A stretch of DNA of 64,000 nt from Azorinus chamasolen (Eukaryota; Mollusca; Bivalvia; Cardiida; Solecurtidae). A model generated the notes under the pieces. It saw only the letters and a program-made list of their open reading frames with translations, searched no databases and was not told where the DNA came from. Shown one piece after another: positions 1 through 64,000 of the stretch (position 1 is the first letter of the stretch; the number at the start of each line of letters is the position of its first letter). A program made the position numbers and the translations under genes. Location of the stretch: contig OY755243.1 in assembly GCA_963576725.1 (NCBI GenBank), positions 82,199,945-82,263,944 of the forward strand, in the 5' to 3' direction.

Positions 1-164
1 GTGATAAATAGAGCATTTGTTCCATAGGAGCAAATGCTCTATTTGTCACAATGGTTTCAGAACTACATAATTCTAAAATTCTCCTTTTATATAGTTAATG
101 CTCCTTTTCGGGAGATTTATTCAAATAGTTTGGGTCTAAAATAGTCTAGGAGGGAATGAGTTAA
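1..164. mobile_element. B4 hairpin MITE, cut by window edge
   Basis: The window opens inside a palindrome (1-51) whose arms read GATAAATAGAGCATTTG and its complement around a TCCATAGGA centre. The rest matches the right half of copies at 61220 and 62351, including AATGCTCCTTTTCGG. It ends GGGAATGAGTTAA, with the TTAA at 161-164. The left part is outside the window. Confidence 0.75.
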
Positions 165-1431
165 GAGATATATGCAGAAGTGGACTGCATTCTAACAATA
201 AAAGCAAATTATTTATAGGATACCAAGCACTACTCTGCACATTGCAAAAGAAGGGGCTTTCATTGAAAGGAATATTAACGAAGGTCAATATAATATGGAC
301 AGAGGGAATGAAAAAAGCTCTTTGTGTATAGATAAAGGTAATCGCAAAATCCAGAATTTGAACAGGATAGAATGCATGAAAATCAAGAGAAATTACATAC
401 TAGAAATAAAATATATGACATTCTTTGCAAAGAGTAAACATACCTCTGAGCTCAAGTGCTAATAATCCTGTTCTGCTTTAAATCCAATTGTTTTATTTGT
501 TTTCCTCTCGGGTTATAATCCAAAAAATCGTTCAGTTTAATATTGCAGCAGGATACCAAATTTAATGTTTCACAATTTAATTTAAATTTATTATGGATGT
601 GGATGGTACTATTGTTTCCGTTTGGAAAATACAACGAATATTAATTAACACATTTATATTATTTTATATCGTTTGCATGATGTACGTTTGAAGATATTTA
701 AATAATTCCAAATAATTTATATTACTTTTCACAATTTTTAGCCCAGTCATACGGCAGATGAAGTTTTATCCATACAAGAAGGCATTAGACCACATGTACG
801 AGTTATAATTGTACCATACTTCACATTGCCCTGCAACACAAGATTCTTCCGCTTTCGCGACAACAATAATTCCAATATGATCACTCGGGGGACACCGAGC
901 AATGCGGCAGATTCAAATTACAACGCTGAACTGGAAATTGCAACTCCGGTGACAGTGAATCACGTTCAATGGCCAGCGCATCAGTCGGCTGCTTGTGGAC
1001 AACTACTAGCATAGACCGTTCATTCTGAGACTGCGCAAAATTCCGATATCAAATTATTCTGGATAGCAGTTAGGACATTGTTGCTGCTTTTCAGATGAAT
1101 TTACAGACTCGGACAACTGTGGAAAAGCTGTAACTGAAAGACAAGCATGTGTCGTTTTAAAACATAAAGTAAAAAACCTGTCTACAGCGACTATCAAACT
1201 TAAGTATGACGTTATAATATTCATAGGTTGTGGTGTTTTAACATCTACGGGACCTTTCTGCATTATTTTCGCCCTGCATTGAGTAACCTCATGTTTTATA
1301 GACCCTATCTGTGTTTAATGTTTTATAGACCCTATCTTTATTTATGGTAGTTATAGACGGGTTGTACTTTCATGCAAGTTTGGACTGACTTATTTGTCAG
1401 TACGATAGAGGACATATTCATCAAATGTAGC
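165..1431. other. no gene or element recognised
   Basis: The stretch is AT-rich. Short open frames (826-1014 plus, 1054-1263 minus) have no recognisable domain and are probably chance. A 20-odd base direct repeat containing TTTTATAGACCCTATCT occurs twice at about 1292-1338. Nothing else stands out. Confidence 0.5.
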
Positions 1432-1600
1432 TTAACCATTTCCAGAAAACAATTCCCAGGGCTTGTTGCAATGTACAAATCTGTGATTACCTTTTACAAA
1501 CAGTTTGGATCAAGACGAGAGGATTGATCAGGATTCAGGCTGTTTGACACACCACTTACGCTTTAGAGCAAACGATAACGTCCAGTGCCCTTTGAGTTTG
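1432..1600. mobile_element. decayed B6 MITE
   Basis: It begins TTAACCATTTCCAG. It contains AACAGTTTGGATC and, 35 bases on, GATCAGGATTCAGGCTGTTTGACAC, the two arms of the B6 hairpin with a damaged centre. A further B6-like scrap (GGATCCTGAGGAGGCACTGAG) lies near 1700. From there to 2107 I see nothing else. Confidence 0.5.
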
Positions 1601-2297
1601 AATGCATAAACATGTACAGTGTTCTTATCCATTTTATTCTTTGAAAAAGGTCCAGTAGGGGTAAACAATTAAACACTATTAAGTGAATGCCATATATCTT
1701 GGATCCTGAGGAGGCACTGAGTAATGCGGCGTTTCATTTGATTTGAAGTTGTTTGCCAATCAAGACGTGATAAGCAGGAGAAATGTTATTATCGTTATAA
1801 GAGCGGTGGTGTAATGTTATTTAGCTATAACCTGTATCGATTCACTTCTGATTTGATAAACTGGACTATGTATGCTGTCACTATAAACATACACATATAC
1901 ACTGGTATGTATACATAGCATTATTGCGTTTGCATAATACAAGACAACAGAAAATTGCATGGGCATAATGTGAAGCCGAATTAATCACATCAAGAAGAGA
2001 TGATACTTGTAATTGCCTTAATTGATACCCGACACGACTATTAGTGAGGCATACAGCCACGTACAGGGTCATTAGCGAAGGAAGTCGATAGACGTTTAAG
2101 GTATACTCTAACTTGTTAAATAAACCTTTTCAACGCTGAATTTTCTCACGGACTATTGATTAACCCTTTCAAGGCTGAACTTTCATATGAACTGTCCATA
2201 AAGATTTCACATGAACTATTCATTAACCCCTTTCAATGCTGAATTTTCATATTAAATTTATATAAGCCACTTCAACGCTGAATATTCATATGAATTA

Positions 2298-2605
2298 CAG
2301 TAAACCCTCTCTTAACCGGACGTTAGCTTTATTACAGGGTCCACGCTTATAAAACGTTTAGTTGAGTCTGAGTTCGTTCTCAAATTTCTGATTGGTCAGA
2401 TTGGAGCCTTTAGCTCAAATCTGACCAATCAAAAGCTTGAGAACGAACTCAGACTCAACTAAAACGCTTTATAAGCATGGACCCTGATATCGATATTGGC
2501 GACATGTGGCAGCGTATGGCAGAGTGAAAGTCGTGCAGAAAGCTCCTAGAGGAGGACTTTAAGCAGCCACCTGCCTAAAAGTGTCTAGGGGTGTCATTGT
2601 ATCTA
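2298..2605. mobile_element. P-type (pogo-like) MITE carrying a nested hairpin
   Basis: A TA at 2296-2297 precedes CAGTAAACCCTCTCTTAACC. The right part keeps GGTGGCAGC-like sequence, GCAGAAAGCTCCTAGAGGA, and CAGCCACCTGCCTAAAA. The far end is worn. The left third is interrupted at 2335-2486 by a different hairpin element. Loss of part of the right arm makes the internal palindrome asymmetric. Confidence 0.7.
2335..2486. mobile_element. 152-base fold-back element, ends CAGGGTCCA
   Basis: The ends are perfect complements for 9 bases (CAGGGTCCA and TGGACCCTG). The arms continue through GCTTATAAA, TTGAGTCTGAGTTCGTTCT and CTGATTGGTCAGATT, with a short loop near 2404-2413. The type is uncertain: the ends recall short DNA transposons, but I see no clear target duplication. 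A partial relative sharing CTGATTGGTCAGATT lies at about 2870-2975. Confidence 0.7.
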
Positions 2606-2869
2606 TAAACCATACAAACGCTGAATGTTCGTATGAACTATTCATTTAACCTTTCAAAGCTGAAGTTCTATATGGGCTATGCATTTAACCATTCAAAGCT
2701 GAATTATCATATGGACTTTCAAAATTAAAAATGTTCAAACAGGTCAAGCTTACAGGACATTTTATAATTGTTGATGCTCGTTCTGTAGGCAACATCGTGA
2801 AGTCGGTATTGATTTATCGACTGAGAGATCGCTAACCCCCAAATTAGCTGCAGGGCATGCTCATATAAG

Positions 2870-2975
2870 CTTCCAGTCCTGACTCCAAGGTTATCAAACT
2901 TCTGAGATCATTCTCAGGTATCTGATTGGTCAGATTCTGAGCTTGCGAAAATGATATCAGACTCAACCTTTTCCT
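2870..2975. mobile_element. partial relative of the 2335-2486 hairpin element
   Basis: This stretch holds TCTGAGATCATTCTCAGG, CTGATTGGTCAGATTCTGAG and ATCAGACTCAACC, matching the inner arms of the element at 2335-2486. The arms are shorter and the outer ends are not found. It is followed directly by a retroposon-like 3' end. Confidence 0.4.
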
Positions 2976-3165
2976 TTTATCTATTTTTTCTCATTGTCAT
3001 TATTTCTATATTTGTTTTTTTTTAATATTTTCAATCCAATGTGTAATATACAACCTAGCCTGATAACCATGTTGATCACTTACATTGTGTATGTGTGAAC
3101 TGCATCAACCTCTTGTTTCGTACTTTGTACGACAGAGTGAATAAAGTTCTGTTCTGTTCTGTTCT
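2976..3165 (+). mobile_element. retroposon 3' end with (TTCTG)n tail
   Basis: The stretch ends GTGAATAAAGTTCTGTTCTG, an AATAAA signal followed by a pentamer tail of about four TTCTG units (3146-3165). Such tails are usual for LINE or SINE 3' ends in molluscs. The body is too short and diverged to name a family. Sequence after it (CTCAAGCAAAACGTC) may belong to the interrupted hairpin element upstream. Confidence 0.45.
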
Positions 3166-3401
3166 CAAGCAAAACGTCTGATAACCTCGGGGCCTGATTT
3201 GTTTCATACAATAATGCCGAAAGGCTAAGTGATTATCAGTTACGTATCACATAACAGCTCATCTACAGACCGTGGCGGCAATAGGATGTCTTCTTAATGA
3301 CCTTTTGAGGGCTTTTGATTGCTTGTGTTGATAGATATATCACGGTAGCACTGTGGACTACATGCGGACCTTTGTTGATTGCCGTTTCACCAAGGGCAAT
3401 A

Positions 3402-3562
3402 CAGTAAAACCTCTTTATAACGACCACTAAATTACATCAAGTAGTTTGTGTTAAAGACAGGTGGATGCGTTCTGTTTTACTTTCACCTTGCTTTAAGCAA
3501 CCACCTGCCTAAATACCAATTAATTAACACATTTTAGTGGTCGTTATAGAGAGGTTTTACTG
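3402..3562. mobile_element. P-type MITE, ATAACGACCAC subfamily
   Basis: Both ends are intact: CAGTAAAACCTCTTTATAA on the left and GAGAGGTTTTACTG on the right, flanked by TA at 3400-3401 and 3563-3564. Inside is the CAGGTGG...CACCTGCCT pair. The left half of the central palindrome is deleted, leaving only the right arm (TTCTGTTTTACTTTCACC). The closest relative is at 44674-44873. Confidence 0.85.
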
Positions 3563-3614
3563 TACTTATTAACCACATAAAGTTCCAATTGGATAAAATA
3601 AATCCAGTGAGAGT

Positions 3615-3790
3615 AAGAGCATATGGTCATATAACATAGTTGACTTCTCAAATAAGAGCATATGGTCATATACATGTAACATAGTTGGTCATATAACATA
3701 GTTGACTTCTCAAATAAGGGCATATGGTTATATTCATGTAACATAGTTGGACTTCTCAAACACTTTTGTTGTTGTTGTTGTTGTTGTTTT
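3615..3790 (+). repeat. minisatellite plus (TTG)n
   Basis: Three to four imperfect units of 40-62 bases share GCATATGGTCATAT, AACATAGTTG and ACTTCTCAAATAAG. A (TTG)n tract follows at about 3766-3788. An open frame on the minus strand across it (3544-3804) is a by-product of the repeat. Confidence 0.7.
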
Positions 3791-4892
3791 ATTTTATGTG
3801 GCACTGGTTTTCATACTGGCTAACTGTCTACATGTAATATTTAGGGCAAGGAAAAGCGATACAATTTCCAGTGAAAGAAAAATTAGCAACACAGAGAAAA
3901 TATAGGCAATTTGGAATGTATCGCGTGTATTTATTTCAGTCAGATGCTGTGTAAATTGATGGTACCTTTTATCCGATTATACGCAACAAGAAAGTTTTCC
4001 AATTTTATACTTTGAAATTTAAACTGAAATATATTATGTATGTTAAATGTTTAAGTTAAAAGATGCTGTTCATGACTGTATCGAACAAATATTAGTTGGT
4101 TTGTATTTTATAAGAAATGGAAACTATGATATGGCATCATAATTACGATTGCGCAATAAACTAAGTACATGTACATGCATATTTTGAAGTTTGAAACAAT
4201 TCACTGTATGTATTTCTAATTTCTATTTCTATTTATTCGTTCCTTTCAAACACCTAAACAAAAGAATCGTGCATTGCCAAACATCTACACAGTACGGTTC
4301 TGATAGCCAAAAGAATGGCATAACGAGTATGGACTCCTTGTACATTTATTTCATTTTAATAAGTTGCAGAAACATAATGTATCTCATAAAACTATTACAC
4401 TTCTAATACTTATGTAAAATGAATTTTATCTCCGTACATAAATACTATATTCACTATGAAAATGTCAAAGACGCACGTAAAACTATACAATCATTCACAT
4501 GATCATTGTAATCAATTTGGCTTTTTACGACGCCTATTATTCCAATGCGAGCACGCAACATATTCCAAATTACATCAATGAAATAACGACTTTCAGTCAT
4601 AGCGAAGCGTGTTCAATATCACACACTTCAATCGGCTGCTTATAGCACAAGCGGCTGCCTTGGGGTCCTGCAAATTCCAATAATACATGCTTCTGGACAG
4701 ACCTTACTTATTAAACCCTTTGCTCAATATTTGACAGTTTTGACAGCAGTTGCTAACAGAGTAGATCCAACTCAGACAGTTCTTGTAAGATCTGCCCTGC
4801 TGGCTTATTGAATTTCCTAGTTATTATTCTATTCTGTTTAACATATCTACATATTCACTTGTTTTTTATCAAAATAAAACATTATATAAATG
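3791..4892. other. no gene or element recognised
   Basis: AT-rich sequence. The short frame at 4191-4406 has no recognisable motif. I see no hairpin MITE, TTAA-bounded unit or RNA gene here. Confidence 0.5.
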
Positions 4893-5023
4893 TCACATCC
4901 TATGGAGGGCGACAGCACGTATTGTCAACCCGAGGTTGGTAATGTTCACCGAGGCGTTAACCGAGGTGGACATTACCATACCGATGGTTGACAATGCGTG
5001 TTGTCGCGCTCCATGGGATGTGA
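4893..5023. mobile_element. 131-base fold-back element
   Basis: The arms pair from TCACATCCTATGGAG to CTCCATGGGATGTGA and continue inward through CGACAGCACGTATTGTCAAC and GGTAATGT, with a 20-odd base centre rich in CCGAGG. Arm mismatches are few. No terminal motif I know and no clear target duplication. No second copy seen in the window. Confidence 0.65.
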
Positions 5024-5319
5024 TCTTTATCTTATTACACCGAACATCACAATCAACTTCATCAGCCAAAATATTTATTCAAAGACGACACTTAACAGTT
5101 TGAAATAAAAGTTGTACCGGTACTCGATGTTTAAAAATCACGGAAAAGTTTCACACTTCCATTCATTACACGCTTAGTACTAGCGGAGTCCTTTTTACTG
5201 TCCAATCTTGACAGATCCTCCTCCAAAATAGTCCCAAAACGCGACAATTCTCAATTTATTAAAACAAAAACTGTTAAAATGACGTTTGGTGATCAAATTG
5301 CAAGCGTCGGATGACCTCA

Positions 5320-5626
5320 GTGCGTTTTTATCCAATCTTATTAAAATATACGAATATATGTGATCAGTCAGTGAGTTCAGGACTGGATTATTTACAAATA
5401 TTTCTGCCAGTTTCGACAACCTCCACGGAGGCAAATGCGAAAAAGGGATCACTTTCCTCCTCTGAAATAAACTGCACGTGCAGCTCGTAAACTTCCATTG
5501 TCATTGACATTAAATCAGATACAAATGACAATCTAATTAATGGACTAGTTGCGAAAACTACAGAACAGATCGTTTAGTTTGAAATATCACGAGCTACAAT
5601 TCTCATTTTCCCGTAACTGTGATGTC
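5320..5626 (+). repeat. 307-base direct repeat, copy A
   Basis: This stretch recurs at 6065-6371 at an exact offset of 745 bases with only a few substitutions, from GTGCGTTTTTATCC to CTGTGATGTC. It contains a 20-base palindromic CTGCACGTGCAG site. A much more diverged third relative lies at 22668-22770. The minus-strand frame at 5195-5452 crosses it but has no known domain. Confidence 0.9.
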
Positions 5627-5695
5627 CTTTATATATTATGTTTTTATCAATAAAACTAGCTAAAATTTATATTTCAATGCCAATAAGCATAAAAT

Positions 5696-5716
5696 TATAT
5701 ATATATATATATATGC
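5696..5716. repeat. (AT)n microsatellite
   Basis: About ten AT dinucleotides in the spacer between the two 307-base direct repeats. The rest of the spacer (5627-6064) shows no recognisable feature. Confidence 0.9.
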
Positions 5717-6064
5717 ATTTTTAAAAACTAAACATAAATGATTATTATAAGTTAGAGAAAAGCATCAAGCTACATGTACTAAGCTAGGGAATTAAATCTT
5801 GTAATGACTTTATAAGGATTTTATTAACCCCATATGGAATTTATGGGGTTTTCAAGTGACCTCAATTGAGCAATGGAATGAGAAGAATTTAGTAGGAGGA
5901 AAGATAATAGGTCGCGAATAGCAGGTTGAGGGTCAATTGTATTTATGTCCATTTAACCCATTACCTAATGTACATATAGTAAGAAATATTGAAAGCAATC
6001 GAGTGTACTATAAAAAATGAAAAATACATGTGAACTGACTGACTCTAGTTGTGGCATTACATAA

Positions 6065-6371
6065 GTGCGTTTTTATCCAATCTTATTAAAATATACGAAT
6101 ATATGTGGTCAGTCAGTGAGTTCAGGACTGGATTATTTACAAATATTTCTGCCAGTTTCGACAACCTCCACGGAGGCCAGTGCGAAAAAGGGATCACTTT
6201 CCTCCTCTGAAATAAACTGCACGTGCAGCTCGTAAACTTCCATTGTCATTGACATTAAATCAGATACAAATGACAATCTAATTAATGGACTAGTTGCGAA
6301 AACTACAGAACAGATCGTTTAGTTTGAAATATCACGAGCTACAATTCTCATTTTCCCGTAACTGTGATGTC
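6065..6371 (+). repeat. 307-base direct repeat, copy B
   Basis: Near-identical to 5320-5626. Visible differences include GTGGTCAGTC for GTGATCAGTC and GCCAGTGCG for GCAAATGCG. The low divergence indicates a recent local duplication. Confidence 0.9.
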
Positions 6372-6533
6372 TCGATGGCTGATTGTGATAAACGAAAACG
6401 CTGGGGGAATATTTCAAGGAAGATGGTACACATGTTATAAAACTGATATTAGAAAATAACAGATATTGCGTTTTTACTTATGTTGTTTTTTACTTAAATG
6501 CCATGTGTGGATTAAGTTTACGTATCTACTATA

Positions 6534-6720
6534 CAGTAAAAACCCCGCTAATGCGACCACCAAAAAGGGACATAATTTACAGTGGCAAAGGCAGGTGGTA
6601 GCTTAATGCAGGGAGAAAGTTATGCTTTCTGCATATTTTTCGTCCTGCATTAAGCAACCACCTGCTTATGAAGACAGCCATGTTTGTTCATTAAGTGGTC
6701 GCATTAGCGGGACTTTCTTG
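6534..6720. mobile_element. P-type MITE, AATGCGACCAC subfamily
   Basis: Left end CAGTAAAAACCCCGCTAATG after TA at 6532-6533. Right end TTAGCGGGACTTTCTTG before TA at 6721-6722, so the right terminus has mutated. Internal arms GCAGGTGGTAGCTTAATGC and GCATTAAGCAACCACCTGC flank a centre that has lost its CTCCT core (TTATGCTTTCTGCATA). Confidence 0.85.
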
Positions 6721-6775
6721 TATAAGGATCAATTGCATGTGTATAACCATTTCCTAACATGAAAGAGACAAACAG

Positions 6776-7017
6776 TTAAAATTATGAACAATCATGAGAG
6801 AAATTATGACGTCATGAATATAAATTATATTAAGTTTTAGAATGGCCTATTAACACACGGAACCTTTGCCAAAGCAGAAACTGTATAATCAGGTCAATAG
6901 TATTCCATAAGCAAACATAACATACCTTGGTGAGACGGCTCCTAAAGGGGCCGTCTGATATGGGTCTACTCTGTTTGTAAAGGCACTGAAAGACGTATTT
7001 ATGGAGTATAGGGTTAA
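6776..7017. mobile_element. B2 hairpin MITE
   Basis: It is bounded by TTAA at 6776-6779 and GGGTTAA at 7011-7017. It contains AAATTATGACGTCATGAATA, CAGAAACTGTA, GCAAACATAACATACC, and the hairpin GAGACGGCTCCTAAAGGGGC with GTCTGATATGGGTCTACTC. The right end reads CGTATTTATGGAGTA, the B2 signature. Confidence 0.75.
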
Positions 7018-7594
7018 AGTTTCACTGTATTAACCGTGTTAAAACTGTGTGAACAAGTTTAATTTATTCTAATTTAATATTGTTCAAGTGATAACAAAAC
7101 AATGCGTTTTTGCAACAGCTCTGATTAAATTACATGTCTATTAATAAGCAGTTTCTAGTGACCCAGTTCAAGTATTGAAAACTATTCCACCACTAAATTG
7201 ACATTATAAGTAAATCATGAAGTCTGGCTAAACCATATGAACATTGACACCTAGCAATGACACTTTACAGACGTAATTGCTTCCCCGCGTTGTTCAATAT
7301 TTATGACCAGTCAACGGCAAGAAAAGGCAAAATAATAAACGGAAATAACGATGGGAATGGGCCATAAATCTTTCTGTCCATTTAGTCCATTTGGTAACCC
7401 TAAAGTGATCTTCCAATATGATTCATTGGTAACGGAAATGAGACCAATCTGTCGGTGATATTTGCCAAGGGCTTTGCTTCAACGTATACATCATTGGATG
7501 TTTGCTCATTTTCTGTAGGAATATTTCAAATTTACAGATTATGTAAACCGTCGAGCGCAATTTCCAAGCCGTACATTCGACGATTTGTCAAATA

Positions 7595-7798
7595 CAATAA
7601 AATCTCGATTATTCCAATTTTCTGTATAGAAGAATTTAGACCCTTTTAGGTAGGTGGCTGCTTAAAGCATGGTGAAAGTCATGCAGAAAGCTCCTAGAGG
7701 AGCTTTCTGCATGACTTTCACCATGCATTAAGCTGCCACCTGTCTTGAAGATCGACAATAATACGTATTTTAATGTTTGAATAATCGAGATTTTACTG
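7595..7798. mobile_element. P-type MITE, CGATTATTC subfamily, near-perfect palindrome
   Basis: The ends CAATAAAATCTCGATTATTC and GAATAATCGAGATTTTACTG are flanked by TA on both sides. The internal arm from AGGTGGCTGCTTAAAGCATG through AGAAAGCTCCTAGAGGAGCT pairs almost perfectly with its partner. The CTCGATTATTC end is very close to known pogo/Tigger termini. It is absent from the paralogous segment at 24.6 kb. Confidence 0.9.
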
Positions 7799-7823
7799 TA
7801 GATGCATATGTCTTATACACTAC

Positions 7824-8000
7824 TTAACCATTTGCCTGCTGAATGGTAGCATATGCTCTAACGTTAATTTGTTTTCTTACTTCCGGTTCAGTAATTTGTT
7901 TGGGGAATATTTTGACCAAGTGGCAAAAAGCCTGGATCCTAATGAGGCAACTATTTACTAGGCGTCTCATTGGGATCAAGACTGATAATCGAAAGTCGTG
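7824..8000. mobile_element. B6-like MITE, decayed
   Basis: Starts TTAACCATTTGCCTGCTGAA. The hairpin is represented by CTGGATCCTAATGAGGCAAC and GGCGTCTCATTGGGATC. The right boundary is not clear. Confidence 0.55.
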
Positions 8001-8147
8001 CCATTTGATGTTTCATGTAATAAACAGAATCCACAGGCAAACAGTTGCAATTACAAACAAGAAATGCAAAGCCAACTTCATGTAGAGTCTAAGGTAATGT
8101 ATTATCTGCCAGAATGTGACAAATATTACATCCATAAATTTAAACTA

Positions 8148-8351
8148 CAGTAAAACCCCTTTAAACCGGACGTTAAATTTGGTATAAATATCGGTCTTGG
8201 AGACAGGTGGCAGCTTCATGCAGGGCGAAATTCATACAGAAAGCTCCTAGATGAACTTTCTGCATGACTTTCACCCTGCATGAAGCAGCCACCTGCCTAA
8301 AAGTATCTAAATTATTTTCTACTAGAATTCCGGTTTAGAGAGGTTTTACTG
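8148..8351. mobile_element. P-type MITE, AACCGGACG subfamily
   Basis: 204 bases, CAGTAAAACCCCTTTAAACC to AGAGAGGTTTTACTG, with TA at 8146-8147 and 8352-8353. The internal arms GACAGGTGGCAGC and GCAGCCACCTGCC surround CAGAAAGCTCCTAGATGAAC. It sits inside the long repeat copy A. Confidence 0.92.
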
Positions 8352-8465
8352 TATTCTTAACTCAACTGGTATACTGTTCGGAATATAAGCAATACCTCAC
8401 AAAAATGGAATGCAACAACTACCTCACCAAATCTGAAATACAACAACTAAACGACACTTCTTTTA

Positions 8466-8683
8466 TTAACCCATTCCCTGTTCTATATTCATGTAAGAAA
8501 TAATGACGCCATGAATATTAATCAAATCATTTTTATAATGGCATATAAACAATTTAGCTTAGAAACTGTAGACTCAGATCTATATCATATCATAAGCAAA
8601 AAGAGCAGATCCAGAGCCTTCTGATCTGGGTCTACTCTGTTTGCAAATGCGCGAAAATGCGTTAATATGAAATAACAGGTTAA
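8466..8683. mobile_element. B2 hairpin MITE with damaged centre
   Basis: Left boundary TTAACCCATTCCCTG, right boundary ACAGGTTAA. Contains ATTCATGTAAGAAATAATGA, CAGATCTATATCATATCATA, and GCAAAAAGAGCAGATCCAGA with CTGATCTGGGTCTACTC. Only part of the hairpin centre survives. Confidence 0.75.
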
Positions 8684-8785
8684 TGAATGCTAGCAAATTT
8701 CAGGCGAGACAGTCACATTCAGAAAACTACAGTGAATTACTTTTCTGAATGTGACTGTCTCGCCTGAAATATACTAGCATTCATT
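8682..8785. repeat. 104-base perfect-arm hairpin
   Basis: The arms AATGAATGCTAGCAAATTTC...CTGAAAA (8682-8726) and TTTTCTGAATG...CTAGCATTCATT (8741-8785) pair with only a few mismatches around a 14-base loop. It abuts the TTAA of the preceding B2 element. It resembles none of the MITE families in the window. Confidence 0.8.
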
Positions 8786-9042
8786 TCGTTTCGAAATAAA
8801 TGTATAGCAAATGGCATGACACGTGATTACAGAAAGGTCCGATTTCTTGTCATTGTCTAAAATACAAATCGAAATATAAACACACACATTTCCGGTAACA
8901 TCCAAACAGTTTTACACAAGAAGGTTTTCGTCAAATATATCTTGATAATCGGTTGATCTGAAACATTCAGATTCAAGCATATGAATTAAACATAAAATAT
9001 GTCCATGTCTTCTTTAGAACTCTAAACAAGTATCGAATTGAT

Positions 9043-9239
9043 TTAACTCTTTTGCTGCCAAATTTTGTCGTCTGCAATATGTGTCGTCTGCTGCAAATTT
9101 AATTTTGTATATTTCTTAATTTTTGTCTCAAAAACATAGTCATAGTAGCAAACAGTTTGGATTGTGTTGAGACACCGAGTTATCTGCAAAATGTTTGCAT
9201 AGTTAATGACATATGCGACGTTGACAGAGAAAGAGTTAA
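9043..9239. mobile_element. B6-related TTAA MITE
   Basis: Ends TTAACTCTTTTGCTG and AGAGAAAGAGTTAA are complementary for about 9 bases. Inside is AACAGTTTGGATTGTGTTGA followed by GACACCGAGTTA, the left B6 arm; the right arm is gone. Confidence 0.65.
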
Positions 9240-9410
9240 GTCTCTCGCCGGGAAATGACTCTCAGGACTTGTTGCAAATGATGAATCTCTGATCACCTTT
9301 AATAGTTTAGATCCAGATAAGACACCGACTAACGTGGCTTCTCATCAGGATCCAAACTGTTTGATACATTACTTACGGTTTAAAGAGGAAATAGAAGGTC
9401 CTGTCCACTC
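9240..9410. mobile_element. B6 MITE, decayed ends
   Basis: The hairpin arms AGATCCAGATAAGACACCGA and CTTCTCATCAGGATCC flank TAACGTGG, followed by AAACTGTTTGATACATTACT. It lies directly beyond the TTAA of the preceding element. Its right end is not resolved; up to 9649 I see nothing further. Confidence 0.6.
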
Positions 9411-9649
9411 TACAACTTAAGGCAGACATCATTGTTAGCAGACGACAATTATTCGGCACGAAAAAAATTGAAACTAGCTCCGGAACAGAAGTTTTATTTT
9501 CATGTTCATGTTTGTAAAGAAACGTCCTTCTACGTAGCATTCATCGTAATGCTGAAGAGTCGTACAACTTTCTAAAACAATAAAACAACACAACACAAAA
9601 GGTTTGTATTACTTTGGATGTATTAATATCGTAAATAGAAGAACTAGGC

Positions 9650-9901
9650 TTAACCCTTTACCTGATAGAAGCGGCTTTAAGCGAGTTTAATATTTTCCTC
9701 CGCTGAAGAAAATAGTTCCATTTTTTAAAATAATGAACATATAGCATCATAAATAGTTTCTATATTCTATGAGGTGGTAGCTTAAAGCAGGCTGAAAGTA
9801 AAGCAGAATGCGCATTAAGGCGCATTCTGCTTTACTTTCAACCTGTTTTAAGTGGTCACCTGTCTTCAAAACTAGAAATAGGCTATTGGGTAAAGGGTTA
9901 A
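9650..9901. mobile_element. chimeric MITE: TTAA-type ends with a P-type core
   Basis: The outside is a TTAA element: TTAACCCTTTACCTGATAG left, ATTGGGTAAAGGGTTAA right. The inside is the P-type palindrome: AGGTGGTAGCTTAAAGCAGG, CAGAATGCGCATTAAGGCGC and GGTCACCTGTCTTC. P ends (CAGTAAAACC) are missing. Either a P core was captured or the module has been exchanged between families. Confidence 0.75.
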
Positions 9902-10020
9902 GCGACCATCAACCGGAGGCCTAATGATAGGTTTGTAAGGCAAGTTGTAGCAGCCACATGCCTTTCAAGATTCCTGTGTCCAACTAATATAAGGTCGCTT
10001 AAGACAGGTTATATTGCACT
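9902..10020. mobile_element. decayed P-type remnant
   Basis: Contains GCGACCATCAACC, GGTTTGTAAGGCAAGTTG and TAAGGTCGCTTAAGACAGG, weak matches to both halves of a P element in which the centre has been lost. Confidence 0.4.
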
Positions 10021-10268
10021 TTCAACATTACCACATGAACAATAGTAAATTAAATGAATTTGTTTCTAAACATCAGTAAAATTCCAATTTTCATTTATTT
10101 TCAGGAAGTTGCCAAGGTGGTGGATTCGCTAAATTGATTTACCTTTCTGTAACAGTGGATATAATTCAATAATTGGTATGACTGCATAGTATTGATCAGT
10201 TGATTTAAATTACAAAGTTTTTAGCGTTTAAGTTAACTTTATGACTTTATTCAAGATAATATGATATA

Positions 10269-10424
10269 CAGTAAAACCCCGCTAATGCGACCACCTAAAA
10301 GAGGTAGAATTATGGGTTCTAGAGAAAGCTTTCTGCATTACTTTTGCCCTGCATTAAGCAACCACCTGCTTATAAAGACATCCATGTTTATTCATGAAGT
10401 GGTCGCATTAGAGGAGTTCTACTG
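10269..10424. mobile_element. P-type MITE, AATGCGACCAC subfamily
   Basis: CAGTAAAACCCCGCTAATGC to GAGGAGTTCTACTG with TA duplication at 10267-10268 and 10425-10426. The left arm of the central palindrome is deleted; the right arm GAAAGCTTTCTGCATTAC and GCATTAAGCAACCACCTGC remains. Confidence 0.9.
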
Positions 10425-10643
10425 TATATCGGATTAAGAAACGGCCAAATCTTCACTACAGCTGTTCATGGTTTGGTTTTGATGCCTCGGAAATAGACAA
10501 AATACAGAATGTATAACATTTTGAAGTATATACCTTTTTATAGACCCTTTCGATCCAAATATTTTAAAATTGGGCAACGATAAGAGTAATATTTTGTGTG
10601 TGTCGTGTACATGCATGCGTGCCTGTGCATATGGGTATGACTA

Positions 10644-10762
10644 CAGTAAAACCTAAACCTAGCCTTCTAGAATGACTATTAAAACGAGGTCTGATTCTGG
10701 GCTATAAAGGCAGGTGGTATGATAAAGCATGGTGAATGTTACACAGAAAGCTCCTACAGCAG
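10644..10762. mobile_element. left half of a P-type MITE
   Basis: CAGTAAAACC after TA, then GGCAGGTGGTATGATAAAGC and CACAGAAAGCTCCTA, where it stops at the palindrome centre. The right half is absent, as if broken at the hairpin tip. Confidence 0.7.
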
Positions 10763-11040
10763 TAAAACACTTCCTATCTCATTTTGTCTTCATAAGACAT
10801 ACACACAATATATATTGTGGTAATAATTTAGTATTCCAATGCTTAACGACTGTTTTGCATTTTCCAGTCAGAATGTATGGTGCCTTCGAAGTAAATTCCT
10901 TCGCATAATGTTCAATACAGCTCCCCAGAGACAATTTTAAAGAACTTTGTATTTATCAGTTAGACTTGATGTTGCGTATGGTTTCCATAGACGATGTGTT
11001 CGATTTTGAACTTTGATAAAATCACAGTTTGACACTGTCT

Positions 11041-11170
11041 GATCAGGATCTTCTATGTTTGCTTATGGAATTATAAACCTCTAATTCTATATGTTCACAC
11101 ATAAATGCAACTATAACAATTCAGCTAATACATATCCATGATGTCATTATTTCTTATACACACATTCATG
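11041..11170. mobile_element. half of a B2 MITE
   Basis: Starts GATCAGGATCTTCTATG at the hairpin and continues through GTTTGCTTATGGAATTA and GATGTCATTATTTCTTA. The other half is absent. It lies 36 bases before a complete B2 copy. Confidence 0.6.
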
Positions 11171-11205
11171 AAATATTCATAAGTACATACGATATGTGAT
11201 ATTGT

Positions 11206-11436
11206 TTAACCCTTTACTCCATGAATATTCGTGTAAGAAATTATGATATTATGAATATTAATTAGATTAATATTTTCTTATAATGGCATATGAACACATG
11301 CTATTTTGGTTTAGACAGAAACTGTAGAATTAAATCTATATTGTATCATACGCAAACAGAGAAGACCCTGATCAGACGGCTTCTATAGTCTGCTTGCAAA
11401 GGCATAGAAAGGCTTGTTAATGGAGTAAAGCGTTAA
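11206..11436. mobile_element. B2 hairpin MITE
   Basis: Left end TTAACCCTTTACTCCATGAA, right end TGGAGTAAAGCGTTAA. It carries GATATTATGAATATTAATTA, AATGGCATATGAACACATG, CAGAAACTGTAGAATTA and the hairpin arm GATCAGACGGCTTCTATAG. The right arm is shortened. Confidence 0.85.
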
Positions 11437-11480
11437 CCCGAATGGCCAGTTCTCACCTTACTTATCCTCGTTTTCGTATA

Positions 11481-11955
11481 CAGTAAAACCCCTCTAAACC
11501 GGACCCTAAACTTAGAATCACCCATTTTCAGAATAATATATGTACTTCACAACAGCAGGTGTTAAGTGCTTGTGTGGCGGCCGTAAAAAAGTCGCCCCGT
11601 ACTTCATTCTCAGTGTTGTTATATTTTCTGGTTCTTCGGGATCATTAGTTTTGATGTTATTAGTTTTGAAAATTGAATACTGCTTAAGCCGGTGCTAGGG
11701 GGCGTGAGTAGTGTTGCACTTTTAATTACTACTCATGAACAGACTCAATAAAACCGAGTCTGCAATTTTCTCTTTTTGCATTTCTACATTTGCTTTCGAA
11801 GGATCGCCAATTTTCAAAATAATATTAGTATAAATATCAGTCTTGGAGACAGGTGACAGCTTAAATTAGGGTGAAAATGACGCAGAAAACTCCTAGAGGA
11901 GCTCTCTGCATGATTTACACACTGCATTAAGCAGCCATCTGCCTTAAAGTATAAG
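11481..11955. mobile_element. P-type MITE split by a repeat unit
   Basis: Left end CAGTAAAACCCCTCTAAACC after TA at 11479-11480. The element resumes beyond 11830 with TATCAGTCTTGGAGACAGG, GCAGAAAACTCCTAGAGGAG and CAGCCATCTGCC. The interval 11525-11830 is foreign. The far right terminus has decayed. Confidence 0.8.
11525..11830 (-). repeat. R3 repeat unit inserted in a P MITE
   Basis: This is the same unit that occurs near 40.7-41.0 and 46.3 kb, recognised by CTTAAGCCGGTGCTAGG, ACAGACTCAATAAAACCG and GGCGGCCGT. It is bordered by a 23-base direct repeat with three mismatches (ATTTTCAGAATAATAT at the left, ATTTTCAAAATAATAT at the right). That could be a target duplication or the overlap of a tandem monomer. 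Confidence 0.65.
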
Positions 11956-12069
11956 AGTAGTATGATAATATTATCCGACCATACTCTGCTATTGCACTAT
12001 TTCGATAGATACGGTATACACCATGAAATATCATATTGCTAAAAGGGTGTTATTCAATGCAATCGTCTT

Positions 12070-14381
12070 GACTTATTTGAACAAAAGACATAGTGTATAT
12101 CCAATAATTACTAAGTGCAATAGTAAGAGATGTATATGTTACGATTTTATTTCTACTAGACCAACAATTAAATCTCTTGTTAATGTTAGAGTGTTCAGTG
12201 TGAAGATTAATTCTGATTTAGATTGAAACCTGTCTAATATTATATATGTTCTAACATGAAATGCTCCACGCTGTGGCATTCAATATGTAGGTCAGACAGG
12301 TCGTACTTTAAAAAACTAGGTTTCGTGAACAATTTCCACTGCTGAATCAAAGAAGTACGCAATTTTCTTTACCAGCATTTTCGTCATACAGGGCATTATT
12401 TAAAATATGTTTCTGTTCAACCAGTAGTAGAACAAATTCATTATGATTATAATACTACTAGCAGTTTTAAATCTAAAGCTCGTTTTATCACAGAGCTAGA
12501 CCTTTTCCTTTGGGCCTGAATGATAACATTTATCAAGTGGCAATATTTCTTAAGATCCTAGCATCGATATTTTCTCTATATTTTCTATTCGAAAACGTAT
12601 AAGTAGATCACATGGTAGACGTAGAAATGGTAATATTAAGCGTAAATACTCCGCAATATGTTTATTCATGATTTACATACCATTCTTAAAAAACTAGCAA
12701 ACATTCTAAGTTATCTTGTTAATCGTCTTTACCTTTTTCTTGTCTCAGGTCCATAGACGAAGAGGCTTATAAAATCTATATGCGTACATATCCGTTAATT
12801 AATACTGCCTCGCTTATACAAAGTTACACACAGCATGTTCTTCGTCCTCGTATTGATAAAGAATCTGAACATAAAAGGCATTTTCTGAAATTTCAAGTTC
12901 TAAATAAAGGTATCGATTTTTTGATATTCAAAGTATATTTCGTGATAAGAATGTAATCGATACCATTCCCAAATATTTCATCAACTCTGAATCACCTATC
13001 ATCTGTTATAAATATAATAAAGGAATGTTATTTTTAACTGCAATAAATTTGTCTCTGACTCAATACCTCTATTTCAAGCTTTTGATATAAACCAGTTGGT
13101 CATGTCATTACTGGTAATTTTGATAGCATTAAAGATAAACGTCTCAGGACCCTCCTAACTAAAGGACCACCTTCCCATATTGATTTTGACGTTTGTCGAA
13201 CTCATACTGCGGAAGCTATTCAAGAATTCTGCACCAAATGGTATCGACGAGAATATGCTGATGTTAATGCCCTTTCGGATTATTTTTGATTATTTTTGTA
13301 TTATTGCATTTTACAAATAAAATTAACAACTTTTACCACCTCGACCTAGAGTTACATTTCGCTATTTGAAGAAAAATATGTCTAAATTTCATTCAAATTA
13401 TGTTCTTGCTCCTGCTGACAAGGTATCAAATAATGTAATCATTATTTGAAGATTGTACTATGTTGATGTTATAAAGAAGAAGCTAATTGGTTCACAAACT
13501 TATATCACAGTTCAAACACCTGAAAAAGGTATAGTGCAGAAACATGTAAAAATGTGCAATACTTTTAAGTCTGTTCCTAACATAAAACAACATAAACTTT
13601 CTACTTTGTACTGGATTTCGAAACTACATAAAACCCTTATAAGGCGCGTTTTTTGCCAACTCTTGTTGTTGTACTACTACTAAAAATTCTAAACTTTTGA
13701 TGTCCTGTCTTACTACGATCAAAGAACATGTAAAACGTTACTGTGATGAAATATATGGAAATTCTGGTATTAATGTGTTTTGGTCCAGAAACAATTCAAA
13801 TGATGTTTTAACTAAACTTGAAAATGAACTCTTCACTGAGCTCTTCTGATTTCTCTACACTCTATACTACTCTACCTCACCATCTTATAAAGGATAAACT
13901 GATTAAATTAATAGAAAAAACCTTTGCCAGAGAAAATAAAATGTCCCTTGCTTGTAATGTTCAACGTTTATTCTTTTCGAATTCAGAAGTTGAACATTAC
14001 ACAATGTGGACTTGCCTTGATGTTTGTAGATCTCTTACCTTTCATTAAGATAATATATGTGTGCGTTATGGGGATACCATATATCGTCACGTTGTTAATA
14101 TACCCATGTGTACAAATTGTGCCCCTCTTGTTGCAGATTTGCTTTTGTATTGCTATCAGAGGTATTTTATGCTTATCTTAAAACCTGATACACAGGCCGA
14201 TATTGTTAATGCTTTTAATAACACTTCAAGGTATTTAGACGATATTTTGAATTTGGATGATCCTTATTTTGAAACGATGATTTCTTCAATTAACCTAAAA
14301 GAAATGTCTTTAAACAAAGCGAATCAATCTGACAGTATGGCTTCCTTCTTAAATTTGAATCTTTCCATCACATATGATGAA
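12070..14381 (+). pseudogene. Naiad Penelope-like retroelement, copy 1, broken
   Basis: Fragments in several frames match the intact copy at 35.9-39.1 kb: CNSKRCICYDF, then GIQYVGQTGRT (GIY-YIG endonuclease), the linker, LPPRPRVTFRYLK, LYTTLPHHLIKDKLIKLIEK (RT), TNCAPLVADLLL and YLDDILNLDDPYFETM. It has multiple frameshifts and deletions, including most of the CxC linker, and lacks the last quarter. In-frame TGA codons stand at 12224, 12257 and 13447, at the same places as in the intact copy. It is cut at 14381 by a minus-strand tail. It cannot encode a working protein. Confidence 0.9.
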
Positions 14382-14738
14382 TGGAAAAGTAGTAAAGTCA
14401 AGCAGGCAAAGCCACATACAAGACGCAACCACCACAAAAACACCGATAGACAGCATGACATACACATACACAACCACACACCCAAACGCACACTCACACA
14501 CGAGATGAACACCAACAGGCTCACAATAACCAGAGACAAACACTTCACACATGAACAAAATCACAAGCACAAAGACGCAAGGCAAACAAAAGGAAGGGTG
14601 ACAAAGAGAGTACCGCCATGGCACGGTCAGTAGCAAAACCACCACTGGGGGTTTAAACCGGTTTACGGACGTCCTAACATCACACTTCTCTCAAAGTCAC
14701 CCTAGCTTTACAAATAGTGTAAATAAAGGTATCCCCGC
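14382..14738 (-). mobile_element. Naiad 3' tail, detached
   Basis: On the minus strand this is the terminal part of the element: it ends at the shared TGGAAAAGTAG terminus (14382 plus) and runs through the ACCACC- and CA-rich stretch, AAACCGGTTTACGGACG, and CTAGCTTTACAAATA. It has no coding sequence and has been inserted into copy 1. An open frame across it reads repeat sequence and is not a gene. Confidence 0.85.
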
Positions 14739-14756
14739 CGAAGTTTCATGCAAAAT

Positions 14757-14985
14757 ATATCGTGCCTTTAACGGTTTCCCTGCAGTTGCTCTGACTTCAG
14801 CAAAGTCAATGAGTACATATCTGACGGACTTTTCATAGTGGTTATGGTGTGTTTTATATATTGTCATGTGTTTACCGCCTTTTATGTTATGGGAAAGTCC
14901 AGCGGGGATATCTTTATTTACACTATTTGTTAAGCTAGGATGACTTGGAGATGAATGTGAGGTTAGGACGTCCGTTAACCGGTTT
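14757..14985 (+). mobile_element. Naiad 3' UTR in plus orientation
   Basis: Starting ATCGTGCCTTTAACGG and running through CTTCAGCAAAGTCAATGAG, GTCCAGCGGGGATA and GGACGTCCGTTAACCGG, this is the complement of the 3' UTR of copies 2 and 3. With 14382-14738 it makes an inverted repeat. It may be what remains of the 3' end of copy 1. Confidence 0.75.
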
Positions 14986-14988
14986 AAT

Positions 14989-15572
14989 TGGAAAAGTAGT
15001 AAAGTCAAGCAGGCAAAGCCACATACAAGACGCAACCACCACCAAAACACCGATAGACAGCATGACACACATACACACACACAACCACACAACCAAACGC
15101 ACACTCACACACGAGATGAACACAGAAAACACCAAAAGACACACAAGAACCAGAGACAAACGTTCCACACACGAACAAAATCACAAGCACAAAGACGCAA
15201 GGCAAACAAAAGGAAGGGTGACAAAAAGAGTACCGCCTTGGCACGGTCAGTAGCAAAACCACCACTGGGGGTTTAAACCGGTTTACGGACGTCCTAACCT
15301 CACACTTCTCTCAAAGTCACCCTAGCTTTACAAAGTGTAAATAAAGGTATCCCCGCTGGACTTACCCACAACATAGACGACGGTGAACACAGGACAACAT
15401 GTAAAACATAGCATAATAACTGTGACAATCCGTCAAATATGTACTCAATGACTTTGCTGAAGTCAGAGCACCCCTGCAGGTAAGCCGTTAAGGGCACGAC
15501 AGGGAAATAGTAATACATGGGTCTGGTAAGCTCATCCTGTATCCAAGTTTAAGAGTATACCATCATAGAGTA
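14989..15572 (-). mobile_element. 3' UTR and tail of Naiad copy 2
   Basis: The tail starts at the common TGGAAAAGTAG terminus (14989) and holds a short CA-rich stretch, ACCGCCTTGGCACGGTC, the AAACCGGTTTACGG block and the UTR up to the stop region. It joins the damaged coding part at about 15573. The frames read through it on either strand are repeat by-products. Confidence 0.85.
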
Positions 15573-15575
15573 CTA
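15511..15575 (-). promoter_or_regulatory. SECIS-like element of Naiad copy 2
   Basis: On the minus strand: ATGA, twelve bases (TGGTATACTCTT), AA, an apical loop, GAGCTTACCA, then GAC. The stems TGGTA/TACCA and CTC/GAG are the same as in copy 3, and the differences between the two copies fall outside the core. Selenocysteine insertion elements have this AUGA...AA...GA pattern. Confidence 0.7.
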
Positions 15576-17146
15576 CCCTCGGCCTGTCATCGCGCAAGCA
15601 AAGAGGGAAGCGTAAAAGGGTCGATAACCAAACATGCAGTGCGTTGCAATATAATGGGATCATAACCTTTCTTTTTAAATGTTTTAATGCGTTTAATAAA
15701 CAAATCATGAAACTGGATATGACCCCGCATTTTCCCCGCAAGTTTGTAGATAACATCCCCATAAAAGTCTGGTTGAGAAATGCCTTGTTGCAGTAACGTC
15801 CGTAGATTGCAATTATATTTACTAATGAGTGGTAAATTTCGATAATAAAATTTAGATAAAGTTTTCCGAAGTTTATGATATCTGTAACCTTGCTTAAGAA
15901 GTTTATCAGTTATAACTAAATTACGTCTGTTAAAATCTTCAAGCAAAGAACAGGCTCGAGCAAACCGAATAAGTTGAGAAATATAAACCCCATAAGATGT
16001 AGAACGTGGCACATCTCCATCCAGAAAAGGATAATTAACAATTTTAAAATTAAAATCTTCTCTTTTATCGTATATTTTGGACGAAACTTTATCATTTGTA
16101 ATTGCAGATTCAAATCTAAAAATGAAGCTATAATATCAGATTGATTCGCTTTGTTTAAAGACAGTTCTTTTGGGTAAATTGAAGAAATCATAGTTTCAAA
16201 ATAAGGATTATCTAAATTCAAAATATCGTCTAAATACCTTGAAGTGTTATTAAAAGCATTAACAATATCGGTCTGTGTATCAGGTTTTAAGCTAAGCATA
16301 AAATACCTCTCATAGCAATACAAAAACAAATCTGCAACAAGAGGGGCACAATTTGTAGCCATGGGTATACCAACAACTTGACGATATATGGTATCCCAAT
16401 AACGCACAAATACATTATCTAAACGAAAGGTAAGAGATCTACAAACATCAAGGCAAGTCCACATTGTGTGATGTTCAACTTCTGAATTCGAAAAGAATGA
16501 ACGTTGAACATTACAAGCAATGGACATTTTGTTTTCTCTGGCAAAGGGTTTTTTTCTATTAATTTAATCAGTTTATCCTTTATAAGATGGTGAGGTAGAG
16601 TAGTATAGAGTGTAGAGAAATCATAAGAGCTCAGTAAAGAAATGTTATACTGTTCATTTTCAAGTTTTGTTAAAACATCATTTGAATTTTTTATGGACCA
16701 AAAAACATTAATACCAGAATTTTCATATATTTTATCACAGTAGCGTTTTACATGTTCTTTGATCGTAGTAAGACAGGACGTCAAAAGTATAGATAATTTA
16801 GTAGTGGTACAACAGCTAGAGTTGGCAATAAAACGCGCCTTATAAGGGTTTTTATGTAGTTTCGGAATCCAGTACAAAGTAGAAAGTTTATGTTGTTTTA
16901 TGTTAGGACCAGACTTAAAATTAGCGCATTTTTACATGTTCCGAGACTATATCTTTTTCAGGTGTTTGAACTGTTATATAAGTTTTTGAATCAGTTAGCT
17001 CCTTCTTTAAAACATCAACATAATGCAATCTTCAAATAATGATTACATTATTTGATGCCTTGTCAGCAGGAACAAGAACATAATTTGAATGAAAATTAGA
17101 AATGTTTTTCTTCAAATAGCGAAATGTAACTCTAGATCGAGGTGGT
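15573..17146 (-). pseudogene. Naiad copy 2, 5'-truncated RT region
   Basis: It covers roughly residues 536-1063 of the intact copy: TLYWIPKLHKNPYKARF, SSYDFSTLYTTLPHH, GIPMATNCAPLVADLFLYC (the usual Gly after Met is Ala), YLDDILNLDNPYFETM and the C-terminal QLIRFARACSLLEDFNRR region. At least two frameshifts (near 16545 and 16105) and a 12-base deletion near the C-terminus break it. The TGA at 17034-17032 is conserved with the other copies. The truncated 5' edge joins an inverted tail piece at 17147. Confidence 0.92.
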
Positions 17147-17672
<526 letters not shown>

Positions 17673-17730
17673 TTGAGTAAATCTACAGTTCAATATAGTA
17701 TTAAAATGGTTGATTAGTTATTTTATCAGA

Positions 17731-17880
17731 ACTACAGATACAGGTGCGTACTCAAACACTACAATTTCGTTATTTCTCCACCAAATACTATACTATGTTG
17801 TGACTACTCTTTAGATTAAAGAGTGGTCAAAGCATAGGATTTAGTGGAAAAATAAAGAAGTTATTCTTGAAAATAGTCCA
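17731..17880. mobile_element. F-type hairpin MITE
   Basis: The inverted arms ATTTCTCCACCAAATACTAT...CTCTTTAG and AAAGAGTGGTC...TTTAGTGGAAAAATAAAG surround a few bases. Outer sequence CAGATACAGGTGCGTACTCA matches the end of the copy at 29531. The right end is worn. Confidence 0.7.
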
Positions 17881-18389
17881 TTCTTATAACGAATGAACAT
17901 ACAGATTTCACTGCAAGTGGTAATCACAATCCACTCTGCATGGCTTACAGTTATACATACGACAAACACCAATATTTACATCTGATTTTGCATTGTTTAT
18001 TTCGTATATTTGTATCAACGTAGATGAATGTAGGTGACAACCACGTCCAGATACGTTTGAGTAGTAACAAAGGACTATATTTGGTAGACGACCATACAAA
18101 TCATAGTATTGTTCCTGATGCCAACATCCATTGGTGAAGTTTACATGAAAACTTTTTCAACTTCATAATTAATACTATATAACTTTCAAGTAAGCAAAAC
18201 CTATATCGTATTAGCATTCAAATATGTGATTGCAACTCCATTTTTGTTTAGGTCAATATATAAAACGTTCAGCAGAACATTGTGGTAAAACGGTTTAACC
18301 TAAGGCTGTTAGGAAATACTTAATTTGCACATGCAATTCTACGATTCACAATATTTATACGAGTACACGCTGTTTATGAGTACAGTGAA
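17881..18389. other. no gene or element recognised
   Basis: AT-rich. The minus-strand frame at 17908-18099 has no recognisable motif. Nothing else seen. Confidence 0.5.
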
Positions 18390-18629
18390 TTAACCACTTT
18401 TCCACATAGATACGCCTTTGCAAACAGAATAGACCCAGGACAGAACTTATTATGTAAATGTTGTCTTCTTAGAGTATGCTATGATTGCTTGTGGAATAAT
18501 ACAGATTCGATTATAATATTCTGACATGACCGACATTTCCCATGTTTATATTCTATTACAAAATTTGAGCCGATTTGTATTCATGCTGTCATTATTTCAA
18601 ATAAGAACAATCATGAGGTAAAGGGTAAT
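18390..18629. mobile_element. B2 MITE, diverged
   Basis: Starts TTAACCACTTTTCCACATAG, then GCCTTTGCAAACAGAATAGA and, past a degraded hairpin, TGCTTGTGGAATAATACAGA and CATGCTGTCATTATTTC. Ends GAGGTAAAGGGTAA. Confidence 0.65.
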
Positions 18630-19540
18630 TGGATATGGCTACGTCAATGAACTCAAATGACTTTATCATAACGCTATCTAAACATGCGATATTAACTTAC
18701 AACAAAGAGTCAAACGGGACAATCTAATGTTGTCTAATGCAATATATTTCTTTGATACCGATTAAAGCATAGATTGGTTTCTATTGATTTCTATAATACA
18801 TTGTTCACTGACCTGTCACAAAACAATCACAAAGTTCGAATACATGTATATTATTTTCTCTCCTCGCGATTCTAAAAAGTAAAGATACTTTTTCGTAATT
18901 CTCAAGCGTAAATGTTTTTAACAAGAAATAAATAACAATTAAAAATTGCTATTAGATACCTTCTTGATGAAAACAAGATAAAATACATGATACTGATCGT
19001 AAATCAATTCTACTGCAGAAAGAAACGGGTTTGCTTAGGTAAATGTCTAGTCGTGTCGCTTTTAAAAGTAAAATGTCATGCTTTTATTTGTATTACAGTT
19101 AGTAGCAAATATACGATTTTACTAAGATAAAACAGTAATGTGTGTATCTATTACGTTGACCACGCGGTGTGTCTTTCTGGTTTAGAAGGCTTAATCCTTT
19201 ATTGCTCGAGCGCCTTCGGTATAAGTATTCAGGGTAGAGTGTACCCGCTTGCTTTGATACTCGTTTGCTTCTACAGTTTCTGCAATACCAAAAATGCATG
19301 TTTTCATGTGATTATAAACATATATATCAATAGTCATGTTGTATTGTCATTGGTAGCATTTGAAAAAAATACAAATTACTTAGTGTTTGGCCTGGATAAT
19401 ATTTATATACATATGGCGTCATTTCACGGATAGAACTTGTGTGCTAGGAGATATATACATTTTATTGGAAAAAAGTGTATAGTCAAACAATACAATACAT
19501 GTCCTTACCTTGTCGCTGTTGTGAGGACTAACATGTAAAT
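18630..19540. other. no gene or element recognised
   Basis: AT-rich. Overlapping frames at 19099-19299 and 19140-19433 show no known domain; they are short and unsupported. Confidence 0.5.
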
Positions 19541-19668
19541 GGCAATTGTATTGGCATGATCTGTACAATCAGATCTATTTAATTCCATAAGAAAATAGAG
19601 CAGACCCTGATTATGGTCTACTCTGGGTGCAAGGCGTTAAAAGAGGTATCTATGAAGTAACAATTTGA
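19541..19668. mobile_element. right part of a B2 MITE
   Basis: ACAATCAGATCTATTTAATT, AAATAGAGCAGACCCTGATT, GGTCTACTCTGGGTGCAAGG and a worn right end TATCTATGAAGTAACAATTT. The hairpin centre is deleted. Confidence 0.55.
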
Positions 19669-19984
19669 GTGAGTCTTATGTACTATGAACAGTTAACACA
19701 CCTGAACTGAATGACATTAATTGTGACGCTTCATAGATGTAGTTTCAGTCCCATCTTATTGTACATACATTGTTAGGCAAGTCAGTGAATTCAGCGTTGC
19801 ACGGAGGCAGTTTTCGTGCATGATTATGGATCACGGAAATAAGAATAATTTGTTTTAATGTAAACATAAATGTCATTGAATACAAAAAGTGTTAATTGAC
19901 AATTGAAACAAAACAATTCAGTTAGAATAATGTTTCCACTTTACTATATGGGACTAGACTAATTATTGATTGCCATGAGATATT

Positions 19985-20188
19985 CAATAGAACCTGTCTT
20001 TAGCAGTCATACACAAAAGGTATAATTATGGGTCTGTAAGGCATGTTGTAGCTTAATGCAGGTTTAAAGTAATACAAAAAGCTTCTATAGGAGCTTTTTG
20101 CATTACCTTTGTCCTGCATTAAGTAACCACCTGTTTTAACACTCATATGTTCAATAAATGGATGGCCGCTTAGTAGAGGTTGTAATGT
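19985..20188. mobile_element. P-type MITE
   Basis: Ends worn (CAATAGAACCTGTC left, GAGGTTGTAATG right). The centre is well kept: AAAAAGCTTCTATAGGAGCT, with GTTGTAGCTTAATGCAGG and CCTGCATTAAGTAACCACC outside it. Confidence 0.8.
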
Positions 20189-20201
20189 AGAAATCTATTA
20201 T

Positions 20202-20340
20202 TATCCCGCTATCTATCACATAACGCTGTGTCTCATCAGGATCCAACCTGTTTGACACTCGGTCATTGGTTTCCCAAAAGCTTGATCGAATCGGAAGTAG
20301 TCAAAATGTAGTAGATTCCATTAGAGTAGAAGGGTATCTA
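20202..20340. mobile_element. right half of a B6 MITE
   Basis: GTGTCTCATCAGGATCCAAC, CTGTTTGACACTCGGTCA and GCTTGATCGAATCGGAAGTA match the right side of B6 copies at 43.1 and 52.0 kb. The left side is not present. Confidence 0.6.
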
Positions 20341-21538
20341 TCAGTTTGGGTACTAAACACAGTGGCATTCAATTGTTGACAAGTTTGAGCATAACTATAT
20401 GAAGATGTTTCTTTAACAGCGGGAAAACAGTCCTACAGGGAGCGCCACTTACAAAAGGGAACGGCACTCAAACATATTTTTATTTTGAAACTGAAATAAA
20501 TCACCAAAGAGATAAAAGTAAGGTATCTTATTCTTATTAGTTTATTTTGTTTCCTTTTTAAATCCATTCCTAAAAACCGCTGCGGACCTTTCGGATTTAA
20601 GCGTTTCCACTCGGCCATACTTTAAAAACACATGTTTTACTGCTTATTTAAACATAATTGCCATTATTACCCTAATACAAAATAGGTATATATGTCAATA
20701 TGTAATATTGCCAAGTATAGGATAATAAGATATTTTGTTGATTTTAATTATCTGTAAATCAGTCGCGAAAAATTTGATATGGATATCAAAACAAGTATGT
20801 ACCATGTATGCATCAAATTGTCCATTGCTGCATCAAGTGTGGCACGCTGTGTGTTTTGTGCGTGTCACTTTCTGCTTGCAACCTCCAACGCTGGATGAGG
20901 TTGCAACGCTGGATAGTCTAATCTTAGGTGAAAAGGGAGCCGAATGCGTACGTCTCCCTGCCAGTACATATCCTCTTCATGTATAAGCCTATACTGCTTT
21001 CTCGTGGCAACGCACATTCACTGAGCAACCTGCGTCCTCAGGCTAAACTGTAAGTGACTCGGAGGTATTCTGCCCAGACGTACGGCATGCCAGGCCCACC
21101 GGCGAGTGGATATACACTGATGCTACGAACAGACTTCCACCTATGGGTTGAATGGCGGATAGACTGGATACGTTAGCCCATGGTAGGCAGACAGTCTAAG
21201 TGGGGGCAAAACTCTGACTCCAAACCCAATTAGATGGAGCTCATTAGCCCTGCCAGGTCATTCATCTAGGACAAGGTCAGTCCGATTTAAAAACCTACGA
21301 CCCACGGACCATTTTTCACCGTCCCAGCTTGCTGGACTATGTCAAATGATCCTGAGTGTAAATGGTGGAACTACTATAGCGCACACTGCCCTTCGCTTAA
21401 AACTTCCATTTCGCAAGCCAGACGATCACACCCTCGTCTTAGATCTTCTTTATATACATTGTGTTACGTGTATGTGACTCTTATAGATTACACAAACATA
21501 TCCAGTAACAACACGTTTCACGGATACCGAGAAAGGGG
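20341..21538. other. unresolved, includes a GC-richer block
   Basis: Most is unremarkable. From about 21000 to 21340 base composition rises and the text (CTCATTAGCCCTGCCAGGTC, GTAGGCAGACAGTC) looks like a fragment of a larger retroelement, but I cannot assign it. Open frames at 20735-20986 and 21339-21602 have no recognisable motif. Confidence 0.35.
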
Positions 21539-21540
21539 TA

Positions 21541-22651
21541 CACAGGGTGTCCAAAAAGAACTTGGGACAGTAAAATATTCACCAAGGTCGGGTCGACCAT
21601 AGACCAGTAGAAGTACCAAAAGTGTTAGCGCGCTCCAAGACATGATGCAACAACGTCCTAAAAATCCATACGGCGCACATCATCTGAGACAGATATTTCC
21701 AAATCGGCTGTGCATAATATAATGAAAAAGGAGTTCGAACAGTTCCCATACAAAATGCAAATCATGCAAAGCTTATCCATAACTGATCAAGTGAAAATTA
21801 ATGTTTTGTTGTTGGGCTTCTGACGTCATGGAGAACGCTTTCCCAGACGGTTGGTTTAGTGATGAGTCGCATTTCTTACCGGACATGCCCGCAAGCAAAA
21901 TATGAGAATTTGGGCAAGTGAGCAGCCCCATTCGTTTACCAAGAAACCGTTACATAGTGAAAAGGTCAGAGTGTGGTGTGCCATGTCGTCACATTAAGTG
22001 ATTGATCCGTATTTGTTAAGCGGTATGGTAAACTCAAAACGTTACTTGTCTGTGTTAAACAAGATGTTCATTTCTGTACTCCGCCGATGCTCTATTGATA
22101 TATAACTACTGCAACATGGGACAAAACAGCACAATGCAAATAAGGTGTTGGATGCATTATATGAAACGTTTGGAGGTCGATATCGAGTAAATTCCAGGAA
22201 ATACCCAGAGGCGAAGCACTGTACTAACAGCCCGGATCTCAATCCTTGTGATATTTTTCTGTGGGGTTATCTGAAGTCGTTAGTGTCCAACCCAAAGCTA
22301 ACTGACACATCTAAGCTCCTGCAAAACATCAGGAGAAAAGTTAAGAAGATCAGTATAGAAGCGTGTTCCAAGGTAAACAACTGTTTCAAAGAGAGGGAGC
22401 ACGAGAAGGGAAACTGGAAACGGTCAGAAATCTTGAAAACGTCATAAACTACTGAATTGACGTCATAGAAAAAAAGGAAATCTTAGTAAATTGTCATTTT
22501 TCTGAAAGATATATGAATGTAATCTTAAACTGGCACCAGATAAAACTTGCGATCTATTGTCTGTACATGTGCACGTTTTCATTGTTATAGCAGAACGTTC
22601 AGATATTATAGATAGGCATTGAAACTGTAAACTCTCTTTTTGGACTCCCTG
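21541..22651 (+). pseudogene. Tc1/mariner-type transposase element, decayed
   Basis: Termini CACAGGGTGTCCAAAAAGA and TCTTTTTGGACTCCCTG are near-complementary and flanked by TA. Translated fragments in shifting frames give a helix-turn-helix-like start, DGWFSDESHF, RIWASEQPHSFTKKPLHSEK, KVRVWCAMSSH and SPDLNPCDIFLWGYLK, the order of a DDE transposase of the mariner superfamily. The region expected to hold the second catalytic Asp reads QHG rather than QDG. Several frameshifts and stops show it is dead. The best-kept piece is the C-terminal 100 residues (22145-22447). Confidence 0.88.
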
Positions 22652-22667
22652 TACGTTTCAATTTTGA

Positions 22668-22770
22668 AATAAACTGCGCATGTTATTCGTTAATAACTTA
22701 ATGTCATTGTCACTGATATTAAATCAGTTACTAATGGCAATCCAATTATAATGAACTAGTTGTAACTGAA
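22668..22770 (+). repeat. diverged third copy of the 5.3/6.1 kb repeat
   Basis: TGAAATAAACTGCGCATG, AATGTCATTGTCACTGATAT and TAAATCAGTTACTAATGGCA match in order with the 307-base repeat at 5320 and 6065, at much lower identity. Confidence 0.5.
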
Positions 22771-22824
22771 TTAGGATCAATATAACGTGTATAAGCATTC
22801 TTTAACTTGAGAAAAGACAGGCAC

Positions 22825-23153
22825 ATAACCCTTTGCATTTTGAATAACTATTCATGTAATAAATAACTGCATATTTATATATTGACTTTTTTGTAATGGC
22901 ATTTGGGACACAAAATGATTTGTCACGGAAGAAACTATAGAATAACACTAGCAAACAGAGCAATTATCCCGGCCGGCGATACGGCACCTACGGATGTCTA
23001 TATCGGGGGCAAGAGTTAAGGAACAAAGCAATTATAGAAACACGAGCGATAAATGAACCAATCCCTAATAGAAGGGACCGTTTTAAACTACAAACAGTGT
23101 ATATCACGCTTGTATAGGTGGCAAAATGTACCCTATCCGATAAAGGGTTGAAA
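22825..23153. mobile_element. B2 MITE, decayed and interrupted
   Basis: Starts ATAACCCTTTGCATTTTGAA, then AACTATTCATGTAATAAATA, GTAATGGCATTTGGGACAC, AGAAACTATAGAATAA and CTAGCAAACAGAGCAATTA. A worn right end GATAAAGGGTTGAA lies near 23140. The hairpin is gone. From 23154 to 23504 I see nothing. Confidence 0.45.
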
Positions 23154-23504
23154 TTAGATATTTGTATTTTGCCAGTTCTGTCGTACCGCAAATGACTTCT
23201 CCACAGCTGCTCTGACCTGAATAGTCATCGAGTACATGTCTACGATGTCAAGTTTATTCTTTTTCAAACAAAACAGTTGTGCATGTTTAATATCCACTAG
23301 TAATTGTATCTTCTTGCCATTTATCGTTTATTAAATGTCGGTGTAGAAGTGTTTCATATAGTTTTCCCGTACTTTTAAATTATGACGTCATTTAAATGAT
23401 GACGTCGCTTGTTTACCTCTAACGTTTATTTTCAAATCATTTTCATTTTGGCAGACATCGTTATGCATGTTGTGGAGTTGTCTGGAGGGGGAATTTTATT
23501 TACA

Positions 23505-23787
23505 TTTTGACTTTGGTGAAAGTGGGATAAGGACGAGGTTGGGTACCCGTAAACCAGGTTTAAGTCCCCCAGTAGCTTATTTTGGTTGCTGGCCGTTCCA
23601 AGGCGGTACTCCTGCTTTCAGCCTACGGTCAATTTTGTTGTTTAATATGCTTAATGTTTAATGTTTTTCGTCTTGATATGCGTCCTGTTATGTTTTGTCT
23701 TGTGGCTTTACCGTTTCTTGTTTGATGGTGTTTGGTGCGGTGTCATTTCGTGTGTGGCTCTCCCTGTTTGACTATTTTTTCCATATT
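23505..23787 (+). mobile_element. old Naiad-family tail
   Basis: GTTTAAGTCCCCCAGTAGC, CTGGCCGTTCCAAGGCGGTA and, after a T- and G-rich stretch, GTGTGGCTCTCCCTGTTTGA correspond in order to the Naiad tail read in the plus direction. There is no CA tract. The frame at 23467-23661 is not a gene. Confidence 0.6.
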
Positions 23788-23937
23788 AACAGTTGATAGG
23801 CAGTTACAATGAATTTGGTGCATTCATAGATTTAACGGGTATGGCACAAACTAGTAATTATTTACTATTGTCCGAATAATGATAAACGACGCGCTATTAG
23901 TACCTGGTCTATTTAAATCATAGATAAAGAGCACTGT

Positions 23938-24186
23938 TTAACCCTTCGCTTGCTGAATTTTAAATGCACTTCTTCTTCTTTACCCATGCCCTGTGGTATA
24001 ATTACATATATCTTCACTGTCTACAATTATTTCTCTGTGCAATCACTGCTGTGGAGTGCACTGTTTGCACAATCAATTTGTAAATAGTACAGACCCTGAT
24101 GAGACAGCTCATGCAGGAGCTGTCTCATCTGGGTCTTCACTATTTACAGGTAGGTATATTGACGTGAACAGCAAGCGAAGGGTTAA
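23938..24186. mobile_element. B3 hairpin MITE
   Basis: TTAACCCTTCGCTTGCTGAA to AGCAAGCGAAGGGTTAA: 17-base terminal inverted repeats including TTAA. The hairpin is GAGACAGCTCATGCAGGAGC with TGTCTCATC. Outside it lie GTAAATAGTACAGACCC and CACTATTTACAGG. The intervening left arm GTGGAGTGCACTG is common to the three B3 copies. Confidence 0.95.
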
Positions 24187-24229
24187 AGTGCTATAGTTTA
24201 AATATGGAAAACGATTCACTTGATCACAC

Positions 24230-25080
24230 ATTACCAGTCAATCATGAAGTATGGATAAACACTAAGCACATTGACATCTAGCAAGGACATTTTACCAAGT
24301 GTAATTGCTTCCCCGCGTTGTTCAATATGTATAACCAAGCAAAGGCAAACTAATAATGGTAAAAACAACGGAAATGGGGTATAAATCTTTTTGTCTATTT
24401 GGTTCAACTGGTACCGTAAAGTGATCTTCCAATATGCTTCATTGATCACAGAAAAGAGAGCAATCTCTCGACGACTTGTACCAAAGACTTTGCGTGATGG
24501 TATATATTATTATATTATGTTGGTAAAACAGTCCAACACTTTTGTCGGACGAATTCAATTTACAGTTTCTGTTAACAGTCGAGCGCAATAATTCAAAGCC
24601 ATATATGTGATGGAGGTGTCAAGAAAGGGTTTTCAATCACTAATAAATCGTTACTTTTTGAGAAAGCATGACTTCAAATAATCGTTGTGTCGTAACAGTT
24701 CCACCTGATAATATAATAAACGAGAACCACAGGAAAACTATTGCAATTGCGAAATGCAGGGAAAAGCTCAGGTTATCGCATAACTGCCAGAATGTAACAC
24801 ATATTGAACCACTTTATGTGCTATTCTCTTCTTATTTCTGTTCTGAACTCAACTAGTACTTTTCTGAAAGGTTTTATGAAAACGAAAACAACTCAAAACT
24901 ATGACAAAACACTTTCAACGAAAATGCCATTACATATGTGAAACGAAATAGATGAATGACACAAATGACACTTGATTACAGAATTTCAGAGTACTGATTT
25001 CCTTCCATTGTTAATACAAATCGTTACAAGAGTAATTTTCGGAAACATCCACTTCGTTTTACATCACACAGAGTTCCTAA
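24230..25080 (+). repeat. ancient long dispersed repeat, copy B
   Basis: Matches 7200-8930 in order (AATTGCTTCCCCGCGTTGTT at 24301, GTGATCTTCCAATATG at 24420, CAGTCGAGCGCAAT at 24576, CTGCCAGAATGTAAC at 24783, GATTACAGAATTTC at 24972), but without the five hairpin units present in copy A. It therefore gives the uninserted state for those sites. Confidence 0.65.
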
Positions 25081-25399
25081 CTACTACAGGACTTTTCAGT
25101 GCCTGATAATAAGTTATTGACATTCCAAAACGTATCTCTAGTAGCACATGGATAAGAAATAAAAGAGGTTCTCACGCGTCCAAGTACTCAAAATATGTAA
25201 CTATATGAAATCCATTTAACAGAGCCGTCCATGTATATATCAGTTTATTTGCATAACTGCCATACGTATCAGTCCTCATGGTGCTGTCCAAAATAATAAC
25301 TAACGTATGCCCCGAAAGCAAGATTTATCATGTTTAAAATTTAAGAAATGGCACATGATAACTCTACAGTAACATCGGAAACACGAATGGAGTGACCCC

Positions 25400-25560
25400 T
25401 CGCATATACGAGCGTTGTTCGGAAAGTGTTGGAATATTTTATTTTTTGACATTTCCGTATGAATTTTTCAATAAGCATGAGCGGGACAAAATTACATCAG
25501 TATTGAAACTCTGTATAACTAGGAGTTTGTTTTATAAGTATGGTCCTTATTAAGTCTGCA
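25400..25560 (+). mobile_element. mariner-like 5' end fragment
   Basis: TACGAGCGTTGTTCGGAAAG followed by TTTTTTGACATTTCCGTAT resembles the outer end of mariner elements of the type beginning TACGAG..GTTC.AAAAGT. No transposase follows that I can recognise. Confidence 0.4.
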
Positions 25561-25840
25561 AACTAGAGGAAATTTATGCTGACGTTTTTACGGGAAACTG
25601 CTTGATGTTAACGACGTAATTTCCGGTCTTCACTGTAACAAGTAGAGAAATTTAGTGACTTCATGAAGAATGAATCCAGAACGACGATATGCCGTTTTGG
25701 TTTTGACGGGTTTTAGCAGATTAGAGACAATCTATGATCCAAAATACATATGGTGCTGTAGCTATGTCAATGACCCTGATTTATTAGTGGTACAACTCAC
25801 ACAAGTGTGCCTTGTATGTTCTACACCGACAGTATATTAG

Positions 25841-25906
25841 CAGCTCCGTAAACCACTCATCTAAAACAAATATTAGCAGCTCCGTAAACCACTCATCACA
25901 AACAAA
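25841..25906 (+). repeat. 33-base tandem duplication
   Basis: GCAGCTCCGTAAACCACTCA occurs twice in immediate succession with AAACAAATATTA or AAACAAAAG between. Confidence 0.9.
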
Positions 25907-26004
25907 AGATAACATTTCTTTAATGATCAATGCATGAATAAATACTGGTATGTATGCTTCATGTAGAATATTGGTAATGCAGAGAAATGCTATAACGGGG
26001 GTTT

Positions 26005-26098
26005 GTTGCACAATTTTCGTCCCGCATGAAGGCACCACTTGCCTAATAGATGAAGAATTAGAATTCTTTTAAGTAGTGTTTGAAGAGGTAATTTACTG
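26005..26098. mobile_element. right half of a P-type MITE
   Basis: TTTCGTCCCGCATGAAGG, CACCACTTGCCTAA and GAAGAGGTAATTTACTG before TA. The left half is not present. Confidence 0.5.
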
Positions 26099-27690
26099 TA
26101 TGAAATTATCTCAAAGAGGGATTTAAGCGCATAATAAACGTCAAAAGCGCATACAGTCTGTCGTAGGATATAATTAGCCAGTTCATATGATTGGTCTGGC
26201 GTTATTGATTCAGCTTTGAGCATGATACAGCAACGAAGAACGGTAGTAAATAGGGTATGAAAGAAATCGTATCTACAATACTAGATAAAATGCGTGTTAA
26301 TATTTAATGTTCTGTGTTACGCAATGTTCGTGACGTTATCGACCGATATGAACTAGTATTCAAGTAAATCAGAAATTTTAATAAAGCTGCATATTCAAAG
26401 TGCACTCAGATCAGAGTGTGCTAATGGAATGACAGAAACTCTATATCGTTTATATACCATCATAAAACATCATGTAATTACTATTCATGATGTCATACAT
26501 TAAGTAAAGAGTTAAGTCCTTGGATGAGTTAATTATGTTTTATTCGAAGAATGTTGTATCTATGTAAACGCAGACTTGACATATTCGTATTTCTGTATGT
26601 TAACCTTCGCCTCGGCAATTCATGCAGGCTAAATTGCAGTTAATGCTACAGTCTGGCAAATACCATCAATTTTGATTACAGCACCGGAACTGCATTCAGG
26701 TAATTACGGATCTGCAAATGCCAATCTATTTGCCCGACAGAACAAGTCCTTTACATAACAATATATCAGAATATGTTGCTATGGACATGTTTGCGACCGC
26801 ATGTATACTATCTACAGTGATACGCAAAGGTAAGCAACATTTTCGTTATTACACATTTTGTATAAGTTACCGTTATATACACGACTAACTGGCCATATCG
26901 GATTTTTATTTTTAATCTTAAATTCACACCTGTGGGTAACGCTATACGTGAGCAGTACATTATTCGAATAACGGTTCATTTTCTTCACTGAAGATGGCAA
27001 GATGAGACACAATATAAAAACTTACAGTTTCTAAGTCTTAGAGAGAAAATGTATAGATAAAGGGATAGATTAATTGAACCATATAATGTAACATAGAAAA
27101 TGCAAGTAGTAAACACTGGTTGATAGACCGGTCACAAAAACACCCAGGTTATACATTAAATAATAATAAAGCACCAGAGAGAAAAAACAAATGAAACACA
27201 GGGAATATAAACATGGAAGCCTAAACAAAGAAATATACAATAAAAGACAGAAACGAACACCAGCTTTGAAACCCAGAACATATTTTAAGATGCATATTGT
27301 GTAAAAGTAACACCAATGTTGCGTTGATTTGATTAAATAAATTCTATAAATTCACCGCCGTGGCCTTTTTCCAGATCGACTGATTCCGTTATAATTGCAT
27401 GCTATAAATTCACCTCGATGTATTTTTTTCAAGCTGGTATGTCGTGTATATGTTCAACAATACCACGTGACAAATTATGTGATTGGTTTTGATATTCCAT
27501 GTTTTCCTTAATCTTCACAAAGTAGTGAATATACCTGTTTTGTGATATTCAATATACCTTCAATTCCTTACAATAAGTCATTGTATGTGAATATAATTCG
27601 ATAGTAGATATTAATGCATGATGTTGATCTGTTGATTTAATTTAAAAAAGTTTCAAACATAAAAATCCTTCCATAGCGGTAGACGAGTCA
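26099..27690. other. no gene or element recognised
   Basis: AT-rich, with no palindromic MITE and only short unsupported frames (25990-26223, 26812-27012). This is the longest stretch in the window without a recognisable element. Confidence 0.5.
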
Positions 27691-27703
27691 CTAATAATTT
27701 TGC

Positions 27704-27772
27704 ACACAGTGTAGAACCAGATGAGAGGACTCCTAGAGTAACCCTCTCGTCAGCGTCTGTACTGTTTGTCCT
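27704..27772. mobile_element. B5 hairpin core
   Basis: ACACAGTGTAGAACCAGATG, GAGGACTCCTAGAGTAACCC and GTCAGCGTCTGTACTGTTTG form the B5 palindrome. The outer ends are not distinguishable. Confidence 0.6.
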
Positions 27773-27937
27773 GTAAAGCGTTTTTGTAAATCGATATGTG
27801 AATATTCACGGTAAGCTTGAAATACCCCCATTTAAAGCTCCGGCATTGAGAATGTTAAACAATTCAAGAAAGTAGTAGCTAAATTGGATTAAAAAACATA
27901 TCAGTCAACATGTATGCTTATATATACTGAAAAACGA

Positions 27938-28157
27938 CCACTCGATATATTGATAGAGCAGATGTTTGTTTAATGCAGAACGAAGTTAATACAGAAGTTA
28001 CACATTTCTGCATAATGTTAAAATAAAGTACCTAGTTATAGTTAACTTTCAGTCCGAAGGACCGCTCAGCCGACTGTACATAATGTTAACTCTGCATTAG
28101 GCTACCACGTGTTTAAAATGTCGAATCAGAACTTGTTTGAGTGGGTGTTTTACTATA
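27938..28157. mobile_element. diverged P-type MITE with extra sequence
   Basis: ACGACCACTCGATATATT at the left, CAGATGTTTGTTTAATGCAG and CTCTGCATTAGGCTACCACG as arms, and GTGGGTGTTTTACTA at the right. The centre holds about 60 bases including a second small palindrome (GTCCGAAGGAC). Confidence 0.5.
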
Positions 28158-28261
28158 TCTATAAATCCATGCATGAGTAGACAAGTGTTTAATTGTACAA
28201 ACAATACTTTCCAGGATCATTTAGCACTTAGTTCGGTTTCACGACACCGGTAATACAAATA

Positions 28262-28494
28262 CAGTAGAACCCCTCTAATACGACCAATTAATAAATACAC
28301 ATGGTTGTCTTTATAAGCAGGTGGTTGCTTAATACAGGACAAAAGTAATGCAGAAAGTTCCTCTAGGAGATTTCTGCATTACTTTTGTCCTGCATTAAGC
28401 TACCACCTGCATCTAGCACCCAGAATTATAAACCCCGTTAATGCGACCACATAAAAGACCTCTTTTAGGTGGTCGCATTAATGGGGGTTTACTG
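28262..28494. mobile_element. P-type MITE with duplicated right end
   Basis: CAGTAGAACCCCTCTAATAC after TA, arms GCAGGTGGTTGCTTAATACA and GTAATGCAGAAAGTTCCTCT. After CACCTGCATCTAGCACC the terminal block appears twice in opposite orientation (AAACCCCGTTAATGCGACCA and TGGTCGCATTAATGGGGGTT), making a second hairpin at 28429-28490. Ends ACTG before TA. Confidence 0.9.
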
Positions 28495-28502
28495 TATCAG
28501 TA

Positions 28503-28727
28503 TTGAACCCTTCATCTGCTGAATATTTAACACTGGGTCATCCTTATCTGATTATAATTCAAACAAAAAAGTTTTGTAAAACATATAAAACCAATATCAC
28601 TGAAGAAAATAATTATTATGACAAACAGTGCAAACCTTGAACAAATGGTTCCCACGGAAACTCTTTGATCTGGAGCCATGCTGCTTTCAATGGTCTTTAA
28701 TACTTGTTCCCATACATTAAGGGTTAA
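28503..28727. mobile_element. B5 MITE, diverged
   Basis: Starts TTGAACCCTTCATCTGCTGA, ends ATTAAGGGTTAA. The centre GACAAACAGTGCAAACC and GGTTCCCACGGAAACTC keeps only traces of the hairpin. Confidence 0.6.
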
Positions 28728-28786
28728 GCAGAGTAATGCAAACAATCAACTGCGTGTGAATTACTACTGGCACTTGATATGTAATA

Positions 28787-28974
28787 CAGTGAAACCTCTC
28801 TAATCCGGAAATTACATTTAGTATACATATCGGTGTTGGAGATAGGTGGCAACTTAATTCAGGGTGTAAATCATGCAGTGAGCTCCTCTAGGAGCTTTCT
28901 CCATGACTTTCGCCCTGCATTAAGCAGCCGTCTGCGTAATTTTATCTCATTTCCGGTTAAGAGGGGTTTTACTG
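28787..28974. mobile_element. P-type MITE, AACCGGA subfamily
   Basis: CAGTGAAACCTCTCTAATCC after TA, centre GTGAGCTCCTCTAGGAGCTT, right end TAAGAGGGGTTTTACTG followed by CA where TA is expected. An open frame at 28833-29036 is read through it and is not a gene. Confidence 0.9.
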
Positions 28975-29186
28975 CAATACATAAAGTCACCGATAGATAT
29001 TTATCAAGGACAAACTCATATAGTATCACGTCTTGATTTGAAACCATCAGCTTAAATTAATTAGAATATAGAATTGCTAACAACCATGCTAGGAGCGACC
29101 TCTTCAGACAGCATTGATTCAGGTCAGGCGTCGGGTATTGGCGTTTCATCCAGATCGGAGACATGATTAGTAATTATATAATAGTA

Positions 29187-29309
29187 TACTCTCGCTACTG
29201 CGACCACATAATTTATTAACATATAATTATATGCAGGTGGTCGCTTAATATATAAACTTTGTCCTACATGTATACCTCTTTTGAGTGGTTGTATAAGCGA
29301 GACTTTACT
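29187..29309. mobile_element. P-type MITE, centre deleted
   Basis: TATACTCTCGCTACTGCGAC left and GTATAAGCGAGACTTTACTA right, with GCAGGTGGTCGCTTAATATA and a TTTGTCCTACAT remnant between. Confidence 0.65.
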
Positions 29310-29530
29310 ATACTCATATGATAATCGAATCAAATATAGGTACATGTATATGCTGAGTAATGGGTTCCACTCACTGCTTGTGCAAATATATAGATATGAG
29401 TTTACAGTTTTTGCCATGACAAAAACTTCCTATTTCCATTTGCCATTACAAATATTCATGATGTATTTATTTCTTACATGGATATTAATCAGGTACAGTG
29501 TTCAATGGTCTCCATGTTTATGTTTATTTC

Positions 29531-29728
29531 AGCAGAGCAACAGATAAATGTGCGTACTCAAATACTAAAATCGCCTTTTCCCCATCAAACCTTATGTTGT
29601 GCTCACTCTTTAGAATCGTCTAAAAGAGACTATTCTAAAGTGTGGCCACAACATAGGGTTTGCTGGAGAAATAAAATAATTGATATTGAAAATGTTTTAA
29701 TTTACGCATCTTATCTGGACCTCTGTTC
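29531..29728. mobile_element. F-type hairpin MITE
   Basis: Outer ends GCAGAGCAACAGATAAATGT and ATCTGGACCTCTGTTCC are imperfect inverted repeats. The arms run CCCCATCAAACCTTATGTTG...TAGAATCGTCT and AGACTATTCTAAAG...ACATAGGGTTTGCTGGAG. The plus-strand frame at 29478-29939 crosses it and has no domain. Confidence 0.75.
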
Positions 29729-30639
29729 CGTATTTGGCATTCTGTACCTGCCATATGGTCATATAATGAGTATACACACCTTCCAAATACATCACAAACA
29801 CTATGGCTACATTAAGCAACGGTATCTGACCCTTTTTAACAATATTACTAGAATGTTTTATCATGGAAAAGACACATTAAGTAAATGTCAACATCCTGTA
29901 CCAATCTATATCACATCTTCAATTTACGTCCAATTCTGATAAAAATAACCCAATGGAAAAGCATTATATCCTGAAACAAAAAGCGTCTCCAGGTTATATT
30001 CCCTTGACATTTAATATCGTGTAATACATTGCGGTTAAACATTTGCAATATACTTTTACATGTTTTATTGCAAATGAGAAGTTGCTTGTTGATCTGTATA
30101 ATGAACCGATGAAAAGGACACATACCAACGGAAATCTAACGAATTATTCTATGCACAATATGAAAAGCCGTGTTGTGATGATATATGTCTGAATTTGTAA
30201 AACTTACTTCAGACTTTTATGAGAAACTTATATCAAGTGCGTTTAAGTCCAAATGTCTGTTACTGGCGCCACGAGGACTCTTATGGGACCATGGTAGGAG
30301 TCGTGTTTATTATGCTTAGTATTTGAAATAGATAAAATATATAATAAATGCTAGGACCGAACACGTAAAGTATTGAGCCTGTCAGTATGTAGAAAATATA
30401 TGGAAGTGGCGGTGAACTGTGTTTGATGGCAGTATCGTTTATTTTTAAAACAAAAAGCTGGTGTATTATGTCCGGTACTAATGGGTGGCCCTACAAAACT
30501 TGCGTAAAATTAAACTAATTGCTTGGGAGGCTATAAGGTGGTTATTTTCATGTTGATGCATTTTTATACTCCTTAGCTCACGATGAGATACTCGGTTATT
30601 TTGCGTCGCGTCTTGATACGCTGTTTTGACAGTCAGACA
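29729..30639. other. no gene or element recognised
   Basis: Short frames only; no hairpin or TTAA-bounded unit found. Confidence 0.5.
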
Positions 30640-31115
30640 TTTTCACAAAGTGTTATGTTGTTTTGCTTTAGCTCATATCCCGTTAAGTAAAACTTAACAA
30701 TTTGCAGTGTAGTTTGGATCCTGCTCAGATCAGGAGCGTAGCTAGCGATACGCACTTATGCACGTGCGTTACATCAATCTAAAAGGTGAAAACATTACTA
30801 TGGTAAACATGTTTAGCGGAATAGACTTTCATAAACGTTCTGTCTTGTCATGTAAGCTTTAACCCATTCCCTTACATTGGCGCCTTTTGACGCCTCTGTA
30901 AAAGTCACCTGTTGAAACAGTTGTGATAAATAGTTTATCACAATGGTTTCAAAACTACACAATTTCCCCGGGCCCCTATAGCCACAGTGCGTACAATACA
31001 TTTGGATTCAGCTACGCTCCTGGAAATGCCGAGTTATTCTGAAATTCTTCTCGAGCCAAACTATTTGTAAAGGTTATCACAATTAATTGATGCCGTGCTT
31101 AGCCGCTTAAGGAGT
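30640..31115. mobile_element. B6 MITE split by element G
   Basis: AGTGTAGTTTGGATCCTGCT at the left of the insertion and AAATGCCGAGTTATTCTGA at the right together give the B6 left arm. The 292-base element G lies between. The outer ends of B6 are worn. Confidence 0.55.
30731..31022. mobile_element. element G: composite with CAGGAGCGTAGCT inverted ends
   Basis: Left end CAGGAGCGTAGCTAGCG and right end AGCTACGCTCCTG are 13-base perfect inverted repeats. Inside, from TTAACCCATTCCCTTACATT at 30859 to about 30955, is a B4 MITE with a deleted hairpin centre (GATAAATAGTTTATC), then CCCGGGCCCCTATAGCCAC. The copy at 55253 has the same join, so B4 was already part of the element when it spread. The ends recall hAT-like elements, but I see no 8-base target duplication. 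Confidence 0.65.
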
Positions 31116-31483
31116 AATAACCTGGAATACGCTGTTTTTCTTATAATTTTATGCATGAATGTATCACGTACAAAAACAAGTGCGATCACAGCTGCGCATG
31201 TGACACCTGCCAGCAGCCATGCTGGACTTTGACCTTTGACTTTGAAGTATGACCTTGACCTTAGCATTTCACCATTCTAAGATTGCAGCTCCCTCTCGTG
31301 TTTGCACATGTCAGATATTAAAAAAATGATCACAAGATTAAACGTGAAACATAAAATGAGACAGAATGTTATTCAAAATATTAAAAAGGGAGAGGGGACA
31401 TTGTATTGTGACAAGGGAGTCATTATTGTTGTTATATTATGACCGGGGGTCAAACATTATGAGCACTTGTCATAATAGTATGA

Positions 31484-31591
31484 CAGGTGATCACTATAGG
31501 AGCGTTTTGTATTACTTTTGACCTACATTACCTGCCTTACACATCCATTATTAGACCTAGTTTTGATGGCGGCTTAAGACTTGTTCTACTG
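31484..31591. mobile_element. right half of a P-type MITE
   Basis: ATCACTATAGGAGCGTTTTG starts at the palindrome centre, then ATTACTTTTGACCTACATTA, and GGCGGCTTAAGACTTGTTCT to ACTG before TA. The left half is missing, as at 10644 and 26005. Confidence 0.65.
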
Positions 31592-31912
31592 TATATTCTA
31601 ACAAACATTGTGTACCTGATGTTTGCATCTTAAAGAAAATGATTAATTAAAACAAGTATGGTCGGATTTTACATCGTACGTCTATGGGATTTGTTGAAGA
31701 TTCAAATCAAATGGATAACCGATTGTCAATGAGCGTACATGGTAGTAACTTACAAGAAAACTATCAACCGTTCTGTACAAAAGAAGAGACCATCAACCAA
31801 CTCGGATAAATATCATTTGAAAACATTTCATAATAAAAATGATGCACTACTACTGAATGATGGTATGTCAAACAATATACTCCTGGTCAACCGTTGAAAT
31901 AAGGAACGAGTC

Positions 31913-32162
31913 TTAACCCTTCGCTTGTCATTCACGCCAATATACCTACCTGTAAATAGTGAAGACCCAGATGAGACAGCTCCTGCAGGAGCTGTCTCAT
32001 CAGGGTATGCACTATTTACAAGTTGATTGTGCAATCAGTGCACTCCACAGCAGTGATTGCACAGCGAAATACTTGTACACAGTGAAGATATATGTAATTA
32101 TATAACAGGGCATCGGTAAAGAAGGAGAAATGTATTTTAAAATTCAGCAAGAGAAGGGTGAA
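31913..32162. mobile_element. B3 hairpin MITE
   Basis: TTAACCCTTCGCTTGTCATT left, AGCAAGAGAAGGGTGAA right. The palindrome GAGACAGCTCCTGCAGGAGC with TGTCTCATC is perfect. It is inverted relative to the copies at 23938 and 41037. A minus-strand frame across it (31828-32034) is the hairpin read as protein. Confidence 0.93.
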
Positions 32163-32229
32163 TTTATTTTGTTTGTAGTTCTCTTACACATATTTTGTTT
32201 TGTATCGTGACTCTTTGCAGTTCCAATTA

Positions 32230-32345
32230 TTCGCTTTACTCCATAAATATGTCTTTGCAAAAAGAGTAGACTCGTCCGATCAGGGTTTGCTGTATGATAT
32301 GATATAGATCTACTTCTACAGTTTCTGCCTGAGTCTTAATTGTTG
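32230..32345. mobile_element. half of a B2 MITE
   Basis: GCTTTACTCCATAAATATG, CTTTGCAAAAAGAGTAGAC, GATCAGGGTTTGCTGTATGA and CTACAGTTTCTGCCTGAG. The arms are shortened and the outer right end is missing. Confidence 0.6.
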
Positions 32346-32406
32346 TACATGAGAATGTTAAATACTTTCGGTTATCCAAATAGTAGCGAGTGCCGTATAT
32401 CAGGAT

Positions 32407-32654
32407 TTAACCCTTTCATTGTGTTCTATATTTACACCAATGAGTATATATAATGAGTTTATATCATTGACCTGATATGAAAGTGGCATGTATTTCAAAT
32501 TTCATTTTGAATATTCATTACTATTATAGAAACTAAAGAAGCACGTATATCAAATTTCATTAGCAAACCGCGCAGGCCCTTTTCAGACGACTCGTATAGG
32601 GTCTTTTCTGTTTGCAGATACGTGCAAAGACGCTTATCTGAAGGAAAGGGTTAA
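32407..32654. mobile_element. B1 hairpin MITE
   Basis: TTAACCCTTTCATTGTGTTC to AAGGAAAGGGTTAA. Contains TGAATATTCATTACTATTAT, CATTAGCAAACCGCGCAGGC and TTTCAGACGACTCGTATAGG, a worn centre. Confidence 0.8.
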
Positions 32655-32935
32655 AATTGTAGTCGCACGGTCTTAACAAAGTACACACTATAAAATGAGC
32701 TGATATAAAGGTGTACTCGATTTGGAGAAAAACATTTATTTTCGTCTTCCGCACATTAGTTTTATGTCGGTCATAAATTCAACTTATATGTGCAGAAGAA
32801 GATGTTTATTGGCACCGTTTATCCGGAAACATTTTTGCAGACCAAATAAGTAACAACTATTCACTCCTAAAACATTAGCGTAGATAAAATGTTCTGACGT
32901 AATAATATATATCTGATATCAAATTTGGAAGCAAT

Positions 32936-33145
32936 GTAACCCTTTACTCCATACATACGCATTTCTACGCCTTTGCAATCAGATGAGACCCAGATCAGAC
33001 GGTTCCTGTTTGTTTTTATATAGATATGATTCCACAGTTTCTACCTGGGCCAAACGTCCTATGTCCATGTGCTATTACAACAATTAATCTGATTAATCAT
33101 GATATCATTAATTCTTAGATAAATATTCATGGAGTAAAGGGTTAA
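32936..33145. mobile_element. B2 MITE, first of a joined pair
   Basis: GTAACCCTTTACTCCATACA to ATGGAGTAAAGGGTTAA. Contains GCAATCAGATGAGACCC, CAGATCAGACGGTTCCTG (right arm lost), CCACAGTTTCTACC and GATATCATTAATTCTTAG. Its right TTAA is also the left TTAA of the next element. Confidence 0.85.
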
Positions 33146-33393
33146 CCCTTTCCCCCCATACAAACGTGTTTTCACGCATTTGCAAACAGAGTAGACACAG
33201 ATCAGACGGCTCCTAGAGGAGCCGTCTGATCAGGGTCTACTCTGTTTGCTATTAGAATTTGATAGATTTGTTTATTTACTTTCTAAAATGTCTACAATGT
33301 TCCACCTTCAAGAATTCTTTATAACAATTTTGTTAATGAATATTCAGTAGTTACTGAAAATTGGCCTAAATATAAAACAGGGAAAAGGGTTAA
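33142..33393. mobile_element. B1 MITE, second of a joined pair, perfect hairpin
   Basis: TTAACCCTTTCCCCCCATAC to ACAGGGAAAAGGGTTAA. The palindrome from GTAGACACAGATCAGACGG through CTCCTAGAGGAG to GTCTGATCAGGGTCTAC is perfect bar two positions. It shares TTAA 33142-33145 with the preceding B2. Confidence 0.95.
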
Positions 33394-33966
33394 ACGAAAC
33401 CAATGGGCTTGTATAAGGCTACAAGAATCAGAGTGACACTTTGACGAATATGGGCATATCGAATATGTCGGGAAAATTGTTTGCTTTGTAGAACAGTTAA
33501 AAACTTCTGCTGCGTTTATTCAACTTTAGTATATATACTAGTTATTCATTCAAAAGAGAAAATACGCAGACACCTGCATCGTCCATGAAAAAGATAACGC
33601 AGACCATTTGTCGTGTTTCGAGACGTGTGATTTTCTTTATGCAAATATCAAAAGTGCAAAACTGTTGTAAATGCATCTTATCACATAACCTAACTTGTAT
33701 TCGAGTTAATATAGCCATCACATATTTCTCTATACTATACACGTTTAATATAATAATATATATAACACGTTCTATATTATACACGTTTAATGTAAGCTGT
33801 AACGTCATATAGAGACACCACGACGAGCTCTATATGCATGCAGTACCAGTCAAAAACGGCATATTTCTCGAAATAAGTTCTGTGATAAAAATAATATGAT
33901 GCTTGTAGTCATTTTAAGCAAACTGATATTAAACTCGTCTTGGAAAATGTTATTTAGCGAGCTAAA
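33394..33966. other. no gene or element recognised
   Basis: Opposed frames of about 75-88 codons (33542-33812) overlap on both strands and have no known domain. A short repeat of ATTATACACGTTTAAT occurs near 33735 and 33777. Confidence 0.45.
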
Positions 33967-34325
33967 TGGAAAAGTAGTAAAGTCAAGCAGGCAAAGCCAC
34001 ATGCAAGACGCAACCACCACCAAAACACCGATAGACAGCATGACACACACACACACACAACCACACACCCAAACGCACACGCACACACACGAAATGAACA
34101 CAGAAAACACCAAAAGACACACAAGAACCAGGGACAAACGTTCCACAACATGAACAAACCACAAGCACAAAGACGCAATGCAAACAAAAGGAAGGGTGAC
34201 AAAGAGAGTACCGCCTTGGCACGGTCAGCAGCAAAAACACCACTGGGGGTTTAAACCGGTTTACGGACGTCCTAACCTCACACTTCTCTCAAAGTCACCC
34301 TAGCTTTACAAATATTGTAATAAAG
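33967..34325 (-). mobile_element. solo Naiad tail
   Basis: Complete tail from the common TGGAAAAGTAG terminus to CTAGCTTTACAAATATTGTA, with a short CA tract, ACCGCCTTGGCACGGTC and AAACCGGTTTACGGACG. It stops before the UTR proper, so it is a heavily 5'-truncated insertion. All open frames over it are spurious. Confidence 0.9.
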
Positions 34326-34359
34326 CCTTAGTTAATATCAGTTTGCACAATTGTTTTAC

Positions 34360-34567
34360 TCGCAACATATCCTATATAATTTATATAGAGTGAAACAGTT
34401 TGAATCAAGTTGAGACGGCTAGTTATTCGATATTTGATCAGGATCCATTTTATTTAACATTCGGTCACTAGTTTTGTGAACGCTTGTACAAATCGAAAGT
34501 AGGATTTCAGCAGATCAGAGTCTACGCAGACCATTTATTACAGCATGATAAAGGCAAAATTGGTTAA
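34360..34567. mobile_element. B6 MITE
   Basis: AAACAGTTTGAATCAAGTTG, GAGACGGCTAGTTATTCGA, TTGATCAGGATCCATTTTAT and CATTCGGTCACTAGTTTTG. Its right end GGTTAA (34564-34567) is shared with the following B5. Confidence 0.6.
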
Positions 34568-34765
34568 CCCTTACGACGTTGAATTTTAAGATGGACTATT
34601 CCAAAATTCAAAAAGGTCTATTTAGGGATCATTCTAAAGAAAAGTGTAACATGGCAAACAGTGCTGATGAGAGGAATACTCTAGGAGCTCTAAAATATTG
34701 GTCTACACTGGATGACAAAGGACATTAGTGACTTGTGCCCGCACTGCTGCAAACGTAAAGGTCAT
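34564..34765. mobile_element. B5 MITE
   Basis: TTAACCCTTACGACGTTGAA at the left; hairpin remnants GGCAAACAGTGCTGATGAG, GAATACTCTAGGAGCTC and GGTCTACACTGGATGAC. The right end is worn. Confidence 0.65.
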
Positions 34766-34784
34766 AAATTTCAGGGCATATGCT

Positions 34785-35004
34785 TTAAATCTTTACCTGT
34801 TCAATATTCATGTTAATAATGATATAATGAAACTTTATAAGCTGATTTTTATCATGTAAACATTTCAAGGGACTATTTGCTTTGCTAAAAACAGTACAAC
34901 CAGATCTATATCATGCGATATGCTGACTTCTGTAGGAGCCGTCTGGTCTGTGTCTACTCTATCTAAAAAGGCTTGACAATGTGTTTATATGAAGGAAAGG
35001 GTTA
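34785..35004. mobile_element. B2/B1-type MITE, first of a joined pair
   Basis: TTAAATCTTTACCTGTTCAA to GAAGGAAAGGGTTAA. Contains ATTCATGTTAATAATGATAT, CAGATCTATATCATGCGATA, GTAGGAGCCGTCTGGTCTG and GTGTCTACTCTATC. Its right TTAA is shared with the next element. Confidence 0.8.
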
Positions 35005-35206
35005 ACCCTTTCCCTGATAGAGATGCATTTCCATGCCGTTTCAAAACGGGTAGACCCAGAGCAGACGGCTATCACAGGAGTCGTCTGCTCAAAGTATGTT
35101 GTGTTTGCTTATGAAATAATATAGATCTGATTCTACATTTTCTGTCATAATCACATAACATGATGTTATTATTTCTGACATAAATATTCACGAGATAAAG
35201 TGTTAC
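35001..35206. mobile_element. B2 MITE, second of a joined pair
   Basis: TTAACCCTTTCCCTGATAGA left; hairpin GAGCAGACGGCTATCACAGG and GTCGTCTGCTC; right end CGAGATAAAGTGTTAC. Contains GATTCTACATTTTCTG and GATGTTATTATTTCTGAC. Confidence 0.85.
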
Positions 35207-35309
35207 CAATCGCTGTTATACCAATGAAGCACCAATGACAGTCATACTGGTCTATGTTGGTAGATAATAATAAAGCTTTGCTTTGTCGGAAACCCCATAG
35301 TTCTTTGTA

Positions 35310-35849
35310 TGGAAAAGTAGTAAAGTCAAGCAGGCAAAGCCACATGCAAGACGCAACCACCACCAAAACACCGATAGACAGCATGACACACACACACACA
35401 CACATACACACACACAATCACACACCCAAACGCACACGCACACACACACACGAAATGAACACAGAAAACACCAAAAGACACACAAGAAACAGGGACAAAC
35501 GTTCCACAACATGAACAAACCACAAGCACAAAGACGCAAGGCAAACAAAAGGAAGGGTGACAAAGAGAGTACCGCCTTGGCACGGTCAGCAGCAAAAACA
35601 CTACTGGGGGTTTAAACCGGTTTACGGACGTCCTAACCTCACACTTCTCTCAAAGTCACCCTAGCTTTACAAATATTGTAAATAAAGGTATCCCCGCTGG
35701 ACTTACCCACAACATAGACGACGGTGAACACAGGACAACATGTAAAACATAGCATAATAACTGTGACAATCCGTCAAATATGTACTCAATGACTTTGCTG
35801 AAGTCAGAGCACCTGCAGGTAAGCCGTTAAGGGCACGACAGGGAAAAAA
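35310..35849 (-). other. 3' UTR and tail of Naiad copy 3
   Basis: Distal to the SECIS: a UTR with CTTCAGCAAAGTCATTGAG, GTCCAGCGGGGATACC, then the tail (ACGTCCGTAAACCGGTTT, GACCGTGCCAAGGCGGTA, a TG-rich tract and ACTTTACTACTTTTCCA). It has no poly(A) signal I can be sure of. Frames of 80-100 codons on both strands here are artefacts of the simple repeat. Confidence 0.85.
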
Positions 35850-35914
35850 TAATACATGAGTCTGGTAAGCTCCTCCTGTATCCAAGTTTAAGAGTATACC
35901 ATCATAGAGTACTA
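35850..35914 (-). promoter_or_regulatory. SECIS-like element, copy 3
   Basis: Minus strand after the TAG stop: AGTAC, TCT, ATGA, TGGTATACTCTT (12 bases), AA, an apical loop, GAGCTTACCA, GAC and GTATT. Helix I is AGTAC/GTATT; helix II is TGGTA/TACCA then CTC/GAG; the non-canonical quartet is ATGA with GA; the unpaired AA is 12 bases from ATGA. That is the layout of eukaryotic SECIS elements. It overlaps the last base of the stop codon, an unusually close placement. The fold was done by eye. Confidence 0.75.
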
Positions 35915-38900
35915 CCCTCGGCCTGTCATCGCGCAAGCAAAGAGGGAAGCGTAGCTACCGACTGTAAAAGGGTCGATAACCAAACATGCAGTGTGTTGCA
36001 ATATAATAGGATCATAACCTTTCTTTTTAAATTTTTTAATGCGTTTTATAAACAAATCATGAAAATGGATATGACCCCGAATTTTCCTAAGTTTGTAGAT
36101 AACATCCCCATAAAATTCTGGTTGAGAAATGCCTTGTCGCAGTAACGTCCGTAGATTGCAATTATATTTACTAATGAGAGGTAAATTTCGATAATAAAAT
36201 TTAGAAAAGGTTTTCCGAAGTTTGTGATATCTGTAACCTTGCTTAAGAAGTTTATCAGTTATAACTAAATTACGTCTGTTAAAATCTTCAAGCAAAGAAC
36301 AGGCTCGGGCAAACCTAATAAGTTGAGAAATATAAACACCATAAGATGTAGAACTTGGCACATCCCCGTCTAGAAAAGGATAATTAACAATTTTAAAATT
36401 AAAATCTTCTCTTTTATCGTATACTTTGGACGAAACTTTATCATTTGTAATTGAAAGATTCAAATCTAAAAATGAAGCATTAATGTCAGATTGATTAGCT
36501 TTGTTTAAAGACAGTTCTTTTGGGTAGATTAAAGAAACCATAGTATCAAAATAAGGATTATCTAAATTCAAAATATCGTCTAAATACCTTGAAGTTTTAT
36601 TAAAAGCATTAACAATATCGGTCTGTGTATCAGGTTTTAAGCTAAGCATAAAATCCCTCTCGTAGCAATACAAAAACAAATCTGCAACAAGAGGGGCACA
36701 ATTTGTACCCATGGGTATACCAACAACTTGACGATATATGGTATCTCCATAACGCACAAATATATTATCTAAAAGAAAGGTAAGAGATCTACAAACATCA
36801 AGGCAAGTCCACATTGTGTAATGTTCAACTTCTGAATTCGAAAAGAATGAACGTTGAACATTACAAGCAATGAACATTTTGTTTTCTCTGGCAAAGGTTT
36901 TTTCTATTAATTTAATAAGTCTATCCTTTATAAGATGGTGAGGTAGAGTAGTATAGAGTGTAGAGAAATCATAAGAGCTCAGTAAAGAAATGTTATACTG
37001 TTCATTTTCAAGTTTTGTTAAAACATCATTTGAATTTTTTATGGACCAAAAAACATTAATCCCAGAATTTTCATATATTTTATCACAGTAGCGTTTAACA
37101 TGTTCTTTGATCGTAGTAAGACAGGACGTCAAAAGTATAGATAATTTAGTAGTGGTACAACAGCTAGAGTTGGCAATAAAACGCGACTTATAAGGGTTTT
37201 TATGTAATTTCGGAATCCAGTACAAAGTAGAAAGTTTATGTTGTTTTATGTTAGGACCAGACTTAAAATCATTGCACATTTTTACATGTTCCGAGACTAT
37301 ATCTTTTTCAGGTGTTTGAACTGTTATATAAGTTTTTGAATCAGTTAGCTCCTTCTTTAAAACATCAACATAATACAATCTTCAAATAATGATTACATTG
37401 TTTGATGCCTTGTCAGCAGGAACAAGAACATAATCTGAATGAAAATTAGAAATGTTATTCTTCAAGTAGCGAAATGTAACTCTAGGTCGAGGTGGTAAAA
37501 GATGGTTATTTGATTTGTAAAAAGTTATTCGTGTATCAATAATATCGAAAATACATTTCTTCCAATCCGAAAGGGCATTAACATCAGCATGTTCTCGTCG
37601 ACACCATTTGATGCAGAATTCTTGAATAGCTTCCGCAATATGAGTTCGACAAACGTCAAAATCAATAAGGGAAGGTAATCTATATTTAGGTCCTTTAGTT
37701 AGGAGGGTCCTGAGACGTTTATCCTTAATGATATCAAAATTACCAGTAATGACATGACCAACTGGTTTATAGCAAAAGCTAGAAATGCTACAATCTCAAG
37801 AAATAGGGGTATTAACATCAATATTTAAGTCAGAGACAATTTTATTGTAGTTCAAAATAACATTTCTAATAGGTTTATTATATTTATAACAGATGATAGG
37901 TGATTCAGAGTTGATGAAATATTTGGGAATAGCCTCGATTACATTCTTATCACGAAATATACTTTGAATATCAATAAAATCGATACCTTTATTTAGGAAC
38001 TGAAGTTTCAGAAAATGTCTTTTGTGTTCAGATTCTTTATCAATACGTGGACGAAGAACATGCTGTGTGTAACTTTGTATAAGTGAGGCAGTATTAATTA
38101 ACGGATCTGTACGCAAATAGATTTTATCAGCCTCTTCGTCTATTGACTTAAGACAGGAAAAGGGTAAAGACGATAAACAAGATAACATAGAATGTTTACC
38201 AGTTTGTTTTAGAATAGTATGTAAATCATGAATAGACATATTACGACGTAATTTACGCTTAATATTACCATTTCTACGTCTGCCATGTGATCTACTTTTA
38301 CGTTTTCGAATAGAAAATATAGAGAAAATATCGATACTTGGATCTTTGGAAATATTGCCGCTTTGGAAAATGTTATCATTAAGGCCTCAAGGAAAAGGTG
38401 TTTGTAATTTCTTTATCCAGTCTAGCTCTGTGATGAAACGAGCTTTAGATTTTAAACTACCAGTAGTTTTAGAATCATAATAAATTTGTTCTACTGGTTG
38501 AACCGAAACATATTTGAAAGAATGTCCTGTATGACGAAAATGCTGGTAAAGAAAATTGCGTACTTTTTTGATCCGGCAATGGTAACTGTGTTCACGAAAC
38601 CTAGTTTTTAAGGAACGTCCTGTCTGACCTACATATTGAATGCCACAACGTGGCGCATTTCATGTAAGAACATATATAATATTAGATGAGTTTCAGTCTA
38701 AATCAGAATTAATCTTCACACTAAACACTCTACCATTAACAAGAGATTTAATTGTTGATCTAGTAGAAATGAAATTGCAACACATACACCTCTTACTATT
38801 GCACTTAGTAATTATTGGATACACCATATGTCTTTTGTTCAAATAATGTGAATTTAGATGGACTTTACTATAACGAATGATAGATTGCTTTAAAGGAGAC

Positions 38901-39103
38901 AAAACGATTTTAGGTCCATTATGAAACATGTTACTAATAGCCGAAGAGGGAACATGAAAAGATGAAGCAGAAGACAATTTTAGAGGTTTAATACAAACTG
39001 ACGGCTGTAGTGATTGGAAATTAGCCAGGTTATGAGGAATCTGAACGGAAGACACAGAGTGTAAGTTTAAGTTATTAATTTTGAGTTTAGGGAGACTATT
39101 CAT
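35912..39103 (-). CDS. Naiad endonuclease-reverse transcriptase, putative selenoprotein
   Basis: One frame of 1063 residues with no stop but five TGA, at residues 137, 148, 239, 436 and 574 (first bases 38695, 38662, 38389, 37798, 37384). Order: a Ser/Leu/Asn-rich start; CNSKRCMCC (101-109), probable zinc ligands; GIQYVGQTGRSLKTRFREH (154-172), the GIY-YIG endonuclease, with downstream HFRHTGH; a basic linker; TGA-D-C (436-438), matching the CxC motif; then RT: LHKNPYKSR (633), SSYDFSTLYT with catalytic D712, GIPMGTNCAP (795) and YLDDI (840-844). N-terminal placement of GIY-YIG defines the Naiad/Chlamys group of Penelope-like elements. TGA 137, 148, 436 and 574 fall where relatives have Cys, so selenocysteine is the likely reading. 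Start: the frame stays open to 39505, but that stretch reads as hydrophobic low-quality sequence, so I chose the ATG at 39103. The protein would cut target DNA and prime cDNA synthesis in the nucleus. Confidence 0.88.
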
Positions 39104-39527
39104 ATTTTGTGTAGTAATTGTAGCACCCTTCTGTAAAAAGCGACATACGTATGTAACGAAAAGTGGTGTAAAATAATAGAAAACATACCAGAGATTATGA
39201 CAAAAATAAAAAAGACTAAGAATATGAATGAAACATTGAATAGTGAAACATTGAATGGGTAAAAAGTAAGAAGAAACACAAATAAGGTAAAGTCGCACTA
39301 GAGAAAACGCAAACGGCACAAATCTTAAAAGGGAAATTAAAATAGTCACACAATATGTCGGTGAGTACGGAAGCCACCATGAAGTGCAAAGTACGGTGTA
39401 AAGGTATGAGGAAACACATTGAATGTAGAGCAATTCCTGCAAGAGGAAGAAAACAATATTGATTGGATGTACGGGGAGACGTTTCACCGCCGCCACACTG
39501 CACAAACAACACTATTGTGCTTATAAA

Positions 39528-39655
39528 TGGAAAAGTAGTAAAGTCAAGCAAGCAAAGCCACATGCAAGACGCAACCACCACCAAAACACCGATAGACAGC
39601 ATGACACACACACACACATACACACACACAATCACACACCCAAACGCACACGCAC
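39528..39655 (-). mobile_element. truncated upstream pseudo-LTR of Naiad copy 3
   Basis: The first 128 bases of the tail in the same orientation as at 35310, from TGGAAAAGTAGTAAAG to CCCAAACGCACACGCAC. Its terminus abuts the leader of copy 3 directly (TTATAAA before it), the tail-to-head joint expected of tandem Penelope-like insertions. Confidence 0.85.
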
Positions 39656-40149
39656 CGACCATTCCATCCAGACCCAACACTCTTAAACTATAGAGTCCAT
39701 GAAGCTTGAAGTAATTAATTTGCTAGAGCAATTTGAATGACAAACATTGCAGACCGAGATAAGATTTCTTCTCTGGAAATCTTGGTTTACACTGTTTGCA
39801 AAGGCTAATATACTTGATTCCCGCATTGAAATGGTTAAGTAAAATGGAAATAAATTGTGATAGAACATTTAAACAAGAGGAAAAAGGAAACACTATAGAC
39901 ATGCTGTAAAATGTTTCAAGGAAACACATTTGGGAAAAACGATATAAAGATGTTAGTGACACTGTGATTTATTTGACTTCTGCTAGTCGAAAGACTGGTG
40001 AAATATATAAAACAGAAAAAAACAAATGTACAGATGATGCGTAAACAACGTTTAGCCTTTCATTCCATTAATACGTATCTACGCCATGACAAACAGAACA
40101 TTAATGTCGCAAATGTTATTACTCCACATTTTAGACAAAGGTTCATGTT
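39656..40149. other. no gene or element recognised
   Basis: Two overlapping minus-strand frames (39683-39962) lack recognisable motifs. A weak B2-like scrap (CATTCCATTAATACGTATCT, GCCATGACAAACAGAA) lies near 40060-40100. Confidence 0.4.
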
Positions 40150-40343
40150 GGTTCTGTACTAATCGTAACTACATGTACGTTCAATTTGGTTCCCCGAGGT
40201 GCTGGTTCTGTACTAATCGTAACTACGTTCGAATTTGGTTCCCCGGGGTGTTAGTTCTGTAATAATCACAACTACGTACACATTGTTTCCCCGTTTTGGT
40301 TCTATGCCAATCGAAATTACGTTCCAGTTGGCTCCCCGAGGTG
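40150..40343 (+). repeat. minisatellite, about four units of 46-54 bases
   Basis: Units begin near 40150, 40204, 40252 and 40298 with GGTTCTGTACTAATCGTAAC and contain TTTGGTTCCCCGAGGTG. Divergence increases along the array. Confidence 0.85.
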
Positions 40344-40639
40344 TTTAGGCTGGTTCCGTACATGTATTTTGTTTCAGAACACTAGTGGCAATGTAAACCG
40401 CTATTATTAATTGACACATGCGTTTTACGATAACCATTGATTAGGGAAATCTTTGTAAACGGTCCACGCAGTATTATTTAAATGATAATATGATATTTAT
40501 AGACCGATTGCTTTTGAACATGGCTATATACTATTACATAACAATGTATTTTAACCGAACGTTTAGTTCAGACGAATTTGATTGTTTTAGGTCTGTGGAT
40601 ACTGGATGTATACAATTGAATGGAGAAATTCTGAAAGCA

Positions 40640-41035
40640 GGATATCCTTCGATAGTAAAGGCAGCAATGCGAAAAGACAAACGTATAGACTCGGTGTTAT
40701 TGAACCTGTTCATGAGCAGTTATTTAAAGTGCAACACTACTCACGCCCCTAACACCAGCTTAAGCGGTACTGAAATTTCAAAACTAAAAGCATTGAGACT
40801 GATGATCCCGAAGGGCCAGAAAATATAACAACACGGATGTACGGGGCAAATATTTACGGCCGTCACACGAGCACTTGACACCTGCTGAACATTGTGAAGT
40901 ACATACATTATGAAAGTAGGAGCTCCTTCGAAAGCAAAAGCAGCAATGCGAAAGGAGAAAATCGTAAACTCGGTTTTATTGAGTCTGTTCATGAGCAGTT
41001 ATGTAAATTGCAATGACTCATGCCCTCAGCACCGG
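40640..41035 (+). repeat. R3 repeat, 1.4 tandem units of about 279 bases
   Basis: CAGCAATGCGAAA at 40662 recurs at 40941; GACTCGG...TTATTGA.CCTGTTCATGAG and the CACC.GCTTAAGC or CACCGGTTTAA blocks recur likewise. The intervening GGCCGTCACACGAGCACTTG matches the inserted unit at 11.5 kb. The frame at 40490-40828 partly covers it and has no domain. Confidence 0.75.
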
Positions 41036-41036
41036 T

Positions 41037-41295
41037 TTAACCCTTCTCTTGCTGAATTTTAAAGTACATTTCTCCTTATTTACCCATGCACTGTTGTATT
41101 ACATATATAATTACATATATCTTCACTGTGTACAAGTATTTCGCTGTGCAATCACTACTGTGGAGTGCACTGGTTGCACAATCAACTTGTAAATAGTGCA
41201 GACCCTGATGAGACAGCTCCTGCAGGAGCTGTCTCATCTGGGTTTTCACTATTTACAGGTAGGTATATTGACGTGAATAGCAAGCGAAGGTTTAA
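41037..41295. mobile_element. B3 hairpin MITE
   Basis: TTAACCCTTCTCTTGCTGAA to AGCAAGCGAAGGTTTAA with perfect palindrome GAGACAGCTCCTGCAGGAGC...TGTCTCATC. The frame at 41165-41386 is the hairpin read as protein. Confidence 0.93.
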
Positions 41296-41879
41296 GCGGT
41301 TTTCAATTTCCATGAGGCATGCAGCAATCTCCTTTGCAGGCATTCTGCGTGAATTTGGCTCTCCATTAATCTGTCATCCTTTATAAATTTATATTTCAGT
41401 TTAGAATGAATTTACTTTACAATTCAACTTACTGAAATATATAATTCTGGATAGAAATAGTAAAATTTATCATATATCTAAATTGCATGCATTGTTTAAA
41501 AAAAATACCTCTGGCAGAAAATTATAAAATGACATACGACAGTCCATGACAACACCAGAAGCAAAACCTTAAACTAAAATGGAAAACAGATCAGAGCAAA
41601 CAAGAGCGTTCATACACTCATACTTGTTCCTCAACACGGACACACATATTAGCAGCGCTGTTAAAATAAAACCCAAACGTATTGAAAGCAAAAAGGAAGA
41701 TCTGACACAAGAATATAAGCTATAACATCACAAACAACACCTTAATGAACAGTATTGGCCAGTTGGGCTGGGGCTAGGGCTCTGCGACACTAAATTAGAT
41801 AGTTTGGAGTTCAGGGCACTGTGACACTGAAAAGGTCACGTAGCGCTAAAGGATACTGGACATAAAGGAACTCCACAAT
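41296..41879. other. no gene or element recognised
   Basis: AT-rich. A GGGCTGGGGCTAGGGCTCTG stretch near 41765 is locally GC-rich and may be part of the old Naiad-family remnant that follows. Confidence 0.4.
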
Positions 41880-42145
41880 CACGCGTCACAGTAAATTGAA
41901 GATCGCTCATACTCACATATACCACACACATACACACAACCATACGTACACAAATATGAAATTGTGCATTATAGCACATAAAACTAGGGTGAAGACGGGG
42001 TAACGCCTTGGGGCGGTCAATGGTAAATATGGCTGATTCAAACCATGGTTAGGGGACGCTTCCAACCCCATACGTATCCCATTTTCACCAAGTCAGACGA
42101 AGTGTAAACAAATATACCCCATCCGACTGTTCCACAACAAAAGTA
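41880..42145 (-). mobile_element. old Naiad-family tail and UTR fragment
   Basis: Blocks in order match the Naiad tail: a short ACACACATACACACAACC tract, AACGCCTTGGGGCGGTCA, CAAACCATGGTTAGGGGACG, TTTCACCAAGTCAGACGAAG and TAAACAAATATACCCC. Identity is far lower than among the recent copies. Confidence 0.65.
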
Positions 42146-42457
42146 ACGGCTAAGCGTATTCCTACTATTAAAGAATCATATTAAAATTTCTTCAAACCAA
42201 TCAAATTTAATGATTCGGGCATATTCGTTTTCCAATACTGGTTGATCCCTACCGATTTCAGCGATCACCATGAATAGGAATATTTCATTATACACCAAAA
42301 GGCTGATAATTGACCCATTCATCAAACTTATTTGTGCCGCCCGTGCTATGGAATAATACTGTCAATATCAGTCCTGATTGCGCGATAGTCTTTAATTGAA
42401 GTGAAGGTCTCGGTTTATCAATGCTTGATGAATCAAGACAAATGACAGAGTGTTATA

Positions 42458-42661
42458 CAGTAATATATCGATTATTCGAACACTAAAGTACGTATTATTA
42501 TCGATCATTAAGACAGGTGGCAGCTTAATGCATGATGCAATTCATGCGGAAAGCTCCTGTAAGAGCCTTTTGCATGACTTTCACCATGCATTAAGTAGCC
42601 AACTGCCTAAAATGGTCTAAATTCTTCTATACAGAAACATCGAATAATCAAGGGTTTACCA
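42458..42661. mobile_element. P-type MITE, CGATTATTC subfamily
   Basis: CAGTAATATATCGATTATTC after TA; right end CGAATAATCAAGGGTTTACC. Centre GGAAAGCTCCTGTAAGAGCC; arms GACAGGTGGCAGCTTAATGC and GCATTAAGTAGCCAACTGCC. Confidence 0.9.
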
Positions 42662-42792
42662 TATGTAAAACAATTAACTTGAACTTTTCAGGGTAGTGGG
42701 CCTAATATATTTGAGTATGGGAAACAGTGGGGACTTAGATATGCAGGTTCTTCAACTTTTGAGAAGGATTTGTGCTATTGCTTCAAAAACTA

Positions 42793-42916
42793 CATGTAGA
42801 ACCCCACTGATGCGACCACTTACTTGCATTACTTTTGTCCTGCATTAAGCTACCACCTGACTATACCACTCGGAATTATACCTGGTTTTGGTGATCGCAT
42901 TAGAGGGGGTTTACTG
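42793..42916. mobile_element. P-type MITE, left arm deleted
   Basis: GTAGAACCCCACTGATGCGA left, then directly the right arm TTGCATTACTTTTGTCCTGC, CACCTGACTATACC, and GCATTAGAGGGGGTTTACTG. Confidence 0.75.
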
Positions 42917-43069
42917 GATTTTCAAAGGTCACATCTGCAAAAGAAGTCTCACAGAACTCCTCATAAAATGGAACTAAGACTGGTTTATAATACATATTTA
43001 GTCGATATGCATTTCCAAAATGAGAAACTTAAGTCTTCTCCAGTTATTCGCGACTGACTGACATTTGCA

Positions 43070-43271
43070 ACACAACTTGAATCCAGATGAAAAGCCGAGT
43101 AACTCGGTAGAGTTACTCGGCGTCTCATCAGGATCCTCACTGTTAGACCCTTTGTCAAAAGTTTCTTAAAGGCTTGATCGAATCGGAAATAATCAACATT
43201 GAACCAGATCTAAATTTGGCCTACATTATATCTTTTTGACCGGCGTAAGGGTCTAAGGGATAAAGAGTTAA
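43070..43271. mobile_element. B6 MITE with clear hairpin
   Basis: AATCCAGATGAAAAGCCGAG, TAACTCGGTAGAGTTACTCG and GCGTCTCATCAGGATCC form the palindrome; CTTGATCGAATCGGAAATAA is the right B6 flank. Ends GATAAAGAGTTAA. Confidence 0.75.
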
Positions 43272-43306
43272 TAGACAGTGTGTCGGTACCAGCATATATG
43301 TCGGTA

Positions 43307-43493
43307 CAATAAAGCCCTCTAAATCGCACGTTTAATTTAGTATAGATATCTGCCTTGGAGAGAGGTTGCAGCTTAAAGCAGGGTGAAATCCATGCAGAAA
43401 GCTCCTAGACTTTCACCCTGCATTAAGCAGCCACCTGCCTAAAATAATTTAACTTCTTCTCTATTAGATTTGCGGTTTAGAGAGGTTTTACTG
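43307..43493. mobile_element. P-type MITE, AACCGCACG subfamily
   Basis: CAATAAAGCCCTCTAAATCG after TA; centre GCAGAAAGCTCCTAGACTTT, where the right arm tip is deleted; right end TTTAGAGAGGTTTTACTG. Confidence 0.9.
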
Positions 43494-44284
43494 TGCAAAT
43501 AAGACGCTATTTCACGTATGATTGGTTCCCTTCGTTTCGCGAAGACAAGTGCGTCCATAGTCTGCCATGCGTCATTTTGACAACTAAGCGATCATACTTG
43601 ATTGTATTCATCTATTAGGTCACTATGGCATTAATCAAAGGGACGTTTATTGACGTCTAGCTTAATATGAACTCTGTTTTCACTGCCTATAATGACACAC
43701 ATTCCTAATGAAGAAGACTTCTAGGTCAATATAGCAAACTGATACACGTATGTTCTCTTCGCGATGAAAGAATTAAACCTGGTATGTGCCTTATACTACG
43801 ACTCATTACAGAACACGGTCGATAAGTAAATCAGTACTTGATAAAGTATTTTAAGGTATGATCGTCTTGACCGTATAATATTATTTACATATAAGTCTCG
43901 TTCTACGTGAGTGCAAGAAACACCATCAGCAATCTTATATCATTTCGATTACAATATTCCAATGGTATCAATAATTGCAGTCAAAGTTTGCAGAACTAGG
44001 TCAGCCAAATAATACGTAACCTATCCCAAGTTCCAATTATCACATGTCAATTACATAAGAACAAATGTCAAATCAAGTCCGACTGTGAACTTAATATGAC
44101 AGAATCATAAAAGCATTATCCATTATGATTTCGCAAATATAATAATAGAAACGAGTTAATTTCGGCTGATGGAACAGGCACCCAGTAATTTGTCTACAAC
44201 TCATATCGATGTTCTGGATATATATGTTCTGAGAACAATTAGTATACAAAACCTTGAAACCCTCTTATACTAGAAATGTTTTCG
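43494..44284. other. no gene or element recognised
   Basis: AT-rich unique-looking sequence without palindromes, RNA genes or long frames. Confidence 0.5.
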
Positions 44285-44491
44285 TTAACTCTTTCCTTCA
44301 TACAAACATGTCCTCACGTATCTGCAAGAATTGTAGACCCAGATCAGACCGATCCTGCAGGATATATCTAGTTTGTTTGTTTCTAAAATGGCTACAATGT
44401 CCCACCTTCTGTTTTGCATTATAACAATTTGTTCATAAATATCCCCTAGGTATTGACATTTGTAATCAAACTAGAACAAGGAATGAGTTAG
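44285..44491. mobile_element. B1 MITE, first of a joined pair
   Basis: TTAACTCTTTCCTTCATACA; GTAGACCCAGATCAGACCG, ATCCTGCAGGAT (centre retained, right arm lost); GGCTACAATGTCCCACCTTC; right end AACAAGGAATGAGTTA. Confidence 0.8.
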
Positions 44492-44678
44492 TCCTTTACC
44501 TTACGAATATTCAAGTAAGAAATAATGACATCGTGAATATGTATTGGCTGAATGTTCAATACATGAAAACATGATGTTGTTCCAAAGGCAGAAACTGTAA
44601 AATAAGATTTTTATGTCATTAACAAAGAGAAACGATCCCCAACTCCGTTCGAAAAGGCGTTAAAAGGCATATAGTTAA
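44488..44678. mobile_element. B2 MITE, second of a joined pair
   Basis: GTTAGTCCTTTACCTTACGA left; AATATTCAAGTAAGAAATAA, TGACATCGTGAATATG, GGCAGAAACTGTAAAATAAG and AACAAAGAGAAACGATCCCC. The hairpin is lost. Its end overlaps the start of a P MITE. Confidence 0.65.
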
Positions 44679-44873
44679 ACCTCTATAACGGCCACTAAAT
44701 TACATCAAGTATTTTGTGTTAAAGGCAGGTGACTGCTTAAAGCAAGGTGAAAGTAAAACAGAACGATCCTATAGGAGCGTTCTGTTTTACTTTCACTTTG
44801 CTTTAAGCAGCCACCTGCCCTAAATACCAACTAATTAACACAATTAAATGATCGTTATAGAGAGGTTTTACTG
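44674..44873. mobile_element. P-type MITE, ATAACGGCCAC subfamily
   Basis: Right end GAGAGGTTTTACTG before TA; left end worn (TAGTTAAACCTCTATAAC). Perfect palindrome AAAACAGAACGATCCTATAG with GAGCGTTCTGTTTTAC. Closest to 3402-3562 and keeps the left arm that copy lacks. Confidence 0.88.
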
Positions 44874-45008
44874 TATCTGTGGACTAAAGGATTAAACTAA
44901 CATCTCAAAATCTTAGATTATTGATGTTGCACTCTTGCAATTTGTAAACCTCTTTCTGTGGAGCGTGGTAACCGACTTCTTCGACAAATTTCTAAAATCT
45001 GAGGACAG

Positions 45009-45650
45009 TATATTTACTCCATAAATACCTCTTTTAACGCATATGCTGTTATTAGCTGTCTGATTAGAACATGTTGTTATTAGCTATCTGATTAGAACAT
45101 GCTGTAATTAGCTGTCTGATTAGAAAATGCTGTTATTAGCTGTCTGATTAGAACATGCTCTGTTATTAGCTGTCTAATTAGAACATGCTCTGTTTATTAG
45201 CTGTCTGGTTAGAACATACTGTTATTAGCTGTCTGATTAGAACATGTTGTTATTAGCTATCTGATTAGAACATGCTGTAAATAGCTGTCTGATTAGAACA
45301 TGCTGTTATTAGCTGTCTGATTAGAACATGCTCTGTTATTAGCTGTCTGGTTAGAACATACTGTTATTAGCTGTCTGATTAGAACACGTTGTTATTAGCT
45401 ATCTGATTAGAACATGCTGTAAATAGCTGTCTGATTAGAACATGCTGTTATTAGCTGTCTGATTAGAACATGCTCTGTTATTAGCTGTCTGATTAGAACA
45501 TGCTCTGTTATAAGCTGTCTGGTTAGAACATACTGTTATTAGCTGTCTGATTAGAACACGCCCTGTTTCTTTATAGAATAATAAACATCTGATTCTAAAA
45601 ATCACGATTTCTGTGTTCATCTGGCAATTTAAAACTGGTCTTATCTCTGC
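45009..45650. mobile_element. B2 MITE expanded by an internal minisatellite
   Basis: Left remnant TATTTACTCCATAAATACC, CTTTTAACGCATATG; right remnant CTGTTTCTTTATAGAATAA, CATCTGATTCTAAAAATCAC. These are the two flanks of a B2 hairpin. The hairpin itself is replaced by the array at 45045-45559. Confidence 0.65.
45045..45559 (+). repeat. minisatellite, 18 units of 28-31 bases with higher-order pattern
   Basis: The consensus is GCTGTTATTAGCTGT followed by CTGATTAGAACAT; variants begin GTTG, GCTGTAA, GCTCTG or ACTG. The variants recur in fixed order in units 2-7, 8-12 and 13-18, so blocks of five or six units have been duplicated. The unit resembles the right arm of the B1/B2 hairpin (GCCGTCTGATCAGGG then TCTGCTCTGTTTG). 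Confidence 0.95.
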
Positions 45651-46260
45651 AATATTGACCTGCAGTACTTATTGGTTATTGTAGCATATCGAAAAGAATA
45701 TGTCTGAATAATAGCAACATACCTCTTTGCTTCGACTACAACCCCCAAATGTCATTAAACAACATCCAAACACCATAACTTTTCATAGAACTCACTTTTA
45801 TTAACACAAACAAATATTGAACTATAAGCATTATAAAGGTAATCAACTCTACTTTCATTTTCTACAGAAAACGCACACCACTCTCGGTTTTCATCTCATT
45901 AAACCAACAATTTTCAACCGATTTTAACAAAATAGGTACCGACTGTTGTTACGGGAATAATACTGCCATTTCGATACTTTCCAAACTGCAATAAATATCC
46001 AGCCATCAAGTGAAAGTCGGAAGAGATATGATTGCACTGTTTTAGTAAACCTTAACCTGAACCTTAACAGACTTCAAAAAGCAATCACTGACATATATTT
46101 GGAACCTTTGAGGACTAATTGACATAATCATGACAAGAAAATGAATTATGAGGAGTTTTATCTCTGTTTATGGTTGTCAAGAGTAAGGTAATGACACAAA
46201 AAACATTTTAGACATCTTATTGCAATATATGGCACTGACAAAGCAGTTTAATAAATTCTG
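45651..46260. other. no gene or element recognised
   Basis: AT-rich, no frames or palindromes of note. Confidence 0.5.
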
Positions 46261-46261
46261 A

Positions 46262-46480
46262 AAGGGGGTGATCCCCGAGAGCAAAAATTGCAACACAAAA
46301 AGAAAAAATTGCAGACTCGGTTTTATTGAGTCTGTTCATGAACAGTAATTAAAAGTGCAACACTGCTCACGCCCACTAGCACCGGCTTAAGCGGTATTCA
46401 ATTTTCAGAACAAGAAGTACTGAAATTCATGATCTCGAAGGATCAGAAGGTATAACAACACTGAGAATGAAGTTAACTTT
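46262..46480 (+). repeat. R3 repeat, partial unit
   Basis: GATCCCCGAGAGCAAAAAT, GCAGACTCGGTTTTATTGAG, CTGTTCATGAACAG, CACTAGCACCGGCTTAAGC and TATAACAACACTGAGAATGA match the R3 units at 11.5 and 40.7 kb. Confidence 0.7.
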
Positions 46481-46575
46481 TGTACAAACGTCTACTATGA
46501 ATTAAGAAGGTTCAAAAGGATATGGGAAATAAAGTAGATAGTTTATGAAACAGGATTAAACGGTTTAAACTGGAT

Positions 46576-46797
46576 TCTAACATACCTCGCGCACACATCT
46601 ACATAAACAAAGAAGGGACGTATCTATGTTGGAATTCTCCATAAAACACCGCACGCGCTGTAACGACTTAACGTGACGTAATATGGCGTCGAAAATTCGT
46701 ACGACAAGAAACGTAGTGCTGTTGTGGCGGTGCAAATTATAGTTAAATTGAAGTGTTAGAATCGAAATAATAAATTTATACCAGTGTTTTATCGTGC
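46576..46797. repeat. element H, partial copy
   Basis: This 222-base stretch matches 58579-58798 with few differences, from CTCGCGCACACATCTAC through AACGTGACGTAATATGGC, AAAATTCGTACGACAAGAAA to GTGTTTTATCGTGC. The terminal inverted repeats seen around the other copy are not present here. A minus-strand frame over it (46577-46807) has no known domain. Confidence 0.85.
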
Positions 46798-47100
46798 AAT
46801 CGAACACAGGTAGTCGTTGAGATGCGTGGTAATTAAATCACGAGGCCGATAATTTATTATTTCTTGATTAAACACAGTTAATCGGGTATTGTTTGCACCA
46901 AAGCACTGTTTGACGAAATATTCTTTCGTTGCATGTCATTAAATATCTATGATAGTTCGGTACATTTTATAAATGTATCTGTGTAGTTAAACCACGTAGG
47001 TTTTGTCCATCAACATTGCCGGATACATGTAATTCCTTTTCGACATGTCATTTAATTATTTCTAGTAGATAAAAACATTATGTTCAATGTTCAACAGGAA

Positions 47101-47240
47101 ATATAAATAAGCGCGTTTGTGTCCATGTAAACAGAATGGGCCCTGTTTGGATGGCTCCTTCAGGGGCCGTCCGATCAGGGTATTCTATGTTTGCTTATGG
47201 AATTAGATACATCTGATCCTATAGCTGAACTGTCTTGATT
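47101..47240. mobile_element. B2 MITE, shortened
   Basis: GTAAACAGAATGGGCCCTG, GGATGGCTCCTTCAGGGGC and GTCCGATCAGGGTATTCTAT form the hairpin; GTTTGCTTATGGAATTAGAT follows. Outer ends not found. Confidence 0.65.
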
Positions 47241-47281
47241 AAAGTCTCCTGTAACTCTTCTTACCATGGATAATGTCACTA

Positions 47282-47453
47282 CAGTACGTGGGTGTCTTTA
47301 TAAGCAGGTGGTTGCTTAATGCAGGACAAAAGTAATACAGAAAGATCCTCTGGGAGCTTTCTGTATTACTTTTGTCCTGCATTAAGCTACCACCTGCATG
47401 TAACACCCAGAACTATACCTCTTTTATGTGGTCACAATAGCGGGGTTTTACTG
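47282..47453. mobile_element. P-type MITE, left end shortened
   Basis: CAGTACGTGGGTGTCTTTA after TA skips the usual left end; arms GCAGGTGGTTGCTTAATGCA and TGCATTAAGCTACCACCTGC; centre AAAGATCCTCTGGGAGCTTT; right end AGCGGGGTTTTACTG before TA. Confidence 0.88.
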
Positions 47454-48105
47454 TATTTCTTACATGAATTGTCATCAGTTAAAAAGGTTGAAATATATAA
47501 CGGACATTACGCGTGAATTCATAGTACTTCTTTATTTACATGTTGCAACAGTTGAAAACACATCCAGTCTTTTACTGTAAATCAGTTTGTATTGCCATAA
47601 CAGCCAAAGCAATCAACGGTACAGTATGTAGTCTATTATAGACCGTTGCTTGTGATTTGATAACTTAACCTACTAATATTAAGGAGAATAAAAATAGTCC
47701 ATGCTGTTTCGTGGAGATGACGACATTGATTAATGGAAATATTCAGACGCCTGCGACGGTATAATAGAGTACCATCCCTTTGCTGACAGTCTCTGCTAAA
47801 TGTCATTTATCATCGAATTTGGTTACATTCCATTTTCGGAAACTGACAGAAGTAGCGATTAGGGATTAATCAAAAAGGGTAACTAATAATTGTCCTTGTC
47901 GTCATTCGAAAAAAAGGGAAATGCAATAAACCTGATCTACTAACATATAAACATAGAATATAACTGAGGCATGAGGTGCCATACGCATATCCACAGCGAA
48001 TCAAGAAGCACAAATGAAGTGCACACACATGCGCGCACAACCGTCAGCGTTATATGACCCCTTTGTGGCACAATGCCCTCAAACCAAACACAAACAATCC
48101 AAATA
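47454..48105. other. no gene or element recognised
   Basis: No palindromes. The minus-strand frame at 47940-48134 has no domain. Confidence 0.5.
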
Positions 48106-48310
48106 CAGTCAAACCTCTCTAATGCGACAACCATAAAGGGACAAAAGTCTGGGTGGTAGAGGCAGATGGCAGCTTAATGGAGGATGCACGTTATGCTGAA
48201 AGCTCCTATAGGAGCTTTCTGCATTACGTTCGTCCTGCATTAAGTAGCCACCTGCTTATAAAGACAGAACTGTTTATTCATTAAGTGGTCGCATTAGAGG
48301 GGTTCTACTG
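48106..48310. mobile_element. P-type MITE, AATGCGAC subfamily, complete
   Basis: CAGTCAAACCTCTCTAATGC to GAGGGGTTCTACTG, TA on both sides. Centre GAAAGCTCCTATAGGAGCTT; arms GCAGATGGCAGCTTAATGGA and GCATTAAGTAGCCACCTGC. Confidence 0.93.
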
Positions 48311-48394
48311 TATCATCAAACACACAATGCAAGATGTGACTCAATAACTTTCACAAGTGTAAGATAAAGACTTTAAACGCCCTACAGAAAAGTA

Positions 48395-48564
48395 TTGTTT
48401 CGTCTGATCAGGGTCTGTGTTGTTTGCTAATGGAATATCCATGTCTTTACTTTCTAAAATGAGTACAATGTTCAACCTTCTATATTTCAGTATAACCTTT
48501 TTGCTCATGAATATTCAGTAGGTATTGAAATTTGCAATAAACATAGAACAGGGAACTGGTTTAA
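48395..48564. mobile_element. right half of a B1 MITE
   Basis: GTCTGATCAGGGTCTGTG starts at the hairpin arm, then GTTTGCTAATGGAATATCC, GAGTACAATGTTCAACCTTC, and AACAGGGAACTGGTTTAA. Confidence 0.7.
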
Positions 48565-48624
48565 AGCAGGATGCATCTTAAAGCAAACAATAATAATACA
48601 GGTAACTGTTCTGTTTTTGCGTCA

Positions 48625-48704
48625 GGGGCCGTCTAATCGGGCTCTACTCTGTTTGTCAATGAGAGAAAAAAGTGGCACTATCAGGTAAAGTGTTAAAGAA
48701 GTTT
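48625..48704. mobile_element. fragment of a B1/B2 MITE
   Basis: GTCAGGGGCCGTCTAATCGG, CTCTACTCTGTTTGTCAATG and a right end ATCAGGTAAAGTGTTAA. Confidence 0.55.
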
Positions 48705-48760
48705 AAGAACAAATTCTACTTGTTAATGTGTTCATCATGGTTTAATGAAAAAGTAGTAAA

Positions 48761-48878
48761 TGGAAAAGTAGTAAAGTCAAGCAGGCAAAGCCACATGCAA
48801 GACGCAACCACCACCAAAACACCGATAGACAGCATGACACACACACACACACACACACACACACAACCACACACCCAA

Positions 48879-48923
<45 letters not shown>

Positions 48924-49407
48924 ATGAACACAGAAAACACCAAACGACACACAAGAACCAGGGACAAACGTTCCACACATGAACAAATCACAAGCACAAA
49001 GACGCAAGGCAAACAAAAGGAAGGGTGACAAAGAGAGTACCGCCTTGGCACGGTCAGTAGCAAAAACACCACTGGGGGTTTAAACCGGTTTACGGACGTC
49101 CTAACCTCACACTTCTCTCAAAGTCACCCTAGCTTTACAAATATTGTAAATAAAGGTATCCCCACTGGACTTACCCACAACATAGACGACGGTGAACACA
49201 GGACAACATGTAAAACATAGCATAATAACTGTGACAATCCGTCAAATATGTACTCAATGACTTTGCTGAAGTCAGAGCACCTGCAGGTAAGCCGTTAAGG
49301 GCACGACAGGGAAAAAGTAATACATGAGTCTGGTAAGCTCATCCTGTATCCAAGTTTAAGAGTCATAGAGTACTACCCTCGGCCTGTCATCGCGCAAGCA
49401 AAGAGGG
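48761..49407 (-). mobile_element. Naiad 3' fragment: tail, UTR and last codons
   Basis: It runs from the common terminus at 48761 through a long CA-rich tract, the UTR and the stop region to CGATGACAGGCCGAGGG and CTCTTTGC at about 49407, where it breaks off inside the last codons. The SECIS stem has lost seven bases compared with copies 2 and 3. At its terminus, AAAAGTAGTAAA is duplicated (48748-48760). It is a 5'-truncated insertion and makes no protein. Confidence 0.9.
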
Positions 49408-49640
49408 AAAGCCACACACAGAACGCCACCATCTCCATAACATCGATAGAAAGCAATTTATACACACACACACCCGCGCACGCACGCACACACACATACA
49501 CACACAGAGGGTATAGAAATATTAAACACGAACGAACGCACAAGTACAAAGACACAAGACCAAGAGACACGCAAGGGCGAACACACAAACCCGAACAAAC
49601 ACATAAGTACAAAAACACCAAACAAACACCAAATAAAGTC
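49408..49640 (-). mobile_element. older Naiad-type tail joined head to tail
   Basis: GCCACACACAGAACGCCACC, ATCGATAGAAAGCAATTTAT, a CA/CGCACG tract and repeated AAGTACAAAGACACAAGACC resemble the tail but are clearly diverged. Same orientation as 48761-49407, immediately adjoining. Frames over it are artefacts. Confidence 0.6.
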
Positions 49641-50564
49641 TAAGGGCTTTCAATATTTCGATATGAAAATTACGATCAGTGTGAGGATTGGTGTAAGATT
49701 CCGGCAAGGTAAGAAGGCTTGCGTTGTATTGCAGCAAACAGCTTGAAGTTACTTGGTGTTGAACAGCTTTTCAACATCTTTACTCAGGTATGCCGACCCT
49801 ACATCGTATGAATAATACATGTTGCTGTGTTTTTACGAAATGTTCTGATTTTATGACAACAGGAAACACCGATTCAAATAGTAGAACACGGAAAACCAAT
49901 CTGAAATATGAGATACTGATCTGAACTTTGCAATAAAAGTATTGATCTCAATATTCTTTACTTCAATTGGTAACATACCATGAAAATTTAACCTGTTATT
50001 TCATGAATATTCGCGTTGGCAATAAAGCTATAAACACATAAATACGTGTGATAACCTCCCTTCAGAATTTACAAATGTGATCCAGACATAGAGCACATAT
50101 GTAACACATTTTGTGACGAGTGTGATCGATGCCAATTTTTGATGTGACATACAATCGCATTTGTAACACGTCAACTTTCATACAGAAATGGAAGCTAAAA
50201 AAGGCATGTGTACATTTGTTACAAGTTGTGGAGCAATTACATGATATGTTATTTCCAGTGAGGTCGCCATGCAGCAGTATCGGAATGAAACCATGACCAC
50301 CCAATCATCACCATCATCATGGTTTTCTTTCCTAAAAGTATATCATTAGATTTATAGTTGCCTAAATATTTGGCACTAGTGTATTAATCAAGTAAAAGCA
50401 AATACAGGAACTAAGAAGTAATATTTATTTCATCATAGACACACATTAACAGCATTGCATAGGTGCGTGTATATGGCACGTTCTATAAAAATGGAAACTC
50501 TTCTTTGCAAAGCTTCTATGTTCTACGTGCATAGCCAACACCTGACACATGAGCCAGGGAACAG
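49641..50564. other. no gene or element recognised
   Basis: Frames are short. A minus-strand frame at 50062-50304 has spaced Cys/His residues but no pattern I can match to a family. Confidence 0.4.
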
Positions 50565-50641
50565 GTACTTTGTCTCAGTGGTTATGATATTGACTGTGTG
50601 ATCCACGAGTTGCGGGTTCGCGAATCCCACTTCAACCACTA
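50565..50641 (+). mobile_element. tRNA-like SINE head
   Basis: TGTCTCAGTGGTTATGAT resembles box A and GGGTTCGCGAATCCC box B, about 43 bases apart, the layout of an RNA polymerase III promoter. The acceptor stem does not pair, so it is not a working tRNA gene. I see no conserved SINE body downstream. Confidence 0.5.
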
Positions 50642-50954
50642 TTTCTTAAGCCATGCTTGGTTACGACGTTTGTTCGTACGAACAGTTAAATTATATTTAA
50701 GTTAATAAATGTTAGTATTAAATATATAAAAAAAAGCCTTTGTATTAAATAAGTACATGTGGAAGTTACTTTCACTTCCTGTCAAAACATTAGAAATAAG
50801 CTATAAACATTAATCTGTATCAAACCGTAATGGCGAAAGAAAGATATTTGTGAGGATTGTAACCACCAGGACGCGAACACGCGAACCGGCAACTGAGTAC
50901 ATTCATCAAAAGTTTAAACTTTATTTATTTTACATTGACTACGAAACAAAATCT

Positions 50955-51265
50955 ATATACAAAACATTCGACAGTGCGGATGTTGGCGTACGCGATCAGA
51001 ATGAGGGAGGAAACCGGAATACCCGGAGAAACCCCACTGTTCCGTTTCCCGTACTCCACGGGGTCTCAAGTTTATAAAAACTTTGAAACGAACTCCGTGA
51101 TCGTTCTATTAAATGAAATTATTCAGCGGTTAGCTATTAAATGTCGTTTCCATCCAGTACAACGTTTAACAGCTTTTGAAGATTCTGAGAATCGGGGCCA
51201 GGAGTCGAACCTGGAGCTCAATGGTGAGAAGCGATTGTGCTAACCGATGCATCATCCATGGGCTA
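50955..51265 (-). mobile_element. tRNA-derived SINE with conserved central block
   Basis: On the minus strand, GATGCATCGGTTAGCACA (box A) and CCAGGTTCGACTCCTGG (box B with a perfect T-arm) lie at 51265-51185. About 120 bases on is the block GGGGTTTCTCCGGGTATTCC, GGTTTCCTCCCTCATTC (51000-51040), a type of central domain seen in invertebrate SINE families. I cannot name the family with certainty. Plus-strand frames here (50850-51243) are not genes. Confidence 0.65.
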
Positions 51266-51696
51266 TATCGATTCGTTTTGTAGTGAGTAGTGGTGATAAA
51301 TTGCAATGTTACGAATGGCAAATATACAATGATAATCCTATTACTATTAACTAATTGAACATTGTCAACCTGTTACATATGTGATTCTAATGTCATTTAT
51401 AACCGGATCTATGTAATTCCATAATCAACCAGAACAGTCTCTGGTCAGACAACTCATACAGGATGTCATCATGGTTTGATCATGAAGTGATTCAACAGCT
51501 TCTGCCATGATCACAACTTCACTTGTACATAATGCAATTCAACTAATTCAAATTCAGGGAATTTATATTCCTGGTGTTTCTACTTCTTACATCAATATTT
51601 ATGACGAAAATCATTAATACAAGCTTCACTGAAATAATTACAAAGTACTGCGCAGAAGCAGCGTGTTTGTCCATGGTTGTGCATACCGATTGTCGG

Positions 51697-51949
51697 TTAA
51701 CACTTTCCCTCATATTAATGTGTTTTCACGCATTTGTAAGCAGAGAAGACCCAGATCAGACGGCTCCTATAGGAACCGTCTGATCATGATCTGCTCTGTT
51801 TGCTAATGCCATTTAAAATATCGGTTTATTTAGTTTCTTAAATGGCTACAATGTTCAACCTTTAATATTTCATTTTATAACTATTTTGTCCAAGAAAATT
51901 CAGGTATTAAAATTTGGAATAAACAAACATAGAACAAGGGAAGAGTTAA
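51697..51949. mobile_element. B1 hairpin MITE, complete
   Basis: TTAACACTTTCCCTCATATT to AACAAGGGAAGAGTTAA. Palindrome CAGACGGCTCCTATAGGAAC with CGTCTGATC. Flanks GTAAGCAGAGAAGACCC and CTGCTCTGTTTGCTAATG. Confidence 0.93.
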
Positions 51950-51964
51950 TAAATATCCTGTAAC

Positions 51965-52140
51965 GCACGAACTGACTGTCATTTCCAAACACCTTGGATA
52001 CAGATGAGATGCCGAGTAATTCGGTGTGTCATCAGGATCCAGGCCGTCGATATTCGGTCAATAGTTCCTCAAACGTTTTAACGATTCGAGAGAAAGTATC
52101 GTTTGCAGCAGATCAAAGTTTGGGCATACCTACGAGCGTA
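51965..52140. mobile_element. B6 MITE
   Basis: CTTGGATACAGATGAGATGC, CGAGTAATTCGGTGTGTC and ATCAGGATCCAGGCCG form the hairpin; GATATTCGGTCAATAGTTCC is the right flank. Confidence 0.7.
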
Positions 52141-52153
52141 CACACAGGTCCAG

Positions 52154-52401
52154 TTAACCCTTTCCCTGTTCTATGTTTATTCCAAATGTCAATACTGAAT
52201 ATTCATTGACAAAATAGTTATAATATGGTATAGATGGTGGAAAATTTTAGTTATTTTAGAAAGTAAAGGTACAGATCTATAAAATTCCATTAGCAAACAG
52301 AGCAGGTCATGATAACAGACGTCTCCTATAAGAGCCGTCTGATCTGGGTATTCTATGTTTGCAAATGCGTGAAAACACGTTTGTATGAGGGAAAGGGTTA
52401 A
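52154..52401. mobile_element. B1 hairpin MITE, inverted
   Basis: TTAACCCTTTCCCTGTTCTA to TGAGGGAAAGGGTTAA. Palindrome CAGACGTCTCCTATAAGAGC and CGTCTGATCTGGG. Adjoins the F-type element that follows. Confidence 0.93.
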
Positions 52402-52525
52402 GATGCGTAAATTAAAGCAATTTTCAATAACACCTTATGTATTTCTCCACCAAGAGACGATTCGAAAGAGTGGCAAGAAATAAAGAACTTATTATTTAAA
52501 TCCGCATCTTTATCTGTTGCTCTGC
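52402..52525. mobile_element. F-type hairpin MITE, left end lost
   Basis: GATGCGTAAATTAAAGCAA left and CCGCATCTTTATCTGTTGCT right. TATTTCTCCACCAAGAGACG and GAAAGAGTGGC..AGAAATAAAG are the shortened arms. The B1 element at 52401 has replaced the outermost left bases. Confidence 0.65.
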
Positions 52526-52904
52526 ATACATTTCTTCAGCCGGCTAAGTATTATCCAGAACGCGTGATATGTTTCCACTATCGACATGACTTAGCACAGT
52601 ATCAAATGTGGAGCATGACGATCCTTCAATTTAGCGTGTATAGTTTATGTTCTAAAGCAATCAAGTGTTATTACATGTTCAGTGATATAAGCTGAACATG
52701 CTGACGTTCATCAAAGGATTGCGTCAACTGAACGAAAGTGAGTTTTATTTATTTGCAATTCACATTACAAACTTTAGTAATTTGGTTCTGGGCTCTCAAA
52801 TTGTTCCTGTCATCAACCTTTCACCTGATAGAAACACGTTTTCACGCATTTGCAAGCATAACAGACTGCGAAAGAATACCAACAGTTAAAACACGAAACA
52901 CTAT

Positions 52905-53105
52905 TACCCCTGAAACTTATATATCCGCCTTTTAACGCATTTGCAAACGGAATGGACCCAGATCGTAAGAATCGTCTACCAGCAATTAGTATGTTTGTCC
53001 CTGTGTAGATATGCTTCTACAACTTATGTCATGGTCAAATTTCCCTTGTTCATAATGCAAAAATAAATTATGTTCCCTATCATTATTTCTTGCGTTAAAA
53101 TATAT
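52905..53105. mobile_element. B2 MITE, decayed
   Basis: GCCTTTTAACGCATTTGC, AAACGGAATGGACCCAGATC, then CCTGTGTAGATATGCTTCTA and TCCCTATCATTATTTCTTGC. The hairpin is eroded. A further B-type end (ACCTTTCACCTGATAG, 52816) lies just before. Confidence 0.5.
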
Positions 53106-53129
53106 CGGGTTCGGGGTTGAATGGACATT

Positions 53130-54925
53130 TTTGGTCCTAAATCTATAAAACTGGTACCAAATTGGAAATAGGACATTGTGCTTTTATTTCCAGTTTTTTT
53201 TAATTACCTTATTTGCATACTCATGAATATTAATGAGAACATTGAAAATAGTAAAAACAATATAGAAATAACGTAAATAATGTAAACTATTCACTTTTTA
53301 TCCTACAAATATCAGAAAACAATTTCAAATGCAGTTAAACATGATGACAAAATCCTCAGAAAACAAAATATCATATTTGAGGACCAAATATTTAACTCTA
53401 AGTAACTTTTTAACTGTTTCCATAGTAACCATTCATTTCACTCTGTTCACACATTTTTGTTAGTCGACACCTACCTGCAAAAATCTTCCATATCACAGGA
53501 CGTTTTTGTGCTAACTGTATAAAACTGGTACCAAATTACAGCTAAGACCTTGTGCTTTGGTTTATAGGCTATACTTAGGAATTACCTTATTTGCATACAC
53601 ATGAATATTAATGAGAATAATTACAAAATAGCTAAAAATACAGAAATAACGTAAACCTCTCAATTTTGATCCTACCAATATCAGAAAACAACTTCAAATG
53701 TAGTTTAAATTGATGACAAAATACTCAGAAAGCTAAGTATCTAAATTGATACCAAAGCAATGAACTGTAAGTAACATTGTAACGGTTTCTATGGTAACCG
53801 ATCCTTTCACAAATTTTGGAAATTTCACATCCACCTGTAATAATCCGCTAGATCTCAGTTAATTTTGATGAATCATGAAATCAATTGTTACAAACATAGA
53901 TATGAGGCATTGCTTTAATAGTAAATATTACTTTTCTGATATAAACTAATTTGCATATGTATGAATATTTATGAGAACAGTAAGAGATGTTGAAATTTTC
54001 GACAGACACCAGTCTTTCTCTTATAAAGCAAACAAAAATGCAAAATGGTTAGCTAAAGTTTACTATGATCACTGAATATCACCAAGAGTGTTAGATAAAT
54101 AAATTTGGGACAAATCATATAGCACTGTGATATATCTGTTTCCTAGGCAACCATTCTAACCTCATTGTTCATATTACAGAGTGTTTAAATACCTGCAACA
54201 TACAAAAATATTGCGGCCTACTTTGGCGATAATTATAAATGATATAAACATATACCCGGCAGTTGATGTATGAATCTTAATGTTTGGTTCACTTTATGCA
54301 AATTACCTTATTTGCATCCTCATGAATATTAATTAGTGATAAGAAAACAGAGAGAAACAATATTGAAAATAACATGTTTGGCAGTATAATTTTTAGTAAT
54401 TTAAAAACACAAACTGGAAATAGAAGCACAATGTCCTATCTCCAATTTGGTACCAGTTTTATAGGTTTAGGACAAAAACTGGCTGTGATATGTACGATTT
54501 TGAAGGTACGGGCCATTATTACGAAAACTAGGGTGTTGCCATGGAAACGGTGAAAATGGTACTTAAAGTTAATGCTATGGTCCTCAAATTGGATATTTTG
54601 TTTCCTGGAGTTTTCGTCATCATGTTAAACTGCATTTGAAGTTATTTTCTGATATTTGTAGGATAAAAATGAAAGGTTTACGCTATTTCTATACTTTTTT
54701 TACTATTTTTAATGTTCTCATTAATATTCATGATTATGCAAATAAGATAATTTAAAAACACAACTTGGAAATGAAAGCACAATGTCTTATCTTCCATTTG
54801 GTACCAGTTTTATAGTTTTAGGACAAAAACTTGCTGTGATATGGACGAATTTGTAGGTATGGGTCATCATTACAAAAAGTTGGGGGTTGCCATGGAAACG
54901 GTTAAAAAACACATAGCCTAAAAGA
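53130..54925. repeat. array of about 360-base units, three and a half direct then two inverted
   Basis: Each unit holds AAACTGGTACCAAATT, TTATTTGCATACTCATGAAT, TATCAGAAAACAA.TTCAAAT and a GTTTCCATAGTAACC-like block. ATTTGCAT stands at 53211, 53589, 53949 and 54310, and inverted (ATGCAAAT) at 54736. The X-box-like block stands at 53416, 53785, 54138, and inverted (GTTGCCATGGAAAC) at 54535 and 54886. Orientation flips near 54390, so 53138-53430 can pair with 54535-54830. No protein frame. The family is unknown to me. Confidence 0.85.
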
Positions 54926-55252
54926 ATTTAAGTTTGAGTACATTCGCGATTTTGATTCGGGACACTTTTCTGAACATTTTGGTACCCATGAAAAAAAGTC
55001 TAGGGGGTGGGGGTGCACGGTAGGCACAATAGGCTCCCTGAGTAATACTGTGAGGGAATCACATAACTATAAAACAATAAATGATCAATTCGTCTATCAA
55101 TGAGCTAAACTACGAACCAGATTGACTCGAAATGCATATGCACGCGAACTAGTGCAAATATAAAACAAAACATAAATGTCTATCACATTTGACCATACAA
55201 CCACGTTATAATGGAAAATTTATTACGAATTTAATTCTTATCCGGCTGATCT

Positions 55253-55570
55253 CAGGGGCGTAACTGAATCCAAATGTAGTGTACACACTGTGGCTATAGG
55301 GGTCAAGGGGCATGCTCCCCGGGAACATTTTTAGAGTTGTGTAGTTTTGAAACCATTGTGATAAATAGAGAGAATTTGCTGTTATAGGAGAAAATGCTTT
55401 ATTTATCACAATGGTTTTCAAAAGGGGACTTTTACAGAGGCTACGAAAGACGACAATATGAGGGAATGGGTTAAAGCTTAAATGACAAGTATGTCCCCTC
55501 TGAGGATTCGATGTTTGTTCCATTTTGGCCATGATAATGTTTTCACCTTTTCACCTACGCCAATGAATCT
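55253..55570. mobile_element. element G, second copy
   Basis: CAGGGGCGTAACTGAATCCA, CTATAGGGGTCAAGGGGC, CTCCCCGGGAAC, then the B4 part (AACCATTGTGATAAATAGAG, GTTATAGGAG, GGGAATGGGTTAA at 55471) and AATGTTTTCACCTTTTCACC. Same layout and the same B4 join as 30731-31022, but the B4 hairpin is fuller here. Confidence 0.65.
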
Positions 55571-55624
55571 GGTGCAATTTTGCATTCTTTATATTCTAGC
55601 AATGTTTTGAGAAATTGTGGACCG

Positions 55625-55740
55625 ATTGTCAAATAGCCTGGATTGTGATGAGACGCCGAGTTACTATTCGTTTGATCTGGAACCAATCTGTTTGCAAATA
55701 TGGATCAGATAGGAAAGTTATCTCCCCTTACCAAGCCGGA
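55625..55740. mobile_element. B6 MITE remnant
   Basis: CCTGGATTGTGATGAGACGC, CGAGTTACTATTCG and ATCTGGAACCAATCTGTTTG. Ends not found. Up to 56055 nothing else is seen. Confidence 0.55.
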
Positions 55741-56055
55741 CAGGTTTGGAGCTGCGCAAGATGCAAAATGTAACGACCCCATCCCACGGGCAGTTAGATT
55801 AATGGACGACGTTAAAAGCATTAAGCAGACATTAGAGAACAATTGAAAACGTTGAAAAGGTCTTTAATATCATTACGTTAAAATCGAAAACCAAGTAGAA
55901 ATGAAAGTCAACAATATCGACAAGAGAGTAGTTGATGTAGCAAAGAATTGTTTGTTTATGAGTGAAAAAGTTGATGATCATTCCACTGAATTGAAGGCTG
56001 TAAAAGATATAATCAATATTTACATTAATTCTGCAATGTTATACATCTATAAGAA

Positions 56056-56540
56056 AATGTGAATAATAATACTAATAAAACTAATTATAATAATGACCAT
56101 AATAATAATAATCACAATCATCATCATCGTCATGATCATTATAATGATGATCATAATCGTAATGATAATAATATTAATAATAATGGAAGTAGTAATAACA
56201 ATAATCATAATCATAATAATCATAATCCTGATCCAGTTATATTAAATGTGATACTACTACTAATGATAATCATCATAATCATAAACATCATAATCATAAT
56301 ATTCATATTAAAATTATTTAGTAATATTAAATGTGATAACAATAAAAATGATAATAGTAATGATAATAATAATAAGCATAATCATCATCATAATTATAAT
56401 TATAATAATCATAATTTAGTAATAATTAATGCAATAATAATTGTGATTATTATAATAATGATAATAATATGGATGATAATAATATCAAAAGTAATAATTG
56501 ATGTGATAATAATAAAAATGATAATAATAATAATTTTGTA
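56056..56540 (+). repeat. degenerate (AAT/ATC/ATG)n microsatellite
   Basis: About 485 bases of imperfect AAT, ATC and ATG triplets. A 160-codon Asn/His/Ile-rich frame (56059-56541) arises from the triplet repeat; nothing supports it as a gene. After it, a B6 scrap AACAGTGTGGATCCAGATGA lies near 56701. Confidence 0.9.
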
Positions 56541-56984
56541 AACGTTGGTAGTATCCAGCTTTTGTTATACATTTTCATATTGTCGTACCTTTGGATTTGC
56601 ACGTGTTTTGTTCTTTTTCCTTTACATTTTATCTTATTGTTGCGGTTTTTCGTACTTTAATTATTTCGCTGCCAGTGAAGAATTTAGAATCACAAGTACA
56701 AACAGTGTGGATCCAGATGAGACACCAAGTTATTTGTTTGTTATTCTGATAATGATTTTGGACATGAAACATCAACACGAAATTGAAGATTCAAATAGAC
56801 GGCAAAGTTAACCGACGTACAACATGTCAATGAATCAAAGAGCAATGCATTTCTATCTCCCTTGGAACACTGAAAAACTGCACAGTCGTTATCTCTATCA
56901 CAGTCAAATAGTTAAAAGGGGTTAATTAAGAAGCAGGAGACGTCCGTCAAGTTAAAGTTTAATAGTGATACACTTATCCAGCTG

Positions 56985-57153
56985 ACCTAAGCGTTTGGAT
57001 CGAGATGAAACACCGATTAACGCGATGTCTCATCAGGATCCAATATAGTTGATATCCGGCCAGTAGCTGCTAAAATACTTGAACTGATCGAATCGCATGT
57101 ATGCTTCATATCAGAGTTTTAGCAGACTTTTTTGTTAACGTAATAAGGGTTAA
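56985..57153. mobile_element. B6 MITE
   Basis: TTTGGATCGAGATGAAACAC, CGATTAACGCGATGTCTCAT and CAGGATCCAATATAGTTG; right flank GATATCCGGCCAGTAGC and AATAAGGGTTAA. Confidence 0.7.
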
Positions 57154-57204
57154 AAGGGCAACATTGACCGAACGATTTACGTGCCGTAAACATACAAGCA
57201 TGTA

Positions 57205-57410
57205 CTGTAAAACCCTTCTAAACAGGAATTCTATATGTGAGATGAGTTTCGATAATTTTAGGAAGATGACTGCTTAATGCAGGCTGAAAGTCATGCAGAA
57301 AGCTTCTAGGGGAGCTGTCTGCATGACGTTCATCCTGCATTAAGTTGTCATCTGTCTCCAAGACCGATTTTTATACCTTATTGAGCGTCAGGTATAGACG
57401 GGTTTTACTG
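57205..57410. mobile_element. P-type MITE, complete
   Basis: CTGTAAAACCCTTCTAAACA to GACGGGTTTTACTG with TA on both sides. Centre GAAAGCTTCTAGGGGAGCTG; arms GATGACTGCTTAATGCAGG and CCTGCATTAAGTTGTCATC. Confidence 0.92.
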
Positions 57411-58530
57411 TACTGGTTAACATATCTCTGCTGTTGAATACAAACCTGTTATTGGGCAGTATATGCTATTCAAAGAGGGGAAATGCCAGGAAACATTATA
57501 GACAAAACGTTTATAGTTTGAAAAGAGAACAATGAAATAAGAAGCCAATAAAATCCGGGATTTTCAACTTAACATACGTAACATTTTTCGATGTAACATG
57601 CATCTGCGGTTAATTTCCTTTTATTTACTGTTGAATGGGAACTTTTAAGTCACCATTTTAAGCATAAGCCCTTTTGAACGCACATACCTTGTGTGAAAAA
57701 GTGCTATATAAATGTGTTATAATAATTTACTACAATTGATACTAACGTACTTTCTATCATGAAACAATTAAAGATTGCCTCGTGCGACAGCAATTATCAT
57801 AAATTCTAGCATACAACCGTCGTAACTAGAAGTTTCGTTGGCTTTATGTTATAACTTACGATAATTTCAGTTGTACGATCTTTTGAAGGACGGGTCATTG
57901 GTTGACAAATTGGTGACAACGCTCTTTAGTTTGTGTACTGACCCTGTAAGTTCTATCTGTAACGGAAATTCGATGGATATAAACAAGATAAACTTAACGC
58001 ATACAGGTTGATGGCAGTATAAATGTGCGGGTCTACAGACCACATTCTCCAATTATAGTCTATTTACCCCACCTCTGATAAGTTTTTGGTGATTGGTTGA
58101 ATTCTGTCACTTGATCGAAGAGTAAAACTTATACACGGTCACCAGAAATTCAGTACACAGTCAGTAGAAATCCAATACACGGTCAGTAACTAGGTTACCT
58201 CCCCTGCCAGCGTAGAGCACACACTTGAGGTAATGGCTGCACGGTCTTTTTGTCAGCAAATGGTTACTGAGTAAATTAGATTTTATTTTAAAGTTAAATA
58301 CATAACTGATTTTTGTATTAGATTTGTTTTCTGTTATAATTTTGGTTAGCTCGATTGGACTGTGCCGAATTGATGTTGGGCCGAATTGACATTGTACAAT
58401 TACAGTAAGAGTTGTCTTTAGTTTGTTAACGCTTTGCTTCCTTAGACGCAGGCGAGATTGAGAAAAAGAAGCAACTGAGCACTGATAGAATATAGACAGG
58501 TCATCGGTGGGGTAAATTCGTTTCATAGTC
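57411..58530. other. no gene or element recognised
   Basis: The minus-strand frame at 58161-58574 (137 codons) has no motif I recognise. A short repeat of ACACGGTCA..AGAAAT occurs three times around 58132-58185. Confidence 0.4.
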
Positions 58531-58876
58531 ATGTAGTGACCGGGTACGGGATGATGCCTCGCCGGGTATAACATTTATTCTAAGACACCTCGCGCACACA
58601 TCTACATAAAAAAGAAGGGACGTATCTATGTTTGAATTCTCCATAAACACCGCACGCGCTGTAACGGCTTAACGTGACGCAATATGGCTTCGAAAATTCG
58701 TACGACAAGAAACATAGGGCCGTTGTGGCGGTGCAAATTATAGTTAAATTGAAGTGTTAAAATCGAAATAATAAATTTATACCAGTGTTTTATCGTGCCC
58801 GTGCACGATAAAACACTGGTATGAATTTATTATTTCTTAGCTAACCAGCTATCATCCCGTATCTGGTCACTACATA
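58531..58876. mobile_element. element H, complete with TIRs and internal palindrome
   Basis: Ends ATGTAGTGACCGGGTACGGG and CCCGTATCTGGTCACTACAT are about 20-base inverted repeats with two mismatches. The left body (58579-58798) repeats at 46576-46797. Then a 34-base arm GAAATAATAAATTTATACC...GTGC (58765-58798) and its complement (58803-58836) make a strong hairpin. No transposase frame. Superfamily not identified. Confidence 0.75.
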
Positions 58877-59215
58877 AATATGTAACTAATAATACATCCG
58901 CCATCTCAGACTATGAAGGGAATTTTCGACATGGTATACCTTCTATATAGGTTATATAGAATACCTTTTCTGAAAGAACATGTATTCCACATTTCAAGAT
59001 TGCGTATTATATAGACTATATAGGGAGAATGTGGACTATAGAGCCATCAATTGCTAATGTCAACTCAAATTGACAAATCATAAAAGTATATTGGTTTGGC
59101 CTTTCCCCACGTATTTCGTAATGAACTCGTCCGAATATGTATTTTGAATGAATTTTCCACTGGTACAGTGTAGATCGGCATCAGAGGCACATGTGGCTAG
59201 TTAGCGGCGATACTA
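58877..59215. other. no gene or element recognised
   Basis: Apart from short inverted stretches of TATATAGACTATATAG near 59010, nothing is recognisable. Confidence 0.45.
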
Positions 59216-59295
59216 TTAACCCTTCATAAATACGCCTTTCTACGCCCACCCTTCCTAGAAGAGCCATCTGATTAGGGTGTTCAGTTATTTTCAGA
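59216..59295. mobile_element. left half of a B2 MITE
   Basis: TTAACCCTTCATAAATACGC, CTTCCTAGAAGAGCCATC and TGATTAGGGTGTTCAG. Confidence 0.55.
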
Positions 59296-59639
59296 GCTGA
59301 AGAATTCCCAAAAGATCAGTTTGAGCTATTATTGTTTGCTTGATTCATAGCTTCTAAAAGAGTACTTTAAACTGGTTTTAATTGGATATGTTCGTTGAAT
59401 AGACGAAATCAAACTATCAAACAAAATTGGAAAATCACGTCTTTCACCACATGTTGATAGAGGTAATGCACCAAGTCCATGACAAGTAAATTGTTGTGTG
59501 TAATACACAATCCTCTTGCAGCCTCTTGTATACGTAACCCTTAGTCCGCAACCTATTTGTTTTATCGATCTGCACTCTTTGAATATCAATTAGGCATTTT
59601 CTTTATACAAAAAAATAAATATATGTTGAAATGATTTTC

Positions 59640-59760
59640 CTAGGTAAAAGCATAAAGCATGCAGTCATGGATTACCCACGACAAACAGTGCATACCCAGA
59701 TCCTATAGGAGCTCTCTCATTTGGGTCTACACGGTTTGCAAATGCAACTATAGTTATGAC
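59640..59760. mobile_element. B5/B1-like MITE remnant
   Basis: GACAAACAGTGCATACCCAG, ATCCTATAGGAGCTCTC and CATTTGGGTCTACACGGTTT are a shortened hairpin. Ends unclear. Confidence 0.5.
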
Positions 59761-59819
59761 TGGCGGGCTATGGTTTAATGGACTCATTAGTTAAGTACTG
59801 ATGGACCATTCCAAGTTGC

Positions 59820-60048
59820 TTAAACGTTTACCTAATAATGACGCCTTTGCAAACAGAGTATACCCAGAGCAGATCACTCCGAAACGAGCGATCAGATCAA
59901 GGTCTTCTCTGTTTGCTTATGGAATAATTTAAATCTTATTCTACATGACTAAACTTTCCTGTAATTCACATGCCATTATAATACATTATGTATTGATATT
60001 CGTGGTAACATCATTTCTTACATACATATTCATAAAGTAAAAGGTTAA
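59820..60048. mobile_element. B2 MITE
   Basis: GACGCCTTTGCAAACAGAGT, CCCAGAGCAGATCACTCCGA and GAGCGATCAGATCAAGG form a hairpin whose tip differs from the usual one (CTCCGAAACGAG). Right part GCTTATGGAATAATTTAAAT and CATAAAGTAAAAGGTTAA. Confidence 0.7.
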
Positions 60049-60480
60049 ACCATTCTCATGAGTTTACACTCACAGTGTCATCCCTGTTTAGGCGTTTCCA
60101 GCTTGCTGACGAATTTGGTAATATCATGAAATCCATTACAACAAAGATGATCTTTCCCCAGTTATGAAACAGAGATATCACAATCACCATAAATCTGCTT
60201 TTGGAGATATGGTTTACAATAGAATCTCCGAAGGGGGATAACTTCGTGGCAACTGCGATCTGAACCCATTTGCAGTCTGAGCAATTGCGGTCTGTAAACA
60301 ATGACGTCTATTTCAATGCTCAAAATATATTGTTTCTTGGATAGCTTGCCACAACTATAATTGAAGTGGCAGACAGTTGTATATCGAAACATTTTGCAAA
60401 GGGTGTCACGAACGCGAAAGTGGAGTTTTGATGAATCAAAGTAGGCCGCTTTAGATCGAAGGAAGTCCAGAAAAGAAATA

Positions 60481-60767
60481 CAGTTGAAGTTCCATATATC
60501 CAACTCAGATAATTCGAACTTCGGATGAACTCGAAGTAAAGGTTCGGCCTTTCCAAAATTAACAATACAGAATTGTTCTCAAATGAATCACTATGGGCAA
60601 TTAGAAACACATACAACAGCTTAATGCATGCCTTCCGGAGCTGCCAGCATTACTTTTGACCTGCATTAAGCTGTGAACATGAGAAATCGTTCAGATTAGA
60701 AATCAGATGACTCGAACATCTATAATTTGTATGGTCACTTGAAGTTCAATATATCGAAGTTCAACTG
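60481..60767. mobile_element. pogo-like MITE with a different TIR and a P-type core
   Basis: Ends CAGTTGAAGTTCCATATATC and TATATCGAAGTTCAACTG, TA on both sides. Outer repeats AACTTCGGATGAACTCGAA. In the centre is the P module AGCTTAATGCATGCCTTCCG, GAGC and ATTACTTTTGACCTGCATTA. The terminus differs from CAGTAAAACC P elements. Frames on the minus strand (60162-60616) are read across it. Confidence 0.85.
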
Positions 60768-60829
60768 TATTTTCATTAAGTTCCTCCTGCAAAAGCGTAT
60801 CATCTAAATCCTTAAAACTAACAGCTTTG

Positions 60830-60970
60830 ACCCTGATGGAAGATGGTTGCCATTCGGTCAGGAGTTTGTTTCCCAAAGTTGTCTCAAAGCTTTGAATGAT
60901 TCGGAAGTAAGGAAAATGAAGCAGCTCGAAGTTTAAACAGACATGCTTTTAGAGCAGGAGAAGGGTAACG
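60830..60970. mobile_element. B6 MITE remnant
   Basis: CTTTGACCCTGATGGAAGAT, GCCATTCGGTCAGGAGTTTG and TTTGAATGATTCGGAAGTAA correspond to the right part of B6. Confidence 0.5.
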
Positions 60971-61219
60971 TACCACCAACTAGGCTTCGTTGGAGTAGTC
61001 GATCGTCTGTACATAGGTGGAATCATTTCTAATGGGAAAATGTAGATTCTGATTAAATCACACCAAGCACAATTTACTGAAAGCCGATGCACCGGATAAC
61101 TTTACATCAATTGTTTTAATGACAGGTTGACATCAATTATTTTAATGACAGTGGAACAGCTGATGCTCGTTCGATATTTTTCCTTGTAAGTTGTTTTTCA
61201 AGCATACTCTTTTAACGCC

Positions 61220-61460
61220 TTAACCCATTACCTCATAGGCTATTTTAGACCCAACCTCTTTGAATAAATCTACCGAAGAGGATCATTAACTAGAGGAAAG
61301 GAACATTTTAGAATTTTGTAGTTTGAAACCATTGTGATAAATAGAGCATGTGCACCTGTAGCAGCAAATGCTCTATTTATCACAATGGTTTTCCAAAGTC
61401 ACTTCTACAGAGGACTTCTACAGAGTCGTCAAAAGTCGTCAATATGAGCGAATGGGTTAA
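61220..61460. mobile_element. B4 hairpin MITE, complete
   Basis: TTAACCCATTACCTCATAGG to GAGCGAATGGGTTAA. Palindrome CCATTGTGATAAATAGAGCA with TGCTCTATTTATCACAATGG around CACCTGTAGCAG; here the CTCCT centre has mutated. Confidence 0.92.
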
Positions 61461-61704
61461 CAGAAAATACTCAAATCAGATGGCTCCTGTGGGGTTTGCT
61501 GTTTGCTTATGAAATAAAATACATCAAATTCTAGTTTTGTGACAAACCATACCGAATATCTAGATGAGAGTCATAAAATATTAAAAGCACACTTTAGGTT
61601 CCATAATTTCAAACCAGGTTTAAACTTTTATCTTTTAGGCTTTCGCTTCCTATTATTATTTATTGCATAAAATATAACACCGTTAAAATATTGTTATTTT
61701 CATG

Positions 61705-61950
61705 AGGTTATTAACTCTTAATCTCTTGAATATTCATATAAGAAAGAATGACATCATTAATGTGTATCAACTTTTATAGCATAATGTATGTTTTGGCTTT
61801 TGTAGAAACTGTAGAATCAGATATCTATATAAGTCAAAAGGCACATACAGTAGAATACTCTGATCAGCTTGCTCCTACAGGAGTCAATGTATCGTTATCT
61901 ACTCTGTTTGCAAAGTCATGAAACGTCGTTTTACTTATATACATATTGTA
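61705..61950. mobile_element. B2 MITE
   Basis: TTAACTCTTAATCTCTTGAA; ATTCATATAAGAAAGAATGA; AAACTGTAGAATCAGATATC; CTGATCAGCTTGCTCCTACA and GGAG; GTTATCTACTCTGTTTGC. Right end worn. Confidence 0.75.
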
Positions 61951-61977
61951 AATTACTTGGGGTAAGATAAACAGTTA

Positions 61978-62181
61978 CAGTAAAACCATGCTAAACCGGA
62001 ATTCTATTTGAGAAGAATTTATATAATTTTAGGCAGATGGCATCTTAATACAGGACGACAGCTATGCAAAAAGTTCCTATAGGAGCGTTTTATGTGACTT
62101 TCACCCTGCATAAAGTTTCCACCTGTCTCCAAGACCGATATTTATACTAAACTTAACGTCCGGTTTAGAGAGGTTTTACTG
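61978..62181. mobile_element. P-type MITE, AACCGGA subfamily
   Basis: CAGTAAAACCATGCTAAACC to TTTAGAGAGGTTTTACTG, TA on both sides. Centre AAAAGTTCCTATAGGAGCGT. Confidence 0.92.
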
Positions 62182-62350
62182 TATATGGAACTAACCTTTA
62201 AATGGTAAAAGTAATTATATTGGTACTATATATTTTCTAAAATCATAGATAACGAATCGCCTTGCAGACCAAAGTACCATTGCTTTATTTTTAGAAAATA
62301 TTATGTTTGTCCGGGTAAGGCTGGTTGCAGAAAGAGTGGGATGTACCTTC

Positions 62351-62566
62351 TTAACCCATTCCCTCATATTGACGCTTTTAAGTTACCTGTTGAAACCATT
62401 GTGATAAAAAGAGCATTTGCTCCTATAGGAGCAAATTCTCTATTTATCTTAATGGTTTCAAACTACAAAATTCTACAATTTTCCTTTTCCCTAGTTAATG
62501 CTCCTTTTCGGTAGATGTATTCAAAGTGGTTGGATGTAACAAAAAGTCTATGATGTAATGGGTTAA
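62351..62566. mobile_element. B4 hairpin MITE, complete
   Basis: TTAACCCATTCCCTCATATT to ATGTAATGGGTTAA. Palindrome AGAGCATTTGCTCCTATAGG with AGCAAATTCTCT. AATGCTCCTTTTCGG is shared with the copy at the left window edge. Confidence 0.93.
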
Positions 62567-62756
62567 TGGCAGCAAAAATGTTATCTCGTGTATGCAAGGA
62601 TACCCGTTAAGGTCCTTTTAGTGTACCCCAAAGGACTATATCTGTTTCCACAATTAATATGTTTAGAAATGTTTGAGTTTCTGGTAGAGCTACATTCCGG
62701 TATGCTCTACGACAGTTCTTAAATCAATATGAAACTTAAGAAGACATCATTATGCA

Positions 62757-62975
62757 TCAGTAAGGCTCTTAACTGTGCAGGACACGAGTCACTAATATCG
62801 TTTGCAAACAGTGTAGATCCAGATGAGAGGGCTCCTAGAGGAACCCTCCTATCAGGATCTGCACTGTATGTCATATTACACTTCTCTTTGGAAAAATTCC
62901 TAAATATTAACCATAAGCCTGACCTGTTTGGATTTTGGGATAATTCATTTTACAATTCAGCGTTGTAAGGGCTAA
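62757..62975. mobile_element. B5 hairpin MITE
   Basis: GCAAACAGTGTAGATCCAGA, GAGAGGGCTCCTAGAGGAAC and CAGGATCTGCACTGTATGTC form the palindrome; right end ACAATTCAGCGTTGTAAGGG and CTAA. The frame at 62729-62968 is the hairpin read as protein. Confidence 0.8.
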
Positions 62976-63105
62976 TTGGACAATCCATCAATGTCATCTG
63001 AAACGGCACGACGTGTGATTTGGTGCATTTAGCACCATGTAGTCGCGGTTAAAAATGTATCAGAAATCATACGACATCTGTCTTATGGCAAGTTTGGAAA
63101 TCAAT

Positions 63106-63355
63106 TTAACCCTTTCCCTCATATAAACGTGTTTTCACGCATTTGCAAACAGAGTAGAGCCAGATCAGACGGCTCCTAGAGGAGCCGTCTGATCAGGGTC
63201 TGCTCTGTTTGCTAACATAATTTGATAGATCTGTTCCTCTGCTTCCTAAATTGTCTACAATGTTACACCTTCCATATGTCTTTATTACTACTTTGTTAAT
63301 GAATATTCAGTAGGTATTGAAATTTGTAATAAACATAGAACAGGGAAAGGGTTAA
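63106..63355. mobile_element. B1 hairpin MITE, reference-quality copy
   Basis: 250 bases with perfect TTAACCCTTTCCCT and AGGGAAAGGGTTAA ends. The palindrome CAGATCAGACGGCTCCTAGA with GGAGCCGTCTGATC is exact. Between hairpin and right end lie GTCTACAATGTTACACCTTC and GTTAATGAATATTCAGTAGG. Confidence 0.97.
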
Positions 63356-63442
63356 AGGATAATTATGTACCTAATTATTCACGACTCCCTCGAATCGTTT
63401 TCATGCTTAGACATTTGCAAATTTGCGCTATTTGTTTCAACC

Positions 63443-63640
63443 TTAACCCTTATCCCGCAGTAAAGAGGTTATGTCTGCTGAATTTTGTATCTGCTGTGAT
63501 TTTTGACTACTTCCGATTAAATCAAGCTTTTGAGAAACTTTTATCGAGTGCCAAAGAATCTCCGAGCTGCTCAGCGTCTCAACTGGGCCCAAGCTGGTTG
63601 CAGATTCGAGTAAGGTCGCAGATAGCGGGACAATGGTTAA
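63443..63640. mobile_element. B6 MITE with intact ends
   Basis: TTAACCCTTATCCCGC left and GCGGGACAATGGTTAA right are imperfect inverted repeats. Hairpin GAATCTCCGAGCTGCTCAGC and GTCTCAACTGGGC is eroded; ACTACTTCCGATTAAATCAA is the inverted B6 flank. Confidence 0.8.
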
Positions 63641-63715
63641 GCTAGCTGGTCAAACATTCTTCCACTAATAATATGACCTTCTTCGAATTTACAAGATAAT
63701 TTCTATTGTTTTGTT

Positions 63716-63930
63716 TTAAACCCTTAGCCTGCTAAATATAGTAATGTCTGCTCAAACGCACTATAACATTTTAATTTACTTTCAATTTGTTTTGGAAAAC
63801 TATTGGCCCAGTGTCAAACAGTTTGGATCCTGATGAGACGCCAAATTACTCAGTGTTTTATCTGGATCCAAGCTATTTGCAAATGACAGCCAGGTCGCGC
63901 TGTGCTTACGCTTAGCAGGCATGGGGTTAA
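63716..63930. mobile_element. B6 MITE with intact left arm
   Basis: TTAAACCCTTAGCCTGCTAA to AGCAGGCATGGGGTTAA. CAGTTTGGATCCTGATGAGA, CGCCAAATTACTC and TATCTGGATCCAAGCT form the hairpin. A further B6-like start (GACTCCTGATAAGACGACAA) runs to the right window edge. Confidence 0.8.
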
Positions 63931-64000
63931 TAAGAATAAACTCTGGGTGCTACACTGTTGACTCCTGATAAGACGACAAACTACTTGTAGTGTCACGTGG

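Follow-up and report, generated by a model that had tools for sequence, protein, structure and literature searches.

In the 64,000-nucleotide stretch of Azorinus chamasolen DNA analysed here (contig OY755243.1, hereafter the window), we found what is, with a probability that we put at about 85%, a copy, now slightly decayed, of a Naiad-type Penelope-like retrotransposon that has been active recently, in which four UGA codons would specify selenocysteine (Sec) with the help of one SECIS element, and in which a fifth UGA, at codon 239, appears to be a nonsense mutation private to this copy. The features on which this reading is based are listed in Table 1.

Table 1. Features of the element and of related copies in the window.
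Feature	Position	Strand	Details
Element repeat unit, 5' TTATAAGCAC... to 3' ...ACTTTTCCAT	35309..39526	-	4218 bp; junction and 3' terminus common to copies L004-L032
Pseudo-LTR, 3' terminal part of a partial copy lying upstream	39527..39655	-	head to tail with the element
The element's own 3' terminal repeat (pseudo-LTR)	35309..35437	-	from direct-repeat comparison and copy junctions
ORF	35912..39103	-	1063 codons followed by TAG; encodes a GIY-YIG endonuclease with a telomerase-like RT
GIY-YIG domain, residues 142-190	38534..38680	-	Pfam PF01541, E 0.0011, 19.7 bits, below the cut-off of 22.6
RNA-binding plus RT region of telomerase-like type, about residues 406-1029	36017..37888	-	model best matches TERT chains
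TGA codon 137, putative Sec site	38693..38695	-	TGA in 43/43 copies; Cys in 15/15 covering relatives; TGT in L054
TGA codon 148, putative Sec site	38660..38662	-	TGA in 43/43 copies and L054; Cys in 17/17 covering relatives
TGA codon 239, private nonsense mutation	38387..38389	-	leucine codon in 42/43 copies, TGA in the window copy alone
TGA codon 436, putative Sec site	37796..37798	-	TGA in 43/43 copies and L054; 71/120 relatives end exactly before the codon
TGA codon 574, putative Sec site	37382..37384	-	TGA in 43/43 copies and L054; 38/120 relatives end exactly before the codon
SECIS element overlapping the stop codon	35851..35913	-	SECIS_1, 23.2 bits; Rfam gathering score 35
Partial copy B, decayed	12073..14381	+	91.9% identity over aligned bases
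Partial copy C	14989..17149	-	96.7% identity over aligned bases; TGA at 574; SECIS_1 match of 21.2 bits
3' fragment, copy D	33966..34325	-	similarity to the element
3' fragment, copy E	48760..49409	-	SECIS carries an internal deletion

From the ATG at 39103 to the TAG at 35914-35912, the minus strand holds a single frame of 1063 codons with no internal TAA or TAG and no frameshift, the internal stops being TGA only, at codons 137, 148, 239, 436 and 574, exactly as claimed in an earlier reading made from the letters of the window (the sequence-only reading). Because the local base composition predicts 4.7% TAA plus TAG codons, the probability of finding none in 1063 codons is about 4e-23. All four motifs that had been named for the endonuclease and the reverse transcriptase (RT), GIQYVGQTGR, SSYDFSTLYT, GIPMGTNCAP and YLDDI, were found in the encoded protein. 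Among relatives, 14 of the 22 members of alignment A1 matched GIY-YIG at E 0.01, the best at 1.7e-7. With regard to the RT, TERT was the best fold match of the model, which points to a telomerase-like enzyme; alignment A3, which contains mixed ORF fragments, was used for this fold analysis only and its conservation summary was set aside. A PDB sequence search returned one match, which was meaningless (E 0.74). The GIY-YIG domain at residues 142-190 lies N-terminal to the RT at residues 406-1029, confirming the permuted layout proposed earlier, and such an order, with GIY-YIG before the RT, is the mark of Naiads. By this domain order, the element would belong to the Penelope-like retroelements with a Naiad layout.

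The boundaries of the element had been drawn earlier at 35310-39655. The repeat unit is 35309-39526, and the upstream part of the earlier range, 39527-39655, proved to belong to the 3' end of a further partial copy rather than to the element's own 5' end: a gapped alignment of 39527-39655 with 35309-35437 revealed a 129-bp direct repeat having one substitution and differences in the length of a GT run. Examining 30 copies, we found that 21 share one junction behind the 3' part of another copy, the other nine having other start points, and that the 3' end is common to all of them within 2 nt. The pseudo-LTR, the partial tandems and the 5' truncation are those of Penelope-like elements. A hammerhead motif near the pseudo-LTR has been reported for many, not all, of these elements; between 35000 and 40000, no hammerhead ribozyme match was found up to E 10 and none to a simple pattern.

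A SECIS-like hairpin had also been proposed directly at the stop, and this was borne out by a sub-threshold SECIS_1 match together with compensatory changes. The 5' edge of the hairpin falls within the TAG. When SECIS_1 matches up to E 10 were collected over the whole window and on both strands, this hairpin was the only one, with E-values of 0.42 in 5 kb and 5.3 when all 4227 families were run over the whole window; 198 of 200 shuffled sequences folded less well (z -2.88). In five copies, all eight Rfam matches up to E 3 were to SECIS_1. The SECIS scores, 21-26 bits, lie below the Rfam cut-off of 35. The 75-nt SECIS region was unchanged in 38 of 43 copies, and in comparison with the subfamily represented by copy L054, four of 16 pairs were changed on both sides, as judged from three sequences with a structure fitted to them. 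In relatives of about 60% identity, the AUGA core lies within the last codons of the frame, and it was retained in the coding tail of all 31 relatives that end at 1071. A hand-made test of SECIS geometry, in which none of 2000 base-shuffled versions of the 3'UTR attained the element's score, was built post hoc, once the hairpin had been seen, and is not counted as evidence.

Copies of the element in the host genome were next compared codon by codon. The 43 copies used here are the near-identical ones retrieved as being most like the window protein; the 48,708 first-look candidates in the host genome are not a copy number. Divergence among the copies had a median of 0.34% and pN/pS, determined for 30 copies, was 0.17, and the family therefore appears to be young and recently active. 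The sequence-only reading had suggested that this copy may be young, which held for the family and not for the copy itself: with 13 private nucleotide differences, the maximum among the 43 (mean 2.7), the window copy would rank among the more decayed members of a young family. Having in addition its private stop at codon 239, it did not turn out to be the near-intact element that had been envisaged, and it is probably dead unless the SECIS decodes the UGA at 239 too.

That reading had taken all five TGA codons for Sec sites, with sense codons at these sites in homologous copies as the observation that would count against it. This check was run, whereupon codons 137, 148, 436 and 574 survived and codon 239 failed. 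A design with five selenocysteines agrees with the TGA at all five codons of the otherwise open frame in the window copy, and in principle one SECIS can serve every UGA on its mRNA; its probability is nevertheless very small, since codon 239 also encodes leucine in copy B of the window and in L054, and since the 139 relatives covering it have, without exception, an amino acid there (Leu 118, Tyr 13, Phe 5, Ile 2, His 1). With the TGA at 239 private to the window copy, the five-Sec design was rejected. Practically negligible is the view that the TGA codons reflect ordinary decay of a dead element. It could draw upon the one private nonsense codon of the window copy and upon the visible decay of copies B and E, of which B has TGA at 137, 148 and 574, Leu at 239, a deletion of site 436 and eight further in-register stops, while SECIS_1 was sought in E without a match. 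However, no internal stop beyond the four shared TGA codons occurs in the 43 copies except for the one at 239 in the window copy, the pN/pS is that of purifying selection, and three of the four TGA codons are retained in L054, a subfamily copy of 71% protein identity having the Cys codon TGT at 137 and TGA at 148, 436 and 574. General decay was thus rejected for the four shared sites. These sites align with cysteines of relatives, including a Cys at 574 in relative P0109. In a second query, seven of 46 copies differed from the pattern of exactly four TGA codons, and one copy, L056, had a serine codon at 574. Taken as a whole, the frame of the family appears to be designed for four selenocysteines.

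It is unlikely that the element belongs to a Penelope-like lineage other than the Naiads in which the domain order is the same, with the permuted order being a Naiad mark. Its GIY-YIG domain precedes the RT, whereas in canonical elements of the Penelope/Poseidon type, such as PAc from Anolis, that endonuclease follows the RT and sits at the C terminus (PMC11167929). A slightly smaller chance is left to the four TGA codons being sense codons by another route, through a reassigned host code with UGA as Cys or Trp, or through plain readthrough without Sec. The TGA codons do sit at Cys positions of relatives, and some database proteins have Trp at TGA sites (four at 436 and four at 574), but the latter are most simply explained as gene calls made under a code having TGA as Trp. 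The frame contains 30 TGT or TGC codons against five TGA, the hairpin at the stop is of SECIS type with compensatory changes, and the host has a tRNA-Sec with anticodon TCA. We infer that the UGA codons at 137, 148, 436 and 574 are decoded as selenocysteine.

Selenocysteine-coding Naiads are not new: Craig, Yushenova, Rodriguez and Arkhipova reportedly described Naiad Penelope-like elements in 2021, some animal ones having in-frame UGA and a SECIS, and the element adds another member. By that reported description, the two are alike in the N-terminal GIY-YIG, the telomerase-like RT, the partial tandems with pseudo-LTR and the in-frame UGA with SECIS. In the present family, 43 copies establish how many Sec codons there are and where they lie, and in relatives the SECIS reaches into the end of the coding frame. 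A search of a limited text collection for Penelope-like or Naiad elements together with selenocysteine found nothing pertinent. PAc shares with the element the GIY-YIG and telomerase-like RT in one ORF and the pseudo-LTR tandems, but it has a C-terminal endonuclease and a hammerhead, as opposed to the N-terminal one and the lack of a hammerhead match in 35000-40000 seen here, and Sec is not mentioned in the available part of its description, compared with four predicted Sec codons in the element (PMC11167929). A SECIS overlapping coding sequence, as proposed for the relatives, is also found in the GPX4-like selenoprotein of Fowlpox virus, where it lies within the ORF, although this is an unrelated protein from a poxvirus gene with one UGA (PMC6769590). 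Selenoprotein P likewise has multiple UGA codons in a single frame, but is an unrelated protein whose human mRNA has ten UGA and two SECIS elements (PMC5133445), compared with the one SECIS found here. Scanning genome contigs with the RT alignment gave two loci, one in a Planctomycetota MAG at 33% identity and one fragment in a Thioglobus MAG, and scans of viral contigs confirmed no relatives.

We propose that a single protein combines the N-terminal GIY-YIG endonuclease with the telomerase-like RT and that, as designed judging from the comparison of copies, its four UGA codons would be read as selenocysteine under the one SECIS beginning at the stop. By analogy with other Penelope-like elements, reverse transcription would be primed at a nick that the enzyme makes in DNA, a mechanism that may give rise to the 3'-anchored, 5'-truncated, head-to-tail copies observed.

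Retroelement selenoproteins are, to our knowledge, rare and known from sequence only. Since four successive Sec insertions from the single SECIS at the end of the frame would be needed for a full-length protein, transposition would track the selenium and the Sec factors available in the host. Such selenium gating, combined with a SECIS that could shield the element from UGA nonsense changes like the one at codon 239 and let this seemingly dead copy still give a five-Sec protein, is a rather doubtful possibility that we put forward tentatively. The family is a good test case, with many near-identical copies in one genome, four fixed UGA codons (in all 43 copies retrieved), one site at which the subfamily copy naturally has Cys in place of Sec, a compact SECIS and a natural allele with an extra UGA. 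The questions that it opens are whether selenocysteine limits transposition, and why the RT retains Sec where relatives use Cys.

The host assembly (1.72 Gb, 137 contigs) was searched with the 1063-residue window protein as query, giving 48,708 first-look candidates and 43 scored full-length frames, all of which were retrieved and their codons read; the set is thus biased towards copies most like the window protein. Codons 137, 148, 436 and 574 were TGA in all 43 copies, and 42 of them carried exactly four TGA codons each without any other stop. The window copy had five TGA codons, the additional one at position 239, where the other 42 had a leucine codon. The sequence-only reading had proposed five selenocysteines, with sense codons at these sites in homologous copies as the counter-evidence to look for; in that comparison the proposal held for the four shared sites and failed at codon 239. 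The host copies were also ranked with P0004, a relative having Cys at all four sites; of the 46 matches, a set overlapping with the first, 39 had precisely four TGA and lacked any further stop. The seven exceptions had four TGA with either TAG (two) or TAA (two), five TGA with TAG (one), five TGA (one) or three TGA (one). In the last of these (L056), the one exception that was read, codon 574 specifies serine and one SECIS pair is broken by a change; such differences are what a decaying copy should show, yet they count against strict conservation of the TGA sites.

Comparison with 262 relatives, taken from the matches listed by three protein searches, revealed Cys at site 137 in 15 of 15 and at site 148 in 17 of 17 covering relatives. 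At site 436 there was Cys in 58, Trp in four, Ser in one and Asn in one of 64 covering relatives, and at site 574 Cys in 28, Trp in four, Ser in one and Asp in one of 34. The Trp residues are most simply understood as TGA translated by a gene caller under a TGA = Trp code. Site 239, where 139 relatives had Leu (118), Tyr (13), Phe (5), Ile (2) or His (1), appears to behave unlike the other four. Among the best 120 of 496 relatives, 71 frames terminated precisely at 435; 38 had Cys at 436 and terminated precisely at 573; the remaining 11 had other ends. The frames of relatives thus close at just those codons that are TGA in the window element. Such ends are evidence for a stop without telling which stop codon. 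Regarding frame starts, the 119 new relatives listed (of 3145 found) together with the relative P0002 gave 16 before 575, 44 at 575–585 and 60 later.

A subfamily copy in the host genome (L054, 70.8% identical) had TGT at 137, TGA at 148, 436 and 574, and a leucine codon at 239. As judged from codons, it would thereby differ from the window family by a Sec/Cys exchange at one site (137) within one genome, with TGA at the three other sites surviving about 29% protein divergence. With P0002 as query, 58 matches were obtained in the host genome, and all of them contained one TAG besides two TGA. This pattern was to be expected, because P0002 covers just 436 and 574 of the four sites and continues beyond the terminal TAG of the window family. 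Three of these places were read, two belonging to the window's own family and the third being L054.

The 43 copies had a median p-distance of 0.34% (maximum 0.78%), with a single identical pair, being tandem neighbours. In the first 30 copies, 63 codon variants were synonymous and 40 non-synonymous, giving a strongly purifying pN/pS of 0.17. The family is therefore young, and its frame, including the four TGA codons, is under selection; the earlier suggestion of youth was thus borne out for the family. The description of the window copy as nearly intact was not, as it carried 13 private nucleotide differences, the highest number among the 43 (mean 2.7), with the TGA at 239 among them. That codon sits behind the GIY-YIG domain, and the product should be the endonuclease part at most, unless the copy's own SECIS also reads codon 239. 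The window copy is best called a recently inactivated member of a young family.

The hairpin at the ORF stop codon matched Rfam SECIS_1 at 23.2 bits (gathering threshold 35), with E 0.42 in 5 kb and E 5.3 in the entire window, searched with all 4227 families, where it was the sole SECIS_1 match up to E 10; division by the family count gives, by our own arithmetic, about 0.001 per window for SECIS_1 alone. All eight Rfam matches up to E 3 in five genomic copies were SECIS_1, five at ORF ends and three at the corresponding place of an upstream neighbour. The 75 nt from the stop were identical in 38 of the 43 copies, with a single change in five. One of these five (L020) has CAG in place of the terminal TAG at codon 1064, so that the frame would extend to a TAA inside the hairpin, a run-on resembling the relatives at about 60% identity. 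The L054 SECIS scored 26.0 bits. In an alignment of the SECIS elements of the window copy, of L054 and of copy C, a partial copy in the window, both partners were changed in four of 16 pairs, and pairing held in 47 of 48 cells (33–50% in slid controls). The covariation score was reached by nine of 500 shuffles and rests on three sequences to which the structure had been fitted.

The frame of the relatives at about 60% identity is eight codons longer than that of the window element. All 31 ending at 1071 (19 distinct tails) carried Met at 1067; the next residue was Met in 27, Thr in two, Asn in one and Ile in one. This second residue varies, yet all its codons begin with A, and the AUGA core would thus be preserved while the amino acid changes. 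Placed on the sequence of the window element, the stop after 1071 would coincide with the apical UAAAC, and the SECIS of these relatives therefore probably overlaps the coding region, their conserved tail lending what appears to be independent support for the SECIS. Fowlpox GPX4 offers a precedent for such an overlap, with a SECIS able to work inside a reading frame (PMC6769590).

A single clear tRNA-Sec with anticodon TCA was present in the host genome, scoring 80.7 bits. Three weaker matches, two narrowly above the cut-off (47.2 bits) and one narrowly below, proved on checking to be tRNA-Ser.

The 3' terminus (...ACTTTTCCAT) was common, within 2 nt, to 30 copies (L003–L032), of which 21 immediately followed another copy's 3' part, joined to it at one junction, and nine were 5'-truncated with other starting points. 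At several genomic places copies follow one another head to tail, repeating about every 4.2 kb, and the window alone held four further partial copies. Penelope-like elements show this same arrangement of partial tandems with pseudo-LTRs (PMC11167929), and it would fit target-primed reverse transcription starting at the 3' end. Counted by eye, the downstream DNA began with TTA in 15 of the 28 copies without a following copy. The 5' end of the element (TTATAAGC) is similar, a hint of a possible target preference. The UTRs also contained splice-like sites (see table), with which an intron could span the junction of two copies in a head-to-tail transcript.

Features in the element and elsewhere in the window, in window coordinates
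Feature	Position	Strand	Remark
SECIS_1 match	35913-35851	-	
Two good 3' splice sites (TTGCAG, TTTACAG)	39437-39440, 39131-39140	-	Element 5'UTR
Donor-like site GTGGGTAAGT	35701-35710	-	Element 3'UTR
Near-perfect hairpins	8698-8770, 28325-28402, 44730-44813	both	microRNA model matches below cut-off
Tandem array, unit about 49 bp	40129-40343		Adjoins element
Inverted repeat, 79-nt arms, 73% complementary, no spacer	34925-35082		Just beyond element's 3' end

The three near-perfect hairpins are probably short inverted-repeat transposons. An RT relative at 33% identity was found in a Planctomycetota MAG contig (NYSS01000008.1; L001, 3572-4850), which may represent eukaryotic contamination or transfer, and three RT fragments (P0120, P0141 and P0246) labelled as proteins from genomes of bacterial symbionts (Candidatus Thiodiazotropha, symbiont of Lucinoma) are probably host DNA remaining in symbiont MAGs.

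Naiads coding for Sec were reportedly described in 2021, and the element joins this known kind. What the present analysis adds is the division of its five TGA codons into four that are designed and one that is accidental, a Sec/Cys exchange between copies of the same genome, and a putative SECIS whose start lies in the stop codon and which, in relatives, would overlap the end of the frame.
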